Shown here: in pieces, positions 1 through 64,000 of the stretch
Layout of the letters: every line of letters starts with the position of its first letter
Position numbering within the stretch: position 1 is the first letter of the stretch
Assembly: GCF_947331815.1 (NCBI RefSeq)
Contig: NZ_OX373462.1
Span: 2,113,040-2,177,039 of the forward strand
Source: Cyanobacterium sp. uoEpiScrs1
GTDB lineage: Bacteria > Cyanobacteriota > Cyanobacteriia > Cyanobacteriales > Microcystaceae
DNA: 64,000 bases
Direction of reading: 5' to 3'
Translations under genes and position numbers: made by a program
The notes under the pieces: model-generated
What the model was told of the DNA's origin: nothing
The model's input: only the letters and a program-made list of their open reading frames with translations
Database searches by the model: none

Positions 1-953
1 TGCCAATAAACATTAGCCAGATTAATTAATTGTTACAAAAAAAATCATACGAGTGGTACTGACGATACTCTACCTTTTGTAGAGAGAAAGCGCATATATA
101 ATTACCTTTGATGGTCATTAAAGAGAAATAAAGCATAATAATCTCCTCTACTGTCATAACTCTATGGCAAATTTATTAGACTATAACACTTAACTTTTGC
201 AACACTCATAGTTAATTCAAAGTATCAACATTCAGGTAATATGCAATGGCAGTGTGGAAATATATCCTTTAGGGTAATTAATTACTATTTTTGAGAATAT
301 ACTCTACTCTTATTTAATTTTTTACACATACAAAATATAAAATTTATACTCATAATATGAGAACTACAGGGTGAAAAAGATAAGATAGATATTTTTTAAA
401 AAACATAGAAAGAAACTTAGCATTGAAGAAAAATAATAAAGTTCGATCACAGGTTTCTGCCATGAATCAAGGTCGTGGGTGAACGTTAATGAGGTTTAGA
501 TAAAAAAGCAAGTTAATCAGATGACAACTGGAACACAGATAAAGTCTATTCGAAAGAATGGACGATCACTAAGCACTTTTTTTTACTTTTAATAAATTAC
601 CAGGTGTCCTTAGACTTATAAATTTTTAGATCTATTTTTATCACTCCCATAGCCTCTAAAATTTTTAATTACAGTTCTTTTAGCTTGACATCACTATTCG
701 TGTTTTTCTAGGGGCTATATAGCTATGAATAGTTAATTACCGGTGTTCTAAAAAACAAGCTAATAAAATTTATGACTTTGATAAAATATTGAGGCAAAAA
801 ATAATATTAAGATTAAATTGCAAGGTGCAATTACTTGATATATTTACTCTAATCAGATTAACTCTTTATTCTTTAAAGTAATAAGTTGATTCTATTTAGA
901 ATATAAGTCCTATTAGGATAATTATGCTTTAGATATTTAATAGGAGCATCACT
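1..953. other. AT-rich spacer, no gene recognised
   Basis: About 950 bases at the left edge without a supportable gene. The stretch is very AT-rich and all reading frames are broken by frequent stops. One short ATG frame of about 23 codons begins near 520 but I do not recognise it. A terminator-like hairpin begins at 954. It may be decayed sequence of the same type as other spacers in this window. Confidence 0.5.
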
Positions 954-1006
954 AATTTTTGCTAACGTAAAAATTATAAATAAATACTTTTACATTAGCA
1001 AAAATT
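954..1006 (-). terminator. Terminator-like hairpin after the ABC-2 permease
   Basis: Two 19-nt arms (954-972 and 988-1006) are complementary except for one position and are separated by a 15-nt loop. The hairpin overlaps the stop codon of the ABC-2 permease on the minus strand, and runs of A/T flank the stem. Position and form suit an intrinsic terminator of that gene. This is inferred from the sequence only. Confidence 0.55.
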
Positions 1007-1787
1007 AACTAGAGGCACTAGTATAAAAACGGAGGGCAAATTGCCAGAAATAGTGAGAAATTAGTAAAATAGATAATGCAACTAGTATTGCACATAAAAT
1101 CCATAAAACTTCTATCTTTCCTAAAAGTACTTCTGCTGGAACAGTGGTTAAAAAAGTAACTGGAACCACAAAAGTGAAGAAAAAACGATATACTGCAGGA
1201 TAAGCACTTATTGGGTACCTACCTGCTTCTAGTAATCCCCTAAGGACTTCAGTGACATTATAAATCTTAACAAACCATACACTAGTTGCTCCTAAGATAA
1301 ACCAAATACCATATAGTATGATGATACCTAACATTGTTGTTATGCAACTGAGTATATAGTCTCCCATATGTAAAGATAGTTTAGAACTAAAATAGGAAAT
1401 TATAATTATTCCAAAAACTAAATCTGAAAATCCCCAAGGAGATATAATTCTACAAGATAACCAAAATTGACTACTAATTGGTTTCAATAGTACAAAATCT
1501 AAGGTTCCTCTTTCCACTTGTTCAACAATTCTGTTCAGATTAGGGACTAAGAAAGTAGTAGAAATACCTTGTAAGAAGGTAAACATTCCTACTACTATCA
1601 TTGCTTCGTCCCAAGTCCATCCCTGAAAAGTATAACCATTTCCATAGAAGAGGGATAAGCTAAATAAACTCCCAATTAAATTAGCAAAACCGCTAACTAT
1701 AGCAATTACAAAGTTAAAACGATATTCTAATTCTGCTGTTAATGCTGTCGCCCAAAATAATCGTAAAACTTGTAAATAGGTTTTCAT
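1005..1787 (-). CDS. ABC-2 family transporter permease
   Basis: A 260-residue polytopic inner-membrane protein with about six hydrophobic segments. It resembles the ABC2_membrane_6 (DUF990-type) permeases that pair with a second permease and a separate ATPase to export lipids, peptides or drugs. The conserved stretch around 'VERGTLDFVLLKPIS' (about residues 90-105) is typical of this group. The start is an ATG at 1787. No ATPase or partner permease lies in the window, so those subunits must be elsewhere or lost. A hairpin overlaps the stop codon. The substrate is unknown, and the family assignment is from recognition of the sequence pattern. Confidence 0.75.
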   Translation of the reverse strand: MKTYLQVLRLFWATALTAELEYRFNFVIAIVSGFANLIGSLFSLSLFYGNGYTFQGWTWDEAMIVVGMFTFLQGISTTFLVPNLNRIVEQVERGTLDFVLLKPISSQFWLSCRIISPWGFSDLVFGIIIISYFSSKLSLHMGDYILSCITTMLGIIILYGIWFILGATSVWFVKIYNVTEVLRGLLEAGRYPISAYPAVYRFFFTFVVPVTFLTTVPAEVLLGKIEVLWILCAILVALSILLISHYFWQFALRFYTSASS

Positions 1788-1819
1788 TGTAGTTTATTGC
1801 TTACTATTGTTGTTCAAAA

Positions 1820-2557
1820 CTATGGCATCCATTCAAATATGATGCTGATCATACTATCTTTTTTTACTTGTGAGTTTTGTTTTTCAATCTTAGTAGCTAA
1901 GCGAATATTTTTAATAATTGCATAGCCAAAATGAAAAGTTGTAATTCCTATTTCATTATCTTTCCCAGGAGAAATAAAACTATGAGACAATGAAACATCT
2001 GATGCACCGTTACGTGATAAAGAAAATACTAATTTACCTCCAATGTTGATTCCATTTTCAGAATAGTTTCTTGTATGAATTGAACGATATCCAACTACGG
2101 GAGCAATATTAAAGTAATTTCCTAAAGGCAATACGTAATATTGTAAATTAGCCCCTACCGTATCTCGTCTTCCAAAAGAACTCTGATAGTCCCCACTAAT
2201 AGTTAAACCAGTTTTACCAATAAAGATATCATCAACCTCAATATTAATTCCTCCATCATGTCTAGTAGAAGGGAATTCCACATATCCTATTCCTACACGT
2301 GTTCGAAAACTCGGATCAGTGTAAATATCGTATAAGATATTAGGGATGTTATTTAACCATCTTTTTAATACAGAGCTATCTTCAATGATTTCTGCTGGTA
2401 AATCAATAGTATTTTCAGTCAAACTTTCTCGTGTAGGACTAATCTCTAATGGGGATAATTGACTATTAGCTGGAATTCTCAACATAAAAATTAGTAAAAT
2501 ATTAGAAACAATAATATTTAACCAATGAAATCTTATATTTAATCGTTGTTTAGGCAT
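1820..2557 (-). CDS. Secreted, probably outer-membrane beta-barrel-like protein, unknown function
   Basis: I chose the ATG at 2557; a GTG at 2578 in the same frame would add 7 residues. The N-terminus has basic residues, then a hydrophobic core and 'PANSQ', which fits a signal peptide. The remainder alternates polar and apolar residues and ends with an aromatic residue near the C-terminus ('IIFEWMP'), a pattern seen in small outer-membrane barrels. I recognise no named domain. It lies 32 bases upstream of the ABC-2 permease on the same strand, so the two may be co-transcribed. Confidence 0.6.
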   Translation of the reverse strand: MPKQRLNIRFHWLNIIVSNILLIFMLRIPANSQLSPLEISPTRESLTENTIDLPAEIIEDSSVLKRWLNNIPNILYDIYTDPSFRTRVGIGYVEFPSTRHDGGINIEVDDIFIGKTGLTISGDYQSSFGRRDTVGANLQYYVLPLGNYFNIAPVVGYRSIHTRNYSENGINIGGKLVFSLSRNGASDVSLSHSFISPGKDNEIGITTFHFGYAIIKNIRLATKIEKQNSQVKKDSMISIIFEWMP

Positions 2558-3041
2558 TTTTTTCAAAATAAACACCACTAGACTGGCATTATACTATTTT
2601 TTAACATTTTGCCAGTAGTATTAATGCACTGACTTTTTAAATTGTTTTTAACAACTTAAATTAAGAATACTAATTATGATGATGTAGAAAGTATAGATTT
2701 TAACTCTATTAATGCTTAAGTGATAAGTATCAGTTATTATTAACCTTTTTTTTAAAAAATAGATGATTCATAGAAAACTTTAAATTATCTATCTCATTTA
2801 TTTTCTATACTTAAATGGTTAAAGTTTTTTTATAAAAATGGTGACAAAACAATAGACTTTAAAGTCCATCGTTTTGTTTGTGATACACTTCTCATTAGAA
2901 GTAATAATTTTCTTGGACAGTCAAGTAGTATATGCTACTATTCATATAACTGATAAACAAAGAGAAATTAATCACTAATAGTAGAAAAAGTCTAAACCCC
3001 AACATTATAAGTTAATTAACTATAAAGTGATATTATCAATT
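2558..3041. other. Divergent intergenic region with an interrupted palindrome
   Basis: This spacer separates the secreted-protein gene (minus) from ygfZ (plus) and should carry both promoters. At 2844-2877 two adjacent 17-nt arms are inverted repeats with two mismatches; read on the minus strand both mismatches become G-U pairs. No coding frame of note is visible. Confidence 0.5.
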
Positions 3042-4091
3042 ATGATACAAAAATTACGTCAAATTCAACATCAGTCTGGATCGGTTCCAACAAAAGATCA
3101 GACAGTAATCGATAGTTTTGGCAATGATGTTGAAGGACTTAAAATGGCTTATGAGCAGGCAGTTATTTGTGATTTAAGTCATTGGGGACTCCTAAAACTT
3201 ACAGGAGATGATCGTTTACGTTTTCTTCATAATCAGACTACCAATAGTATCAATAAATTGAGTCCAGGATTAGCTTGTGAGACCATTTTTATAAATTCTA
3301 TTGGTAGAATCATAGATTTAGTCACAGCTTATATCACAAACGACTCAATTTTGATTTTAGTTTCCCCAAATCGCCGCTACTTCTTGATGGAATGGATAGA
3401 TCGTTATATTTTTCCTATGGATAAGGTAAAAATTACAGATATTTCTGAAGAAAATGCTGTTTTTAGTCTAATTGGTCCTAAATGTACTTCCTTCCTAAAA
3501 GAAGGAGGGATCAACGATTTGGCTGAACTTCCACCAAAAAATCATCGTTTAATGACTGTGGGAGGGGTTTCTATGAGGGTAGCCGAGGGAAGTGGATTAG
3601 ATATTTCCGGCTATACTTTAATTATTCCAATTAACCAGGCTAAAACTGTTTGGGGACAATTAACACAATTAGGGATTGTTCCCATTGGTAATCGCGTATG
3701 GGAACAATTAAGGATACGACAAGGAAGACCAGTTTGTAATAAAGAACTAACAGAAGATTATAATCCCCTAGAAGCGGGATTATGGAGGGCTATATCTTTT
3801 AATAAAGGTTGTTATATTGGACAAGAAACTATTGCCCGTCTAAATACATACAAAGGAGTTCGACAAAAATTATGGGGAGTTAAGTTAAGTCAAGAAGTTT
3901 CTCCAGGAACTCTAATTGTTTCAGGTGGGAGAAAAGTAGGAATTTTGACCAGTTGTACTAATATTGATCAAGATTTTTTAGGTTTGGCTTATATTCGCAC
4001 AAAAGCAGGAGGAGTTGGATTAAACATTCAAGTAGGAAAAGCGACAGGACAAGTAATAGAAATACCTTTTGTAAACCATGAATATCATTAA
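3042..4091 (+). CDS. ygfZ: Folate-binding Fe-S cluster repair protein YgfZ/GcvT-like
   Basis: About 349 residues of the YgfZ/COG0354 family, a tetrahydrofolate-dependent relative of aminomethyltransferase GcvT that helps assemble or repair Fe-S clusters. The diagnostic motif K-G-C-Y-x-G-Q-E is intact near residues 255-262, including its cysteine. The N-terminal half has the 'SHWGLLKLTGDDRLRFLHNQTT' type of fold start seen in the family. I prefer the ATG at 3042; an in-frame GTG at 3027 would add five residues. It stands alone, divergent from the secreted-protein gene. Its likely clients in this window are sulfite reductase and aconitase, which carry Fe-S clusters (inference). Confidence 0.9.
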   Translation: MIQKLRQIQHQSGSVPTKDQTVIDSFGNDVEGLKMAYEQAVICDLSHWGLLKLTGDDRLRFLHNQTTNSINKLSPGLACETIFINSIGRIIDLVTAYITNDSILILVSPNRRYFLMEWIDRYIFPMDKVKITDISEENAVFSLIGPKCTSFLKEGGINDLAELPPKNHRLMTVGGVSMRVAEGSGLDISGYTLIIPINQAKTVWGQLTQLGIVPIGNRVWEQLRIRQGRPVCNKELTEDYNPLEAGLWRAISFNKGCYIGQETIARLNTYKGVRQKLWGVKLSQEVSPGTLIVSGGRKVGILTSCTNIDQDFLGLAYIRTKAGGVGLNIQVGKATGQVIEIPFVNHEYH

Positions 4092-4570
4092 CATCCTATC
4101 GCTTAATATTGTTTGACCCAAAATAGTGAAACACATTAGGTGGACTTTTAATTAATAATAGGCTAGGCTAGAAAGCTCTTGCTTTACATATTTTACAAAT
4201 TTTATGCTAATTTTTAGTTATCTCTAATCCCTTCTTAAGACTTTGTAATTTATAGAAATTTTAATTTTTATCGTTTTTCTATCAATAATATATAAAGAAA
4301 TATTATTGATAAGTTATAGAGTTAAAATAAAAGACCATGACAATTTTATTGGTTAATAATCTGTGACAATGTAAAATTAAAATAACTAATTAGTCAAAAA
4401 TAAAAAGAAACTAACATAGACTAGGATGAATATTTGCGTTCTTGTTTTAGAAAAAGCTTTCAGGTTACTCATTAACATCATTCTTATATTTCTGATTTAA
4501 TCTAACTCCAGAGTAGTTTATTATCTATGTTTGGCTATACAATTTATATATGAATAGGGAGGCTTCTAAA
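4092..4570. other. Convergent spacer with a hairpin at 4280-4311
   Basis: The spacer lies between the 3' ends of ygfZ (plus) and the PEP synthase-like gene (minus). A perfect 12-bp inverted repeat (4280-4291 and 4300-4311) with an 8-nt loop sits in the middle and could serve as a terminator for either strand. Otherwise it is AT-rich with no gene seen. Confidence 0.45.
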
Positions 4571-6892
4571 TTAGTTTTTTCTTTGTTGTCTGATAAATTC
4601 TAAAAGTAGTTTTTGTTCAGCCCTAGCAATTGCTTGATAAGTCCGTTCTACCGCTTCTGGTTCTACCGAAATTTTAGTAATTCCCCACTGGACTAAATCT
4701 TCAATAAGATCGGGATACTGACTAGCTGCCTGTCCACATAAGCTGCATTGAATTCCCAAATGGTGAGACTTTTCGATGAACTGTTTCAGAACTATTTTTA
4801 AAACAGTAGGACAAGGTTGAGAAACATTACTGAAATCAGGATTATCTCGTCCAACTCCAAATAGTAATGGAATCAAATCATTGGTTCCAATTGCAATCCC
4901 TTGGACCCCCATGCTAACATATTCCTCTAATTCAAAAAGAATCGAGGGTACTTCTGCCATAATCCATAGTTTAAAAGCTTTAGATTCCATTAATCCTGCT
5001 TGTTTCACGTGATTACGGCAAAAGCTAAATTCTGCTATACTGCGAACGAACGGCAGAATCAAATGGATGTTATGGAACCCCTGTGCTTGAACTTGAGCTA
5101 ACGCCTCCAATTCCCAGTCAAAAAGAGTGGGGTTAATTAAATAACCAGCCGTTCCTTGACAATCGCCTTGGACTGTGGAGTCAGTTCCTTTGCCTGATTG
5201 ACTATTACTATTAAAAGATCTATAAAATACGGGATGAGGGGCAACACTGATCGCAAACTTCCGAAGACATTCGCAAATTTGTTCAATAATCTGTGTAGGT
5301 TTAGATTCATTAAGCCATTGCTCTAAAGACTTAGGAGAACATAAATTTGATAGCATTAATTCTGACCGCACCAATCCGATACCATCAATGGGCAAATCTA
5401 AGGTCTTGAATAAGGAACTTGGTTGACTAACATTGACCATTAATTGAGTGGCAATAGGATAGAATAAATCTGAAGATATTTTCTGGTAGTTTGAAGGAAC
5501 AGTAAAGGAAATATCATTTTGATATGGTGCCTCATAGTAAATTATTCCACTGTTGCCATCTAAAACTATAAAATCACCAGTTTTTAGTAATTCTGTTGCT
5601 CTCGATACCCCAACTACTGCAGGAATATTTAATTCTCTAGCTAAAATAGCTGCATGGCTAGTCATTCCTCCTTGTTCGGTTATTACTCCTACTGCCTGTT
5701 TTAATAAAGGTAATTGAGAGGGATGAATTTCTTTAGAGACAATGATACTCCGCTGAGAGGATGGGGGGCAGGGATAAATTTCTCCGGTTATCACTTGAAT
5801 TAACCCTTGTGTACAGCCAGAGGCTGCTCCAATTCCTTGTAATATGGGTTTCTTGTCCACAATTTTCCGTTGTTCTTGAAAAGATAGTGAATGAACTTGA
5901 GTACTTAAAACACTGGATCTAATCTCAGTGATGGCCAAAGTAGGAAGTTGAGAATACTTAGATTCAAGCCATACTAATTCTAAAAAGTCCCAAGATAACT
6001 CATCTTGACTTAGCTCTTCTACTAGCAAGTAAATTTTACTTAAAATGGATTCATCGAGACAATGTTGCTCTTGTTGAGAAGAACTCAACACATAAGCTTC
6101 TAGAAGGCTTTTAACATGGTTGATATCACAGGACACATCTTTATCTGGAATCTTAAGTCGATAAGCAAGGGTTTTCTTTCCTAGTTCTTTATCAATCATT
6201 AAGCCAGTAGTACGATCACAGATAATACGATCAGGCAAAACTTCTCCTTGCCATAAACTTTGGGGTAAACCCCACGTAGCTTGGATTTCAAAAGTTGTGG
6301 GAGAGACGGAAATAATACTTGAGATGATCACATTGGTTAATGGCTGAACCAGAACTCCCAGGTTTAAGTTCTCAATTGAAATACCCATTCGTTGTCCATA
6401 AAATAAGCTTTGCGCGCTTAATAATTGACTCCAAATATGCTTAATCGCTAATTCTAAATCTTGAGGTGACTTTTCACAAACTTGAGGCACGATTAATTTA
6501 GCAAACTCTTGTTTGATACCCAAAGAAGTTCCTAGAGAACCTTGCACTATTAAGGAAACACCAGGAATTTGCTCAATGGCTTGTGCAATAATCTCTCTCC
6601 ATTGAGCAGGGAAATCAGCATGAAAAATAGCTCGACGACTTTGTTGTGCTGCCAACTGTAAAGATTGAAAGTTATCTACGTCAAAATGCAGAGATGATGT
6701 GGGGAAATCTGTTAACAAAGAAGTGGAATCATCTAACCTTTCCAAAAATTCCCCCCAAGTTTCTGAGCCAATAACAAATCCAGAGACAACTGGATAGCCT
6801 TTTTTTGTGAGTTGACTTAGCCTCCAGGCTTTTTCCCCAACCCAAAGGCGATCAGCCAGTTTAATCTGAGATAGCCAGTAGAGAGTTATCAC
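4571..6892 (-). CDS. ppsA: PEP synthase / PEP-utilising enzyme family protein
   Basis: A 773-residue protein with the order of pyruvate-water dikinase: an N-terminal nucleotide-binding PPDK_N domain, a swivelling phosphohistidine domain, and a C-terminal PEP/pyruvate-binding barrel. The phosphorylated histidine motif 'GGMTSHAAILARELNIPAV' lies near residues 405-425. The C-terminal domain keeps 'GTNDL' (about 670) and the catalytic cysteine motif 'CGQA' (about 720). The reaction would be pyruvate + ATP to PEP, feeding gluconeogenesis. The start is a GTG at 6892, because an in-frame stop lies six codons upstream and no ATG fits. The N-terminal region is divergent from E. coli PpsA, so it could be a paralogue with another substrate; the symbol is tentative. 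Confidence 0.75.
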   Translation of the reverse strand: MITLYWLSQIKLADRLWVGEKAWRLSQLTKKGYPVVSGFVIGSETWGEFLERLDDSTSLLTDFPTSSLHFDVDNFQSLQLAAQQSRRAIFHADFPAQWREIIAQAIEQIPGVSLIVQGSLGTSLGIKQEFAKLIVPQVCEKSPQDLELAIKHIWSQLLSAQSLFYGQRMGISIENLNLGVLVQPLTNVIISSIISVSPTTFEIQATWGLPQSLWQGEVLPDRIICDRTTGLMIDKELGKKTLAYRLKIPDKDVSCDINHVKSLLEAYVLSSSQQEQHCLDESILSKIYLLVEELSQDELSWDFLELVWLESKYSQLPTLAITEIRSSVLSTQVHSLSFQEQRKIVDKKPILQGIGAASGCTQGLIQVITGEIYPCPPSSQRSIIVSKEIHPSQLPLLKQAVGVITEQGGMTSHAAILARELNIPAVVGVSRATELLKTGDFIVLDGNSGIIYYEAPYQNDISFTVPSNYQKISSDLFYPIATQLMVNVSQPSSLFKTLDLPIDGIGLVRSELMLSNLCSPKSLEQWLNESKPTQIIEQICECLRKFAISVAPHPVFYRSFNSNSQSGKGTDSTVQGDCQGTAGYLINPTLFDWELEALAQVQAQGFHNIHLILPFVRSIAEFSFCRNHVKQAGLMESKAFKLWIMAEVPSILFELEEYVSMGVQGIAIGTNDLIPLLFGVGRDNPDFSNVSQPCPTVLKIVLKQFIEKSHHLGIQCSLCGQAASQYPDLIEDLVQWGITKISVEPEAVERTYQAIARAEQKLLLEFIRQQRKN

Positions 6893-7826
6893 TGTCGGAA
6901 GGATGACTTAACCACGATCACTAAAGTACGCATGTTCTGCTCTACGTTTTTCATTCAATTTATTTTAGAGAGATATTCCATGAACTATTTTTACAATAGT
7001 CAAGAGCATCTATACGATAATTAATTCACTTCCTTAACTAGGATAACCTATTATTGATTGTCTTAAGTCTTTAGTCTCGCTACAACTTATTAAGGTTTAC
7101 TGACTGAGTCAACTACTTTTTTTAGAAAATTTTTCATAGTCAAAGTCAACTAATGCCTATTTATACATTAAAGATTGGAAAAGAGACAATATGATCCATT
7201 ATTTATAATTTAGACTAGCTGTAAAAAAATTAAAATCAAGACGAGCTAAAAGTTTTTCTTTACAAGGTTCTTAGTCTAGAATAGTTACTGTTATTTTTTT
7301 GCTAAATAATTAAAGTTAAGACTATCTAATTAACCTAGTATTAGTATACCTTCAGTAGATAAATCCAAGCAAAAAAAACATTTATAAGGGATAGTTAAAT
7401 AACGGTAAAGTTTTATTCTAAACACTTTAGTTTTAGTATGATTTTTTAACTCAAACTTATCATTACTACTCATAAGTTCTTAAAAACATATATCCTAATT
7501 AAAGTTTAAATTAGAACTGAAATTTAGTAGGCATGTAACATAAAGAGAAAGTCATATCTACTAGTTTTAAATAAAAACTCTAAAGCCATTCCATCAAGTT
7601 GAGAGTAGTTTAATAAAGAGTATTTATCAATACTTCTGAATGGTGATTAAATTTACAGCTTCTCTAGACTGAGCCTAACAAATCAACAACTAAGTTAATT
7701 CCAAAAATTTTTCTTATAGACATAAAGTTCTTGGAATCTTATAAACTGTCGCAAACGTTTAGTTTATTCTGTTTTTTTATAGCTAGTCTAGAAGAGCCAA
7801 AACAATTAAACAGTAGTCATTACTTC
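6893..7826. other. Long AT-rich spacer between ppsA and gap1
   Basis: About 930 bases. Upstream of the PEP synthase-like gene there is a 21-codon ATG frame on the minus strand ending in the stop TGA just before its start; it may be a leader or chance. The rest is AT-rich with frequent stops and no recognised gene. The gap1 3' end lies at 7827. Confidence 0.45.
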
Positions 7827-9406
<1,580 letters not shown>

Positions 9407-11782
9407 TTGACCCCTCTTTCTAGCAATGAGTTACGGAAAATTCATGCTTATTGGCGGGCTTGCAACTATCTTGCTGTTGGGATGATTTATTTACAGGATA
9501 ATCCTTTACTCAAAGATTCTTTGAAGGAAGAACATATTAAAAAACGTTTATTAGGACATTGGGGATCAAGTCCTGGCTTAAGCTTTATTTATATTCACCT
9601 CAATCGCCTGATTAAAAAATATGATTTAAATGTAATTTATATGGCTGGTCCTGGTCATGGTGCACCAGGGATACTCGGACCAGTGTATCTTGAAGGAACT
9701 TATTCGGAAATTTATCCTGATAAAAGCCGAGATGAGGAAGGAATGAAAAAGTTTTTCAAACAGTTTTCCTTTCCAGGCGGAATCGGTAGTCATTGCACTC
9801 CAGAAATTCCCGGATCAATTCATGAAGGAGGAGAACTAGGCTATTGTCTTTCCCATGCCTATGGTGCTGCCTTAGATAACCCGGATCTTATCGTTACTGC
9901 TGTAGTGGGAGATGGAGAAGCAGAGACTGGACCGTTAGCTGCTGCCTGGCATTCCAATAAATTTCTTAACCCAATCCGAGATGGTGCGGTACTACCTATA
10001 CTACACCTCAACGGCTATAAAATTGCTAATCCAACAATTTTTGCCCGTATTAGTCATGAAGAACTAGAATGTCTTTTTAAAGGGTATGGTTATAAACCTT
10101 ACTTTGTAGAAGGGTCTGATCCTCAAGTGATGCACCAGAAAATGGCCGCTATGCTAGAAACAGCAATCACAGAGATTAAACGAATCAAACAAGAAGCATA
10201 CTCTAGTGGGATTGCTAAACGCCCCATGTGGCCAATGATTATATTACGTTCTCCAAAGGGATGGACAGGTCCCAAAGAAGTAGATGGCAAAAAGACAGAA
10301 AATTTCTGGAGATCACATCAAGTTCCCCTATCAGGAATACAGAATAATTTTGCTCACTTAAAAGTTCTCGAGGACTGGATGAGAAGTTACAAACCTGAAG
10401 AACTTTTTGATGATAATGGCACACTAATTCCTGAATTACAGGAACTTGCCCCCTCGGGACATCGCCGCATTAGTTCTAATCCTCATGCTAATGGAGGAGT
10501 ACTTCGCAAAGACCTTGAAATGCCTGATTTCCGTGATTATAAGGTTAAAGTGACTAAACCTGGAGCAATAGAAGCTGGAAATACTGCCCTATTTGGTAAC
10601 TTCTTACGGGATATCATGGCCAATAACATGACTAATTTCCGTATTTTTGGTCCTGATGAAACTGCATCTAATCGTCTCAGTACCGTTTATGAAGTAAGTA
10701 AAAAAGTCTGGATGGCTAACATTCTCCCTGAAGATGCCGACGGCACCGAAATTGCTACTAATGGACGGGTAATGGAAATACTGAGTGAACATACCCTACA
10801 AGGATGGTTAGAAGGTTATTTATTAACAGGTCGTCACGGATTCTTCCACACTTACGAAGCGTTTGCTCACGTGGTTGACTCTATGTTTAACCAATACGCT
10901 AAATGGCTTGATATTTGTAAAAATAAAGTCTCTTGGCGGGCGTCAATTTCTTCTTTAAATATTATGCTATCTTCCACTGTTTGGCGGCAAGATCATAACG
11001 GGTTCAGCCACCAAGATCCCGGGTATGTTGATCTTGTTGCTAATAAGAGTGCAGACGTAGTCCGGGTATATTTTCCCCCTGATGCTAACTGTTTACTGTC
11101 TGTTGGAGATCATTGTTTGCGAAGTAAAAATTACGTTAACGTTATCGTTTCCGATAAACAAAAACACCTCCAATATCTAAGCATAGAGAAAGCCGTTGAA
11201 CATTGTACCAAGGGCATTGGCATTTGGGATTGGGCTAGTAATGATGATTGTGGCACAGAACTTGATATCCCTGATGTGGTTATGGCTTGTTGTGGTGACG
11301 TTGCTACAAAAGAAGCTTTAGCTGCTACTGCTATTTTACATGAAGAATTTCCTAAGTTAAAAGTACGGTTTGTTAATGTAGTTGATTTATTCAAACTACA
11401 ACCGAAACGGGAACACCCCCATGGACTTTCAGATTGGGATTTTGATAACTTGTTTACTAAAAATAAGCCTATTATTTTTAACTTTCACGGTTACCCTTGG
11501 TTAATTCATAAATTAACTTATCGTCGTACCAATCATGCCAACCTTCATGTTCGCGGTTATAAAGAAAAGGGGAATATTAATACTCCAATCGAATTAGCTA
11601 TAAATAATCAAATTGATCGCTTTAATTTAGTGATTGATGTCATTAACCGTGTTCCTAAACTAGGATCAGCTGCCGCTCATGTACATGAACGCATGAAGAA
11701 TGCTATCATAGAACATAGAGCTTATGCTTGCGAGAATGGTGTCGATAAACCGGAAATAACTAACTGGAAATGGACTTACTGA
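9407..11782 (+). CDS. xfp: Xylulose-5-phosphate/fructose-6-phosphate phosphoketolase
   Basis: A thiamine-diphosphate enzyme that cleaves xylulose-5-P or fructose-6-P to acetyl-P plus glyceraldehyde-3-P or erythrose-4-P. The 791-residue length is close to full for the family. Visible signatures include 'GHGAPG' (about 82-87), the TPP/Mg motif 'GDGEAETGP' (about 168-176), '[11 protein letters not shown]' (about 203) and '[10 protein letters not shown]' (about 535-545). No ATG is available: an in-frame stop lies at 9386-9388, leaving TTG at 9407 or CTG at 9401. AGAGGA at 9388-9393 spaces better to 9401 but also allows 9407. The protein starts shortly before the conserved 'HAYWRA', so a few N-terminal residues may be lost compared with free-living relatives. 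Confidence 0.93.
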
Positions 11783-11812
11783 GCTTAGTCAATAACTATT
11801 AGAGAAAGTTTT

Positions 11813-11838
11813 GGGCGCACTGTAGTCGTTGTGTGCCC
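11813..11838 (+). terminator. GC-rich hairpin downstream of phosphoketolase
   Basis: Arms 11813-11820 and 11831-11838 form an 8-bp stem (one G-U pair) with a 10-nt loop, 30 bases after the phosphoketolase stop codon. It is strikingly GC-rich for this DNA. No long T-run follows, so it may be a weak terminator or a processing/stability element. Confidence 0.45.
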
Positions 11839-11896
11839 TCTCCTCGGAAAAACAGAGTTGGTCTACTTTTTGTGCAAATGAGGTTCAATAACTAAC

Positions 11897-12241
11897 ATGC
11901 CATTTTTTTTAACGTGGCTTATCACGGCTATCTCACTATTGATTACGGCTTATGTAATCCCAGGTATTTTTCTTAAGTCTTTTATTGCTGCAGCTTTTGC
12001 TGCTGTTGTAATGGGAATAATAAATGCTGTTGTTCGGCCTATTCTAATTTTATTTACACTTCCCTTAACTTTTTTGAGTTTAGGGTTATTCTTATTTGTG
12101 GTTAATGCTATTGCTTTTTCTCTCGTCAGTTATTTTACCCCAGGGTTTAACATTAACACCTTTTGGGATGCTCTATTTGGTTCGATTATTTTGTCTATTG
12201 TTTCTGGATTTTTAGGTGAAATATTAGAGACTAGAGAGTAA
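11897..12241 (+). CDS. Phage holin family 4 (PF04020-type) small membrane protein
   Basis: A 114-residue protein with four hydrophobic segments and the family pattern 'INAVVRPILILFTLPLTFLSLGLF', which places it in the Phage_holin_4_2 / YvlD group. Despite the name these proteins are chromosomal and common in cyanobacteria; their role in the inner membrane is not established. It follows phosphoketolase by 114 bases on the same strand, with a hairpin between them, so a separate transcript is likely. Confidence 0.8.
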   Translation: MPFFLTWLITAISLLITAYVIPGIFLKSFIAAAFAAVVMGIINAVVRPILILFTLPLTFLSLGLFLFVVNAIAFSLVSYFTPGFNINTFWDALFGSIILSIVSGFLGEILETRE

Positions 12242-12444
12242 TTTTTCTATCTAAACTATTGCTAATATTTTTTAGAAAAGAGTATCATTCTCATATTTTT
12301 TATCCTTTAAATCAGTTGCTAAGTTTATTTTTTAGTTAATCTTCTGTTACTTATTATGGTCTACAGTTTAGAATAGAAGTTTTGATTTAGAATATTTTCC
12401 GCTGAAGTCTTGATAGAAATCATTAAAATAACAGATATCCCCCA

Positions 12445-13527
12445 TCATTTTAGTCTTTGTTTCCATAAACTATAGATAGTAGCTACAATCAAGGACAACA
12501 CGGTAATAGGTATAACAAAAAAGAACATGATGTCACTAAATATCTGTAGGCTATCGTGTTCCGTTGAACGCAGAATTAAATAAGTTGTGTAGGCAATATA
12601 ATAACTAACAAACAGTAACCCTTCCCAACGAGCAATGACATTACCTGCAAGGAAAATAGGTAGACAAGAAATGGTAATTGCAATCATTACTGGTAAATCA
12701 AACCCAATTGCAGCACTAGGGACAGGAATGCCTTGAGGGGAAACAATGGCTCCTATGCCTAATACAGCCAAAATATTAAATATATTACTCCCAATTACAT
12801 TCCCAACTGCAATATCTCGCTCTCCCTTTAAAGTAGCCATGATAGAGGTAGCCAATTCCGGTAATGACGTTCCTACTGCAACAATTGTTAAACCAATAAC
12901 TAATTCACTAACTCCAATCGTGAGGGCGATACTAGTAGAACTTTCTACCAACCAACGAGAACCTAAAATCAGTAGTCCTGTTCCTCCTAACATTAAACCT
13001 AAATTCTTTACCCATTGAAAAATGGAAACATCTCCTGAAACGGCATATTTATCATATTCCTTTCCTTCAGAAGGTTGTTTTGACCCCTGATAAATGAGAA
13101 ATATGGTATAGATAATTCCACCAATTGCTAAAATTGTTCCATCTGAGCGGTTAATCGAGCCATCAAATCCAAACAATAAAGTTAGTAGCGAAATCCCAAT
13201 CATGATAGGAACGTCAAGTCTAATTAGCTGTTGTGCCACTATTAGAGGCATTGCTAAGGCGGATAAACCTAAAATAACCAAGACGTTAAAAATATTACTA
13301 CCAACTACATTCCCCAACGCAATATCAGCCTGTTCGGTAAAACTTGATTGAATAGCCACAGCCATTTCGGGTGAACTTGTCCCATAAGCAACAATAGTTA
13401 ACCCAATAACTAACGGAGAAATCCCTAAACTAGCTGCAAGGAAAGACGCACCGTTGACTAATCCTTCTGCACCAATAACTAATAATACTAATCCAGCTAA
13501 GAGTTTACCTAGCACGAAAAAATCCAT
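12445..13527 (-). CDS. Na+/Ca2+ exchanger (CaCA family, YrbG-like)
   Basis: An inner-membrane cation antiporter of 360 residues with about ten membrane segments. Both alpha-repeats are visible: 'GTSSPEMA...VVGSNIFNVL' in the N-terminal half and 'GTSLPELATS...VIGSNIFNIL' in the C-terminal half; the Glu in each is the ion-binding residue in the family. I prefer the ATG at 13527, preceded by a purine-rich AGAGAG; a GTG at 13536 would add three residues. It is monocistronic and convergent with the holin-like gene. The ion actually moved (Ca2+/Na+ or Ca2+/H+) cannot be read from the sequence. Confidence 0.88.
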   Translation of the reverse strand: MDFFVLGKLLAGLVLLVIGAEGLVNGASFLAASLGISPLVIGLTIVAYGTSSPEMAVAIQSSFTEQADIALGNVVGSNIFNVLVILGLSALAMPLIVAQQLIRLDVPIMIGISLLTLLFGFDGSINRSDGTILAIGGIIYTIFLIYQGSKQPSEGKEYDKYAVSGDVSIFQWVKNLGLMLGGTGLLILGSRWLVESSTSIALTIGVSELVIGLTIVAVGTSLPELATSIMATLKGERDIAVGNVIGSNIFNILAVLGIGAIVSPQGIPVPSAAIGFDLPVMIAITISCLPIFLAGNVIARWEGLLFVSYYIAYTTYLILRSTEHDSLQIFSDIMFFFVIPITVLSLIVATIYSLWKQRLK

Positions 13528-13690
13528 ACGTTGCACTCTCTTGACGTGAGGGGAGTAAATGGTCTTGGTTTAGCTGTTGAAGTTCTTTAAAAGAATTGAG
13601 ATGATTGATTTGATTAGTTGACTGTCCAAGTGTATTAATCGATCATCAAAATCTCAACCCTATTTTTAATAGATCAACAGTTGGGTAATG

Positions 13691-13788
13691 TATCTGACCA
13701 TATCATATCCCTTATGCACTGTGCGCTATGGCGGGATTGATCAGACCGGCTATGTTCTAAGTATTTATGTATTGTCCCGCTCTTTTTA
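13691..13788 (+). ncRNA. Possible small structured RNA (candidate)
   Basis: The segment is clearly richer in G+C than the surrounding spacer. It contains a short GCAC/GTGC hairpin and a 6-bp stem (13731-13736 with 13775-13780, GCGGGA/TCCCGC) immediately followed by TCTTTTT, as at an intrinsic terminator on the plus strand. No plus-strand gene lies upstream, which would suit a free-standing small RNA. I recognise no known family. It could equally be a decayed gene or a dispersed repeat. Confidence 0.25.
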
Positions 13789-13821
13789 AAGAGTTAAACA
13801 CTTAATTTCGCCTGTTACATG

Positions 13822-14034
13822 TTAACGTTTTTTGTCAGTCACAACATCAAGAATTTTCTGAAAAACTAAAACATGAGTAAAGTCAGGGACCTTTTCATAG
13901 ACATGAAGACAATACCAGTAGATTTTGTGATGATTGATATGCTGTAGAATTTGACTGGAATAAACAGGACAATTATCTATATTATTACTCAAATAGTATT
14001 TGAGTAATAATATTAATCTACTATAAAATAACAT
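13822..14034 (-). pseudogene. Possible truncated gene fragment, unknown
   Basis: A 70-codon open frame on the minus strand. Its only ATG lies in the loop of the palindrome at 14010-14053, so the annotated-looking start is probably accidental. The C-terminal 35 residues ('HKIYWYCLHVYEKVPDF...') look protein-like in composition and hint at the tail of an older gene. I do not recognise the family. It could also be a chance frame. Confidence 0.3.
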
Positions 14035-14053
14035 TTTTATAGTAGATTAATAT
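13981..14053. repeat. Two abutting perfect palindromes
   Basis: The first is a 15-nt perfect inverted repeat (13981-13995 and 13997-14011) with one central base. The second is a 19-nt perfect inverted repeat (14010-14028 and 14035-14053) with a 6-nt loop. They overlap by two bases. The inner arm sequence CTACTATAAAA / TTTTATAGTAG recurs as an inverted repeat at 52043-52085. Confidence 0.8.
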
Positions 14054-14562
14054 CGAAAGTATACAAAACGAAAGCCGTAAAAATACTTAGCAATTAAATC
14101 AAACTTCTAATATTCATAATAAGTACAAAAAATCAATATCTATTATTACTTTGTGTGGCTTTTAATGTCAACACAGAAACAACAAATTCTAACTTTTTAT
14201 AGAAAAATATATCATTGTTAATTGATTAAACTAAAGACTTCTATTTGTTATTTTTTAGGTTTTTAAAAATTTAATAGTCAAGTCTTATCTAGGCTAGATA
14301 TTACAAATATTTAACAAACAAAAGCTAAAGAAACAATTAGAAGAAAAGTTTTGATAACCCAGCATGTTTTTTTATTATATTTAGTATGAAAGAGCTATAA
14401 TCATTGATTAATAGACCTCAAAAAAAGAAAAAATAATACAAAACTTAAAATAATGAAAAAAATTATATATTCTTGCATCTCCTGTGTTTTTAACTATAGA
14501 GAGAGATTACTCGGAATAAATAGAATGTTCGATACAAAAAAGGTAGCCTTCAATACAAAACT

Positions 14563-15627
14563 ATGACTTTATCAAAAGACAATATAGATTCTTCCTTAGC
14601 TGAAGACATAGAAGAATTAATAGAAAAACTGTCAACACATCAACATGGCATTCTAGTAAAAAGGGCATTATCTGTTTTATTAAGAATAACAGGAGAGAAA
14701 ATAGACCGCCTCGACTGGAAAATTTTAACTGCTGCCCTAGAAGATTTAGAGCAAGGGTTTCAGACATTTTATCCTTACCGTCACATACGTAAAGTTACTA
14801 TCTTTGGCTCATCTCGTCTGTCTTCCCAAAGTTCGGAGTATCGTTTAGCCGTTGAGTTTGCCCGTTATATTACTCAGTTTGGATTTATGGTCCTCACAGG
14901 AGGAGGAGGAGGGATAATGCAGGCAGGAAACGAAGGAGCAGGATCAGAGCACTCTTTTGGACTTAATATTCAATTACCATTTGAGCAAAGTACCAACTCT
15001 TTCATTGCTGATGATCCTAAACTGATTAATTTTAAATATTTTTTTACTAGAAAACTCTTTTTTCTGAGAGAGAGTGATGCAGTAGCTTTATTTGCTGGAG
15101 GGTTTGGTACCCAAGATGAAGTTTTTGAAACTCTTACTCTTTCTCAGACAGGAAAATATGGTCCCTGTCCTTTAGTATTAATTGATGAACCTGGAGGCGA
15201 CTATTGGAAAACTTGGAACGAGCATAACAGGAAAAATTTGTTACAGCGGGGGTTAATTAATGCAGAAGATTTTAGTCTCTACACTGTAACAGATAGTTTG
15301 ATCCATGCTTGTAACGTGATACGTAATTTTTATTGTGTGTACCATTCAAGTCGCTATGTAGGAGATTTATTTGTAATGCGTCTTAATTCGGAATTGTCTG
15401 ATGAACAAGTAGCTCAGCTTAATGATGATTATTCAGATATTCTTATCAAAAAAACGATTTGCAAAAGTGCTGCCTTACCTAATGAAAAAGGAGACGAAAC
15501 AGAAAGCTTACCTCGCTTAGTTTTCTATTTTGACCAGCGCAACCTTGGTCGTTTATACCAAATGATTAATCAGATTAATCAATATAGTCCTTGTTTACCA
15601 GTAGAACCTCACCCTGAATGGAAGTAA
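14563..15627 (+). CDS. LOG family (lysine-decarboxylase-like) Rossmann protein
   Basis: A 354-residue protein with an N-terminal extension of about 80 residues followed by the LOG/TIGR00730 Rossmann domain. The nucleotide-binding 'LTGGGGGIMQAGNEGA' lies near residues 108-123. The catalytic PGGxGTxxE motif is present as 'AGGFGTQDE' (about 178-186), with Ala in place of Pro. Family members are cytokinin-riboside 5'-monophosphate phosphoribohydrolases or related nucleotide 5'-monophosphate nucleosidases; many are still annotated 'lysine decarboxylase' in error. The start is the ATG at 14563. It lies 127 bases before lgt on the same strand. Confidence 0.82.
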   Translation: MTLSKDNIDSSLAEDIEELIEKLSTHQHGILVKRALSVLLRITGEKIDRLDWKILTAALEDLEQGFQTFYPYRHIRKVTIFGSSRLSSQSSEYRLAVEFARYITQFGFMVLTGGGGGIMQAGNEGAGSEHSFGLNIQLPFEQSTNSFIADDPKLINFKYFFTRKLFFLRESDAVALFAGGFGTQDEVFETLTLSQTGKYGPCPLVLIDEPGGDYWKTWNEHNRKNLLQRGLINAEDFSLYTVTDSLIHACNVIRNFYCVYHSSRYVGDLFVMRLNSELSDEQVAQLNDDYSDILIKKTICKSAALPNEKGDETESLPRLVFYFDQRNLGRLYQMINQINQYSPCLPVEPHPEWK

Positions 15628-15754
15628 GTGATTGTGAGAAATATGAGAAAATAATAAAAAGAAAAATATTTAACTACTTACTTAGTAGATAGTAAGGGCT
15701 ATTGCTCCGTACAATCACACTTAGTTTGTTTGATGCTGGCACTTTCTTTTCCTG

Positions 15755-16630
15755 ATGTCTCAACTACTAATTTGGATAATGAATAGTCTATTTGGGTTTC
15801 AGTTTCAGTCTCCTGGGCCAATTGTCTTTGAAATTGGTTTTTTTGCTATTCGTTGGTATGGTTTATTGATCTCTTCTTCTGTCTTAATTGGTGTTGCTTT
15901 ATCCCAATGGTTAGCAACTAAACGTCGAGTTAATCCCCATTTAGTTGCTGATCTAGTGATTTGGTTAGTCATTTTCGCTATTCCCTGTGCTCGACTTTAT
16001 TATGTCATTTTTGAATGGCAACAATACGCTCAAAATCCAGGGGATATTATTGCTATTTGGAAAGGGGGAATTGCCATTCATGGAGCTATTATCGGGGGAA
16101 CCTTAGCAACTATTATTTTTGCTCGTTTGAATAGAGTTTCTGTCTGGCAGCTGACGGATTTAATTGTGCCATCCCTAACTTTAGGGCAAGCTATTGGACG
16201 ATGGGGGAATTTTTTTAACTCAGAGGCTTTTGGTCCTCCAACTAATTTACCCTGGAAACTGTATATTCCCGTAAACCACCGTCCTTTAATCTATATTAAC
16301 CAGACACATTTTCATCCAACTTTTTTATATGAATCTATTTGGAATATATTGGTATTTATTTTATTATTGATTCTATTCTTTGTAGGATTAAAACATGTAA
16401 ATAAAATAGAAATAGGCACATTATCCCTAGTCTATTTGATAGCCTATGGGTTTGGAAGATTTTGGATAGAAGGATTAAGAACAGATAGCCTAATGTTAGG
16501 CTCTATAAGAATTGCTCAATTAGTTAGCATAATGATGATAGGGTTAGGGACTTTGGGTTTAATTTGGCTCTATAAGGCGAAGCGAACACTACCAGACGTT
16601 CATTATCAATCAACAAAGAATATACATTGA
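15755..16630 (+). CDS. lgt: Prolipoprotein diacylglyceryl transferase
   Basis: Transfers diacylglycerol from phosphatidylglycerol to the lipobox cysteine of prelipoproteins in the inner membrane. The 291-residue protein has about seven membrane segments and the Lgt signature '[13 protein letters not shown]' near residues 147-160. The catalytic-region '[11 protein letters not shown]' (about 187-197) and the arginine-rich '[13 protein letters not shown]' (about 228-240) are also intact. The start is ATG 15755; an internal ATG at 15779 gives the more usual short N-terminus. Retention implies that lipoproteins are still made. Confidence 0.95.
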
Positions 16631-17155
16631 TATATTCTTACACTAACTTAGCTCGGAACATCTTTTAAATATTATATTGTTGCTGGTTTCAATTAGATAA
16701 TTTATGAAAAAATCGTTTTAGTTGTCATAAAGTGTTGTTATTTAACAAGAGATTGAAATTAATAGAAACTAATCTATCCTAATTGTAATATAAATTAATA
16801 CATTGACTGTAATATCAAGTATATGAATATAGTAAAAATTTAAAAGTGTAAAGCTAAATTTTTTTCTATTTCATTTTCATTAATATGAAGCATGCTTGGA
16901 TCAAAATAATTAAGGGGGTTTGCTTAATTATTTTATTACAATAAATGACAATAAAAAATAACTTTTAGATATCAATTATATTTTAAACAATTCAGTTGAT
17001 ATCATTATTATGATACTACACAAATAAAATTACTCTATAATTGTAATTGTCAAAGATTATTCTTGATAAACCGAGATAATACTCAACTTAATTATTAATA
17101 TATTTTTGGTTTTTTTCTAAAACTATAATTAGTATCTCAGCTCATTAACAATTAA
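16631..17155. other. AT-rich convergent spacer
   Basis: About 525 bases between the 3' ends of lgt and tamB. It consists of AT-rich sequence with frequent stops in all frames. I see no gene, no strong hairpin and no recognised RNA. Confidence 0.5.
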
Positions 17156-20100
17156 CTAAAATCGTTTTTCGTAGCGAATTCTAAATTCATTAATACTGTA
17201 ATCATAAGAGAATTTAACGAATCCTTTATCTTCCACTTCATAAATAGTTTCTAAGAACGGAACAAACCTAAAATCTGTACTCCTAATCATCTCACTAATA
17301 ACGCTTTCCATATCATACATAATAGTCTGGAATATCATTGATAATCCTAACTGAACAATACCAAATTTAATTAACTGTTCTGTGTTTTGCCCTTGTAAAG
17401 TTTCGGACAAAATAAATATTTGTTTTCCTAGTAAGCGTACAATTTGTCCTTGACTCTGCGGAGGACTACTAGTTAAGTTAATTACTGGATTACTTAGGAG
17501 TTGTTCATCTAAATTTGCTTGACTTTGCTCAGCTAGAAACGTTAAACAGTTTTCTAAAACTGTTAGTTCTTCCTCAGCCCAGGTTGTTTCAGTACGAATT
17601 GGTTGTAGAAGGTTTTTAATCAAACACAATTCTGATTCATCTTTGTTTAAACTGGGAATTAACTGAGTTAAAGATCCTTTAATAGCCAAATTTATGTCAA
17701 CCCGTTGTACCTTATTTAAACTATCATCAGTAATTTCAGTGGTATCGGCTGCACGTAAGTCTTTTGAGGTCTCAGCAACTTCTGAAACAATTGTCCGTAA
17801 TTGCAGATCAAGATCGGGATTAAATAGTCCTTTATCTGGATAAAAAATAATTTGATTAGAGTTCCGTCGTTCAATAAAAAAGCGAGTGTCAAGAAAATTA
17901 ATCAATCCTCGATTAAGAAGAATATTTCCTTGAGGTTTCAGATTATTTAAATTATTCAAAGAGCCATTAACAATTAAATCTCCCCCAAATTGAAACTGAA
18001 ATAGTGGTAAAGTTTGCACCGATAAATTTTGAAAAATAACTCTAAAATCTCTCAATTTAGGGATAAAAAAAGTGTTTTTTTGATGTGAATCTACTTTACT
18101 ACGAGTCTTGGACAATTGAGTTAAGGTAATATCAGGTATTCCTGTGGTTATTTCTGGGGTTTCGGGGATAAAGACTTGTCCATTAGTTAAACTAACTGTA
18201 CCGCCAACAGAAGGTTGAAGGACATTTCCCATAACAAAAATATCTCCTTCTATTTCTCCACTATATAATCCTTCTAAATTAATATTTCCTTTCTCAATAG
18301 CAATGGTGAGAGGGTTTTCTATTTGAGGTTGAGACTCAAATAAGGGCAAAATTCCGGTAATACTCAAGTTACTTTGGGCAAAAGTTCCTTGTAGTCGGGT
18401 AATTTTTATTGCCTGATCATCGAGGTTAATTTCTCCGCTAATAGTTAAAGGTTCAGGCAAAGCAGCACTTTGAAAGATAGCTCCTTTTAGGAGTATTTTT
18501 CCCTGGACGTTTAAATTATTAACTGTCAGTCCATTGAAAAGATCAATGCGTCCTTGAACTTTTGCGTTAACTTGTCCATCTCCGTCAATTAAAATTACTT
18601 GCTTTCCAGTTAAAATACTTATTAAGCGCAGTGCATCTGTACCTAATTTTGTTTCTACATTAAATGTATCATTATTGGGGGTAATAGGAAAAGGAAGATT
18701 AACTGCTATGTACACGAAAGACGCATTAGTAGTAGCGAGTCGGAACTGAGCATCTTGATAGCTAAATTGTCCTTGCAGATTTTTTCCAAGTGATTGTCCT
18801 TGCAATGCTCCTTTTAGAAAGGCAAATTTTCCTTGTATTTTTGGTTGAGTGATAGTTCCACTCATAGTTCCTGAAATACTAATAAATCCACCAATATCAA
18901 TAGGAAGTTGCACAAAGTTACCCATCGTATCGACGGATAAACGTTGCACTCGCCACTTAGAATCAATTGTTTTTGGAGAAAAATCGCCTTTTAAGCTAAA
19001 TAAAGTTTCTTGTAACCGTATTTTAGCGATTTTAACTTTAATTTCTTTGTTTAGTAACTTAGCTTGAATTTTTACCGAGTTAATAGGAACAAATTGCTTA
19101 TCTAATATCACCAACCCTAAAGGCTGCACAATGTCAGGGAAAGGTCGTTGAGGATGCCATTCCCACTTATTTCCTATAAAATCTAGGTTAACAGTAGGGT
19201 TTAATAATGTTCCCCCGAAAGCAATATCGGTGTCAAAGCGACCACGAATATCTAATATAGTAGGAATCCCTCCTACCTCACGGATAGCGGCTAATTGGCG
19301 AATTTTCTTATCAATAACTCCTAACAAGTTTACTTGTTCAGCAATAGTTGTTTGAGCATCTCCTACAGATTGTGGGGCGATACCTTCAGCCGTGGCATTG
19401 TCTAGAGGGTGAGATTTAATTATATCTAAGATATATTCAATATTTGTAACATTCAAGGCTGTCAACAGATCTTCTATGCGACCGTCATTAACTGTTAATT
19501 TTCCTTGTAAAGCTAATGATTTTAGGTCCAGCGATCCCTGCACATTGTAATTACTCTTCTCCAATTTTATGCTTGCATTTTCTAAAAAAGCCACATTATT
19601 TTTATAGTGTACCTTTGCAGTGAGTTGTCGTCCCTTAATAAATCCTAACCCTGGTTCATCAATAATAATAGTCCCTCTTCCTTCATAAGTAGAAGTATTG
19701 ATATTCAATTGTCCGCTAACTGAACCAGAAAGGTAATCAGAGAATCCGTATTGTCTACCTAGAGCAATTTTGGCTGAGTTTAGAGGTAATACTTCAATTT
19801 TGGTGGTAAGTAGATCACCCTCCAACATTCCTCGGACGATAATAGGAGATTGTTCTCCGGCGGTTTTACGTAATTCAAAAGAAGTAGGGATATAGGGAGC
19901 AAAACAGTTTTTTAAGGTACAAGTGGTTAATATCGCAGCAATCTTGTCCTCTTTTCCTTCTAAATTTAGAGCAATTTTTTCTCTAATAGTTGCTTTGATA
20001 GTTCCTGTTAAAATTTCTTCAAAAACTTGATCGTTAAATACCAAATTTTTTAATTTTAAATTTCCCAATAATTGGAGATTGCCTGGATATATAGGAGAGG

Positions 20101-22846
20101 TTAAAAGGTGCTTTCCAACAAATTTTCCAATAAATTCTCCCTGACCTGCTACACTTAATTCCTCAAGGATAAATTTTTTATCTAGGGGCATAATGGAAGC
20201 TAATTGATTTAAATTAGAACGAACATTAACTGATAGGTTAACATTGGTAATATCAGGGTTTTTCCAAAAATCAGACAGTTGTAAATTGCCTTGAGCATTC
20301 AAAATTTGTTCATCAGCCCAAACGGCAATATTATTAACTTGTATAGGAATTATTTCATCTTTTTCCAGGAGATCTTCTATATTGCCAGACAATTTAATTT
20401 TTGCATTTACATTAGAAATTTTAACTGAGGATATTTTAGGGATTATTTTCTCTAAAATAAGAGCAGAATTGAGATTATATGCATTAATATTTATTGTCCA
20501 ACGATGATTATGCAACCGAGTGGTGGTATTTATATAATCATTGTTTACAGAAAATTGCAAGTTAGCTATTAATTCTGCGCTACTTAGATTAATTTTATCT
20601 CCAAGGATAGATTTTATATTTCCTATCAAGGTAAAATTACTACTAATTAATTTAGTATTAACGGATAAATTAGGAAAAATTTTACTAAGAGAAATTTGAC
20701 CACCTTTTGCTACTGTTCTTAGGATTCCATGTCCCAAATCTATGGTTGCAGTGACAGGACTACCATCAATAGTTAATTGGGAACTACCCTTAGCTTGGAG
20801 ATAGTTAACATTTAAAGTTAAATCTTCTAAGAGTTTATCCAACGGACCCGATAAGTTAAAGTGACTTTTTGTCACTTTGATAGGAACTGCCAAATTAGGA
20901 ATATAGGAATTGAGAGAAATTTTTGATATACTGATGGTGGAATTTATATTATTTTTCATAAAATAACTATTCGCAACAATTATTCCCCCATTAGTGTTGA
21001 CAGTTAAACTTCCCTGACCATTAATATTAGTGAAATTAAAGTTGTCAAATTTTCCTGTCAGTTTTACATTGCTCTTGCCAAGAGTAACTGGCTGATTATG
21101 GATTTGGTTAAGGCAAATAGTAACTGAACAAGTAAGCATTAACAATGGACTAAGAGAAAAAGAGTAAGCTTTCAAATTTGTTGTCCATTTTTTATCTTTT
21201 AAACTTACTACGCTATTGATAGTAATAAATCCTTCTGCAGACCGTAAAGTTGTTTCTTGAATAAAATTTTCTAGCCCTGACAATACAAATTTTCCTTTCC
21301 CTGAAATCTGCTCTTTTGAATTGTTAATTAGATTAGAAGACTGCCATTCTATCTTACTAAATGGTTTTTCTAGAGTCCCGGTCATTAAACCTTTAGCTGT
21401 AACGTATCCCAAACTAATATCTTGCTTATTTCTATAATAAGGTGTTGCTAGTTTTTCTATAGGAAGTTTAATATCAAAGGTAGAGAAAAAAGGGATTTTT
21501 TGCCAATAAAGATTTTTTCTATCTTTTAGGGATTTTAGTTCTATTTTAGCTCTAGCTGTGATATTCCCCCCGGAAGCAGGAATGATCTGAACTTTTTTTA
21601 GGAGAAATTGATCTAAATCGGCATAAAAACTACTTGTAATTTTCTTAATAATAATCCGGTCAATTAGCAGCGGTTGTGTATTATTGATTATTCCAGTTAA
21701 AATAGGATTTTTAATTCCACCATTAAGTTTGATTTTTCCTCTAATTTCTCCCTTCAGTTCAAGAGGTAATTTGAGCGAAATAATAGAAAGTAAATCTCTT
21801 AAATGAACTGGATTAATATCAATATCAATATCATAACCTTGTCCCCAATTAATTTTTCCACTAATTTTAGTAACTAATTTTCCTAGACTAATTTCTGTTT
21901 GTTCTAATTGAATAGTTTTGCCTTGAAAATATAAATTTAAACTGAGTTTTAGGGGCCTTTTTAATGATTTGATGTATGCTTCAATATTAGATATATTAAA
22001 TTCACCTAATCCTGTAGTCTTTTCTATTTCCTCTACAGAAGAAAAAAATAAATTTAAATTACTATTTAATTGACCACTTTTGAGGGTGATAGGTAAATTA
22101 GGAATCAAAGAAACTAACTCAACTAACCCCAATTGATAAACTTGTAATTGTACCTGAGTTTTCCAACTCTTAATATTGGTTTTCCCTTCTATATTAATCT
22201 TACTATTTAGAGCATTAACTTCAAAAGTATAATTAAATTGTTGATTGTCATTAGATTGATAATTGTAATTTACTTGTCCATCTGCTTCCAGAAATAAAAA
22301 TTTTTTTACCCCGTAAGGATGAAGCATAATATCTGCATCTTCGAGATGAACCCTAACATCAATATTGATTGGAAGATTAAATTCTCTTTCTTCTTCGATT
22401 TTTGGTAATTCAATCCACTCTCCCGTTTTATTCTGTTTTATAAACAGATCCAGTTTTTTGAAAGTAACATTAATAATTAATGATTTACCAATTAATATTG
22501 GAAGAGGATTAACAGTAATATTAACCTTTTCAGCTTTAGCATAATCTGGATCTATTTTAGCTGTGAGAATATAAGAACTTCCAATGCTAACTTTATTGAA
22601 TGAAAAATTTATTATTTTACCTACTTTAACATCCTTTTCAAGAAGTCTACTTAATTCTTTAGAAAGGATAGGTGACAGTTTATGAAAGACAAAATAACTA
22701 ATTCCACAATAAGTTGTTATACCAAATATTAGTAATACTCCACTTATTATTAGAGTGGAAGGACACCTAACAAAACTTACTAGTTTAGTCAGCAAATTAT
22801 TCTTTGTAGACGGCTCTAGTGGAGAATTGCGAGGATTAGTTTTCAT
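17156..22846 (-). CDS. tamB: Translocation/assembly module TamB (DUF490)
   Basis: A 1896-residue, single-pass, bridge-like protein that spans the periplasm and is implicated in anterograde lipid transport and outer-membrane protein assembly. It has an N-terminal membrane anchor (about residues 30-55) and then very long stretches of repeated beta-strand units with many Asn, Ile, Leu and Gly residues. The C-terminal DUF490/TamB domain occupies about the last 400 residues and includes 'RGLINFLDTRFFIERR'. The ORF is uninterrupted despite its length, so the gene appears under selection. No omp85 partner lies in the window. Cyanobacterial homologues of this size are usual, including the plastid-related Tic236. 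Confidence 0.92.
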   Translation of the reverse strand: MKTNPRNSPLEPSTKNNLLTKLVSFVRCPSTLIISGVLLIFGITTYCGISYFVFHKLSPILSKELSRLLEKDVKVGKIINFSFNKVSIGSSYILTAKIDPDYAKAEKVNITVNPLPILIGKSLIINVTFKKLDLFIKQNKTGEWIELPKIEEEREFNLPINIDVRVHLEDADIMLHPYGVKKFLFLEADGQVNYNYQSNDNQQFNYTFEVNALNSKINIEGKTNIKSWKTQVQLQVYQLGLVELVSLIPNLPITLKSGQLNSNLNLFFSSVEEIEKTTGLGEFNISNIEAYIKSLKRPLKLSLNLYFQGKTIQLEQTEISLGKLVTKISGKINWGQGYDIDIDINPVHLRDLLSIISLKLPLELKGEIRGKIKLNGGIKNPILTGIINNTQPLLIDRIIIKKITSSFYADLDQFLLKKVQIIPASGGNITARAKIELKSLKDRKNLYWQKIPFFSTFDIKLPIEKLATPYYRNKQDISLGYVTAKGLMTGTLEKPFSKIEWQSSNLINNSKEQISGKGKFVLSGLENFIQETTLRSAEGFITINSVVSLKDKKWTTNLKAYSFSLSPLLMLTCSVTICLNQIHNQPVTLGKSNVKLTGKFDNFNFTNINGQGSLTVNTNGGIIVANSYFMKNNINSTISISKISLNSYIPNLAVPIKVTKSHFNLSGPLDKLLEDLTLNVNYLQAKGSSQLTIDGSPVTATIDLGHGILRTVAKGGQISLSKIFPNLSVNTKLISSNFTLIGNIKSILGDKINLSSAELIANLQFSVNNDYINTTTRLHNHRWTININAYNLNSALILEKIIPKISSVKISNVNAKIKLSGNIEDLLEKDEIIPIQVNNIAVWADEQILNAQGNLQLSDFWKNPDITNVNLSVNVRSNLNQLASIMPLDKKFILEELSVAGQGEFIGKFVGKHLLTSPIYPGNLQLLGNLKLKNLVFNDQVFEEILTGTIKATIREKIALNLEGKEDKIAAILTTCTLKNCFAPYIPTSFELRKTAGEQSPIIVRGMLEGDLLTTKIEVLPLNSAKIALGRQYGFSDYLSGSVSGQLNINTSTYEGRGTIIIDEPGLGFIKGRQLTAKVHYKNNVAFLENASIKLEKSNYNVQGSLDLKSLALQGKLTVNDGRIEDLLTALNVTNIEYILDIIKSHPLDNATAEGIAPQSVGDAQTTIAEQVNLLGVIDKKIRQLAAIREVGGIPTILDIRGRFDTDIAFGGTLLNPTVNLDFIGNKWEWHPQRPFPDIVQPLGLVILDKQFVPINSVKIQAKLLNKEIKVKIAKIRLQETLFSLKGDFSPKTIDSKWRVQRLSVDTMGNFVQLPIDIGGFISISGTMSGTITQPKIQGKFAFLKGALQGQSLGKNLQGQFSYQDAQFRLATTNASFVYIAVNLPFPITPNNDTFNVETKLGTDALRLISILTGKQVILIDGDGQVNAKVQGRIDLFNGLTVNNLNVQGKILLKGAIFQSAALPEPLTISGEINLDDQAIKITRLQGTFAQSNLSITGILPLFESQPQIENPLTIAIEKGNINLEGLYSGEIEGDIFVMGNVLQPSVGGTVSLTNGQVFIPETPEITTGIPDITLTQLSKTRSKVDSHQKNTFFIPKLRDFRVIFQNLSVQTLPLFQFQFGGDLIVNGSLNNLNNLKPQGNILLNRGLINFLDTRFFIERRNSNQIIFYPDKGLFNPDLDLQLRTIVSEVAETSKDLRAADTTEITDDSLNKVQRVDINLAIKGSLTQLIPSLNKDESELCLIKNLLQPIRTETTWAEEELTVLENCLTFLAEQSQANLDEQLLSNPVINLTSSPPQSQGQIVRLLGKQIFILSETLQGQNTEQLIKFGIVQLGLSMIFQTIMYDMESVISEMIRSTDFRFVPFLETIYEVEDKGFVKFSYDYSINEFRIRYEKRF

Positions 22847-23052
22847 TTTTGTCTAAATATAACTTACTGATTAAGTTAACACACCTAGCTGATTAGCTTA
22901 GCATTTATTCCTCGGAAGCAACAGAAAACTCTAAAGTGTATGTTTATAACATAGCTAAATAACACTCTTGTTCCTTGAGTAACCTGACTTTTAAGAAACA
23001 TTTCTTCTGTTATCTTGGTCTATAAATATAAGTTGTATTAGGAAAGAGACTA
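22847..23052. promoter_or_regulatory. Divergent promoter region of tamB and the solute-binding protein
   Basis: A 206-base divergent spacer that must hold both promoters. A purine-rich AGGAAAGAG lies 3-13 bases before the ATG of the plus-strand gene and fits a ribosome-binding site. No specific operator was identified. Confidence 0.4.
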
Positions 23053-23952
23053 ATGAAAAATAAATTGGCTTTAATAATTTTAGTTATGATATTTACTGCA
23101 ACTCGTCAATCTATCAGTTTAGCTGGAGGAATTTTAGAAAAAATTAAACAAAATGGAGTTATTAATGCTGGAACTAGTAGAGATTCCATTCCTTTTAGTT
23201 ACATTAATGATCAAGGGGAATGGGTCGGATATTCTTTAGATATTCTCGAAGTAATTCGTAAAGATATTCAAAAAAAAATAGGTGAACCAATTAAACTTAA
23301 TTTAGTAGAAGTAACTGCTAAAAATCGTCTTTCTTTTATTCAAAATAGAAATATTGATATTGAATGTTCTTCAACGACAGTTACTTGGAAACGAAGTCAA
23401 ACAGTAGATTTTACGGTGAGTTATTTTGCGAGTGGTACTAAAATTTTAGTTAAAAAGGGAAGTGAACTAGAAACAATTGAAACCCTTGCAGGTCGTAAGA
23501 TAGGGGTAATAACTAAGACTACGAATGAACGGGTGATTCAACAACAACAACCTGCTGCCAAATTAGTGAGAGTAAAAGACCACAATGACGGTTTAAAAAA
23601 ACTAGAAGAGGATAAAATAGATGCTTTTGCAGGTGATGGAATTATTTTAGAAGGATTAAAAAAAGAGTCTAGAAATCCCAGTTTATTAAAAGTAGTGCCA
23701 GAGTTTCCCTATGCCTATGAATCCTATGCTTGTATGGTTCCTCAAGATGAATCTGCTTGGCGAAATATTGTAGATTATAGTTTAGTTAAATTTATGCAAG
23801 GAATTGTTAGTGACCAACCTGAAACTGTGTCAGTTTATGAAAAATGGTTTGGAGAAGAAACTGGAATTACTCCTTATTCAAGAGAAGCAATTAATGATTA
23901 TTTTCAAGGAATTATTAATAGTTATGAATGGGTTCCCCTTATTCGTTATTAA
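23053..23952 (+). CDS. Amino-acid ABC transporter substrate-binding protein (SBP family 3)
   Basis: A periplasmic binding protein of 299 residues with a signal peptide (about residues 1-24) and the SBP_bac_3 fold. 'GVINAGTSRDSIPFSY' at the start of lobe 1 and 'GRKIGVITKTTNERV' in lobe 2 are typical of the GltI/aspartate-glutamate subgroup. The substrate is probably an acidic or polar amino acid (inference). No permease or ATPase gene is adjacent, so it is an orphan here. A 16-bp perfect hairpin overlaps the stop codon. Confidence 0.85.
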   Translation: MKNKLALIILVMIFTATRQSISLAGGILEKIKQNGVINAGTSRDSIPFSYINDQGEWVGYSLDILEVIRKDIQKKIGEPIKLNLVEVTAKNRLSFIQNRNIDIECSSTTVTWKRSQTVDFTVSYFASGTKILVKKGSELETIETLAGRKIGVITKTTNERVIQQQQPAAKLVRVKDHNDGLKKLEEDKIDAFAGDGIILEGLKKESRNPSLLKVVPEFPYAYESYACMVPQDESAWRNIVDYSLVKFMQGIVSDQPETVSVYEKWFGEETGITPYSREAINDYFQGIINSYEWVPLIRY

Positions 23953-23983
23953 ACTATTTAACATTACTTTAATAACGAATAAG
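23938..23983 (+). terminator. Hairpin spanning the stop codon of the solute-binding protein
   Basis: Perfect 16-bp inverted repeat (23938-23953 and 23968-23983) with a 14-nt loop; the TAA stop lies within the first arm. TCTTCTGT follows. Likely an intrinsic terminator or 3' stabilising stem. Confidence 0.65.
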
Positions 23984-24602
23984 TCTTCTGTATTAAAATA
24001 TGAACTAGACTTTAATTCCATACCAAGCTCTGTATTTTAACCAAGTTTATATATAATATAAGTATAAAAAACCATATAAAAATTAAAGGATGATATACTT
24101 TTTGGATAAATAGACAAAATATAGTTCAAAAAAATTGTATATCTGTTGTATAAATCGAGTAACATCATATAAAAAAATTAAGGTTATTTCATGGGAGTAC
24201 TACACTAAAATAGCGCAAATAAAATTAACTTAATAATAAAAACTTATTAAAAATTTTAACCTTAAAAAATATTATTGATATTGATAATGGAGAATAAAAA
24301 CTATTGTTCTTGTTATTACTTAATAACAACCTAAGTATAATTACATAATTACTACTATTATAAGCTTTATTTATGTATATATCGTGAGTTTATAGACTTT
24401 AAATAAAGAGAAAGAAGGTCAGGGTTATTTTTATGTTAAAACTATGCAAAACTGAATAAAAATAGTCTATATAAACAGTATCGATTAAAAAGGTATAGTT
24501 TTAACCATGGATTACTTTAAATAAACTTCAGTCTATTTAAAGTAACTCACTCAATGTATATAATCGATAATTATAAATTTATCGAAAATGTTTTCATATG
24601 AG
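23984..24602. other. AT-rich convergent spacer with a hairpin at 24512-24545
   Basis: About 620 bases of very AT-rich DNA between convergent genes. A perfect 12-bp inverted repeat (24512-24523 and 24534-24545) with a 10-nt loop lies 58 bases beyond the stop of the cysteine dioxygenase-like gene and may be its terminator. No gene is seen. Confidence 0.5.
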
Positions 24603-25229
24603 TTAAAATTTTTGTGCTTGATAGGTAATTGGATCAAAATTAAAACGACTTGATACAGTTTCACCATAAAGATTTAAAGTAAAAGTAGGCTCATTGCCTA
24701 TTGCTTCTACTTGATGAATTGCATTGCCAGTGAAACTGATAATATCTCCTCTATTAAGTATTTTTTCACTAACCTTTTGAAGTTGATTGGGAACTTCTGC
24801 AGTTGGTAATCGTTTCCAAAAACTATTTTTATGCTGTCCTCCTAAATTAGCTACCACTCCCCAAGCACCATGATTATGGATAGAGGTAGTAGTTCCTGGC
24901 AACATAATTTCGGTTTGAAGTGTTAAAGAGAATCCAGGTTCATCGTAAAGTAACGATAACGCAGTGCCCGTTTGGGGAGATGGTTCAGGAATAGCAGTTG
25001 TTATCCAATAAACATTAACGATTAACTTTCTTACCACTCGACGGATAGATTTTAGTAAATCTTCTTCCTTTTGGTTTGTCATTTCTCCTTGGACGACAAT
25101 GTCTTCGAGTTCTTCTAAAAAGCGATATAATCTATATGGTTTATTTTTTGATAACAAGTCCCATTCCTTAGGAGAATTAAATCCTAAACAATCACCATTG
25201 TCTGTGACTAACCAATCTTGTTTTACCAT
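24603..25229 (-). CDS. Cysteine dioxygenase type I family cupin
   Basis: A 208-residue cytosolic cupin. The metal-binding motif 'TSIHNHGAWGVVANLGG' lies near residues 115-132, and the second cupin histidine is in 'GNAIHQVEAIG' (about 172-182). This is the CDO_I / PCO-like family that oxidises cysteine or a related thiol to the sulfinate using Fe(II) and O2. The start at 25229 is ATG. Substrate specificity is uncertain because bacterial members include 3-mercaptopropionate dioxygenases. Confidence 0.75.
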   Translation of the reverse strand: MVKQDWLVTDNGDCLGFNSPKEWDLLSKNKPYRLYRFLEELEDIVVQGEMTNQKEEDLLKSIRRVVRKLIVNVYWITTAIPEPSPQTGTALSLLYDEPGFSLTLQTEIMLPGTTTSIHNHGAWGVVANLGGQHKNSFWKRLPTAEVPNQLQKVSEKILNRGDIISFTGNAIHQVEAIGNEPTFTLNLYGETVSSRFNFDPITYQAQKF

Positions 25230-25774
25230 TTGTTCTATTTATTAAGTAACTTCTAGAGAATCATATGCTCTTCAAACAAGTATCAACTAATGAGTGCATT
25301 TTACTTTCTATTAAACTATGTAACATATAATAGAATCTCATTTTTTGTTAATTGTTCAGTAGAACTAAGTAGAAATTCTTCTCTAATTAGTATAGAATCA
25401 TTCGTGTCATCGATAGTATTTGTAGTAAGTGTCATTGTTTTCTGACTTATGTAATGGATTTTTAAGGCTTTTTTCTAAAAAAAGCAGCTACTTGACAATA
25501 ATGATTAACTCATTGTTAAAAGGAAATAGATATCTCAATTGGTTTAATGATGATTTCTTTTTATCTAATCACTTAGTTAACCTCAACTGAGAGGAAGCCT
25601 TTGTCTTTTGTTATGTATTTAAGTGAATGAACTTGTTTTTGTTTCCTCCTCTACAGATATTATTGTAACTGAGTTAAAAAATGGAGTTTCTGAGAAGAAT
25701 AGTTTAAGGAAACTGATTGTTAGACTTATACTAATTTATATTGAGGTAATACATTGAGCTTGTTAAAAAACTAC
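25230..25774. other. Spacer with two short unexplained open frames
   Basis: Between the cupin gene and holB, both minus strand. One 39-codon ATG frame runs on the minus strand (25316-25435) and one 44-codon GTG frame on the plus strand (25623-25757). Neither has a convincing ribosome-binding site or a recognised family. In DNA this AT-rich, frames of this length are expected now and then by chance. Confidence 0.4.
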
Positions 25775-26734
25775 TTAGGAGTAAACAGAGATGATTTCTA
25801 AGAATAAACATTCCCAAACTAGTTGAGATTGTACATAACTTAAAAGACAGAGGCGAGATTTTTCTAGAACTTCTAATATTTTTTTATTTTGCAATCTCAT
25901 CCAATAATAATATTGCATATACTTTATCAACCATAGTTGAGTTTGTACATCAAGTTTTTCTGTAATAACTTTGGACAACTCTAATACTTCTATCTGATTA
26001 GAAGGTATTTTTTTTATTTTTTGATACAATTCTTCGGGGATATTTTTTAAATGTTGGCTAGCAATAATTGCTTCTCCTGGACTTCCTTGAGCAAGTGATA
26101 TTATCTCTGGATTTTTAGAGATATCTTTGTTTCCTTGCTTTTCTAAAACCTTAATTAAATTTTTAGAAGATAGACTATAGAAAGGAATTCTTTGGCAACG
26201 AGATACTAAAGTTGAAAGAAGACTATCTGTACTAAAAGCCAATAGAATAAGAGTAGCCTTCCCTGGCTCTTCCAACGTTTTTAATAATCCATTAGCCGCT
26301 GTTTCTGTCATAGTTTGTACATCTTCAATAATGACTAAAGAGCAAGGAGCTTCGAGAGGGGGGCGGTTAAGAAACCTAGTAACTTTTCGGATTTGTTCAA
26401 CCCTAACTTGTGGAAGAATCTTGCGGGTTATTCCTAAATTTTTAGCTTCTTGAGCTGTAATTAATTGGCCTTGATATTGATAAGTTGGTTCTACCCATAA
26501 TAGGTCAGGATGATTTCTTTCTCCGATACGTTTTTGAGCTAATATTTTCTTATCAGGAGGAGTATTTATAGATAACAAAGCTTCGCTGAAACATTTGGCG
26601 CCTAAACTACGTCCAACACCAGAAGGACCAGTGAATAAGTATGCTGGAGCAATCCTTTTTTTGACTATTATTTGTTCTAACAATTCAACAGCTTGAGGCT
26701 GTCCGATTAGTTTCTGAAAATGATTGATACTCAT
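25775..26734 (-). CDS. holB: DNA polymerase III subunit delta'
   Basis: Clamp-loader subunit that, with delta and tau/gamma, opens the beta clamp and places it on primed DNA. The 319-residue protein begins with the AAA+ segment 'LIGQPQAVELLEQ'. It has a Walker A-like 'GPSGVGRS' near residues 37-44, with Arg in place of the usual Lys. The sensor segment 'ANGLLKTLEEPGKATLILL' is near residues 148-166, and 'STLVSRCQRIPF' carries the SRC motif of clamp loaders. The Arg in the P-loop suggests weak or absent ATP hydrolysis, as is known for delta' proteins. The zinc-module cysteines of many bacterial homologues are not seen. Confidence 0.88.
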   Translation of the reverse strand: MSINHFQKLIGQPQAVELLEQIIVKKRIAPAYLFTGPSGVGRSLGAKCFSEALLSINTPPDKKILAQKRIGERNHPDLLWVEPTYQYQGQLITAQEAKNLGITRKILPQVRVEQIRKVTRFLNRPPLEAPCSLVIIEDVQTMTETAANGLLKTLEEPGKATLILLAFSTDSLLSTLVSRCQRIPFYSLSSKNLIKVLEKQGNKDISKNPEIISLAQGSPGEAIIASQHLKNIPEELYQKIKKIPSNQIEVLELSKVITEKLDVQTQLWLIKYMQYYYWMRLQNKKILEVLEKSRLCLLSYVQSQLVWECLFLEIISVYS

Positions 26735-26779
26735 TAAATAGTTTGAATTAGTCTATATTGGATAGGGAATTTTAGATTT

Positions 26780-27127
26780 ATGGCTCGATATACTTCTTCT
26801 TATCTAGTTAAGTTACCTCTGGACCAACTTCATCAAGTAATAAACAAAGTTTTACAGTCGTGTGGATTCGAATCCGTTTACAATGCAATGGATTATATAA
26901 TGGCACAGGAGATTCCGGGTCAGGTAGTTTTCTCTAAATTGGTAACGGTGGAAATTCTTATTGATAGCACTAAAGCAAAGGGGAATGAAATTCCTATCAC
27001 TTGGGTTATAAAAAATGATGAATTACCCTTACAAGTTACCAACCATTGTCAACAACGATTTGAACAGATTCAGGAGATAATTAGTCAATGTCAACAATGG
27101 CACTTAATTGCCTCTGCCATAAATTAA
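26780..27127 (+). CDS. Conserved cyanobacterial hypothetical protein
   Basis: A 115-residue soluble protein with no membrane segment. I recognise no named domain, but the N-terminus 'MARYTSSYLVKLPLDQL' and the overall pattern look like small conserved cyanobacterial proteins. It is divergent from holB with only 45 bases between starts and convergent with the copper ATPase 45 bases downstream. This tight placement in a genome full of long spacers supports a real gene. Confidence 0.7.
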   Translation: MARYTSSYLVKLPLDQLHQVINKVLQSCGFESVYNAMDYIMAQEIPGQVVFSKLVTVEILIDSTKAKGNEIPITWVIKNDELPLQVTNHCQQRFEQIQEIISQCQQWHLIASAIN

Positions 27128-27172
27128 TTATTATCAAGTAAAGTCTGACTCAAATTTTTCCAGTAATTTAAG

Positions 27173-29602
27173 TCATTTATTAGATAGATTGGGAAATTGA
27201 CTACGCAATAACAAGGAATTGGTAACTACGGTAATGGAACTGCAAGCCATGAATCCTCCTGCTAAGGCTGGACTAACACTAAACCCCAGAGTTGGTAGTA
27301 AGATCCCTGCAGCGATCGGAATAGTCAGGAGATTATATCCTAAAGCCCAAAAGAGATTTTGACGAATTTTATTAAAAGTTGCTAGACTCAAGTCAACAGA
27401 TTGAACCACTGATGATAAGTGTGTTCCCATCAATACAATATCTGCTGTATCTAAAGCAATCTCTGTAGCTCCTTGCAGGGATACTCCTAAGTCTGCTTGA
27501 GCCAATGCTGGAGCATCGTTGATGCCGTCTCCAACCATAGCAACTTTTTTGAATCGGGGGTGAGCGGTTAAAAAGGAAGGTATTTGAGCCTTTGTTTTCT
27601 GTTGTTGAAGAGACTGGATAATGATAGCTTTCTCGTCCGGCCGTACTCGGGAAAATACTTGGTTAATACCTAACTGTTGAGCTATGGATTCAGCAACAAT
27701 TTGGTGGTCGCCTGTTACTAAAATAACCTCTAATCCTTTGTCTTGAAGACAGGTTATGGTTTCTTTCGCATCAGGACGTAAGGTATCTTCGAGGACAATA
27801 ACTCCCTGCACTTCCTTTTCAATTACTATATAAACTAAAGTTTTATCTTCTTTGATTGAAGCTTCTCTCTCGTTGAAGATAATTCCCTGCTCTTTTAACC
27901 AATCTTTGTGACCTAACAAAACTGACTTTCCCTCAACTATTGCACTTACTCCTAGTCCTGCTTGAGTTTGAAAGTGCTCAGCCTTTAAGAGAAGTAGTTT
28001 CTGGCGTTGAGCTTCTTCCAAAATTGCGATTGCTAGAGGATGATTCGTACCACTTTCGACGGTCGCCGCTAATTGCAGTAATCTTTGAGGACTAATCTGA
28101 GCTAGAGGAATACAGTCAGTTACCATCGGACATCCGAGAGTTAAGGTCCCTGTTTTATCAAACACAATAGTGTCAAGTTGATGCACCTTTTCTAAGACAT
28201 CTCCCCCTTTGATTAACAATCCCCGTTCAGCCCCGATTCCCGTTCCTACTAAAATAGCGGTAGGAGTCGCGAGCCCTAAAGCACAGGGGCATGCTACTAC
28301 TAAAACGGCAATTGCTAACTTGACACTTAACAGTATAGGAGAAGAGGAGAGATGATGAGAGGACGACAAAGGAGCAACTTCCAACGCTTCAATTCCTATT
28401 GATTGGCTATGATTGCTTATTTCCAAAACCTGTGGATATATTTTTGTTCCGATTCCTAGCCAAAAGACAAAAGTTAGTAAAGCGATCGTCATCACCCCAT
28501 AGGCGAAATAACCAGCAACTGTATCGGCAAATTTTTGAATAGGAGCTTTGCGGGTTTGGGCATCTTCAACAGAAGCTATAATCCTGGCTAAAGTGGTATC
28601 GTTTCCGATATGGGTTGTCTTAACAGCAATTGCTCCCGACTGATTAAGAGTACCGGCAATCACTTTATCTTTAACTTGTTTAAGAACCGGTATTGATTCT
28701 CCTGTAACCAAGGACTCATTTATAAGAGTTTCTCCTGTCACTACTTCTCCGTCAACAGGAATTTTTTCTCCAGGAAGAACCCGTATCCATTCACCCATCT
28801 GCACTTGTTCAACAGGAATTTCGATACTAGAAGTATCTTCATTAAAAGGATCGCCAATTAAACGAGCGACAGGTGGTTGCAAAGCAATTAAAGCTTCTAG
28901 GGCATCGGAGGTACGGTTCTTCGCTTGTCCTTCCAAAAGGCGTCCTAGTAAAATAAAGCCCAAAAGCATAACGGGCTCATCAAAAAAACATTCCCACCCC
29001 AACTGAGGAAATAACAATGCAATGAAACTAGCAAAATAGGAACTTACAGTTCCTATGCCCACTAGAGTATTCATATTAGCCATACCATAACGTAAGCCCT
29101 TCCAACCATCGATAATAATCTCTCGTCCAGGAATTGATAAAGCTAAAGTGGCTAGTCCTCCATGAAACCAGATATTACCGATCACGGGAATCGTAATACT
29201 TTCTAAATGTTGTAAGTGTCCTAACCCTGAAAATATCAATAAAATAGCGGCAGTAATTAGTTTCCATTTATATTGTTGCTTGTGTTGTTCCTTACGTTTG
29301 GCTGTATTTGCATGGGTTAGACTAAAGACCGAGTTTGACGAGTTTCTTAAATTAGAAGGAAAGCCAACGCAAGTCAGTTTGTCAGCGAGGGTTTGGGGTT
29401 GTACTTTTCCAAATTCATATTCAACAACAGCAACTTCGGTAATTAAGTTAACACAAGCGGATACAACCCCAGGCTGTTTACTTAACTGTCTTTCTACTGC
29501 TTTGACACATCCGGCACATTTCATTTCAGATACGTCTAAGACAATAGTCTCTGTCTTAAGTTGGGAAGGAGTTTCTTCAGTTTTGGGGGACAGTTGCACC
29601 AT
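27173..29602 (-). CDS. ctaA: Copper-translocating P1B-type ATPase (CtaA-like)
   Basis: An inner-membrane pump of 809 residues. An N-terminal heavy-metal-associated domain carries the metal-binding C29-A-G-C32. About eight membrane helices follow, with the CPC ion-binding motif near residue 440. The phosphorylated 'DKTGTLT' is at about 479 and 'GDGINDAP' at about 692. The N-terminus resembles cyanobacterial CtaA more than PacS, as far as I recall them; CtaA imports Cu+ for plastocyanin and cytochrome oxidase. The start is ATG 29602. Whether it imports or exports copper here is not provable from sequence, so the symbol is tentative. Confidence 0.85.
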   Translation of the reverse strand: MVQLSPKTEETPSQLKTETIVLDVSEMKCAGCVKAVERQLSKQPGVVSACVNLITEVAVVEYEFGKVQPQTLADKLTCVGFPSNLRNSSNSVFSLTHANTAKRKEQHKQQYKWKLITAAILLIFSGLGHLQHLESITIPVIGNIWFHGGLATLALSIPGREIIIDGWKGLRYGMANMNTLVGIGTVSSYFASFIALLFPQLGWECFFDEPVMLLGFILLGRLLEGQAKNRTSDALEALIALQPPVARLIGDPFNEDTSSIEIPVEQVQMGEWIRVLPGEKIPVDGEVVTGETLINESLVTGESIPVLKQVKDKVIAGTLNQSGAIAVKTTHIGNDTTLARIIASVEDAQTRKAPIQKFADTVAGYFAYGVMTIALLTFVFWLGIGTKIYPQVLEISNHSQSIGIEALEVAPLSSSHHLSSSPILLSVKLAIAVLVVACPCALGLATPTAILVGTGIGAERGLLIKGGDVLEKVHQLDTIVFDKTGTLTLGCPMVTDCIPLAQISPQRLLQLAATVESGTNHPLAIAILEEAQRQKLLLLKAEHFQTQAGLGVSAIVEGKSVLLGHKDWLKEQGIIFNEREASIKEDKTLVYIVIEKEVQGVIVLEDTLRPDAKETITCLQDKGLEVILVTGDHQIVAESIAQQLGINQVFSRVRPDEKAIIIQSLQQQKTKAQIPSFLTAHPRFKKVAMVGDGINDAPALAQADLGVSLQGATEIALDTADIVLMGTHLSSVVQSVDLSLATFNKIRQNLFWALGYNLLTIPIAAGILLPTLGFSVSPALAGGFMACSSITVVTNSLLLRSQFPNLSNK

Positions 29603-30031
29603 ATTATTTAATTCGTAAATACTTATTAGGCTTGATATTAATTACAAAATTAGACTTAGATCTAAATTCTAATAAGCCTTGGAAAGATGATGTATCTTAG
29701 GAGAATTATTTTAACGTCATCTTCAACATTTATCGGGTGGATCATACGATGTCATCAACTACCGATTTTACTATTGCTGACATTGAACTTTGTATATAGA
29801 CTTTGTCTTAACTATAAGAACTTTTTCAAGTTTTTGTTTTCAACTGTGAAGTCTAATAATAATAGTTTTCCATTTTATGTCATTTATGCCTAATTTACCC
29901 CAACTAGACAGGAATAATACTAAACTCAGTTCTAATATTTCTCTTTTGCGAGAGAGTATGACTTCGAAGCTCTCTACTCTGAATGAGAGAAATTTATAAG
30001 TTAACCTTTTTACTTAACAATAACGAACAGT
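29603..30031. other. Spacer between ctaA and dnaN
   Basis: About 430 bases upstream of ctaA and downstream of dnaN (both minus). A small imperfect AGAGAG/CTCTCT hairpin at 29951-29975 lies about 57 bases beyond the dnaN stop and could contribute to termination. No gene is recognised. Confidence 0.4.
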
Positions 30032-31213
30032 TTATCGTACAATTTGCACAGGCATCACTAGATAAATCATTTTTATTCCTCCTAAAGGTGTTAAAATCGC
30101 AGGCTGATTATCTGCGTTTAATTGCATCTGGAATTCTTTGGTTGGTAACGCCTTTAGCCCATCCATCAGATACTTAACATTAAAGGCAATATCACCGCTT
30201 TCTCCAGTGATTTGAGCTGGTATAGATTCTTTAGCCCTACCTAAGCCCTGTGCTTCTACTGATAATGATATCTGCCCTTTTTCTTCATCCAGAGTACACT
30301 TCACTAAGTTATTTCTTTGATCGGCCAATACAGCCACCCTTTCAAGACTACTTATAAACTGTTTACGATCCAGGCTTACTGTTCGTTTAAATTGAAGGGG
30401 AATGAGTTTATTATAAAGAGGATATGTTCCATCTAGTCTACGGCTGGTAAGTCGTTGTTCTCCCAACTCAAATACCATCTGAGTATCATCCACACATAAA
30501 ATTATTAGATCTGTAACTTGACGATTAGCAAATATACGCTCTAATTCTCGTAAGGCTCTAGCAGGAATAGTGGCCGAAAATCCTGTAAAATTGCCTTCAG
30601 ACATTTCTTGTATTTTTTCTTCTCCATCTGTTTTAACCTGTAAAGAGGTTTTTACGACGGCTAAACGGTGTCCATCAGTGGCAGCAAATTCCAATCCATT
30701 TGAATTTCCAACAACATGAACTCCTGTTAAAATTTGTTTAGTTTCATCACTACTAGCTGCAAATAAAGATCCTTTTAACCCTTCGGTTAAAAGGGCGATA
30801 GGTAATTTAAGGGTTTCTCCTTCTTTTACTGTAGGAAGTTCAGGAAATTCCTCAGCATTCATAGCTTGTATTTGAAACTGTCCTGATGCTGATTTAAGAA
30901 GAATTAATTGGGTGTCGTTTTCTAGATTATCTTCGTTAGCAATAAGAGTAATTTCTCCTTCTGGAAGTCGCGAAACAAGGTCATTGAGTATTTTTGCTGG
31001 CAGGGTTATTTTTCCTCCTTGGCTAACATCAGCACTAAAACTGGTTTCAATGCCTAAACTAAGATCGAAAGCGGTAAGGCTAACTCGGCCCTTGTTGGCA
31101 TCCGCCACTACTAACACATTACCTAACACAGGATGAGTGGGACGGGAAGGAACGGCACGATTGACTAAAGAAAGGTTACTGTTAAGTTGATCTTGACTAC
31201 AAACAAATTCCAT
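30032..31213 (-). CDS. dnaN: DNA polymerase III beta sliding clamp
   Basis: Ring-forming processivity factor of 393 residues built of three repeated clamp domains. Recognisable features are the start 'MEFVCSQDQLNSNLSLVNRAV', 'ATDGHRLAVVKT' in domain 2, and the C-terminal 'PVQIVR', a variant of the usual '(M)PM(R)' ending. GGAG lies about ten bases before the ATG. It stands alone, without dnaA or recF next to it, as is common in cyanobacteria. Confidence 0.97.
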   Translation of the reverse strand: MEFVCSQDQLNSNLSLVNRAVPSRPTHPVLGNVLVVADANKGRVSLTAFDLSLGIETSFSADVSQGGKITLPAKILNDLVSRLPEGEITLIANEDNLENDTQLILLKSASGQFQIQAMNAEEFPELPTVKEGETLKLPIALLTEGLKGSLFAASSDETKQILTGVHVVGNSNGLEFAATDGHRLAVVKTSLQVKTDGEEKIQEMSEGNFTGFSATIPARALRELERIFANRQVTDLIILCVDDTQMVFELGEQRLTSRRLDGTYPLYNKLIPLQFKRTVSLDRKQFISSLERVAVLADQRNNLVKCTLDEEKGQISLSVEAQGLGRAKESIPAQITGESGDIAFNVKYLMDGLKALPTKEFQMQLNADNQPAILTPLGGIKMIYLVMPVQIVR

Positions 31214-31624
31214 AAAATAGAATCTCCAGAATGATAAATAATTTTTTCAAAAGTTTGAAAGACTGTTTGTCAAAAAAAAATTTTAGGAAAGACTTTGTCT
31301 CCATTAAAGATAATCAATGCATCAGTACTGTATAACTATACTCAAGAGAGATAGTATTAAAGCATCCAATATTACCAAAAACTTTGCATGTGACATCTGC
31401 AAATATAGGTATTAATCTTGAATATATGTCCACTTTAATTACTTTTAGGATATTAATTAATAAGCTACAGAATTTAAAGAAATTTATTTATGATTAACAG
31501 CTCAGCTTACTGTTAACGTAATTGATCCCTACAAATAAGCAAGACTAAAGGGCATAAAATTTGTATGCCCTTAGATTTTGTTAGAACTTGTCTATAATAA
31601 GTTATCAGTTCAAGCGAATTAAGG
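31214..31624. other. Spacer with a hairpin at 31548-31572
   Basis: About 410 bases. A perfect 9-bp inverted repeat (31548-31556 and 31564-31572, GC-containing) with a 7-nt loop lies about 55 bases beyond the stop of the DUF2996 gene and may act as its terminator. The remainder, upstream of dnaN, should carry the dnaN promoter. No gene is seen. Confidence 0.45.
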
Positions 31625-32065
31625 TTAATTACGAGTGAGCCACTTTTGACCGTTAAGGCGTTGCAAAGTATACAATACCATTAAATCCAAGGTAACTTTT
31701 CGTTCATCAATCATAAACGATTCAATGGTACTTGGGGGAAGCCCATTAATCCCATAGGAAAAAGCCTTAGAGCTGCTAATATCTCCTTCTAGAAAATACA
31801 AGTTAAACTGGCGCTGACCATTATTCCAAGTTCCAATAACCTGCCAGTATGGCTCATCAGTATTAGCTCCGGAAAAAGTTAACTTTTCCCGAGAAAAAGA
31901 CAATTTAATATCAGTCAGTCCCATTTCGGTCAGTTTCTTTTGCAAAGTCGGTGTAAAATGCTGCTCCATAAATTGAGTAAAAGGCTTATCTTCAAGAGCA
32001 GGAGGTTTCTCTTTTTTTTTAGCTGCCAGTTTAGCCTTGGCGTTAGGAGTGGTTTCTTCTACCAT
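31625..32065 (-). CDS. DUF2996 family protein
   Basis: A soluble protein of about 146 residues from the ATG at 32065. A GTG or ATG further upstream (to 32107) would add an unlikely 14-residue extension. The N-terminal part is lysine- and alanine-rich ('KAKLAAKKKEKPPALEDKPF'). The C-terminal domain, with 'YWQVIGTWNNGQRQFNLYF' and 'KVTLDLMVLYTLQRLNGQKWL', matches the DUF2996 pattern found in cyanobacteria and plastids. The function is not established. It is divergent from the helical-repeat protein gene. Confidence 0.75.
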   Translation of the reverse strand: MVEETTPNAKAKLAAKKKEKPPALEDKPFTQFMEQHFTPTLQKKLTEMGLTDIKLSFSREKLTFSGANTDEPYWQVIGTWNNGQRQFNLYFLEGDISSSKAFSYGINGLPPSTIESFMIDERKVTLDLMVLYTLQRLNGQKWLTRN

Positions 32066-32322
32066 AATTAAATGATTGGGTAAGACTGTGATCACATCAC
32101 AATACAATAAATATTCAAAAGACCAGTATCTTTGAGAAAGATACGTTTAGATCCTAATCTATAATGAATCATCCCCTAAAGACTACTAAGTTTTAACATA
32201 GACTCAGAATTTCTCAAGATTATTCAATCACAATTTGCCACTTCAGAAAAATTTAGAGATAATGACCAACGAAACCTTTGTGGGTGATGAGGAAACATCA
32301 AGACTTTATGGTCTCTTGAGCT

Positions 32323-34254
32323 ATGAATCAATCTACTAAACAGCTGGTCGCAGTTAAAGAATTTTCTGATAAAAAGAAAGTTGTTTTAAATCTAGGTAAA
32401 TTACCTTGGCAACTATGGGTAATTGTTCTTATTCTTTCTTCGGGAACGGTAGGATTTACTGCTACTTCTATGCTACTGAAATTACCGAAATCCCCTCAAT
32501 GTACTAATATTTTCTGGCCAATCGCCTCAGCCTCGATGAGGATCTATTGTGCTCAAATTGAAGCAGAGCAGGGAACTATAGACAGCTTACTTAAGGCAAT
32601 TAATCTAGTAGAAGCCTTACCTTCGGATCATCCCCTCCGAAACGAAATTAACAAAAGTGTGGAAGGATGGGCAGTCACTATTCTTGATATTGCTGAAGAA
32701 AAATTCCAAAATGGAGAGCTCCAAGAAGCTATCATGATTGCTCGCAAAGTTCCTAGCCACGTTCAAGTCTATAACGTAGTTGAAGAGAGAATCCAAAAAT
32801 GGCGTTCACTATGGCAAAAAGGAGAAGAAATTTTTGCAGAAGTTGAAGAGAGATTACGAGAATCAGAATGGAATAAAGCCTTCCGTTCAGCGGTTAAACT
32901 GCTGAGCTTATCAAATAAATATTGGGCAACCGCTAAATATGATGCAACTGTTAAACAAATTCAATTAGCCCAGGAAGAGAGTAAAAAACTTAATAAAGCC
33001 TATCGAGTGTTTCGTCGAGGAGGAATCGATAATTGGTTGGCGGCGATTGCTGATGCAAAAAAAGTTCCTAATGATAGTTACGCGCACCGCGAGTCCCAAA
33101 ATTTAATCAAGGATGCTAAAAATAAGTTAGTAAATCATATCGAAGAGTTATTAGAAGCTCGTCATTGGCAGCCTCTCCTTGATGTGGTTGCTCGCCTTCC
33201 TCAGAGTCTTTTACTGACAGAAGAGGTAAATGACTGGAAAGCCTTGGCAAATGCAGGGATGGAAGCACAAATAGGTACGGTAGAAAGTCTAGAAATGGCA
33301 ATTACTTCAGCCCAATTAATTGATGAAGATCGCCCTCTACACCAAAAAGCACGAGATTTAATTAACCGTTGGCAGCTCGAAATAGAGGGGGTTACCCGTC
33401 TTAAAGAAGCTCAACACTTAGCCCGTGGGGGAACTATAAATGACTTGAATGCTGCTATTGCTTATGCTGAATTAATTCCCTCAGGTAACCCTCACTACCG
33501 AGAAGTACGTCAAAAAATTCAGGACTGGATCCTGGAGGTTCAACGAGTTGAAGATCAACCAATTTTAGATCAGGCTTTAAATATTGCCCGAGGGGGAACC
33601 ATTGTAGCTTTACAAAAAGCGATTACTAAAGCTAATCTGATTACTTACAACCGAACTCTTTATGATGAGGCACAAAGCAATATTCATCAGTGGCGTACGA
33701 CTATTCAAAGACAAGAGGATCAACCGATTCTTGATCAAGCTATCTTTTTAGGAAATTCTAAGAATTATAATAGTGCGATTCAGACTGCTAGACGAATTGG
33801 GCGAGGGCGGGTTCTTTTTCAAGAGGCTCAAAATAAAATTAGCCAATGGCAAAAGGAAATTAAAGCTCAAAAAGATATTCAAGAAGCTTATCTTATTGCC
33901 CAAGGAGGAACATTTCACGCTTTGAGATCAGCCATTGAAATTATTCGTAAAATTCCCAGATCTACTGAGGTTAGTAGTCGAAGTCGACAAGCACTTAATC
34001 GATGGAGTCATCAACTGTTATCTATTGCCGAAGATAAAGCTCGTCAAACTTTATTCCAAGAAGCTATTAATCTTGCCCGCATCATTCCGGCTGAGAGTAC
34101 TTCCTATCATAAGGCTCAAACTCAAATCAAAGCTTGGCAAAGAGAAATTAAAACTCTTACTCTTTCTACTCCTAGTGCTACAACTAAACCTCCTGCTTCT
34201 TCTCAGTCTGCGGTTCCACCAGCAAATAATCTTATCATTGAAACTAATCACTAA
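32323..34254 (+). CDS. Membrane-anchored helical-repeat protein, cyanobacterial, unknown function
   Basis: A 643-residue protein with one N-terminal membrane segment (about residues 28-50). A long all-helical region follows, made of repeated units of roughly 60-70 residues. Each unit has an alanine-rich helix ('ARGGTIxxLxxAIxxAxLI'), a spacer, and a conserved 'I..W..EI' helix end; I count at least five. The unit boundary 'EDQPILDQA' occurs twice (about 415 and 465). A proline- and threonine-rich tail ends the protein. Such proteins are often labelled 'chromosome segregation ATPase', but no ATPase motif is visible. A periplasmic or cytoplasmic scaffolding role would be inference. Confidence 0.7.
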   Translation: MNQSTKQLVAVKEFSDKKKVVLNLGKLPWQLWVIVLILSSGTVGFTATSMLLKLPKSPQCTNIFWPIASASMRIYCAQIEAEQGTIDSLLKAINLVEALPSDHPLRNEINKSVEGWAVTILDIAEEKFQNGELQEAIMIARKVPSHVQVYNVVEERIQKWRSLWQKGEEIFAEVEERLRESEWNKAFRSAVKLLSLSNKYWATAKYDATVKQIQLAQEESKKLNKAYRVFRRGGIDNWLAAIADAKKVPNDSYAHRESQNLIKDAKNKLVNHIEELLEARHWQPLLDVVARLPQSLLLTEEVNDWKALANAGMEAQIGTVESLEMAITSAQLIDEDRPLHQKARDLINRWQLEIEGVTRLKEAQHLARGGTINDLNAAIAYAELIPSGNPHYREVRQKIQDWILEVQRVEDQPILDQALNIARGGTIVALQKAITKANLITYNRTLYDEAQSNIHQWRTTIQRQEDQPILDQAIFLGNSKNYNSAIQTARRIGRGRVLFQEAQNKISQWQKEIKAQKDIQEAYLIAQGGTFHALRSAIEIIRKIPRSTEVSSRSRQALNRWSHQLLSIAEDKARQTLFQEAINLARIIPAESTSYHKAQTQIKAWQREIKTLTLSTPSATTKPPASSQSAVPPANNLIIETNH

Positions 34255-34995
34255 TAGTCTAAGGACACTTACGGAAAATAATCTATCTTCTCCCAGGTTA
34301 CCCGTAAGTTATTCTAAGTCTAAGTAATTAGAGATAAAAGAACAGAGGCTAGAATCGGTATTTATTGAATTTCGGTATCATAAATGTAAAGTTCTATTCC
34401 AGAGTCGCACTTAATTATTTTTATCAAAGATTCAGACCTGAAAAGTATTATTAGTCTGTCCCCTGATTAACAGCACTTATTGTAAAAAATAAATAAAAAA
34501 TATTTTTCATCTAGTCAATCATTTTTTGAATTCTATTATTCAGATTCATAGTAGGGGGATTAGACTAATAATACTTACAATAAAATATCCCCTACTTAAT
34601 TACTCCAAACAATGTTTTTTTATATAAAATTATTAAAATTTATTGAATTTTTTTTACATAAACTCCTCTGATAATGTCGTTAGTTGTATTAGATTTTAAC
34701 TATTTATATGACAACCAATATTAGGACATGCAAACAATTATAATATATCTTTTTTCTATCTATATTAGAGAGTAAACATCGAAGTAGGGTTTACAAAAGA
34801 TAAAGCAATCTTTACATCCCATCGCACAGTGCCCAGTACTCATCTTAGTATTGTAAATACTGGGCGCTGTCTCCGCTAATATCTTTTAGTCTAGATAAGT
34901 TTACATAAACTTTTGAATTGTGCAGAAGTATGAGGTGATGAGATTGTTACAAGAGCTACTAAGAAGGAGATCGTAATAATGGAGAAAGTAGTGAT
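34255..34995. other. Long convergent spacer with a GC-rich hairpin
   Basis: About 740 bases of AT-rich DNA between convergent genes. An 8-bp inverted repeat (AGTAGGGG/CCCCTACT, arms at 34550-34557 and 34589-34596) is present, and a stronger stem lies at 34826-34870. No protein-coding frame was recognised. Confidence 0.5.
34826..34870. repeat. GC-rich inverted repeat in a convergent spacer
   Basis: Arms 34826-34838 and 34858-34870 form a 13-bp stem (one U-G pair) around a 19-nt loop. It is much richer in G+C than its surroundings. It lies 126 bases beyond the HAD phosphatase stop (minus strand) and 570 bases beyond the helical-repeat gene, so it could be the HAD terminator or the end of a lost gene or small RNA. 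Confidence 0.55.
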
Positions 34996-35655
34996 TTAGA
35001 TGTTGTCTAAAACTCCAATAGTTTTTAATCGCGGATCACTAAAATCATGGATAATCAATTGAGCACCACATTCAGATAATACCTCGTCAGAATGAGTGGT
35101 AGAGATGCCTACGGTAAAAATTCCAGCACCTACGGCAGAATAAATACCAGTAGGAGAATCTTCAAAAACAAGGGCTTCATTGGGAGCGATGTTCAAGCAT
35201 CGTAAAGCTTCTTGATAAGGATAAGGGTCTGGTTTAGCTTTGGGTAATTCTTCCCCTACGATAACTGTCTCCCAGAATTCACGCAGTTTGAGTGTATTTA
35301 ACATAAAATCAGCATTAGAACGAGGGGCATTGGTTACAACCGCTGATTTAAGCTGACGATCCTTTATCCAATCGAGTAGGGTGGATAGTCCTATAAGTGG
35401 TTGCAATTGGTCTTTTGCTATTTCCCGAAAATAGGATTCTTTATCATCACTTAGTCGTTGAATTTCTTCCTCAGGAAGTTTTGGTAGCCATTGACGTAGA
35501 AAATCCGGGTTATGTCGACCATTGATATTTTGCTGGTAAAAAGATAGGTTAATATTTAACCCATATTTCTGTAGCCAAGATTGCCAGATTGAAAAGTGAA
35601 TCGTATCAGTATAGGCAATTGTTCCATCCAGATCAAAGATAATTGCTTTAAGCAT
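34996..35655 (-). CDS. HAD-superfamily phosphatase, beta-phosphoglucomutase-like
   Basis: A 219-residue cytosolic hydrolase of HAD subfamily I with an alpha-helical cap. Motif I 'DLDGT' at residues 8-12 holds the nucleophile and acid/base Asp. Motif II is 'VVTNAPRSN' (about 112-120). The lysine-bearing 'KAKPDPYPYQEAL' (about 138-150) and motif IV 'VFEDSPTGIYSA' (about 161-172) complete the set. The pattern of the last two motifs is that of beta-phosphoglucomutase and sugar-phosphate phosphatases, but the substrate cannot be told. The start at 35655 is ATG. Confidence 0.85.
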   Translation of the reverse strand: MLKAIIFDLDGTIAYTDTIHFSIWQSWLQKYGLNINLSFYQQNINGRHNPDFLRQWLPKLPEEEIQRLSDDKESYFREIAKDQLQPLIGLSTLLDWIKDRQLKSAVVTNAPRSNADFMLNTLKLREFWETVIVGEELPKAKPDPYPYQEALRCLNIAPNEALVFEDSPTGIYSAVGAGIFTVGISTTHSDEVLSECGAQLIIHDFSDPRLKTIGVLDNI

Positions 35656-36257
35656 TGTTTAATAAGAACATTTAGGTAATGCTACTGTTCGAAAATTATA
35701 ACACTTTTTAAATGATAAAATTCTATTATTAATAGAATTAGTCTAAGTTAGAAAAACACCTCCAGTTTGTTTTAGTTATTTATGAACATAAAACCGACAA
35801 TTCTTCTATTTATTCCTACTACAATAGGTAAGTCCAATCAAACATTACATTTCATTTGAAACTGACACCAGAGAAGGGCTAAACTTGGTCTTTCTATTAT
35901 ATAAGCTGGCAAGACTAGATATACAATACAGCAAATATCAAGTATCAGGTAGATTAAAGTTATAAACAATCTACATATGTCCGAATAGCAGTTTCTCACT
36001 ATGTATATTTCTTTTTTATTATTGTCTAATTACTTTTCTTATTTACTTATACAGACACCAGGGAAGGTGAACTTTATGCTCTTATCAAAACAAAATTTAT
36101 GAATATAGAGCAATGTTGTTCAAAACGCCTAATTGAAAATTTTGGCTAAGTCTTGGATAACGAAGTTAAATTAGAGTACGTAATGTATTTCTGTCTCGCT
36201 TTCCAGCTGTCGACCTACCAGTCTAAGCTAGGAGTGGATTAAACACAAGTTCTCTAG
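35656..36257. other. Spacer with possible coding relics
   Basis: About 600 bases between two minus-strand genes. Near 36120-36240 the minus strand shows two short open stretches in different frames with protein-like composition, which may be remnants of a gene, though chance is possible. A short near-repeat ACACCAGRGAAGG occurs twice (about 35866 and 36055). No intact gene is seen. Confidence 0.35.
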
Positions 36258-37886
36258 TTAAACGGGAACGAAAACGATTCCTTCAAAAGGATTTAACTTT
36301 AAAGTATCTTTGATAAATTCTCCCTTTGATCGAGCATGAGTAGATAAAAGGATTTTATATGATGAATTTCTTTGACAGGGTAATTTAGCTAAAGAAAATT
36401 GAGCGTTATCATTCGAAATATTAAGTGCAATCAAAACGTCCTTAGCCTCGTAAGATCTTATATATGCCAATACTGCGGGATCGTTTCCTAATACAGTCAA
36501 CCGGCCCAGACTCAGTGGAAGCCAAGACCGTCGTAATCTAATTAGGTTTTTGTAATAATTAAGGATGGAATTAGGATCGTCTATTTGTACAGCAACATTG
36601 CGTGTTTGATAATCCGTATTAAGCTTATACCAAGGTTGACCAGTTGTGAATCCTGCTTGAGATTGACTATTCCATGGCATCGGTGTACGACAGCCATCAC
36701 GACCTTTATAGTGTGGCCAACGAATGCGGCCTCGTGGGTCTTTAACTTCTTCGATGGTTTCTGGAGGACAATCTCGAAGTCCTAGTTCTTCTCCATAGTA
36801 TATGAAAGGTATACCTCGTAGAGTTAGCAATAAGGTAGCTAACAATTTTGCGATCGCATCAGAATTTTTTTTTGTAGCGTAACGACTGGTTGCCCGTTCA
36901 AAGTCATGATTACTTAAAACTAAAGTAGTTGGCAGATCTCCCAGAATTTGCTGACACTCTACAATTATTTCTCGAAAACAGTTCGCATTTCCCTGGGGGA
37001 GAGTACTTAAAAAAAAGTTAAAAGGCAATTGGATTTCATCATCGTTTTCTCCATAAAATTGTCTAATTTCATTAAAGTTAGGAACCCAAGTTTCTCCAAT
37101 TAATAAAGGATCATCTTGATGATTTGTTTTAATATGATGACGTAGTTTTTTTAAAATTTTATGGTTGTCGGGATGATTAATATTGTGAATAGGGTCTTGC
37201 TTGAATTGATAGATATTACGCAGATGCTCAGGAACCTCATCAAGTATAGGATTATCCTTCAACTCAGGATCTTCAACTAGATAATTAATGGCGTCCAACC
37301 GCAGTCCTGCAACCCCTTTATCTAACCAAAAATCACAAATACTAAACATTGCTTTAGCAACTTCTATATTACGCCAGTTAAGATCAGGTTGTTCATTATA
37401 GTGAAAATGATAATAATACTGGTTAGTCTTAGGGTCAAAAGTCCATGTTGATCGTTCAAATCCTTCCCAATTATTAGGGGGACTGCCATCGGGTTTACCG
37501 TCACGCCATATGTACCAATCTCGTTTTGAAGAAGTGCGAGAACGACGAGATTCAACGAAAAAAGGATGTTTGTCTGAGGTGTGATTCAATATGATATCAA
37601 CAATAATTTTTAAGTCCCGTTTGTTGGCTTCTGATATTAAATCTTCAAAGACTGACATATTTCCATAAAGACTATCAATATCCTTATGACTACTCACATC
37701 GTAACCGAAATCAACGTGAGGGGATTGATAAAATGGAGTAATCCAAATTGCATCAATTCCTAGTTCCTGTAAATAATCTAAACGATTTATTAGCCCTCTC
37801 AAATCTCCAATACCATCTCCATTAGAGTCTTGAAAACTACGAAGATATACTTGATAAAATACAGCTTTATTCCACCAACTAGACAT
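36258..37886 (-). CDS. GH13 alpha-glucosidase (alpha-amylase family)
   Basis: A 542-residue glycoside hydrolase of the oligo-1,6-glucosidase / alpha-glucosidase type. The N-terminus 'YQVYLRSFQDSNGDGIGDL' carries the calcium-binding DxNxDGxGDL loop typical of this subgroup. The catalytic residues are in place: nucleophile Asp in 'GLRLDAIN' (about 197), acid/base Glu in 'GETW' (about 264), and the transition-state Asp in 'LSNHDFER' (about 327). No signal peptide is seen, so it acts in the cytosol on maltose, sucrose-like or short glucan substrates (inference). The neighbouring HAD phosphatase on the same strand is a plausible sugar-phosphate partner but is 600 bases away. Confidence 0.88.
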   Translation of the reverse strand: MSSWWNKAVFYQVYLRSFQDSNGDGIGDLRGLINRLDYLQELGIDAIWITPFYQSPHVDFGYDVSSHKDIDSLYGNMSVFEDLISEANKRDLKIIVDIILNHTSDKHPFFVESRRSRTSSKRDWYIWRDGKPDGSPPNNWEGFERSTWTFDPKTNQYYYHFHYNEQPDLNWRNIEVAKAMFSICDFWLDKGVAGLRLDAINYLVEDPELKDNPILDEVPEHLRNIYQFKQDPIHNINHPDNHKILKKLRHHIKTNHQDDPLLIGETWVPNFNEIRQFYGENDDEIQLPFNFFLSTLPQGNANCFREIIVECQQILGDLPTTLVLSNHDFERATSRYATKKNSDAIAKLLATLLLTLRGIPFIYYGEELGLRDCPPETIEEVKDPRGRIRWPHYKGRDGCRTPMPWNSQSQAGFTTGQPWYKLNTDYQTRNVAVQIDDPNSILNYYKNLIRLRRSWLPLSLGRLTVLGNDPAVLAYIRSYEAKDVLIALNISNDNAQFSLAKLPCQRNSSYKILLSTHARSKGEFIKDTLKLNPFEGIVFVPV

Positions 37887-38452
37887 ATTTTATTTTCATT
37901 GGTTAGTTAATAATAGTAATTATATCTTAATAATATTAATAGTTGTCAAACACAAGAAAACTATTAATATTATTACTTCTTTGTACACTGTTATACATAG
38001 AAAATATTTAGTTTTTAACTAGAAACATATTGGTGTTTTTATTGTTCTACATAATTGTTTCAATAAAATATTTTCTGTAAGTGTAAACAAAACAGCTATT
38101 CAGTCAAAAATATTGGAGTAGTTGCCTTGTAAATTTTATATGATGATTAATCAATATAAAAGGGAAGGTTTATTGTCAGTAATAGAATAGTATAGTAACG
38201 ATAGATAGTGTATGAGTACTGGTCAGATTTTTAGATAGTTTACAGATAAAAGGGTGCAACATTAGACATATTAGCTTGACTGACTAATAGTAATAAAGCC
38301 TGATTGTAGACTACCTTTAATAATTTTTTGCAATAAATGGAATGGATAGATACCACTAACAGGTTAGTAATTGTCAAATTTTAGAGCACTTACAGAGTTT
38401 CTAAACCATATAAAAAAAGATTCAATGAGAATTAAGCATTTAAACTTTAGTG
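37887..38452. other. AT-rich spacer with a 17-bp hairpin
   Basis: About 565 bases between the HhH gene and the alpha-glucosidase gene, both on the minus strand. It carries the inverted repeat at 37928-37975 and otherwise shows no recognised gene. Confidence 0.5.
37928..37975. repeat. Perfect 17-bp inverted repeat
   Basis: Arms 37928-37944 and 37959-37975 are perfectly complementary and separated by a 14-nt loop. It lies 41 bases upstream of the alpha-glucosidase start on the minus strand, too far (about 480 bases) from the HhH stop to be an obvious terminator. It may lie in the 5' leader of the glucosidase transcript. Confidence 0.75.
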
Positions 38453-38992
38453 TCAGAATTGTAAATAGTGCATCAGCTCGGAGATAATCGATCCTGTCAG
38501 AGTTAATCGTTGTTGTAAATCAACAAAGTTCTTATAAGAACCATGCTTGTAACGATCGTTGATAATATTTTGGGCAAAATTAGCATCAATAAGGGGAATA
38601 TCTTGAAGTTGTTCTAGAGTAGCATTGTTGATATTAACTCGTTGAGATGTTAGACAACTTTGGGGATCACGATAGGAGAAAATAAGAATAGGAGCTAGGG
38701 GTTTAAGACTCTGTGTGGGAATGCTTAAGGCAGCGGCTAAGTCTTCAATGCAGAGTAGCTCTACTCCCATGGATATTAACTCTACTAGAACTCGCCCCTG
38801 ATGAATAGAAAGCCCAGGCAATCTTAACCAATCATCTACACCTGCTTGATTGACATCAATTGTTACTCCTAATTCTGCTGCGATCGCAACTTCTTCGAGG
38901 GAACAGAACCTATAGTAAGGATCATTTAGAATCCGCTTACGGATAGCTTGCCGATTAAAGTTAAGCTTTTTCGACCACCTAGAGAGCATCAT
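38453..38992 (-). CDS. Helix-hairpin-helix (ComEA-like) protein
   Basis: A 179-residue protein with two helix-hairpin-helix regions. The first has 'AELGVTIDVNQAGVDDWLRLPGLSIHQGRVLVEL' character and the second 'VNINNATLEQLQDIPLIDANFAQNI' (about residues 123-147). The layout matches the ComEA/T2SK-like HhH family, which binds DNA non-specifically; here there is no signal peptide. Its role is unknown. An alternative start is the next codon (ATG 38989). Confidence 0.75.
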   Translation of the reverse strand: MMLSRWSKKLNFNRQAIRKRILNDPYYRFCSLEEVAIAAELGVTIDVNQAGVDDWLRLPGLSIHQGRVLVELISMGVELLCIEDLAAALSIPTQSLKPLAPILIFSYRDPQSCLTSQRVNINNATLEQLQDIPLIDANFAQNIINDRYKHGSYKNFVDLQQRLTLTGSIISELMHYLQF

Positions 38993-39292
38993 AAATTAGT
39001 CCAGAAAAAATTAAAAGATTATGTTGTCTTTAACTCTTATTGATGATACCAAATTCCAACAATGACCCCCTAGTCTTCTTCTGTCCCCTCATATTTTGCA
39101 GCTAATTCTGTCTAATAAAGATAGCAATAGAATTGAAATGTAAATAGCCAATTTCTCTATCTTGTGGCATAATCTTGCGAATGGGGTAATTATCTAAGTC
39201 CCAAGCAGGTTATAGTGATCGACATGATCAGGTAACGTGCACAAAATAAAATCTAGCTACAACGGACATATCGTTAAGGTGTGAGGAAAACT
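38993..39292. promoter_or_regulatory. Divergent spacer before the LCP gene
   Basis: About 300 bases between the HhH gene (minus) and the LCP gene (plus). A purine-rich AGGAAA at 39284-39289 supports the GTG at 39293 as the start of the plus-strand gene. No operator was recognised. Confidence 0.35.
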
Positions 39293-40726
39293 GTGTCAGT
39301 CAAAAAAACCTATCCGAAAAGTCCTGTCCTAAGTAAACCTCTATCCCTAAAAAAGCCTAAGTCCAAAACGCAAAGGGGGAACTGGTTATTGATTGGATTG
39401 GGATTAACCACAGTCTCCCTGATTTCTGCTATGGCTGGTGCTTTTCTTTCAATATCGTTTTCTGCTACTCCTCTAAGACAAAGTAGTCTAACTCCTGGAC
39501 AAGAAAAAGTTTTTAGTAAAGATGGCACTATTGCTTATAAAAAACTACGTTTACCTGAGTTGAGTCGTCCTGTTAATCTCTTGGTATTAGGAACTAAAGT
39601 ATTAACCTCTGAGGTTAATCAAAAAACCGAAGAAGACTTAGGGTATCATGCATTAGTCAATTCTTTTAAAGGGCTATCAGATACAATGCTTCTATTGCGT
39701 TTTGATCCTAATCAAGATAAGCTCAGACTTTTATCAATCCCTAGGGATACTCGAGCTAATATTGGTCGAGGAATTCGAAAAATTAATGAAGCCAATTATT
39801 ATGGAGGAGCAGCCCTAGCTGCCGAGGCCGTTAGTACCCTTTTGGAAGGAGTTCCTATTGATCGTTATGTAAGGGTAAACATTCAAGGGGTAGAAAAAGT
39901 GATTGATGCTTTGGGAGGCGTTAGTCTTTATGTCCCCAAAAATATGAAATACACTGATCATAGTCAACATCTTTATATTGACCTTAAACAGGGAAAACAA
40001 CGCCTGGACGGAGAAAAAGCAATCGACTTTTTACGCTTTCGATATGACCGCTATGGAGACATAGGACGTGTACAACGACAACAAATGTTAATGCGGGCAG
40101 TGGTTGAACAAGCTCTTAGACCCCAAACAGTTTTAAAAATGCCTGAAATTCTTTCCGTGATTGGGACCTACATTGATACTAATTTAACTGTTGAAGAGTT
40201 AGTCGCTTTAGCTGGGTTTGCTGCCCAGACTAAACGATCCAACGTGGAGATGCTGATGGTTCCTGGAGGATTTAGTGGCGATGGAAAACAGGATATAAGC
40301 TATTGGGTTCCTTACCCTCGTAAAATCAGAGAAATGGTTGCGGACTATTTCGATCATGGTAGTTCTCAAGACTTTGAAAATAAAAAAACCACTCGTTTGA
40401 GAATTGCAATTCAAGATAGTGTAGGGGACTCAAAAGCCGTGGAAGCTATAGTTGACTACTTACGAGAGAGGGGTTATAGTCATATTTTTGTAAGTGATAA
40501 CTGGGGAGAAGCCTTGGCAACTACTCGCATTGTTGCGCAACAAGGAGATGATTTAGGAGCAGCTTCATTAAGAGCTACTTTAGGGGTAGGAGAAGTCTTG
40601 GTCGAAAGTACTGGAGCTCTTTCCTCTGACATTACAATCGTATTAGGCCAAGATTGGCAGCAACAGTATCCTCTTTTTAAAAATTCTTCTGAAGAAAAAT
40701 TCTTACAAACTCAACACAACAATTAA
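39293..40726 (+). CDS. LytR-CpsA-Psr (LCP) family cell-wall glycopolymer ligase
   Basis: A membrane-anchored phosphotransferase that attaches glycopolymers to peptidoglycan. It has a basic N-terminus, a membrane segment (about residues 30-55), an extracytoplasmic LCP domain and a C-terminal LytR_C domain. In the LCP domain the conserved 'GLSDTMLLLRFDP', 'LLSIPRDTRANI' and 'FLRFRYDRYGDIGRVQRQQ' carry the Asp and Arg residues that bind pyrophosphate lipids. I chose GTG 39293 because AGGAAA precedes it at a good distance; GTG 39281 is also possible and adds four residues. A palindrome spans the stop codon. Confidence 0.88.
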   Translation: MSVKKTYPKSPVLSKPLSLKKPKSKTQRGNWLLIGLGLTTVSLISAMAGAFLSISFSATPLRQSSLTPGQEKVFSKDGTIAYKKLRLPELSRPVNLLVLGTKVLTSEVNQKTEEDLGYHALVNSFKGLSDTMLLLRFDPNQDKLRLLSIPRDTRANIGRGIRKINEANYYGGAALAAEAVSTLLEGVPIDRYVRVNIQGVEKVIDALGGVSLYVPKNMKYTDHSQHLYIDLKQGKQRLDGEKAIDFLRFRYDRYGDIGRVQRQQMLMRAVVEQALRPQTVLKMPEILSVIGTYIDTNLTVEELVALAGFAAQTKRSNVEMLMVPGGFSGDGKQDISYWVPYPRKIREMVADYFDHGSSQDFENKKTTRLRIAIQDSVGDSKAVEAIVDYLRERGYSHIFVSDNWGEALATTRIVAQQGDDLGAASLRATLGVGEVLVESTGALSSDITIVLGQDWQQQYPLFKNSSEEKFLQTQHNN

Positions 40727-40738
40727 TTGTTGTGTTGA
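40711..40738 (+). terminator. 28-bp perfect palindrome over the LCP stop codon
   Basis: Two 14-nt arms (40711-40724 and 40725-40738) abut with no spacer and are perfectly complementary. The TAA stop of the LCP gene (40724-40726) lies at the centre. It may be an intrinsic terminator, although no T-run follows; the tRNA-Leu gene starts 68 bases later. Confidence 0.5.
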
Positions 40739-40805
40739 AATATCATCAGGTCTAGGATATTGACTTTTGTTTTTTTTTAAACTACAATAGTGGACTGGTA
40801 TATAA

Positions 40806-40886
40806 GCGGACGTGGCGGAATTGGTAGACGCGCTAGATTTAGGTTCTAGTGTCTTTGGCGTAAGAGTTCGAGTCTCTTCGTCCGCA
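40806..40886 (+). tRNA. trnL-UAG: tRNA-Leu (anticodon UAG)
   Basis: The acceptor stem pairs GCGGACG (40806-40812) with CGTCCGC (40879-40885), followed by discriminator A at 40886. The D-loop 'AATTGGTAGAC', the anticodon stem CTAGA/TCTAG with loop TTTAGGT (anticodon TAG), a variable arm, and the T-arm GAGTTCGAGTCTC are all present. The long variable region and A73 agree with a leucine tRNA. The CCA end is not encoded. It reads CUN codons. Confidence 0.97.
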
Positions 40887-41069
40887 TTTTGTTAAGTGAT
40901 AATCAATAAATTTTGTCTTAAAATATCATTATCATGGTATCGATTCTGTCAAAACAGAGTATAAGTAAACGTTGTATGAAATTGTATTGGTTTCTCTATT
41001 AGATGTAGATATCCTTAGAATAAGGTATCTTCTTTTGTTAAAGCAACAATATAACCTCTTTTGTACTGA

Positions 41070-42485
41070 ATGGCCATGCTGTTGAGCAATCGTTATAAAA
41101 TTTTAGAAACTTTGGGTCAAGGTGGCTTTGGAGAAACTTTTTTAGCCATCGATACCCAGATGCCTTCGGCTAGAAAATGTGTCATTAAACGTCTTAAACC
41201 CACGTTACAACAATTTCAATCAATTCCACAATGGTTACAAGATAGATTTAAACTTGAGGCAGCCGTCTTAGAAAAATTGGGCGAAAATCATCTGCAAATC
41301 CCCTGTCTGTACGCCTATTTTTCTGAAAACAATCACTTTTACTTAGTACAAGAATGGATTGAGGGAAAAACCCTTTCTCAAATTCACCAAAGACAAGGAA
41401 ATTTTTCAGTAGGGAAAGTTAAAAAACTTCTCAACAATATTTTGCCGATTCTCGATTATATTCATTCCCATCATATTATTCATAGAGACATCAAACCTGA
41501 TAACATTATTATTCGAGCCACAGATGGTCAACCAGTCTTAATTGATTTTGGCATTGTTAAGGAAGCAGTAGCCACCATAGTAAATGGCAATGGAAAAACG
41601 GCGTATTCTGTTGCGTTGGGGACCCCTGGCTATATGCCATCTGAACAAGCAGCAGGCCGTCCAGTCTATTCAAGTGATCTCTATAGTTTAGGATTAACTG
41701 CCGTCTTCCTACTCACTGGAAAAACTCCTCAATGTCTAGATATTGATCCTCATACTGGAGAAGTTCTCTGGGACCAAGAAGCTCCTATCCTTGATTCTGA
41801 GCTGACTAGTATTATTAATCGTACTCTTTGTTTTCATCCAAAAGATCGCTTCCTTACAGCAAAAAAAATGTTGGCTGCCTTGAATACTGAAGTGCCTACT
41901 GTCACTACTGCGACTATAGCGATTATGCCAGACTCTTCCTATTTACAAACCCAATCAATCCCTCATCTAAGCTCCTCAGAATACGACAGGGAACCACCCT
42001 TAGCTCTTCTAGTATTAGGCTCTTTTTTAATTGTCAGTGCTATTTTTGGAGCCTTAACCTTAGGATTTATTTTGATGAGTAAAGAAGGATCTAATCTTTT
42101 TCAATCTCCCTCAAACCTTCCAGAGTCATCCGACTTCCCCGTAAAAACTACTTCACCGTCCAGGATTCAAAATTTTCCTACTTCGGAGCCAGAAGTCTCT
42201 CCTACTTCGAAGCCAGAAGTCCCTCCTACCTCGAAGCCAGAAGTCCCTCCTCCCTCGAAGCCAGAAGTCCCTCCTCCCTCGAAGCCAGAAGTCCCTCCTA
42301 CCTCGAAGCCAGAAGTCCCTCCTACTGATGAATTGCCTTCTATTCCAGAACCGACAAAAATTGTTCCCATCCCTATTGAACCTCCTTCACTAGACACTTC
42401 CTCTAAATCCGTGATAGAATCGCAGCTCTCCCCTACTACACCCGATATTATTATCGATACAGAGCCTGAAGAATCCCAAGAATAA
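41070..42485 (+). CDS. Serine/threonine protein kinase with repeat-rich tail
   Basis: A PknB-like receptor kinase of 471 residues. The glycine loop 'LGQGGFGETF' is at 15-24, the ATP-anchoring Lys at about 40, the catalytic 'HRDIKPDN' at about 140, 'DFG' at about 162 and 'GTPGYMPSEQ' at about 189. A membrane segment follows at about 311-335. The extracytoplasmic tail begins with six near-identical 8-residue units (PTSKPEVP type), encoded by a 24-bp tandem repeat at 42177-42320, and ends acidic. There is no sensor domain, so the signal is unknown. ATG 41076 is an alternative start. Confidence 0.92.
   Translation: MAMLLSNRYKILETLGQGGFGETFLAIDTQMPSARKCVIKRLKPTLQQFQSIPQWLQDRFKLEAAVLEKLGENHLQIPCLYAYFSENNHFYLVQEWIEGKTLSQIHQRQGNFSVGKVKKLLNNILPILDYIHSHHIIHRDIKPDNIIIRATDGQPVLIDFGIVKEAVATIVNGNGKTAYSVALGTPGYMPSEQAAGRPVYSSDLYSLGLTAVFLLTGKTPQCLDIDPHTGEVLWDQEAPILDSELTSIINRTLCFHPKDRFLTAKKMLAALNTEVPTVTTATIAIMPDSSYLQTQSIPHLSSSEYDREPPLALLVLGSFLIVSAIFGALTLGFILMSKEGSNLFQSPSNLPESSDFPVKTTSPSRIQNFPTSEPEVSPTSKPEVPPTSKPEVPPPSKPEVPPPSKPEVPPTSKPEVPPTDELPSIPEPTKIVPIPIEPPSLDTSSKSVIESQLSPTTPDIIIDTEPEESQE
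42177..42320 (+). repeat. 24-bp tandem repeat, six copies, inside the kinase gene
   Basis: Six contiguous 24-bp units begin at 42177, 42201, 42225, 42249, 42273 and 42297. The consensus CCTACCTCGAAGCCAGAAGT begins each unit, followed by CCCT. Units differ by one to a few bases, and two neighbouring units are identical. The reading frame is kept, giving a proline-rich stalk. Copy number is likely to vary between strains by slippage. Confidence 0.95.
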
Positions 42486-43119
42486 TATAAACATATGATA
42501 TATTGTATTAATTTTTACTAAAAATTGTGAAAAAATACGGTCTCAATCTTTATCTCAGTATATCCATATAAAACTGCTTTAATTCAACCTAACTTCGGAG
42601 ATATTGTAAGAATTATTATTACACTTCATATTTCAAATATTTCGACTTCAATGGTAGACGTTTAGTTTAGATTTTAAGTAAGTAATAAGAAAGTCTGGAT
42701 CATGATGCTAATTGTTTGTGTCCATCATACAATTTTGTGATAGGGATAGAAAAAAGTTGAATTTGACATTGCTTGTTTTCTAAGTTGGTATTTTCTTAAT
42801 AAGTCCTAAAATAATAGCTATAAAAGTAAAAATATATACATTGATCATTAGACTAATAAAGTGATGATTAACATAAGTTATTTCATAAATCTAACCAATT
42901 AAAGAGGTAAAGCTGATATACAACATCTTTAAACTTAAGTATATATAATCCGCTATTAATATTTAGAAAACTTTTTATTACAATCTTAAGGTAAAGGATA
43001 AGAAATCGACATGCTAACTAGTTACCTTATTTATAAGGTAGTTACTATACTGAGTTCTAGATTACATTAAGACATTACGAACAGCAATGAAATAAAGTTA
43101 ATATTTCATAATTAAAAAT
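42486..43119. other. AT-rich convergent spacer
   Basis: About 630 bases between the kinase gene and lipB, which converge. A small 8-bp inverted repeat with a 2-nt loop (43023-43040) lies about 80 bases beyond the lipB stop and may help termination. No gene or RNA is recognised. Confidence 0.45.
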
Positions 43120-43827
43120 TCAAATTTTTTCTAAAAAGTAACTATATTTATTTATTATTTTGATTTTAAAAACATCAGCAAAAGCTAGTACAATTTTTTC
43201 GCGTACTTGTGATAATTTTATATTGGGGATAAATTGTTCTAAACTTCCTAAAGGTTTATCTTTAATTCCACAAGGAATAATTTCTTTAAATCCTTTTAGA
43301 TCAGGATAAACATTCAAAGAAAAACCGTGCATTGTTATCCAACGACTAACCTTAATACCAATTGCTGCAACCTTATATCCTTCTACCCAAACTCCTGTCA
43401 ACCCAGGTATCCTTTCTCCTTTAAGTCCATACTCTTGAAGTACTTTAATAATTACTTCTTCAAGTTGTCGCATATACCAATGTAAATCTTGTTGATAATA
43501 GCGTAAATTAAGAATAGGATAGCCTACTAACTGACCTGGACAATGATAAGTAACCTCCCCTCCCCGTTCAATACGATGAACTTCGTAAGCGGTAGTGGTG
43601 AGATTAAATTTCAAGAACTCTAGACTAGCTCCAGTTCCCAAAGTATAGACAGGGGGATGTTCAAGTAGTAATAGTATATCCTCTAAAGTTGGATCCTTTA
43701 AGCGTTCTTTAACAAGTGAACGCTGAGTTTCCCACGCTGATTCATAGGGTATAATTCCTGCTTGGTGGACAATACATTGTCGTTGTTGTCTCTGGTCGTC
43801 GACAGTCAGTTGGAAAGTTTCTCTCAT
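43120..43827 (-). CDS. lipB: Octanoyl-ACP:protein octanoyltransferase
   Basis: Moves octanoyl from acyl carrier protein to lipoyl domains of pyruvate dehydrogenase and the glycine cleavage H protein, the first step of lipoate assembly before LipA. At 235 residues it is of normal length. The signature '[19 protein letters not shown]' (about 85-103) and the catalytic Lys in '[10 protein letters not shown]' are present. The active-site Cys is in 'IIPCGI' (about 186). lipA is not in the window. Confidence 0.95.
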
Positions 43828-44368
43828 CTAGTGAAGATAGTTCTAAGAAATATCAAGATATGTGAAGTAAAATGAAAAGAAAGTAAAAAGCAATGTTAGA
43901 AAGAGTACAAGCATGTTAGCCTGAAAGCGTCGGATGGTTCCCTTTACGTGAGAGATTGATGGATAAAAACCTGGGTCTGTTATTTTCTTTTGTTCGACCT
44001 CATACCTTGACTGTATTCACTAATCAAGAGATTAATAAACGTCCTAATATTCTTCAGCATTGATCCTTAAGAAACGACTAGAGTGAAACGAAAGACAAAA
44101 TACCAATTGACTAATCTACGGGTTTATTTGACCTTGATATCCTATTATTAGTCTATCTTGGATAAGAGTTCAAATGAAAAATGGATAAACCACTATTAAG
44201 ATATCTAAACAAAGTTTAGAAAACTAATGAAAGTGCGAAATCTCTATAACTTTAGTTTCGACTAGGAGCATAATAGGATGCTGATTTGCTTTTACTGCAA
44301 AGTGAATAGCTAGTTTCTTTATTGTCGTTTGATGTAAATGAGGTTTAGTTAACAATGGAGTGTAAAAT
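43828..44368. other. Divergent spacer with a gene-like relic
   Basis: About 540 bases upstream of both lipB and hpf. A 34-codon plus-strand frame at 43959-44063, with an extended open stretch before it, has protein-like composition but no recognised family. The segment just before 44369, with GGAG eight to eleven bases before the ATG, is the hpf leader; long leaders are known for cyanobacterial lrtA. Confidence 0.4.
43959..44063 (+). pseudogene. Possible decayed gene fragment, unknown
   Basis: An ATG frame of 34 codons, preceded in the same frame by about ten more open codons. The segment 'LLFSFVRPHTLTVF' reads like part of a membrane protein. Codon choice and G+C are nearer to the genes than to the spacer. 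I cannot name the parent gene, and a chance frame is possible. Confidence 0.25.
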
Positions 44369-44968
44369 ATGAAGCTTTTAGTCCAAGGAAATAATATTGA
44401 TGTTACCGATTCCATAAATGATTATGTGCAAGAAAAACTACAAAAAGCAGTCAAACATTTCCAAACAATGACAACGAAAGTTGATGTGCATTTATCGGTG
44501 GCTCGCAATGCTCGGATCATTGATAAGCATAAAGCAGAAGTGACAGTTTATGCAAATGGCACTGTTATCAGGGCCCAAGAAGGTAGTGAAAACCTCTACG
44601 CTAGTATTGACTTAGTTTCTGATAAAATTGCTCGTCAACTTCGCAGATATAAGGAGAAACTAAATAACAAAAAGCCTCACAATCCGCTCAAAGCGACAGA
44701 AATTGTTAAAGAATGTCTGATAGAAGGGGACTTAATTGGTGATCGTATTCCAGAATTACCATCTGAGGTAGTCCGCATGAAATATTTTGCCATGCCACCA
44801 ATGACTATTGATGAAGCTTTACATCGGTTGGAATTGGTAGACCATGATTTTTATGTATTCCTCAATAAAGACACTGATGAAATCAATGTTATTTATATTC
44901 GTAATCATGGTGGATATGGTGTCATTCAACCTCGTATAAACAATGAAAATGGTGACAATGTTAACTAA
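44369..44968 (+). CDS. hpf: Ribosome hibernation promoting factor, long form (LrtA)
   Basis: A 199-residue protein that binds the small ribosomal subunit and dimerises 70S ribosomes into inactive 100S particles. The N-terminal HPF/RaiA domain (about 1-100) has '[20 protein letters not shown]' and '[17 protein letters not shown]'. The C-terminal dimerisation domain (about 140-195) has '[22 protein letters not shown]' and '[12 protein letters not shown]'. This is the cyanobacterial light-repressed transcript A family. A terminator-like hairpin follows. Confidence 0.95.
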
Positions 44969-44980
44969 CTAATTTTATTT

Positions 44981-45008
44981 AGGTCAATTCTCCCTATGAT
45001 ATTGACCT
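44981..45008 (+). terminator. Rho-independent terminator of hpf
   Basis: Perfect 8-bp stem (44981-44988 and 45001-45008) with a 12-nt loop, 13 bases beyond the hpf stop, followed by CTCTTGCTTTTG. Confidence 0.65.
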
Positions 45009-45233
45009 CTCTTGCTTTTGTCTGTTAATCGATCAATTACTTAGAAAAATTATAATTAATGATTGTTCTCAGTCATGGTATTCTAATTATTTCCTGTTGA
45101 GTATACTGATAGTTTGAGTATGATTTGGCTAAATTACGGAAAAGTTTAAAAACCTAAAACAAAATGGGTAGATAAAGACCAAGCTTGGCATTTTTAAAAA
45201 AGTAAGTTGCCTCTGATTTACTTCCTAGATTTC

Positions 45234-48200
45234 TTAAGACTTTACTTGTGCCTGAAAACTAACTATTTTCCACGGAGTAATTTCAGAAAAGATTGGAATG
45301 AGTTCTTCTAAGAGATTCACTTTATTAGTAAATCTCAGATTTAGGCTAGTAGTTACAGAAGCTACAGTGGTCCTGCCTTCACATTCGTAACATCGTAAGA
45401 CCCAAGTATTTGGATGATCTTCTGCTGGTTTAAGAGCTGACAAAATCAAGTTGTCTGAACCCAAATTTAAGAATTGATTGACTGGGGGTAATGTTCTATG
45501 TTGGGTAGTTTTATTTTGCAGAGGAAAAACCACATTTAGAGGAATATTTAATTCATACCCTCGCTGTACAGTTTTGGCCTCCTGCCAACTCCCTTGATGG
45601 GGATATATGGCATAAATAAAATGGTGTAGACCGCGATCACAATTAGAATCTGGCCAACGGGGACTTTTTAATAAAGTAAGTCTCAAACGATCACTTTGAT
45701 TGTCATAACCATATTTACAGTTATTTAAAATACTGACTCCATAGTTTTGAGACTTATCTGTTAAGTCTGCCCACCTTAGTGCAGACACTTCCCATTTAGC
45801 TTTTTCTTCCGGAGTCTTAGGATAGTTTGTCCGTTTAATAGCAGCAAAAGGAATTTCATAGGTTGTATAGTCACTTTCTAAATTTAACGGAAAAGAACTT
45901 TTTACCAATACATGAGTTTCTTGCCAATTGACTGTTGTCTTGATTATGATGACTCTTGAGTTGACTCGTAAACTATAATCTTGGCAGAATTCTGAGTTTC
46001 CCAATTGTCGAACTACTCTTATTGTCCACTGTATAGGTCCCATTTCTAAACACTTAATGGTCTTTAAATTAGTTTCTGGTAAAGGCTTATTATTATAATT
46101 AGGGTCGATATTCCAGGCATCCCAATATTGACCTTTATCTTGAAATCCTTGTAATTGATTACATTCTCCTTTAACTACTTCTTGCTGGACTATTTTATCA
46201 AAAATACTATCTATATTTCCTGTTTTAGAATTAATAGTAACTTTTAAGTATTGATTCTCAAGATTAAAATCACTGTTATTGATTTGATATATATTTTCTG
46301 AAGTTTTGTCAGTAGGACATAACCAAAAAACACGATATCCAATTGAGGGAATATTTTTTGCTAAAAATAAAAGTTTATTATCGATTGATAATTGAGAGGT
46401 TAGTTCATTTCCTTCTAAATCATAAATTTCATAATTATTATCTAAGTCTGGACATTCAATTACTTCCGATCTCTGCCAATTTAGAGAATTAAAAATCATC
46501 AAAGGAATAGCATGAATTGTAGGGGGTTTTGGCAAATCAATTCGAGAGATAATAGCTTGCAAAGAATCGTCCAACAAAGCTTGACTAATTTTTATTACTT
46601 GTTGCCAATCTTCATTAGCTTGAATAAAAACTTCAGGAATAGAAGTTCCTGGTAAAATATCATGAAATTGATTGAACAAAACTTTCTTCCATGCTCTTTC
46701 TAAATCATTTTTTTCGTTAAGATTAATAGGCAGTCCTTGAACAATTGTTGCTATAGAAATCCATAATTCAGCTTGATATAGTAAATCTTCACAACGACGA
46801 TTATAAAATTTTTGATCGGCATGAGTTGTGTAGCAACCTCGATGTAAATCTAGATAAAGTTCATCATTCCAAACTGGAATATAATCAGATGTTTCTCCTA
46901 ATTTATCTAAATAATCAATTGTTTTAGTAAAACTAATTTTTGGAAAAAAAGGTGACTGTTTCCATCTATTTTGAACTGTTAACATATCACGAGTTGGTCC
47001 TCCCCCATGATCTCCAACTCCAGGTAACCACAAGGCATCTTTTAAACCTGTTTGTTGCTTCCATGAGATAGAATAATTAGTCATTTTTAGAGGATCAGTA
47101 TTCATGACTCCAGCGACGTTTGGAGGAGAAATTAGAGTTAATAACTGGGTTCCATCAGGTGATTGCCAATAGAAAAGACCATAGGGAAATTTAACATTAG
47201 TATTCCAGTGAAGTTTTCCAGTTACAAAATATTTAATTCCACTCTGGTGGAAAATCTGTGATAGTTGCCAAGTAAAACCAAAACTGTCGGGAAGCCAAGC
47301 AACTTGGGTAATTTTTCCAAATTTTTCTCTAAAAAAACGTTGTCCGTATAACAATTGTCTCACTATTGATTCTCCTGACGCTAAATTTACTTCAGGTTCA
47401 ACCCACATTCCTCCTAATATCTCCCATTTTCCTTGTTTATATGCTTCTAAAATTTTTTTAAAAAGCTGAGGACGATGTTTTTCCATCCATTCGTAAAGAA
47501 CAGGAGTTGTATGTCCAAAAATAAGATCTGTAAACTCTTTCTGCAAGCTTATAACAGAAGTAAATGTTCTTTCTCCTACATCCCAAGTTTCATCAACTGG
47601 CCATAACCAAGCCATATCTAAATGAGCATGTCCTAATAAATTTAAAGAGTATTCTTTAATATTTTTAGCTAAAGGTTTCAGGATATTACGTAATTTAAAT
47701 AAATGACAATTAAATTGTTTTTGATCATTGACAATATCCCAATTTATTTGATTAATTAATTGTTTAAATAAATTTATAGCTTGAGGTTCAAAAGCAGATA
47801 AATAATTATATAATATGGTTAATTCATCAGCGACAAAACCAGGATCTATTAAATTTACATCTGTTTCATAGATGAGTCTAGAACTCATTAATCCACCAAT
47901 ATCATGACCTGGACTAACTAAACGTAATAAAATCAAAAATTCATCTCTTGGTTTAACAGATGGACTTACCAAAATCCTTGCTGAAGAGTCAAATAGGTCA
48001 CCTTCTTGTACTAATTTTTTATTAATAAAAATTTCTGCTTTTTCTGCCCACCAAGTTAAGGATAATCTTAGAGCTAGTCCCGACAAAGGATAACCTTTAA
48101 TTTGCTTAGGAATTATAAGCTTTTTAGCTAACCATTTAATCTTTCTCCCTGCTGGCCAGACAATATAACCTTTTTGGTTAAGGTTAACAGGTTTCCAACT

Positions 48201-48308
48201 ATATATGTCGATATCATCAAAAGAGATTTCCTCAGAAATACTAAGCCAAGATGATTGAATGTCTATCTGTGTCAATTGGCGAAGTTTATCAAAAATTTCA
48301 GTAACCAT
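45234..48308 (-). CDS. Alpha-mannosidase, glycoside hydrolase family 38
   Basis: A 1024-residue cytosolic enzyme; no signal peptide is visible. After an N-terminal beta domain, the GH38 catalytic domain starts with the zinc-binding 'GHAHLDMAWLW' (about residues 225-235). The nucleophile region 'WLPDSFGFTWQLSQI' lies near 336-350. The central helical domain includes 'FNQFHDILPGTSIPEV' (about 545-560), a family hallmark, and beta-sandwich domains complete the protein. It would hydrolyse alpha-mannosides, for glycan turnover or use of imported mannosides (inference). Confidence 0.92.
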   Translation of the reverse strand: MVTEIFDKLRQLTQIDIQSSWLSISEEISFDDIDIYSWKPVNLNQKGYIVWPAGRKIKWLAKKLIIPKQIKGYPLSGLALRLSLTWWAEKAEIFINKKLVQEGDLFDSSARILVSPSVKPRDEFLILLRLVSPGHDIGGLMSSRLIYETDVNLIDPGFVADELTILYNYLSAFEPQAINLFKQLINQINWDIVNDQKQFNCHLFKLRNILKPLAKNIKEYSLNLLGHAHLDMAWLWPVDETWDVGERTFTSVISLQKEFTDLIFGHTTPVLYEWMEKHRPQLFKKILEAYKQGKWEILGGMWVEPEVNLASGESIVRQLLYGQRFFREKFGKITQVAWLPDSFGFTWQLSQIFHQSGIKYFVTGKLHWNTNVKFPYGLFYWQSPDGTQLLTLISPPNVAGVMNTDPLKMTNYSISWKQQTGLKDALWLPGVGDHGGGPTRDMLTVQNRWKQSPFFPKISFTKTIDYLDKLGETSDYIPVWNDELYLDLHRGCYTTHADQKFYNRRCEDLLYQAELWISIATIVQGLPINLNEKNDLERAWKKVLFNQFHDILPGTSIPEVFIQANEDWQQVIKISQALLDDSLQAIISRIDLPKPPTIHAIPLMIFNSLNWQRSEVIECPDLDNNYEIYDLEGNELTSQLSIDNKLLFLAKNIPSIGYRVFWLCPTDKTSENIYQINNSDFNLENQYLKVTINSKTGNIDSIFDKIVQQEVVKGECNQLQGFQDKGQYWDAWNIDPNYNNKPLPETNLKTIKCLEMGPIQWTIRVVRQLGNSEFCQDYSLRVNSRVIIIKTTVNWQETHVLVKSSFPLNLESDYTTYEIPFAAIKRTNYPKTPEEKAKWEVSALRWADLTDKSQNYGVSILNNCKYGYDNQSDRLRLTLLKSPRWPDSNCDRGLHHFIYAIYPHQGSWQEAKTVQRGYELNIPLNVVFPLQNKTTQHRTLPPVNQFLNLGSDNLILSALKPAEDHPNTWVLRCYECEGRTTVASVTTSLNLRFTNKVNLLEELIPIFSEITPWKIVSFQAQVKS

Positions 48309-48789
48309 TACAGTTTTTTAGATATTTTTTACCAAAAATACTTTAAGTCTATAAGATAGACAAATTATAATAATCATTATAGCGAACGAAGTACGTTAAT
48401 AAATATTTGTCTAATCTACAAAACATACACTATGTGTTAATAACTGTAAAAACACTAAAATCATCTCTTTAATTAGTCTAACAATAACTAATTTTTTACA
48501 AAAGTTTAACCGCATTTATTGGGTTAGAAACAAACAATATAATCTCCATAGTTTGTCAACTAATAATATAATATTTTTATTTTAATAATTTAACTTATTC
48601 CTAAAATACTAAATCCTATAATATTATTAATATAGACAATTTATTCTCAATAATTTAATTTCATAAACAATAATTTGCTTATAAATTATTGTTTATGAAA
48701 TTAAATTATTGATAGTTTCTATTATATTGGACAAATATGTCTTAGACTAAGGAATATAATTCAATATTGTCCTAATTAACTCGTCATTA
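48309..48789. other. Divergent spacer containing a 30-bp perfect hairpin
   Basis: About 480 bases between the starts of the alpha-mannosidase gene (minus) and glyoxalase II (plus). It is extremely AT-rich and dominated by the inverted repeat at 48647-48712. No gene is seen. Confidence 0.5.
48647..48712. repeat. Perfect 30-bp inverted repeat, 6-nt loop
   Basis: Arms 48647-48676 and 48683-48712 are perfectly complementary over 30 bases around the loop GCTTAT. It lies between two divergent genes, 78 bases before the glyoxalase start and 340 bases from the mannosidase start, so it is not a terminator for either. It would form a very stable stem in RNA or a cruciform in DNA. Confidence 0.9.
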
Positions 48790-49563
48790 ATGGATATCAA
48801 AATACTTACTGCCATATCTAGTAACTATATTTTTGTACTTCATGATCCTGTAAAGGATACTGCCGCTGTGGTTGATCCGGCTGAGGCTACTCCTGTCTTA
48901 AAATGTTTAGACGAGTTGAAAGCTAAATTAGTCGCTATTTTTAATACCCACCATCATTATGATCATGTTGGGGGAAATAATACTTTAATTAAAAATTTCC
49001 CCAATCTTTGTGTTTATGGAGGAATAGAAGATAAGGGTAGGATTCCTCACCAACAAGTATTCTTGAAAGATGGTGATCTCATTGAATTTGCTAACCGGAG
49101 GGGGAAAGTTTTATTTGTCCCTGGACACACTCGCGCTCATATTGCTTACTATTTTTTTCCAGATTCAACTCACGATACTGGAGAATTATTTTGTGGCGAT
49201 ACTTTATTTCTAGGAGGGTGCGGACGATTATTTGAGGGTAGCTCAGCACAGATGGTAAATTCTTTGGATAAATTACGAAATTTACCTGACAAAACTCATG
49301 TTTGGTGTGCCCATGAATATACGTTAAAAAATCTTCAATTCGCACTAACAGTTGATCCTAATAATACAGTCTTAAAAAAAAGATTTAATCAAATAAAAAA
49401 AATTCTCAGACAGAGACAAGTTACTGTCCCTTTTTTATTAAAGGACGAAAAACAAACTAATCCATTTTTACGGTGGGATAGTATTAGTTTGCAATTAATA
49501 ACAGGTGCAAAAACCCCGAAACAGGTGTTTAGTAAAATTCGAGCAATGAAGGATAACTTTTAA
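48790..49563 (+). CDS. gloB: Hydroxyacylglutathione hydrolase (glyoxalase II)
   Basis: A 257-residue metallo-beta-lactamase-fold enzyme that hydrolyses S-lactoylglutathione to lactate and glutathione, completing methylglyoxal detoxification. The dinuclear metal-binding motif 'THHHYDHVGGN' lies at about 53-63. Further ligands are in 'PGHTRAH' (about 115-121) and 'FCGDTLF' (about 137-143). The C-terminal glutathione-binding helices are present, with 'CAHEYTLKNLQFA' at about 175-187. gloA is not in the window. Confidence 0.93.
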   Translation: MDIKILTAISSNYIFVLHDPVKDTAAVVDPAEATPVLKCLDELKAKLVAIFNTHHHYDHVGGNNTLIKNFPNLCVYGGIEDKGRIPHQQVFLKDGDLIEFANRRGKVLFVPGHTRAHIAYYFFPDSTHDTGELFCGDTLFLGGCGRLFEGSSAQMVNSLDKLRNLPDKTHVWCAHEYTLKNLQFALTVDPNNTVLKKRFNQIKKILRQRQVTVPFLLKDEKQTNPFLRWDSISLQLITGAKTPKQVFSKIRAMKDNF

Positions 49564-49983
49564 AGTCAAATACAAATTGTTAAGCAAAAAGTTGCATAGC
49601 AATATACAACTTTGTAAGTTTAAATTAATATCTACAATTTTTGTGATCAAAATTTATATCTCTAATAACATCTTCTCACCAAACTACAAGGCAATTTTAA
49701 TCTATTTTGTTATGAATTAATTATTGAATATAATTACCTTAAAGGTTAAATTATACACTCAGTTTTTTAGCCTGCTATTACGATAACACGTCCACTGTAG
49801 GTAAAATGTATATGTCCTAAATCAAACTCTCTACTCTGGCAAAAATATGTTGATTAACATATTTTGATTACGCATTTGAGTGGTTACAAAACAATGGTAC
49901 TGCTTGGATAAACTTGAAAGTTTATCCAAGCAGTACCATTGTTTTGTAAATCTTGTAATTTAATTTTTTTCTTCTATTAACTC
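49564..49983. other. Convergent spacer with a 31-bp perfect hairpin
   Basis: About 420 bases between gloB and sir, which converge. It is AT-rich and gene-free; the hairpin at 49884-49949 lies 35 bases beyond the sir stop. Confidence 0.5.
49884..49949. terminator. Perfect 31-bp inverted repeat, probable bidirectional terminator
   Basis: Arms 49884-49914 and 49919-49949 are perfectly complementary over 31 bases around the loop TGAA. It sits between convergent genes, where a bidirectional terminator is expected, but the stem is about three times longer than usual. T-rich sequence follows on the plus strand. Confidence 0.7.
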
Positions 49984-51894
49984 CTAGTTTTCTTGATTAA
50001 AATAATTCTCTAATGCCTCATTAACAATCTGATTCATCGGTCGTTTGTTTGTCTCGGAGAAGGCCTTTAGTTGGACGAATATTTTATCAGAAATACTGAC
50101 CCGATGTTGATTTTTGCGGATACGACGCGGCTTGATAGGTTGATAATTTTCACTAAACGCTCTCAAAGAGGCAAAGCCAACTCGACGACAAAATTGACCA
50201 AAACTTTCTTTTTCTATCTTCTCTTGTTTAAAATAGACAAATAGAGGCTCTAAGAATTTCTCTATGTCTTTATCAAATAATTTTTGGAGGTAAGGTTCAG
50301 CCAAATTTGTTTGATTAGGACTTCCCCCTAACCAAATCTGGTAAGTATTTGGTGCACTCCCCACAAATCCTAATTCGGCCATGTAGGGACGGGCACAACC
50401 GTTAGGACATCCTGTCATCCGAATGACAATTTCCTCTGATGCCATATCTAATTTAGATAAAATCGTTTTAATCCGCTCAATAATCCCCGGTAGTACACGT
50501 TCTGATTCGGTAATTGCTAAACCACAAGTGGGTAAAGCTGGACAGGCTATAGAATAACGGGTTAGGGCATCAATTTCTTGAGGATCAGTAATTACACCAC
50601 AATCTTGTAAAATCTCTTCGATTGTCTCTTGGTGACTAGCATCAATCTCATATAGAATAATATTGTGATTAGCCGTTAACCGCATAGGTAACCCAAATTG
50701 TTCTATTATACGGCGTAAAGCGGTTTTGAGTTGTAAATTTCCTTCGTCTTTTACTCGACCATTTGTAACTGAAATCCCTAGGAATAAATGACCATCTCCC
50801 TGTTCATTCCAACCTAAAAAATCTTGATATTTCCATTTGGGAAGTATCTTAAAAGTATCTAAAGATTTACCAAAGTATTCCTCGACTTTAGAGCGAAATT
50901 TCTCTATTCCCCAATCATTAATCAGATATTTCATTCGGGCATGACGACGTTGAACGCGATCACCATAATCCCGTTGAATAGCGATAATGGCTTTTAATGC
51001 ATCATAGACATCTTCTTTCGCTACATAACCGATAGGATCAGCCATCCTTGCAAAGGTTTCTTCCTTGTTATGGGTGCGTCCCATCCCGCCTCCTACTAAG
51101 ATGTTAAATCCTTGTAGAATGCCCTTATTGTCAGTTATCACTACTAAACTGACATCATGGGTATAGACGTCAACAGAATTATCCCCTGGAACAGTTACGC
51201 TGCACTTAAATTTACGGGGCATATAATTTTTCCCATAAATAGGTTCCTCCTTGTCAGCAAAAATAGTTTTGTTACTACAGCATTGACGAGCAGTAACTAC
51301 TTCGGAGGGTTCTTCCGCACTAAGAAACTTTTCGCCATCAAGCCAAATTTCATAATAAGCCTCAGTTTGGGGTCTGAGCAAATCGGCGATTTTATCAGCG
51401 TATTCCCAGGCATATTGGTACTCAGGACGATTTTTGAACGGTACAGGGGGAGCCATAACGTTGCGGTTGAGGTCTCCACAAGCCCCAAGGGTTGATCCCA
51501 TACTTTTAATAATTGCTGAAACTGCTGTTTTGAGATCTTTTTTCAAAATACCGTGAATTTGAAATCCCTGACGTGTTGTAACCCGTAAGGTACTATTTCC
51601 ATAATCATCACTAAGACGATCCAGGGTTAAATATAGTTCAGCTGGAATAAAACCCCCAGGGTTGCGAGTTCGCAACATCATTTGATAATCTTTTTCTTGT
51701 CCTTTAACTCGATTATCTCGATTATCCTGCTGATAAGAGCCATGAAATTTGAGAATTTGAACGGCATTTTCTGTAAAATGAGTTGTCTCTTCTAAAAGTT
51801 CTGTAGCTAGAGGTTCTCTTAAAAAGTTACTTTTCTCTTTAATTATTTCCAGCTTAGATACCTTCTTGATGGATGAAACTGAAGTATTGACCAT
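49984..51894 (-). CDS. sir: Ferredoxin-sulfite reductase
   Basis: Reduces sulfite to sulfide with six electrons from ferredoxin, using siroheme coupled to a [4Fe-4S] cluster. The 636-residue length is normal for cyanobacteria. The cluster/siroheme cysteines are in 'CPALPTC' (about 450-456) and 'CPNGC' (about 494-498). '[10 protein letters not shown]' and 'CGDLNRNVM' mark the substrate site. After the catalytic part, the last ~40 residues ('[17 protein letters not shown]...[13 protein letters not shown]') look like a ribbon-helix-helix segment. The gene is divergent from aroC. Confidence 0.95.
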
Positions 51895-52290
51895 TTCTAT
51901 AAAATTAAACTAGGAACACGTTCGGATCTTCTCGCCCTTAAGCTAAGTTAGATTTTGATTCATACCCTCAAATCTTAACGTTATCAAGTCATATTAATTC
52001 TTTAAAAAATATGATAGTTCTTACAGATAGTGTTTTGAATTACTACTATAAAATATTTTCTAATTTAAAGGACTTTTTATAGTAGATAAACAACCTGATT
52101 CTTACAGAAAAATACTCTTATATTCCTGATTATTTATATGTGTTTTCTATCTTAATTTATATCTTAACTTTTGTTTTTAAACTTTCGTCTTATTTTGCCT
52201 TGCCTATTGTCTATTGACTACTCTAAACTAGAGGGTAGAACAATCAAATTTAACAGACATTAATTAACAGACATTAGTTAACAGGTATTT
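51895..52290. promoter_or_regulatory. Divergent sir/aroC promoter region with repeats
   Basis: About 400 bases that must hold both promoters. An inverted repeat CTACTATAAAA...TTTTATAGTAG (arms 52043-52053 and 52075-52085, 21-nt spacer) resembles a factor-binding site and shares its arms with the palindrome at 14010-14053. Three direct repeats at 14-bp intervals run up to the aroC start codon (52251-52290). Confidence 0.5.
52251..52290 (+). repeat. Three direct repeats at 14-bp spacing before aroC
   Basis: TAACAGACATTA occurs at 52251-52262 and 52265-52276, and a third, diverged copy (TAACAGGTATTT) occupies 52279-52290, immediately before the ATG. The change to ACAGG in the last copy leaves a weak ribosome-binding sequence. 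It may be recent slippage or a binding array. Confidence 0.75.
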
Positions 52291-53379
52291 ATGGGTAATA
52301 TCTTCGGACATTTATTCCGCGTTACCACCTTCGGCGAGTCTCACGGTGGAGGAGTTGGAGTCGTCATTGATGGTTGCCCTCCACGCTTAGAAATCTCTGA
52401 AGCCGACGTTCAGCTTGATTTAGACCGTCGTCGTCCTGGACAAAGCAAGATCACCACTTCTAGAGAAGAAACCGATGCCTGTGAGATTGTATCAGGAGTT
52501 TTTGAGGGAAAAACTCTAGGGACCCCCATAACTATTCTCGTTCGAAATAAGGATGCGCGATCACAGGATTATGATGAAATGGTTACGAAGTTTCGTCCTT
52601 CTCACGCAGATGCTACCTACGAAGCGAAGTATGGGATTCGTAACTGGAAAGGAGGAGGGAGGTCTTCAGCAAGAGAAACTATTGGACGAGTAGCCGCCGG
52701 GGCAATCGCTAAAAAAATTCTCAAACAAGTAGCAGATATGGAAATCATCGGTTATGTTAAGCGGATAAAAAACTTAGAAGGAGTCATTGATCCATCAACA
52801 GTTACCCTCGATAAAGTAGAAAACAACATTGTACGTTGTCCTGATGAAAAAACGGCAAAGAAAATGATTAATTTAATTGATCAAACTCGACGAGATAATA
52901 ACTCTATTGGTGGTGTTGTTGAGTGTGTGGCTCGTCAGGTCCCTAAAGGGCTAGGACAGCCTGTTTTTGATAAATTAGAGGCAGATTTAGCAAAAGGTAT
53001 GATGTCTCTTCCAGCCAGTAAAGGGTTTGAAATTGGTTCAGGATTTTCCGGAACTTTATTAACCGGAAGTGAACATAATGACGAATTTTATATAGATAAA
53101 AACGGGGGAATTCGCACTATTACCAATCGTTCAGGAGGCATTCAGGGAGGAATTAGTAACGGAGAGAATATTATTATTAGGGTTGCTTTTAAACCTACAG
53201 CAACTATTGGAAAAGAGCAAAAAACAGTAAATAGAATGGGAGAAGAAACCACATTAACTGCAAAAGGAAGACACGATCCTTGTGTATTGCCTCGTGCTGT
53301 TCCTATGGTGGAATCAATGGTCGCTTTAGTCTTATGTGATCATCTCTTGCGTCAACAGGGACAATGTGGAGTGATTTAA
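52291..53379 (+). CDS. aroC: Chorismate synthase
   Basis: Converts 5-enolpyruvylshikimate-3-phosphate to chorismate using reduced FMN, the last step of the shikimate pathway. The 362-residue protein starts with the family hallmark '[23 protein letters not shown]'-type sequence, including the catalytic His. '[18 protein letters not shown]' (about 125-142) and '[10 protein letters not shown]' (about 280-289) are also intact. A separate promoter is likely; hddC follows 35 bases downstream and may be co-transcribed. Retention means aromatic compounds or quinones are still made. Confidence 0.97.
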
Positions 53380-53414
53380 TTAATGGTTAATAGTCAGTGG
53401 TTAATGGTTGAAGT

Positions 53415-54149
53415 ATGAGAAAGATTACATCAGTTATTCTAGCTGGGGGACATGGAACGCGAGTTAAACATTTACTTCCTAAAGTTCCTAAACCTATGGC
53501 TTCTGTTGCTGATAAACCTTTTTTGGAATGGATTTTAAGATATCTGAAATCTCAAAAAATAACCCAAAATATTCTTTCAACAGGTTATTTGTCAGAAATA
53601 ATTGAAGCACATTTTCAGAGTCAGCCTATCCCAGATATAGAGGTTTATTGTTGTCAAGAAAAGCAACCGTTAGGAACTGCCGGTGGCTTTCTTAATGGAG
53701 TTAAACAACTTAATATTTCTCCTGATGCTTGGTTGGTGATGAATGGGGATTCTTTAGTAGTTGCTCAATTCAATGAAATGGTAAGTTATTTGGATGATTA
53801 TAAGGTTGATGGAGTTATTCTAGGAGTATCTACAGAAGATACTTCTCGTTATGGTTCTTTAGTCATTGATGAACAAGGAAATCTTATAAGTTTCGCCGAA
53901 AAGTGCAAAGGTTCAGGAATCATTAATTGCGGAGTTTATTTGTTTCGTCATCAGATTCTAGAAGAGTTTCCATCAAGACTTCCCCTAAGTTTTGAATATG
54001 ATATTTTTCCAGTATTACTCAAGAAAAAAATGCTAATTAAAGTTCACCAAATCAAAGCTCCATTTTTAGATATTGGAACTCCTGAAACTTTACCAAAAGC
54101 AGAAGCTTTTATCTTAGAAAACTTTAGCCAACTACTCGACCCATGCTAA
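53415..54149 (+). CDS. hddC: D-glycero-alpha-D-manno-heptose 1-phosphate guanylyltransferase-like nucleotidyltransferase
   Basis: A 244-residue sugar-nucleotidyltransferase of the NTP_transferase family. The nucleotide-binding signature 'ILAGGHGTRVKHLLPKVPKP' is at about 8-27, and the metal-binding Asp is in 'VMNGDSLV' (about 108-115). The C-terminal 'PFLDIGTPETLPKAE' is typical. Alone it could be a mannose- or glucose-1-phosphate enzyme, but it overlaps the next gene by seven bases, and that gene looks like HddA. The pair would give GDP-heptose for surface glycans. Confidence 0.8.
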   Translation: MRKITSVILAGGHGTRVKHLLPKVPKPMASVADKPFLEWILRYLKSQKITQNILSTGYLSEIIEAHFQSQPIPDIEVYCCQEKQPLGTAGGFLNGVKQLNISPDAWLVMNGDSLVVAQFNEMVSYLDDYKVDGVILGVSTEDTSRYGSLVIDEQGNLISFAEKCKGSGIINCGVYLFRHQILEEFPSRLPLSFEYDIFPVLLKKKMLIKVHQIKAPFLDIGTPETLPKAEAFILENFSQLLDPC

Positions 54150-55123
54150 TTTCACGCGCACCAGTTAGAATTAGTTTCTTTGGCGGTGGAACCGATTATC
54201 CTGAGCATTTTCTTCAACATGGAGGTGCAGTATTAGCAACTTCAATTGATAAGTATTCTTATGTTACAGCGACCCCATTTCCTAGTCATTTATTTGATTA
54301 TTTAATTCGGGTATCTTACCGAAAGGTAGAATTAGTTAGAGCTGTTGATGAACTAGAGCATAATGTTTATCAAAAATGCCTGAAATTCTGTGGTTTGGAA
54401 AAGGACATTGAGTTGCATAATGTGGCTGACTTACCGGCGTTCACCGGGTTAGGTTCTTCTTCCGCTTTCACCGTATCTTTACTTCAAGCACTACATAGCT
54501 TTAAGGGGGAATTTGTAAAGCCCTTGGATTTGGCTTATGAAGCCATTTATGTGGAGCGCCATTTAGTTAAAGATCGAGTAGGATGTCAAGATCAATTAAT
54601 GGCAGCAGTGGGGGGATTTAACTTAGTAGAATTTAGAACTGAAGAAGATATAATCGTCACTAGAATTCCTCTATCTCCCCAAAGATTAACTGAATTTGAA
54701 TCTCATATTTTTATTGTTTTTACCGGAATTAAACGCAAAGCATCTCAAGTGGTGGCTAAGCAATTAAAACGAGTTGCTGATAATACTGATATTCTTAAAA
54801 AAATGCGCAGAATGGTTGACCAAGGATGGGATATTTTGACCACTAACCAACCATTATCTGCTTTTGGAGAATTATTGCACCAAGCGTGGATAGCAAAACG
54901 TAGTTTGGATACTATAATTTCCAATCCAGAAATTGATAGTCTTTATAATTTAGGTCGAGAATCGGGGGCTTGGGGTGGTAAGCTATTAGGAGCGGGAGCG
55001 GGAGGTTTTATATTGTTTTTTGCGCCTCCAGAGTCACATAAAAACCTAAGACAGGCTTTTATCCAGCATGAGGTGCTTTCCGTCAAAATTAATGCCCCGG
55101 GTTCTCAAATTATTTTTTCATAA
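54143..55123 (+). CDS. hddA: D-glycero-alpha-D-manno-heptose 7-phosphate kinase-like GHMP kinase
   Basis: A 326-residue GHMP-superfamily kinase. The N-terminal 'SRAPVRISFFGGGTDYPEH' is the hallmark of the HddA/heptose kinase branch. The ATP-binding GHMP motif 'GLGSSSAFTVSLLQAL' lies near 97-112, and the C-terminal 'GGKLLGAGAGGFILFF' near 278-293. The start overlaps the end of hddC, giving translational coupling. It would phosphorylate heptose-7-phosphate at C1, before GmhB and HddC act; gmhA and gmhB are not in the window. Confidence 0.82.
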   Translation: MLISRAPVRISFFGGGTDYPEHFLQHGGAVLATSIDKYSYVTATPFPSHLFDYLIRVSYRKVELVRAVDELEHNVYQKCLKFCGLEKDIELHNVADLPAFTGLGSSSAFTVSLLQALHSFKGEFVKPLDLAYEAIYVERHLVKDRVGCQDQLMAAVGGFNLVEFRTEEDIIVTRIPLSPQRLTEFESHIFIVFTGIKRKASQVVAKQLKRVADNTDILKKMRRMVDQGWDILTTNQPLSAFGELLHQAWIAKRSLDTIISNPEIDSLYNLGRESGAWGGKLLGAGAGGFILFFAPPESHKNLRQAFIQHEVLSVKINAPGSQIIFS

Positions 55124-55553
55124 TTTAGATTAATTCTCTATTTATTAACTTTATTTCTAACTAATCCTCGCTCTAATTCTAAATTAGGCTTTTCTACTGT
55201 TGTTTAAGGACGAGTAAACCTATACGGCTATCTAAATGAATGTAACCCAACTATTTGTCAAATTATAATTTTTCTTCAGCTTTTTAGGGGTTATGTGTTT
55301 GATATAGCTATTGAATTGGACGCCTTTGTATTGATAAGATAACAGACTAATTCTATGTTAGGGGGCGCTGCCAAAAACCTAACAGACGGGGCAATAAATA
55401 ATGTCTTTGATTATGATTAATTAAATTATAGCAAGCAATTATCTTGCCTCAAAAATCTTCAATAGCTCAACAAGAACGCCGTCAAAATTTTAGAAAAATG
55501 CAATCCTAAAAATTTATAAGAATACAACTCGTAGAGTATATGGTCAATAGTGT
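55124..55553. other. Spacer with a GC-rich hairpin and a short relic
   Basis: About 430 bases between hddA and the S4 gene, same strand. A GTTAGG/CCTAAC stem with a GC-rich loop lies near 55357-55383. A short open stretch near 55445-55510 starting with TTG ('PQKSSIAQQERRQNFRK') looks protein-like but has no ATG and no recognised family. No intact gene is seen. Confidence 0.4.
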
Positions 55554-56333
55554 ATGTTACCTAGAGAAAAATTGTTAAAAGAGATTAAAAACAGGGAAGC
55601 GATTTCCCTTATTATTGATCAGGCAGAAATAGCCTTGAAAACTTGGGAGATTATAGTCAGTGACTTCCTTTGTCCTTCTGTTATCAATGAAGTTCAAAGA
55701 CTATTTCAAGGATTAACCGAAGTTGAAATTGTGACGTGGGGAGGATATTCTCAAGCAGAACGACAACGAGTGGGTATAGCTCGTACTGAAATTTCTTTGA
55801 ATACCTCTAAGATTCCACTAACCGTCCTGCATATCGCAGGAAACTTTTTATTTGATCCTGCTAATCATCGAGATTTCTTGACAGCAATTTCAGGAATAGG
55901 AATTGTCCGCGAAAAGATGGGAGATATCGTAGTATTAGGGGAACGGGGAGCACAAGTGATAGTCGTTCCCGAAATAGCGGAGTTTCTTGAAAATTCTCTT
56001 GTTCAGGTGCGTTCGGTTCCGGTCAAAACTCACTCAATAGCATTAAGTGAATTAAACATTCATGCTCCAAGAACTAAAAAAATAACTACTGTAGAAGCTT
56101 CCATGCGTTTAGATGCAGTGGCCTCAGCAGGTTTTGGGATATCTCGAAGTAGAATGGCTAATGCAATTAATTCAGGAGATGTACGAGTTAATTGGAAAGA
56201 TATTACTCAGGCAAGCCATGCTGTTGAATCTGGAGACTTAATTATTGTCCGAGGTAAAGGACGTTTAGAAGTTGGGGAAGTTACTATCACAAAAAAACAA
56301 CGTTATCGGATTCAACTAACTCGGTTACAATAG
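55554..56333 (+). CDS. 'Photosystem II S4 domain' RNA-binding protein
   Basis: A 259-residue protein of the YlmH-like family called 'photosystem II S4 domain protein' (TIGR03069) in cyanobacteria and plants. The N-terminal region is mixed alpha/beta. The S4 RNA-binding domain occupies about 183-245, with 'MRLDAVASAGFGISRSRM' and 'GDVRVNWK'. The name does not prove a link with photosystem II: homologues occur in non-photosynthetic bacteria near cell-division genes, and YlmH acts in ribosome quality control. It stands alone here, and a terminator-like stem (56472-56501) lies about 140 bases downstream. Confidence 0.85.
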   Translation: MLPREKLLKEIKNREAISLIIDQAEIALKTWEIIVSDFLCPSVINEVQRLFQGLTEVEIVTWGGYSQAERQRVGIARTEISLNTSKIPLTVLHIAGNFLFDPANHRDFLTAISGIGIVREKMGDIVVLGERGAQVIVVPEIAEFLENSLVQVRSVPVKTHSIALSELNIHAPRTKKITTVEASMRLDAVASAGFGISRSRMANAINSGDVRVNWKDITQASHAVESGDLIIVRGKGRLEVGEVTITKKQRYRIQLTRLQ

Positions 56334-56848
56334 GAGTATACTTCATCTAGTCTATTCCTTTTTGTAAGGTAGATAAGAGTTGTTTATATTGTATCTATCT
56401 AAGAGCTATCTTTATGTTTATAGAGGATTTAAAAGTAGCTTTATTTCTGTTTTATTGCCATAAATAGTTAGTATTCTCTCTCTCTTGATTTTGGGAGAAT
56501 AGTATTTGTGCAAAAATTTAAAGTATTTATTTTGACTTCTGTACAAAACATAAAAAATTTGCTAGGTTATGTATATGTAATTAGGTCAATGAGAGAGTTC
56601 GGTTAAAGTAAAAATAGGCAGTTGCATTAATAGCCTGATTTAGACAGTCGAGCATCGAGATAGATATTACTCAAAAAGCAAGTTGGGAATAGAAAAATAG
56701 CTTAAAGTGATTGTAGGAACACATGTGTCCTTATTAAGTATTTAGTTAATAGAACGGAAATTATCTTCATCTTTAACATTGAACTAGCTTACTAGATATC
56801 AGACTTAATGTTTTATTACATATCCTAACTATATTAATTAGGCAGAAA
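56334..56848. other. Spacer upstream of the sigma factor gene
   Basis: About 515 bases. A weak stem TATTCTC/GAGAATA (56472-56478 and 56495-56501) may terminate the S4 transcript. The remainder, AT-rich, is the probable long leader of the sigma factor gene. No gene is recognised. Confidence 0.4.
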
Positions 56849-57733
56849 ATGGCTAAATCAACTGACAGCATCCGTATATATTTGCAAGAAATTGGACGAA
56901 TCCCTTTATTAAGTTCTGAAGAAGAATTTAACCTTGCCTCTCAAGTCAAGGAAATGACATTCCTTTCAGAAAAAGAAAAATTAACTATGGAAGAACGAAC
57001 AGCAATAAAGCTAGGAGAACAAGCAAAGCAAAAAATAGTTAAAGCTAACTTACGTTTGGTTGTTTCCATCGCTAAAAAATATCAAAATCGTGGATTATCT
57101 TTGTTGGATTTAGTTCAAGAAGGGAGTATTGGGTTAATGCAAGGAGTCGAAAAATTTGATCCTGATTTAGGATATAAGTTTTCTACCTATGCTTATTGGT
57201 GGATTCGTCAGGCTATTACACGAGCAATTGCTCAACAAGCGAGGACTATTCGTCTTCCTATTCATATCATTGATAGCCTTAATAAAATTAGGAAAACCTT
57301 GCGGGAACTTTCTATTGAATTAGGACGAAAACCTACAGAAAAGGAAATAGCTCAAAAGCTAAAGATTCCTCTAGATAAATTACGAACTATCAGCCAGGCT
57401 GCTTATAAAACAAAATCTCGTAGTTTAAATATTGTTCTAGATGAACATAATACAGAATTGGAAGATATACTACCCAATGAAACAAGATCACCAAATGATT
57501 TTGTAAGTCAACAAGAACTTGAATCAAAAATTGATGAGTTATTAGATAATCTACCACCTCGTCAAAGAGAAATTATCACTTTACGTTATGGCTTACAAAA
57601 TGGGAAAAGAATGAGCTACAAAGAGATTAGTCAACAATGTGGGTTGAGCCATGAAAGAGTACGATTACTAAATAATAGAGCGATGAGAACTCTAAAACAA
57701 AAAGCCACCCCTTTTCAAGAATTAACAGGATAA
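56849..57733 (+). CDS. RNA polymerase sigma factor, RpoD-like group 2
   Basis: A 294-residue sigma-70 factor with region 1.2 ('[21 protein letters not shown]'), region 2 ('[17 protein letters not shown]...[14 protein letters not shown]', about 70-130) and regions 3 and 4. There is no region 1.1, as expected for group 2. Region 2.4 is intact, so -10 recognition should be standard. In region 4.2 the recognition helix reads '[17 protein letters not shown]', which departs from the usual 'SRERVRQIE..A...LR'. Which Sig paralogue it is (B, C, D or E) cannot be told without a tree. Confidence 0.9.
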
Positions 57734-57996
57734 GGCACACTATAGGATGGGTAATGCCACGTCGGGATCTTATTTTGAAGCGTATAAATCGTGACTCACC
57801 TTAATACCGATTTAGATTCTATCCAATTTAAAATCTAATGGGATGGTAAGTATTTTTAAGATTAACGTTTCATTTATTGAACTTAGTAAGGCATCTAGTG
57901 TCATGTCAAGGATAATCTGATTTGGATACAATACCTCTAAAAAAATATTAGGACAGAATTTTGTAGTTACTATGAATCCACTGTGGGTGGAAATTA
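57734..57996. other. Convergent spacer
   Basis: About 260 bases between the sigma factor gene and the DUF3769 gene. No strong hairpin and no gene is seen. Confidence 0.4.
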
Positions 57997-60531
57997 TTAA
58001 CGAGGAACTCCTTGAATAACTGGGCGAATCCCTGTTCCATCGAATGGACCTGGATTACCACTCCAATTAAAGTCGCTGATTCGTAAGCTGATAGAACCTA
58101 CTTGAAGACGGCTGTTATAACGTAAAAGAATATTATAAGTGCGGCGACTATATTCAAGAAATAAATCCGTGTTTATTTCATCATCAGTATCAATATTTAA
58201 GGCACTTTGAACCCCAAAACGTACAGGTCCATACAGCTGTTGGGTTAATGCCCAAGAAATAGTTTTAAGATCTGCAAAACGGTCAAATAAAAATGGAGAA
58301 GGATCTCCACGCAGCGCCTGACTAAAGGAGAGATTAAACCCTGTATAATCGAAAAAGGGGCGAGAAAAATTACCTAACTGTCCTGAAACTCCAATACTGC
58401 CCGAAATTGAAGGTTGAGAATCACCATTGCCATAGAGACTAGCCACTCCTGTTACACTAGTAGAAAGTTGAACAAAAGGTAGTACGGGGGTAGAAGTATA
58501 ACGCAGCCCTTCTCCAGAAGTTGGAGGTAAAGCTTTTCCTACCCACAACATAAAGGGCCGGCTTACTGATGCAGCCCCTTGAGTACGAAAGAGGGTAACA
58601 CGATTATTTTCTCTGGTTGAGGCAAGTAATTCTGGTTGATCCGTGTCTGCATTAACATTTTGTAAAGATGCTTGATAACTCAGCTGCAGTAACCCCTTTT
58701 CATCGAGAGGAATTTGAGGAGATACAAAAAGTAAACCCAAACTATCTCGGACAGTTTGAAAACCTAAGGATCCATTAAAAAGACGTTCACGATAATTATA
58801 TTCAAACCGTAAATCATTAACCATATTGAACAAAGGAACCTTCTGTTCAATATAGGTTTTTGTTCGGACATGTTCTTCAGTTCGGTCGTTGAAATCCAAA
58901 CTCGTTAGTGAAGTTCGGGAAAACAATTTAGTGTTCCCACTAAAGTTAGCCTCAACTCTATTGATGAATCCAAATGTTGGGGGACTGATAGCATCAATAT
59001 CATCTGTGTCTGCATCAAATAGATCAGTGTTGGGATTATCTGTAGTAATACTGTCGGGAAATAATCCTTTTTGAATATAGTATTGGGGCTTAAATTCCCA
59101 ACTTACTGTGTCATTATCGACCAGATTAAATCCCCGTTGTACATATAATCCTCCACGATCACGGTCATCATAACCGAAAGAAATTACTCCAGGTTGGCGA
59201 TCACGCCGGTCTAAAATCAACCTATCTTGAGTAGGAAAAGAATTTGTTTGGTCAAGCACTACTCGTGAGTTAGTCAATTTTACTTCATCTACCAATGGGG
59301 CAATGTTGCGAAATGTTGCTGTTTCTGCTCGAATTTCTAATTCGGGGGGGGAGAAGGGATCATTAGTTAGACGAGCATTTGTGGCACTCCATCCGTCTCC
59401 ATCAAATTCCATCCGTTCGGCCTGAAAGCGGATGCGATTTATTTGTCCTCCCTTGGACGGTACTTGGGTCGCTGGTAAATTAGGAACATCAGTTCCTAGT
59501 CCTATGGACTCTTTTCCAAAATCAAAAGAAGTGCCGAAACGAAACCCTTCAGTAGTAGTAATTCGTTGTAGAGGTTGACTGACTGCTAGGCGTTCATTTA
59601 ATGTTTGGTTAGGAATATAATCATTAGTAGGATCATTAGGTAATCCTGGAGAAAAGTCTTTTCCTGTTGTAGGTTGATAAATCTCCCCATTTGCGCTGAA
59701 AACCACCCCTTGATCTTGCACAAAATAATACTCAAACTTTTCTCCTCGTAGGGTTTGCTCACCTCGTTCAAGTACAACTTCTCCCTCGGCGACAACAAAT
59801 TGATCGGGTAGGTTAACACGTAAGTGCTTTGCCAATAAGACCCCATTAGCAAAGCGCATTACCACATTGCCCTCAGCATAGACTACCTTCTGTTTAGAAT
59901 CATATTCCTGCCTATCAGCAATCAATTCCACTATCCTTATTGCTTCTTCTGGGGGTGAGGCGTTATCTGACCGGGGTAAGGGTTGAGAAATAATCTCTAA
60001 TGTTTGTTGATTAACAGAAGTTTTTTGTCCTTTTGCTGTAGAAGAAGTTAAGATTTCAAATTCTCGTATTGGTCCCCCTCGTTTACGGGTAATAAGACGA
60101 TGGACTGTATTTGAGAGGCTATCATAACTTTGATTTGGACTAAAGCTCAAGTTAGGAACAGCATTAACTACTGTTGATGTAACTTTTGTTGAAGACAGTT
60201 GACCAACGGAAATCGGCTTTCCTAATACCTCGGCATTATCGTCTTTAGGTAAAGAATTAGAGGGTAAAAACTTAGTGGGAATTTCTTTTGGGTCAGATAG
60301 ATAAAATTCAATAACTCCAAGAGGTTTTGCTACTGGAATTTTTCTAGAGGACTCCAACGGTGGGGGATTAAGCACCGAAATTGGTATCTCAGAAATAAGG
60401 AAGGAGCGTTTCCCAAGGAGGGTGTGAGCGGACAATTCTTCAGTCAGAATTTCCATGTGATTGCCTTGGGGGTCAAGGGCTATAGGTTGAATTAGCGCGG
60501 GCAGATTAGGTGGCGGGACGAATGGGGGCAT
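57997..60531 (-). CDS. DUF3769 outer-membrane protein, cyanobacterial LptD-like LPS assembly factor
   Basis: An 844-residue protein. A proline-rich, low-complexity N-terminus is followed by an OstA/LptA-like beta-jellyroll at about 205-285 ('VVYAEGNVVMRFANGVLL', 'GEVVLERGEQTLRGEKFEYY'). The C-terminal ~450 residues have alternating beta-strand character, as in the LptD barrel. Cyanobacterial LptD homologues carry this DUF3769 domain. No classic signal peptide is visible at the chosen start (ATG 60531), so the N-terminus may be truncated or processed unusually. It would insert LPS into the outer leaflet. The 5' leader contains a GC-rich hairpin at 60600-60619. Confidence 0.85.
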   Translation of the reverse strand: MPPFVPPPNLPALIQPIALDPQGNHMEILTEELSAHTLLGKRSFLISEIPISVLNPPPLESSRKIPVAKPLGVIEFYLSDPKEIPTKFLPSNSLPKDDNAEVLGKPISVGQLSSTKVTSTVVNAVPNLSFSPNQSYDSLSNTVHRLITRKRGGPIREFEILTSSTAKGQKTSVNQQTLEIISQPLPRSDNASPPEEAIRIVELIADRQEYDSKQKVVYAEGNVVMRFANGVLLAKHLRVNLPDQFVVAEGEVVLERGEQTLRGEKFEYYFVQDQGVVFSANGEIYQPTTGKDFSPGLPNDPTNDYIPNQTLNERLAVSQPLQRITTTEGFRFGTSFDFGKESIGLGTDVPNLPATQVPSKGGQINRIRFQAERMEFDGDGWSATNARLTNDPFSPPELEIRAETATFRNIAPLVDEVKLTNSRVVLDQTNSFPTQDRLILDRRDRQPGVISFGYDDRDRGGLYVQRGFNLVDNDTVSWEFKPQYYIQKGLFPDSITTDNPNTDLFDADTDDIDAISPPTFGFINRVEANFSGNTKLFSRTSLTSLDFNDRTEEHVRTKTYIEQKVPLFNMVNDLRFEYNYRERLFNGSLGFQTVRDSLGLLFVSPQIPLDEKGLLQLSYQASLQNVNADTDQPELLASTRENNRVTLFRTQGAASVSRPFMLWVGKALPPTSGEGLRYTSTPVLPFVQLSTSVTGVASLYGNGDSQPSISGSIGVSGQLGNFSRPFFDYTGFNLSFSQALRGDPSPFLFDRFADLKTISWALTQQLYGPVRFGVQSALNIDTDDEINTDLFLEYSRRTYNILLRYNSRLQVGSISLRISDFNWSGNPGPFDGTGIRPVIQGVPR

Positions 60532-60554
60532 CTTTTCGATAAAATCAGGCTTAA

Positions 60555-60641
60555 AGGGTTAATTGCTACCTGCAGCGTGACTCAGCAGAAGAACGTTCTG
60601 GACGAGGTAAATCTCGTCCCTATCGTCTTAATCACCTAAGT
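60555..60641. repeat. GC-rich hairpin element upstream of DUF3769
   Basis: A block far richer in G+C than its surroundings. It contains the perfect 7-bp stem GGACGAG/CTCGTCC (60600-60606 and 60613-60619) with a 6-nt loop. On the plus strand 29 codons are open between stops (60552 and 60642), ending '...GRGKSRPYRLNHLS'. It may be a dispersed cyanobacterial hairpin repeat, a structured leader of the DUF3769 mRNA, or a gene-tail relic. Confidence 0.45.
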
Positions 60642-60679
60642 TAACACAGTCAAATTATGCTTACTCAAAATCTGTCGGT

Positions 60680-60778
60680 CTATGGTCTACGAGTTGGGTC
60701 ACTCGATAGAAAACCGAAGACAAATAGAGAAATGAATAAAGCAACGACGATATAAACTGCAATTTTTATGGTTAGCAT
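60680..60778 (-). CDS. psbI: Photosystem II reaction centre protein I, shortened tail
   Basis: A 32-residue frame whose first ~28 residues match cyanobacterial PsbI closely: '[19 protein letters not shown]' is the single membrane helix, then '[11 protein letters not shown]'. PsbI normally has about 38 residues and ends with a charged tail of the NPGRKD(L/F)E type; here a TAG stop follows 'RP'. AGGAG lies 11 bases before the ATG (complement of 60790-60794). PsbI is a small thylakoid subunit bound to D1 that helps assemble photosystem II. If the organism has lost photosystem II, as resembling endosymbionts have, this is a relic or has been kept for another reason. No other photosystem gene lies in the window. 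Confidence 0.85.
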
Positions 60779-61783
60779 CTTATTTTAATCTCCTGATTAA
60801 AATGGACTCCAGTTTTCAAATAAACGTTTCATCTTGCTAACTTTAGCTTATTTTAGTATTGAGTTGGAAAGAAATGGTCAGAAGACAACAGACTTATTGA
60901 AGTATGCCGTAATATAGCGATAAGATGATCTTAATTTAACTAAAATAATTGGCCGTGTACAAAACAGATAACTATTTTTTAGCTTGAATCTATTTTTATT
61001 TATAAGGATTTGAGTGTTAGTATTTATGACTAAAATACTTAAGTTAGTTTTGACTCTAATCTTATAACAAATATTATTACTATTAGTTTTATATTTTACA
61101 CTTTAGGTTTACATTTAAAATTGTAGTGTATCAACTCGAGTTATCTAAACCATGTAAGTATTTTGATATTAATATCTGATTTTATAGACTTTGAAATCAT
61201 AGTGTATAGTTAATCTTTAATACATTATTTTGCCGACAACTATATTAGTTCTTATATAAAAATATATTTTTTATGTTTTTGAACACAACTTAAGTTTCGT
61301 ATCATTAAATGATTTAATACAAATACTGCTTTTAAAAAAAATCACAATTATTGTTAGTGTTTTAAGTTAACTATTAGTACTCTTTATATCAAAATTAATT
61401 TTAGTTACTCTTGATTTTTATGTTGGAAATCTATTTTTTGATACTCAACGATATTATTTACTAATAAAATATTTATTTATGGTATAGTTTACTATCTTTT
61501 GGTTTACTGAATATTGAGTTAAGCATTGATTTCCGAAAATTAATATAAATATTAATTTTCTTAACTTATATGTATCTTGGGATAAGGATTATTTTGTTTA
61601 GTTTAACTTTGTCTAAAACAAATATACTTATCATCCTACGTATTGGAAATAAATAAAATTAGCTCAATAACTTATTTCTTTTAAAAGAAAGAGATAAACT
61701 AGAATACTATTTAGTTAGTTTACTCTCTCAAAATTTTTATGTAATCCTACGCTCAGTCCATAAGATACGCATATGTTTTTTTC

Positions 61784-61918
61784 TTAACTAAAGTGCAGTT
61801 TAACTCCCTGAAACCGTTCCTGATTTTTTATGATTTGGTAAAGGGTATTGTTAATCTTCCCTGCATCAGAAAGATAATAAAGATAAGATTGCAGTAAAAT
61901 AATACGGTTTTTCTTAAG
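61784..61918 (-). pseudogene. C-terminal relic of an unidentified gene
   Basis: An open stretch of 44 codons ending at a TAA, without any ATG, GTG or TTG start. It contains 'NRIILLQSYLYYLSDAGKI' and 'IIKNQERFQGVKLHFS', which look like the natural C-terminus of a protein. Upstream the frame is closed by a stop, and neighbouring frames give no clear continuation. The family is not recognised. A chance open frame of this length is possible. Confidence 0.35.
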
Positions 61919-62044
61919 TTAATTTATTTATATGTAAACGCGATTTAGGGCAATTAAATTACTTTTAGTATCAAAAATTTAGCAGTTCACCAGCTTTGAG
62001 GTATTCTGTTGATATAATTTATACTACCTAAAAATATATATCTA

Positions 62045-62472
62045 TTAAACGTTTTTTAGTCCATAATCAATTTTATTCCAAACGATTGTTAAACTAATGT
62101 AGACTGCATTGCCGGTAAAAAATACCGAATCATGATTTTCAACAACAATATGATTTTTATAGGTATCCGCATCTCTATAAGGTAGTTTTCAAGTACGTAG
62201 TAGGAGAATAATAGAGCAAATAACCATCTAAACGATAAGACATTTTATCTACCAAGTATAGGGATAAAACCTCTGTATACGATATAAGAGTATAAATTTG
62301 GTTCAGTTCTAACTCCGTGTTCCGTCTAGAATCAATGTCTTTTACGGTCAAACAAAACATTTCCTGCCTCTTCAAAAGAAGATTAGCCGACACGTCATAA
62401 ACGGTGAAAATATTCTCCTCGAACTATTTTTTTGAAGTAGGGCTCTTCTACATAGCGTTTCTTATTGTAAAA
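62045..62472 (-). pseudogene. Frameshifted pseudogene, family unknown
   Basis: Three consecutive protein-like segments on the minus strand occupy three different frames with almost no gap. They are 62395-62472 ('KKRYVEEPYFKKIVRGEYF'), 62175-62393 ('MFCLTVKDID', 'LYLVDKMSYRLDGYLLYY') and 62045-62188 ('DADTYKNHIVVENHDSVFF'). This is the pattern of one gene of at least 140 codons broken by at least two frameshifts. No start codon is preserved. I cannot identify the parent family. Confidence 0.55.
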
Positions 62473-62517
62473 CTAACTTAAGATAACATTATTTTTCTAG
62501 AAACCACTCCGCATTGG

Positions 62518-62578
62518 CGATAAATACTATCATCTGGCTAACTTTCGAAAAAAGTTAGCCAGATGATAGTATTTATCG
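62518..62578. repeat. Perfect 28-bp inverted repeat, 5-nt loop
   Basis: Arms 62518-62545 and 62551-62578 are perfectly complementary over 28 bases around the loop CGAAA. It lies about 45 bases upstream of the frameshifted pseudogene and nearly 0.9 kb from acnB. No intact gene ends here, so it is not an obvious terminator of anything present now. Confidence 0.9.
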
Positions 62579-63362
62579 TTGTGCAATGAAATAATGACAT
62601 AATCACAGGTTAATTGATGAATATTCTCTGTCATCCATGGAACAATAACATAACTTATGTTACGATGCCTGAAAGCGCATATAGGTAAATGAATCAAATC
62701 AATTGTAATAAGTACCGTTTAAAAAGCAATCAACAAACGAGATACTACGGCAACTAATTAACCGCTTAGAGAAGAGTTTATTGCATTCATTGCTAAGTTA
62801 TTTTGTAGGCTAATTTTTTATTGTACTCTGTTAGGTTGCTTTTCTTTAGCTTATACTTAGTTACTTATTCATAACTTATAAGTTAAGTGCTTATTTAACA
62901 GATGTTAATAACAAAGAACTAAAGCAGTATTTGAGATATTTTATCCTTAATCAATTAAGTGATTATGTTCTTAATATCTATCACCTAATAAGTGTGTTTT
63001 TTTACTTACAAAACGCACTTTTGCTATACTTGTAGCTGCAATTTTGTGTTTCAATAAATAAATTTTAAATTAGGTTAAATTTAACATGTCGCAAAACTAA
63101 TTTTTGAATTTCTATATTTTTATTTCAACAACATATACCTAATAAATCGAAGTACTGTATATTATTTCAATTTTATGGAAATAATATCTAGATTTTTAAT
63201 TGGACAATATTGAGTCTAAACTTAACAACTGGGTAGTAAACCGTAAAATCTTAATTAAAAACAAAGTGAACTAATTAAGTTCTAGTAATCATCAAAGATA
63301 TAGATTAATTTTATAAAATTCTCAATAAAAATATCTATATTACAACAGATTAAAATTAATAC

Positions 63363-63416
63363 TCTTAAGGACAATACCCTTAGAATAGAATTGATATTCT
63401 TAAAAAGAATACCCTT
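63363..63416 (+). promoter_or_regulatory. Direct repeats upstream of acnB
   Basis: Two 19-bp copies of TCTTAArrAsAATACCCTT (63363-63381 and 63398-63416) differ at three positions and are spaced 35 bp apart. They end 50 bases before the acnB start. The spacing is not a whole number of 10.5-bp turns, but close to three and a third. They could bind a regulator or be a small duplication. Confidence 0.45.
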
Positions 63417-63466
63417 TACCGTTCCAATCGAAAATCTAAAAATTTCTACTATAGGAGAAAAACTAA

Positions 63467-64000
63467 ATGTTAGAAAGTTATTATAAACACAAAGAAGAAC
63501 GTGCAAAACTTGGAATTCCTCCCTTACCCTTAACAGCTAAACAGACTTCACAACTATGTAAATTTTTAAAAAATCCCCCCAAAGAACTTAGAGAAGAACT
63601 TTTGATGTTACTACGAGATAGAGTTCCCTCTGGCGTAGATGAAGCAGCTTATGTTAAAGCAGGATTTCTAACGGGGATAGCTAAAGGTGAAATAACCTGT
63701 CCTATAATCTCCCCTCAAGAGGCAGTGGACTTATTAGGAACTATGATAGGAGGCTATAATGTACGTTCATTAGTTGAACTACTCAAATTTCCTAATAAGG
63801 ACTTAGCATCAGCAGCAGTTACTGCATTAAGTAAAACTATCTTAGTTTTCGATGCATTTAATGAAGTCTTGGAATGTTCGGAAACTAACTCTTATGCCAA
63901 ACAGGTTATCGAGGCTTGGTCTAATGCTTCCTGGTTTATAAATAAACCTAAAGTCCCTGAGAACATTACTGTCACTGTCTTTAAAGTTTGTGGAGAAACC
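63467..64000 (+). CDS. acnB: Aconitate hydratase B, 5' part (runs off the window)
   Basis: The first 178 codons of aconitase B, which interconverts citrate and isocitrate using a [4Fe-4S] cluster. The start 'MLESYYKHKEERAKLGIPPLPL' is the AcnB N-terminus, followed by the HEAT-like helical domain ('LLRDRVPSGVDEAAYVKAGFL', 'LGTMIGGYNVRSLVELLKF'). AGGAGA lies 9-14 bases before the ATG. The cluster cysteines and active site lie beyond the window. The frame is intact as far as visible. It implies that at least the oxidative branch of the TCA cycle to 2-oxoglutarate is kept, which nitrogen assimilation needs. Confidence 0.93.
   Translation, partial: MLESYYKHKEERAKLGIPPLPLTAKQTSQLCKFLKNPPKELREELLMLLRDRVPSGVDEAAYVKAGFLTGIAKGEITCPIISPQEAVDLLGTMIGGYNVRSLVELLKFPNKDLASAAVTALSKTILVFDAFNEVLECSETNSYAKQVIEAWSNASWFINKPKVPENITVTVFKVCGET

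Follow-up and report, generated by a model that had tools for sequence, protein, structure and literature searches.

A decaying psbI that probably persists as part of the promoter and leader of a DUF3769 gene in a diatom endosymbiont

The psbI gene of the non-photosynthetic, nitrogen-fixing endosymbiont described here is probably a slowly decaying pseudogene, left behind when photosystem II was lost and kept as part of the promoter and leader of the DUF3769 gene that follows it. A decaying psbI is an ordinary fate; the proposed reason for its survival and the candidate leader RNA between the two genes are new. After photosystem II was lost, psbI would have drifted as a pseudogene, base by base, while a single transcript starting upstream of it would feed DUF3769, and the spacer, as leader RNA, would determine how stable the DUF3769 mRNA is, or how it is processed or translated. 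Block deletions of psbI would be selected against: psbI would persist because it lies physically within the promoter and leader of the downstream gene, and large deletions would be disfavoured because promoter or leader would go too. If this is true, which photosystem gene is lost last in an organelle-like reduction is set by gene order and not by gene function.

The window (the whole 64,000-nucleotide stretch that was analysed) carries psbI on its minus strand as a frame of 32 codons closed by TAG (Table 1). The ORF matches the Pfam family PsbI (PF02532; E = 2.6e-18, 66.1 bits, cut-off 27), the one other Pfam family among the matches listed being Tom5 (E = 0.24), and in a PDB search all 33 distinct sequences at E ≤ 1 among the matches listed are PsbI chains. 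All 32 residues align gap-free with PsbI of cyanobacterial photosystem II (PDB 6wj6 chain I), and start and helix are kept; the window copy differs from that protein in its frameshifted tail, its relaxed dN/dS and the lack of any partner gene found. An AGGAG motif lies 11 nt 5′ of the ATG and is found in 7 of 7 aligned genomes. The preliminary description of this DNA had proposed a PsbI-like gene with a good ribosome-binding site, and both proposals are borne out; the homology is real. With the NCBIfam PsbI equivalog (NF002735) the ORF scores 69.5, narrowly below the cut-off of 73, which may be the reason why automatic annotation would overlook it.

Table 1. Coordinates, within the window, of psbI, the DUF3769 gene and the elements between and before them
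Feature	Position	Strand	Basis
psbI upstream block (−85 to −1), promoter-like/5′ UTR region with AGGAG ribosome-binding site	60779–60863	−	Aligns with 3 of 3 sister symbionts and G038; putative promoter function
psbI, 32 codons + TAG, broken copy	60680–60778	−	ORF translation, Pfam, PDB; one-base insertion after codon 30 (about 60686–60688) by alignment
Remnant of ancestral psbI tail and TAA stop, out of frame	60661–60679	−	GATTTTGAGTAA at 60661–60672, opposite the DFE-stop of six relatives in the alignment
Spacer, candidate leader RNA of the DUF3769 gene	60532–60660	−	Conservation among symbionts; covariance model R1 match at 60529–60653
Predicted hairpin 1 (GGGACGAG / CTCGTCC)	60600–60620	−	3 of 8 pairs changed on both sides; present in the single-sequence folds of 18 of 20 members
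Predicted hairpin 2, ending ~12 nt before the DUF3769 start	60544–60581	−	8 of 10 pairs invariant in 13 sequences
Intact DUF3769 gene (844 aa) for an LptD/OstA-like outer-membrane protein	57997–60531	−	Pfam DUF3769 595.7 bits (cut-off 20.5); LptD_N 21.4 bits, barely above its cut-off (20.4)

The genome to which the window belongs is a single contig of 2,483,960 bases (99.58% complete). Profile searches of this genome gave no match to PF00124 (psbA/D), PF00421 (psbB/C) or PF00283 (psbE/F), nor to PsbN, Ycf48, PsbK or PsaA/B, and each of these seven photosystem family searches does give matches in all three free-living members of the genus. A reduced cyanobacterial genome without photosystem II, as had been supposed from the window, is thus what the PF00124 and PF00421 searches indicate: with no match to either, the intact psbA–psbD that would have marked psbI as a working photosystem II subunit gene are absent. 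The sugar-oxidising genes that had also been pointed out, a type I GAPDH (window 7827–8876) and a phosphoketolase (9407–11782), are intact by NCBIfam. Three sister symbionts belong to the same genus, those of Epithemia turgida (G037, NZ_AP012549.1), Rhopalodia gibberula (G040, NZ_AP018341.1) and E. clementina (G041, NZ_CP123991.1); in these the core photosystem families returned nothing or fragments, mostly stop-bearing, the stop-free ones being 156 bases in G037 (PF00124) and 153 bases in G040 (PsaA/B). Remnants of psaA/psaB, most of them with stops, lie at G041:C1:2151964–2153483 and G040:C1:2492356–2493001; the window genome has none.

Among the 50 genomes of the family, psbI was found in 47 and is missing from G002, G003 and G006. 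The last is an assembly of ~430 contigs in which a DUF3769 match is likewise absent. G002 (1,491,611 bases) and G003 (1,443,806 bases), from a genus other than the window's, we take to be UCYN-A. PMC11070190 describes UCYN-A as lacking photosystem II.

Two of the four symbiont copies of psbI are broken, and in different ways. Aligned with the three sister symbionts and three free-living genomes, the window copy shows a single inserted base after codon 30, so that its tail after DPTR becomes RP-stop and the conserved C-terminal tail is lost; the ancestral end of the gene, GAT TTT GAG TAA (DFE-stop), is still readable at 60661–60672. The TAG by which the tail had been said to be cut is indeed there, but its cause is this one-base insertion, and the old stop remains behind it. 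The copy in the E. turgida symbiont has a TAA at codon 28. Each of these is a disabling lesion of the kind that defines a pseudogene, and a tail that is nearly invariant in the translated free-living relatives has been lost in these two symbionts through separate events. The copies of the R. gibberula and E. clementina symbionts have 38 open codons each, and the start and helix (codons 1–27) are open in all four symbionts. As in the window, psbI in the three sisters stands before DUF3769, with the same spacer between the genes. No functional photosystem gene was found in the R. gibberula symbiont, according to PMC5638926, although 38 codons of its psbI are open. On the present reading, a photosynthesis ORF that looks intact in a symbiont without photosynthesis should not be taken as a sign that its function has been kept.

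Protein-level selection on psbI is relaxed in the symbionts. Compared across related strains, as the preliminary description had proposed, dN/dS rises from 0.073–0.079 in free-living lineages to 0.41–0.58 in symbionts (p = 0.0024–0.0047; codon model, four settings). This test used a tree of 17 genomes and codons 1–30, with branch lengths borrowed from DUF3769; the stop in G037 was coded as missing data and the shifted tail omitted, a conservative choice. The symbiont values are indistinguishable from 1 (p = 0.11–0.39), with point estimates below 1, and do not show the strong purifying selection of a working photosystem II gene. For DUF3769, dN/dS is 0.165–0.166 in free-living lineages and 0.134–0.138 in symbionts, a shift, if any, towards slightly tighter constraint (p = 0.045; fits halted at 150 iterations). 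Changes in psbI at codon positions 1, 2 and 3 number 5, 2 and 5 in symbionts and 28, 7 and 107 elsewhere (Fisher p = 0.019); since p rises to 0.13 once the two that create the E. turgida stop are taken out of the 12 symbiont changes, this test is not relied on. A 'very recent relic', one of the two readings offered at the outset, is thus half right: a relic fits, whereas 'very recent' fits poorly with two different breaks in two of four symbionts, with the 5.7–7.4-fold rise in dN/dS across the symbiont clade and with psbA–psbD matches that are absent or in fragments in all four.

For all this relaxation, the DNA of the region evolves slowly. Among the four symbionts, the block that runs from −85 up to the DUF3769 start evolves 2–5 times slower than fourfold sites: 21 changes fall in 87 columns at −85 to −1, 12 in 90 in psbI codons 1–30 and 14 in 131 in the spacer, as compared with 171 in 331 at fourfold DUF3769 sites and 159 in 260 far upstream, a figure perhaps inflated by the poor alignment of the window there. 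The spacers of G037 and G040 differ at 0 of 130 positions, and that of the window, the most divergent copy, differs from each sister at 12–14 of 129. Further upstream, window 60864–64000 is a stretch of ~3 kb without a convincing gene, and a tblastn search (E ≤ 1e-3) with the genes that lie near psbI in the nearest free-living genome, G038, found no trace of them in window 60801–64000. In a consensus scan for sigma-70-type promoters, none of the 8 promoter-like sites (5.1 expected) fell in the psbI upstream block, the place where a promoter would be expected, and a terminator scan found no terminator-like site. In Synechococcus elongatus UTEX 2973, psbI has an abundant transcript start according to PMC6091082, whose consulted sections do not mention DUF3769.

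Survival of psbI by chance, as a short gene that has not yet been hit or deleted, is rather unlikely. Few stops are expected in 38 codons, and 13.8% of neutral simulations keep codons 1–27 open in all four symbionts; but other psb genes did not fare in this way, psbE, psbF and psbN being found in none of the four and psbK in one, as a stop-bearing fragment. The contrast with psbI (4 of 4 versus 1 of 16 for these four genes; Fisher p = 0.001, lineages not independent) means that shortness alone does not keep psb genes. Chance would also have to account for 10 changes in codons 1–27 where 41.8 are expected at the fourfold DUF3769 rate (Poisson p = 4e-9), and for a slow zone that covers non-coding DNA on both sides of psbI. 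That psbI is a normal, functioning photosystem II gene whose tail simply varies, its fellow genes having been missed, is hardly credible: the ORF does exceed the Pfam PsbI cut-off, but the genome is the near-complete single contig described above, and seven family searches that succeed in 3 of 3 free-living genomes found nothing in it.

The slow rate could itself reflect selection on a residual peptide, if the helix (residues 1–27) were still made for a non-photosynthetic membrane role and only the tail had been dispensed with. This we consider unlikely. In its favour are the open start and codons 1–27 in all four symbionts, two of which retain 38 open codons; a hydropathy of residues 6–24 of 2.82–2.90 in symbionts, against 2.79 and 2.93 in two free-living relatives; the dN/dS point estimates below 1; and the fact that only 1.0% of simulations at the neutral fourfold rate keep the helix open in all four with similar hydropathy. 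However, at the slow rate actually observed, the helix survives in 45% of simulations in the absence of any protein selection, so its survival is not independent evidence. Against such a role stand dN/dS values indistinguishable from 1, the loss of a near-invariant tail by separate lesions, the absence of any photosystem partner gene found, and the complete loss of psbI in G002 and G003. The suggestion in the preliminary description that psbI is 'kept for another purpose' is unsupported for the protein. The slow psbI body is nevertheless the weakest step in the case for retention within the DUF3769 promoter and leader, because the same slowness is predicted both by constraint on the RNA and by a peptide that still has some role.

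Retention of psbI with its neighbour has a counterpart in gene order well beyond the symbionts. A pattern scan placed a same-strand psbI 5′ of DUF3769 in 42 of 50 DUF3769 loci, including those of Nostoc, Okeania, Trichodesmium and a Thermosynechococcaceae genome; of the eight loci without psbI, three have ≤2 bases of upstream sequence, one has 1136 and four have >2000. With a separate pattern psbI was found in 40 of 41 loci (the one missed, G042, has a psbI by family search), and in 38 of these 40 an ORF of at least 120 aa starts ≤800 nt from the psbI start; the exceptions are G008 and G032, the latter a locus that ends there. Contig JAAUTE010000007.1 (L131), titled as a Chloroflexaceae MAG, also has psbI and DUF3769 side by side and is thus probably a mis-binned cyanobacterial contig. 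If the proposed reading is right, this widespread arrangement points to a connection of photosystem genes with outer-membrane genes that can be put to the test. Searches of the open-licence literature on DUF3769, on psbI with LptD or OstA and on psbI mutants gave no title on a psbI–DUF3769 unit among the matches listed, and a search on psbI with endosymbiont and Epithemia found no paper; PMC5126843, in the part seen, treats psbI only as a photosystem gene and names UCYN-A only in reference titles.

The conservation of the spacer is linked to the DUF3769 gene, which makes it a candidate leader RNA of that gene. A covariance model (R1), for which the window spacer was among the source sequences, gave 26 matches in 24 of the 50 family genomes, 13 of which (including the window genome, G002 and G003) had supplied the model; with the stricter filters used, the other 26 of the 50 gave none. 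All but one of the matches (25 of 26) sit either in the psbI–DUF3769 interval or immediately 5′ of DUF3769, the other being weak (E = 0.008) and elsewhere. G002 and G003 have lost psbI together with the region upstream of it, and a related spacer still directly precedes DUF3769. This relationship was recovered independently of the model, the alignment of the G002 and G003 spacers scoring above all 500 shuffles in 10 of 10 pairs; identity reaches, for example, 92/110 to G048, with only 21/25 in a local match to G037 and G038. The UCYN-A-like spacers thus resemble that of the window in position, and differ in that psbI is gone and hairpin 1 is not predicted. From the loss of everything upstream of the spacer in these genomes, a promoter inside the spacer may exist, and it would weaken the argument for a shared psbI–DUF3769 transcript.

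Covariation in the spacer was judged on an alignment of 13 of 20 sequences (A1), from which near duplicates (G040, G041, G014, G015 and G010), G036 (loop insertion) and G049 (divergent) were left out. Hairpin 2 provides no covariation evidence, since 8 of its 10 pairs do not vary. Out of 500 shuffles, none reached the observed number of two-sided-change cells (5) and 24 the number of pairs with such a change; 62 reached the percentage paired, 72 the covariation score and 474 the count of further pair types. Covariation is weak and the controls are mixed; a structured spacer RNA is no more than plausible. Folds of single sequences gave z-scores from 0.3 to −6.7, with G002 and G003 forming another stem in place of hairpin 1, and the window's 327-nt block has a better fold than any of 100 shuffles (z = −3.18).

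Leader and intercistronic RNA elements at the 5′ side of bacterial genes are a known class, and the spacer likewise has conserved predicted hairpins between cistrons, close to a start codon; it differs from members of that class in that its covariation is weak and it has no Rfam match at E ≤ 10 (window 57900–61500). At the Rfam gathering threshold, a search of seven sources returned one tRNA. It is possible, although we lean against it, that the spacer represents a new cis-regulatory RNA family which couples a gene of photosystem II with one for outer-membrane assembly and which, in two lineages of endosymbionts, has lasted longer than photosystem II itself: in the diatom symbionts the former psbI would be part of the leader, and in the UCYN-A-like genomes the leader alone would be left.

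Some distant family members (L056 in G005, L057 in G004 and L020 in G045) have a hairpin of different sequence after psbI, followed by a T run and resembling an intrinsic terminator; this T run is absent in the closer relatives of the window. Insertions in the spacers of free-living G015 and G017 sit between psbI and the leader, and those of G039 (L055; both hairpins) and G036 (L034; hairpin 2) fall in predicted hairpin loops, as if the stems had been kept.
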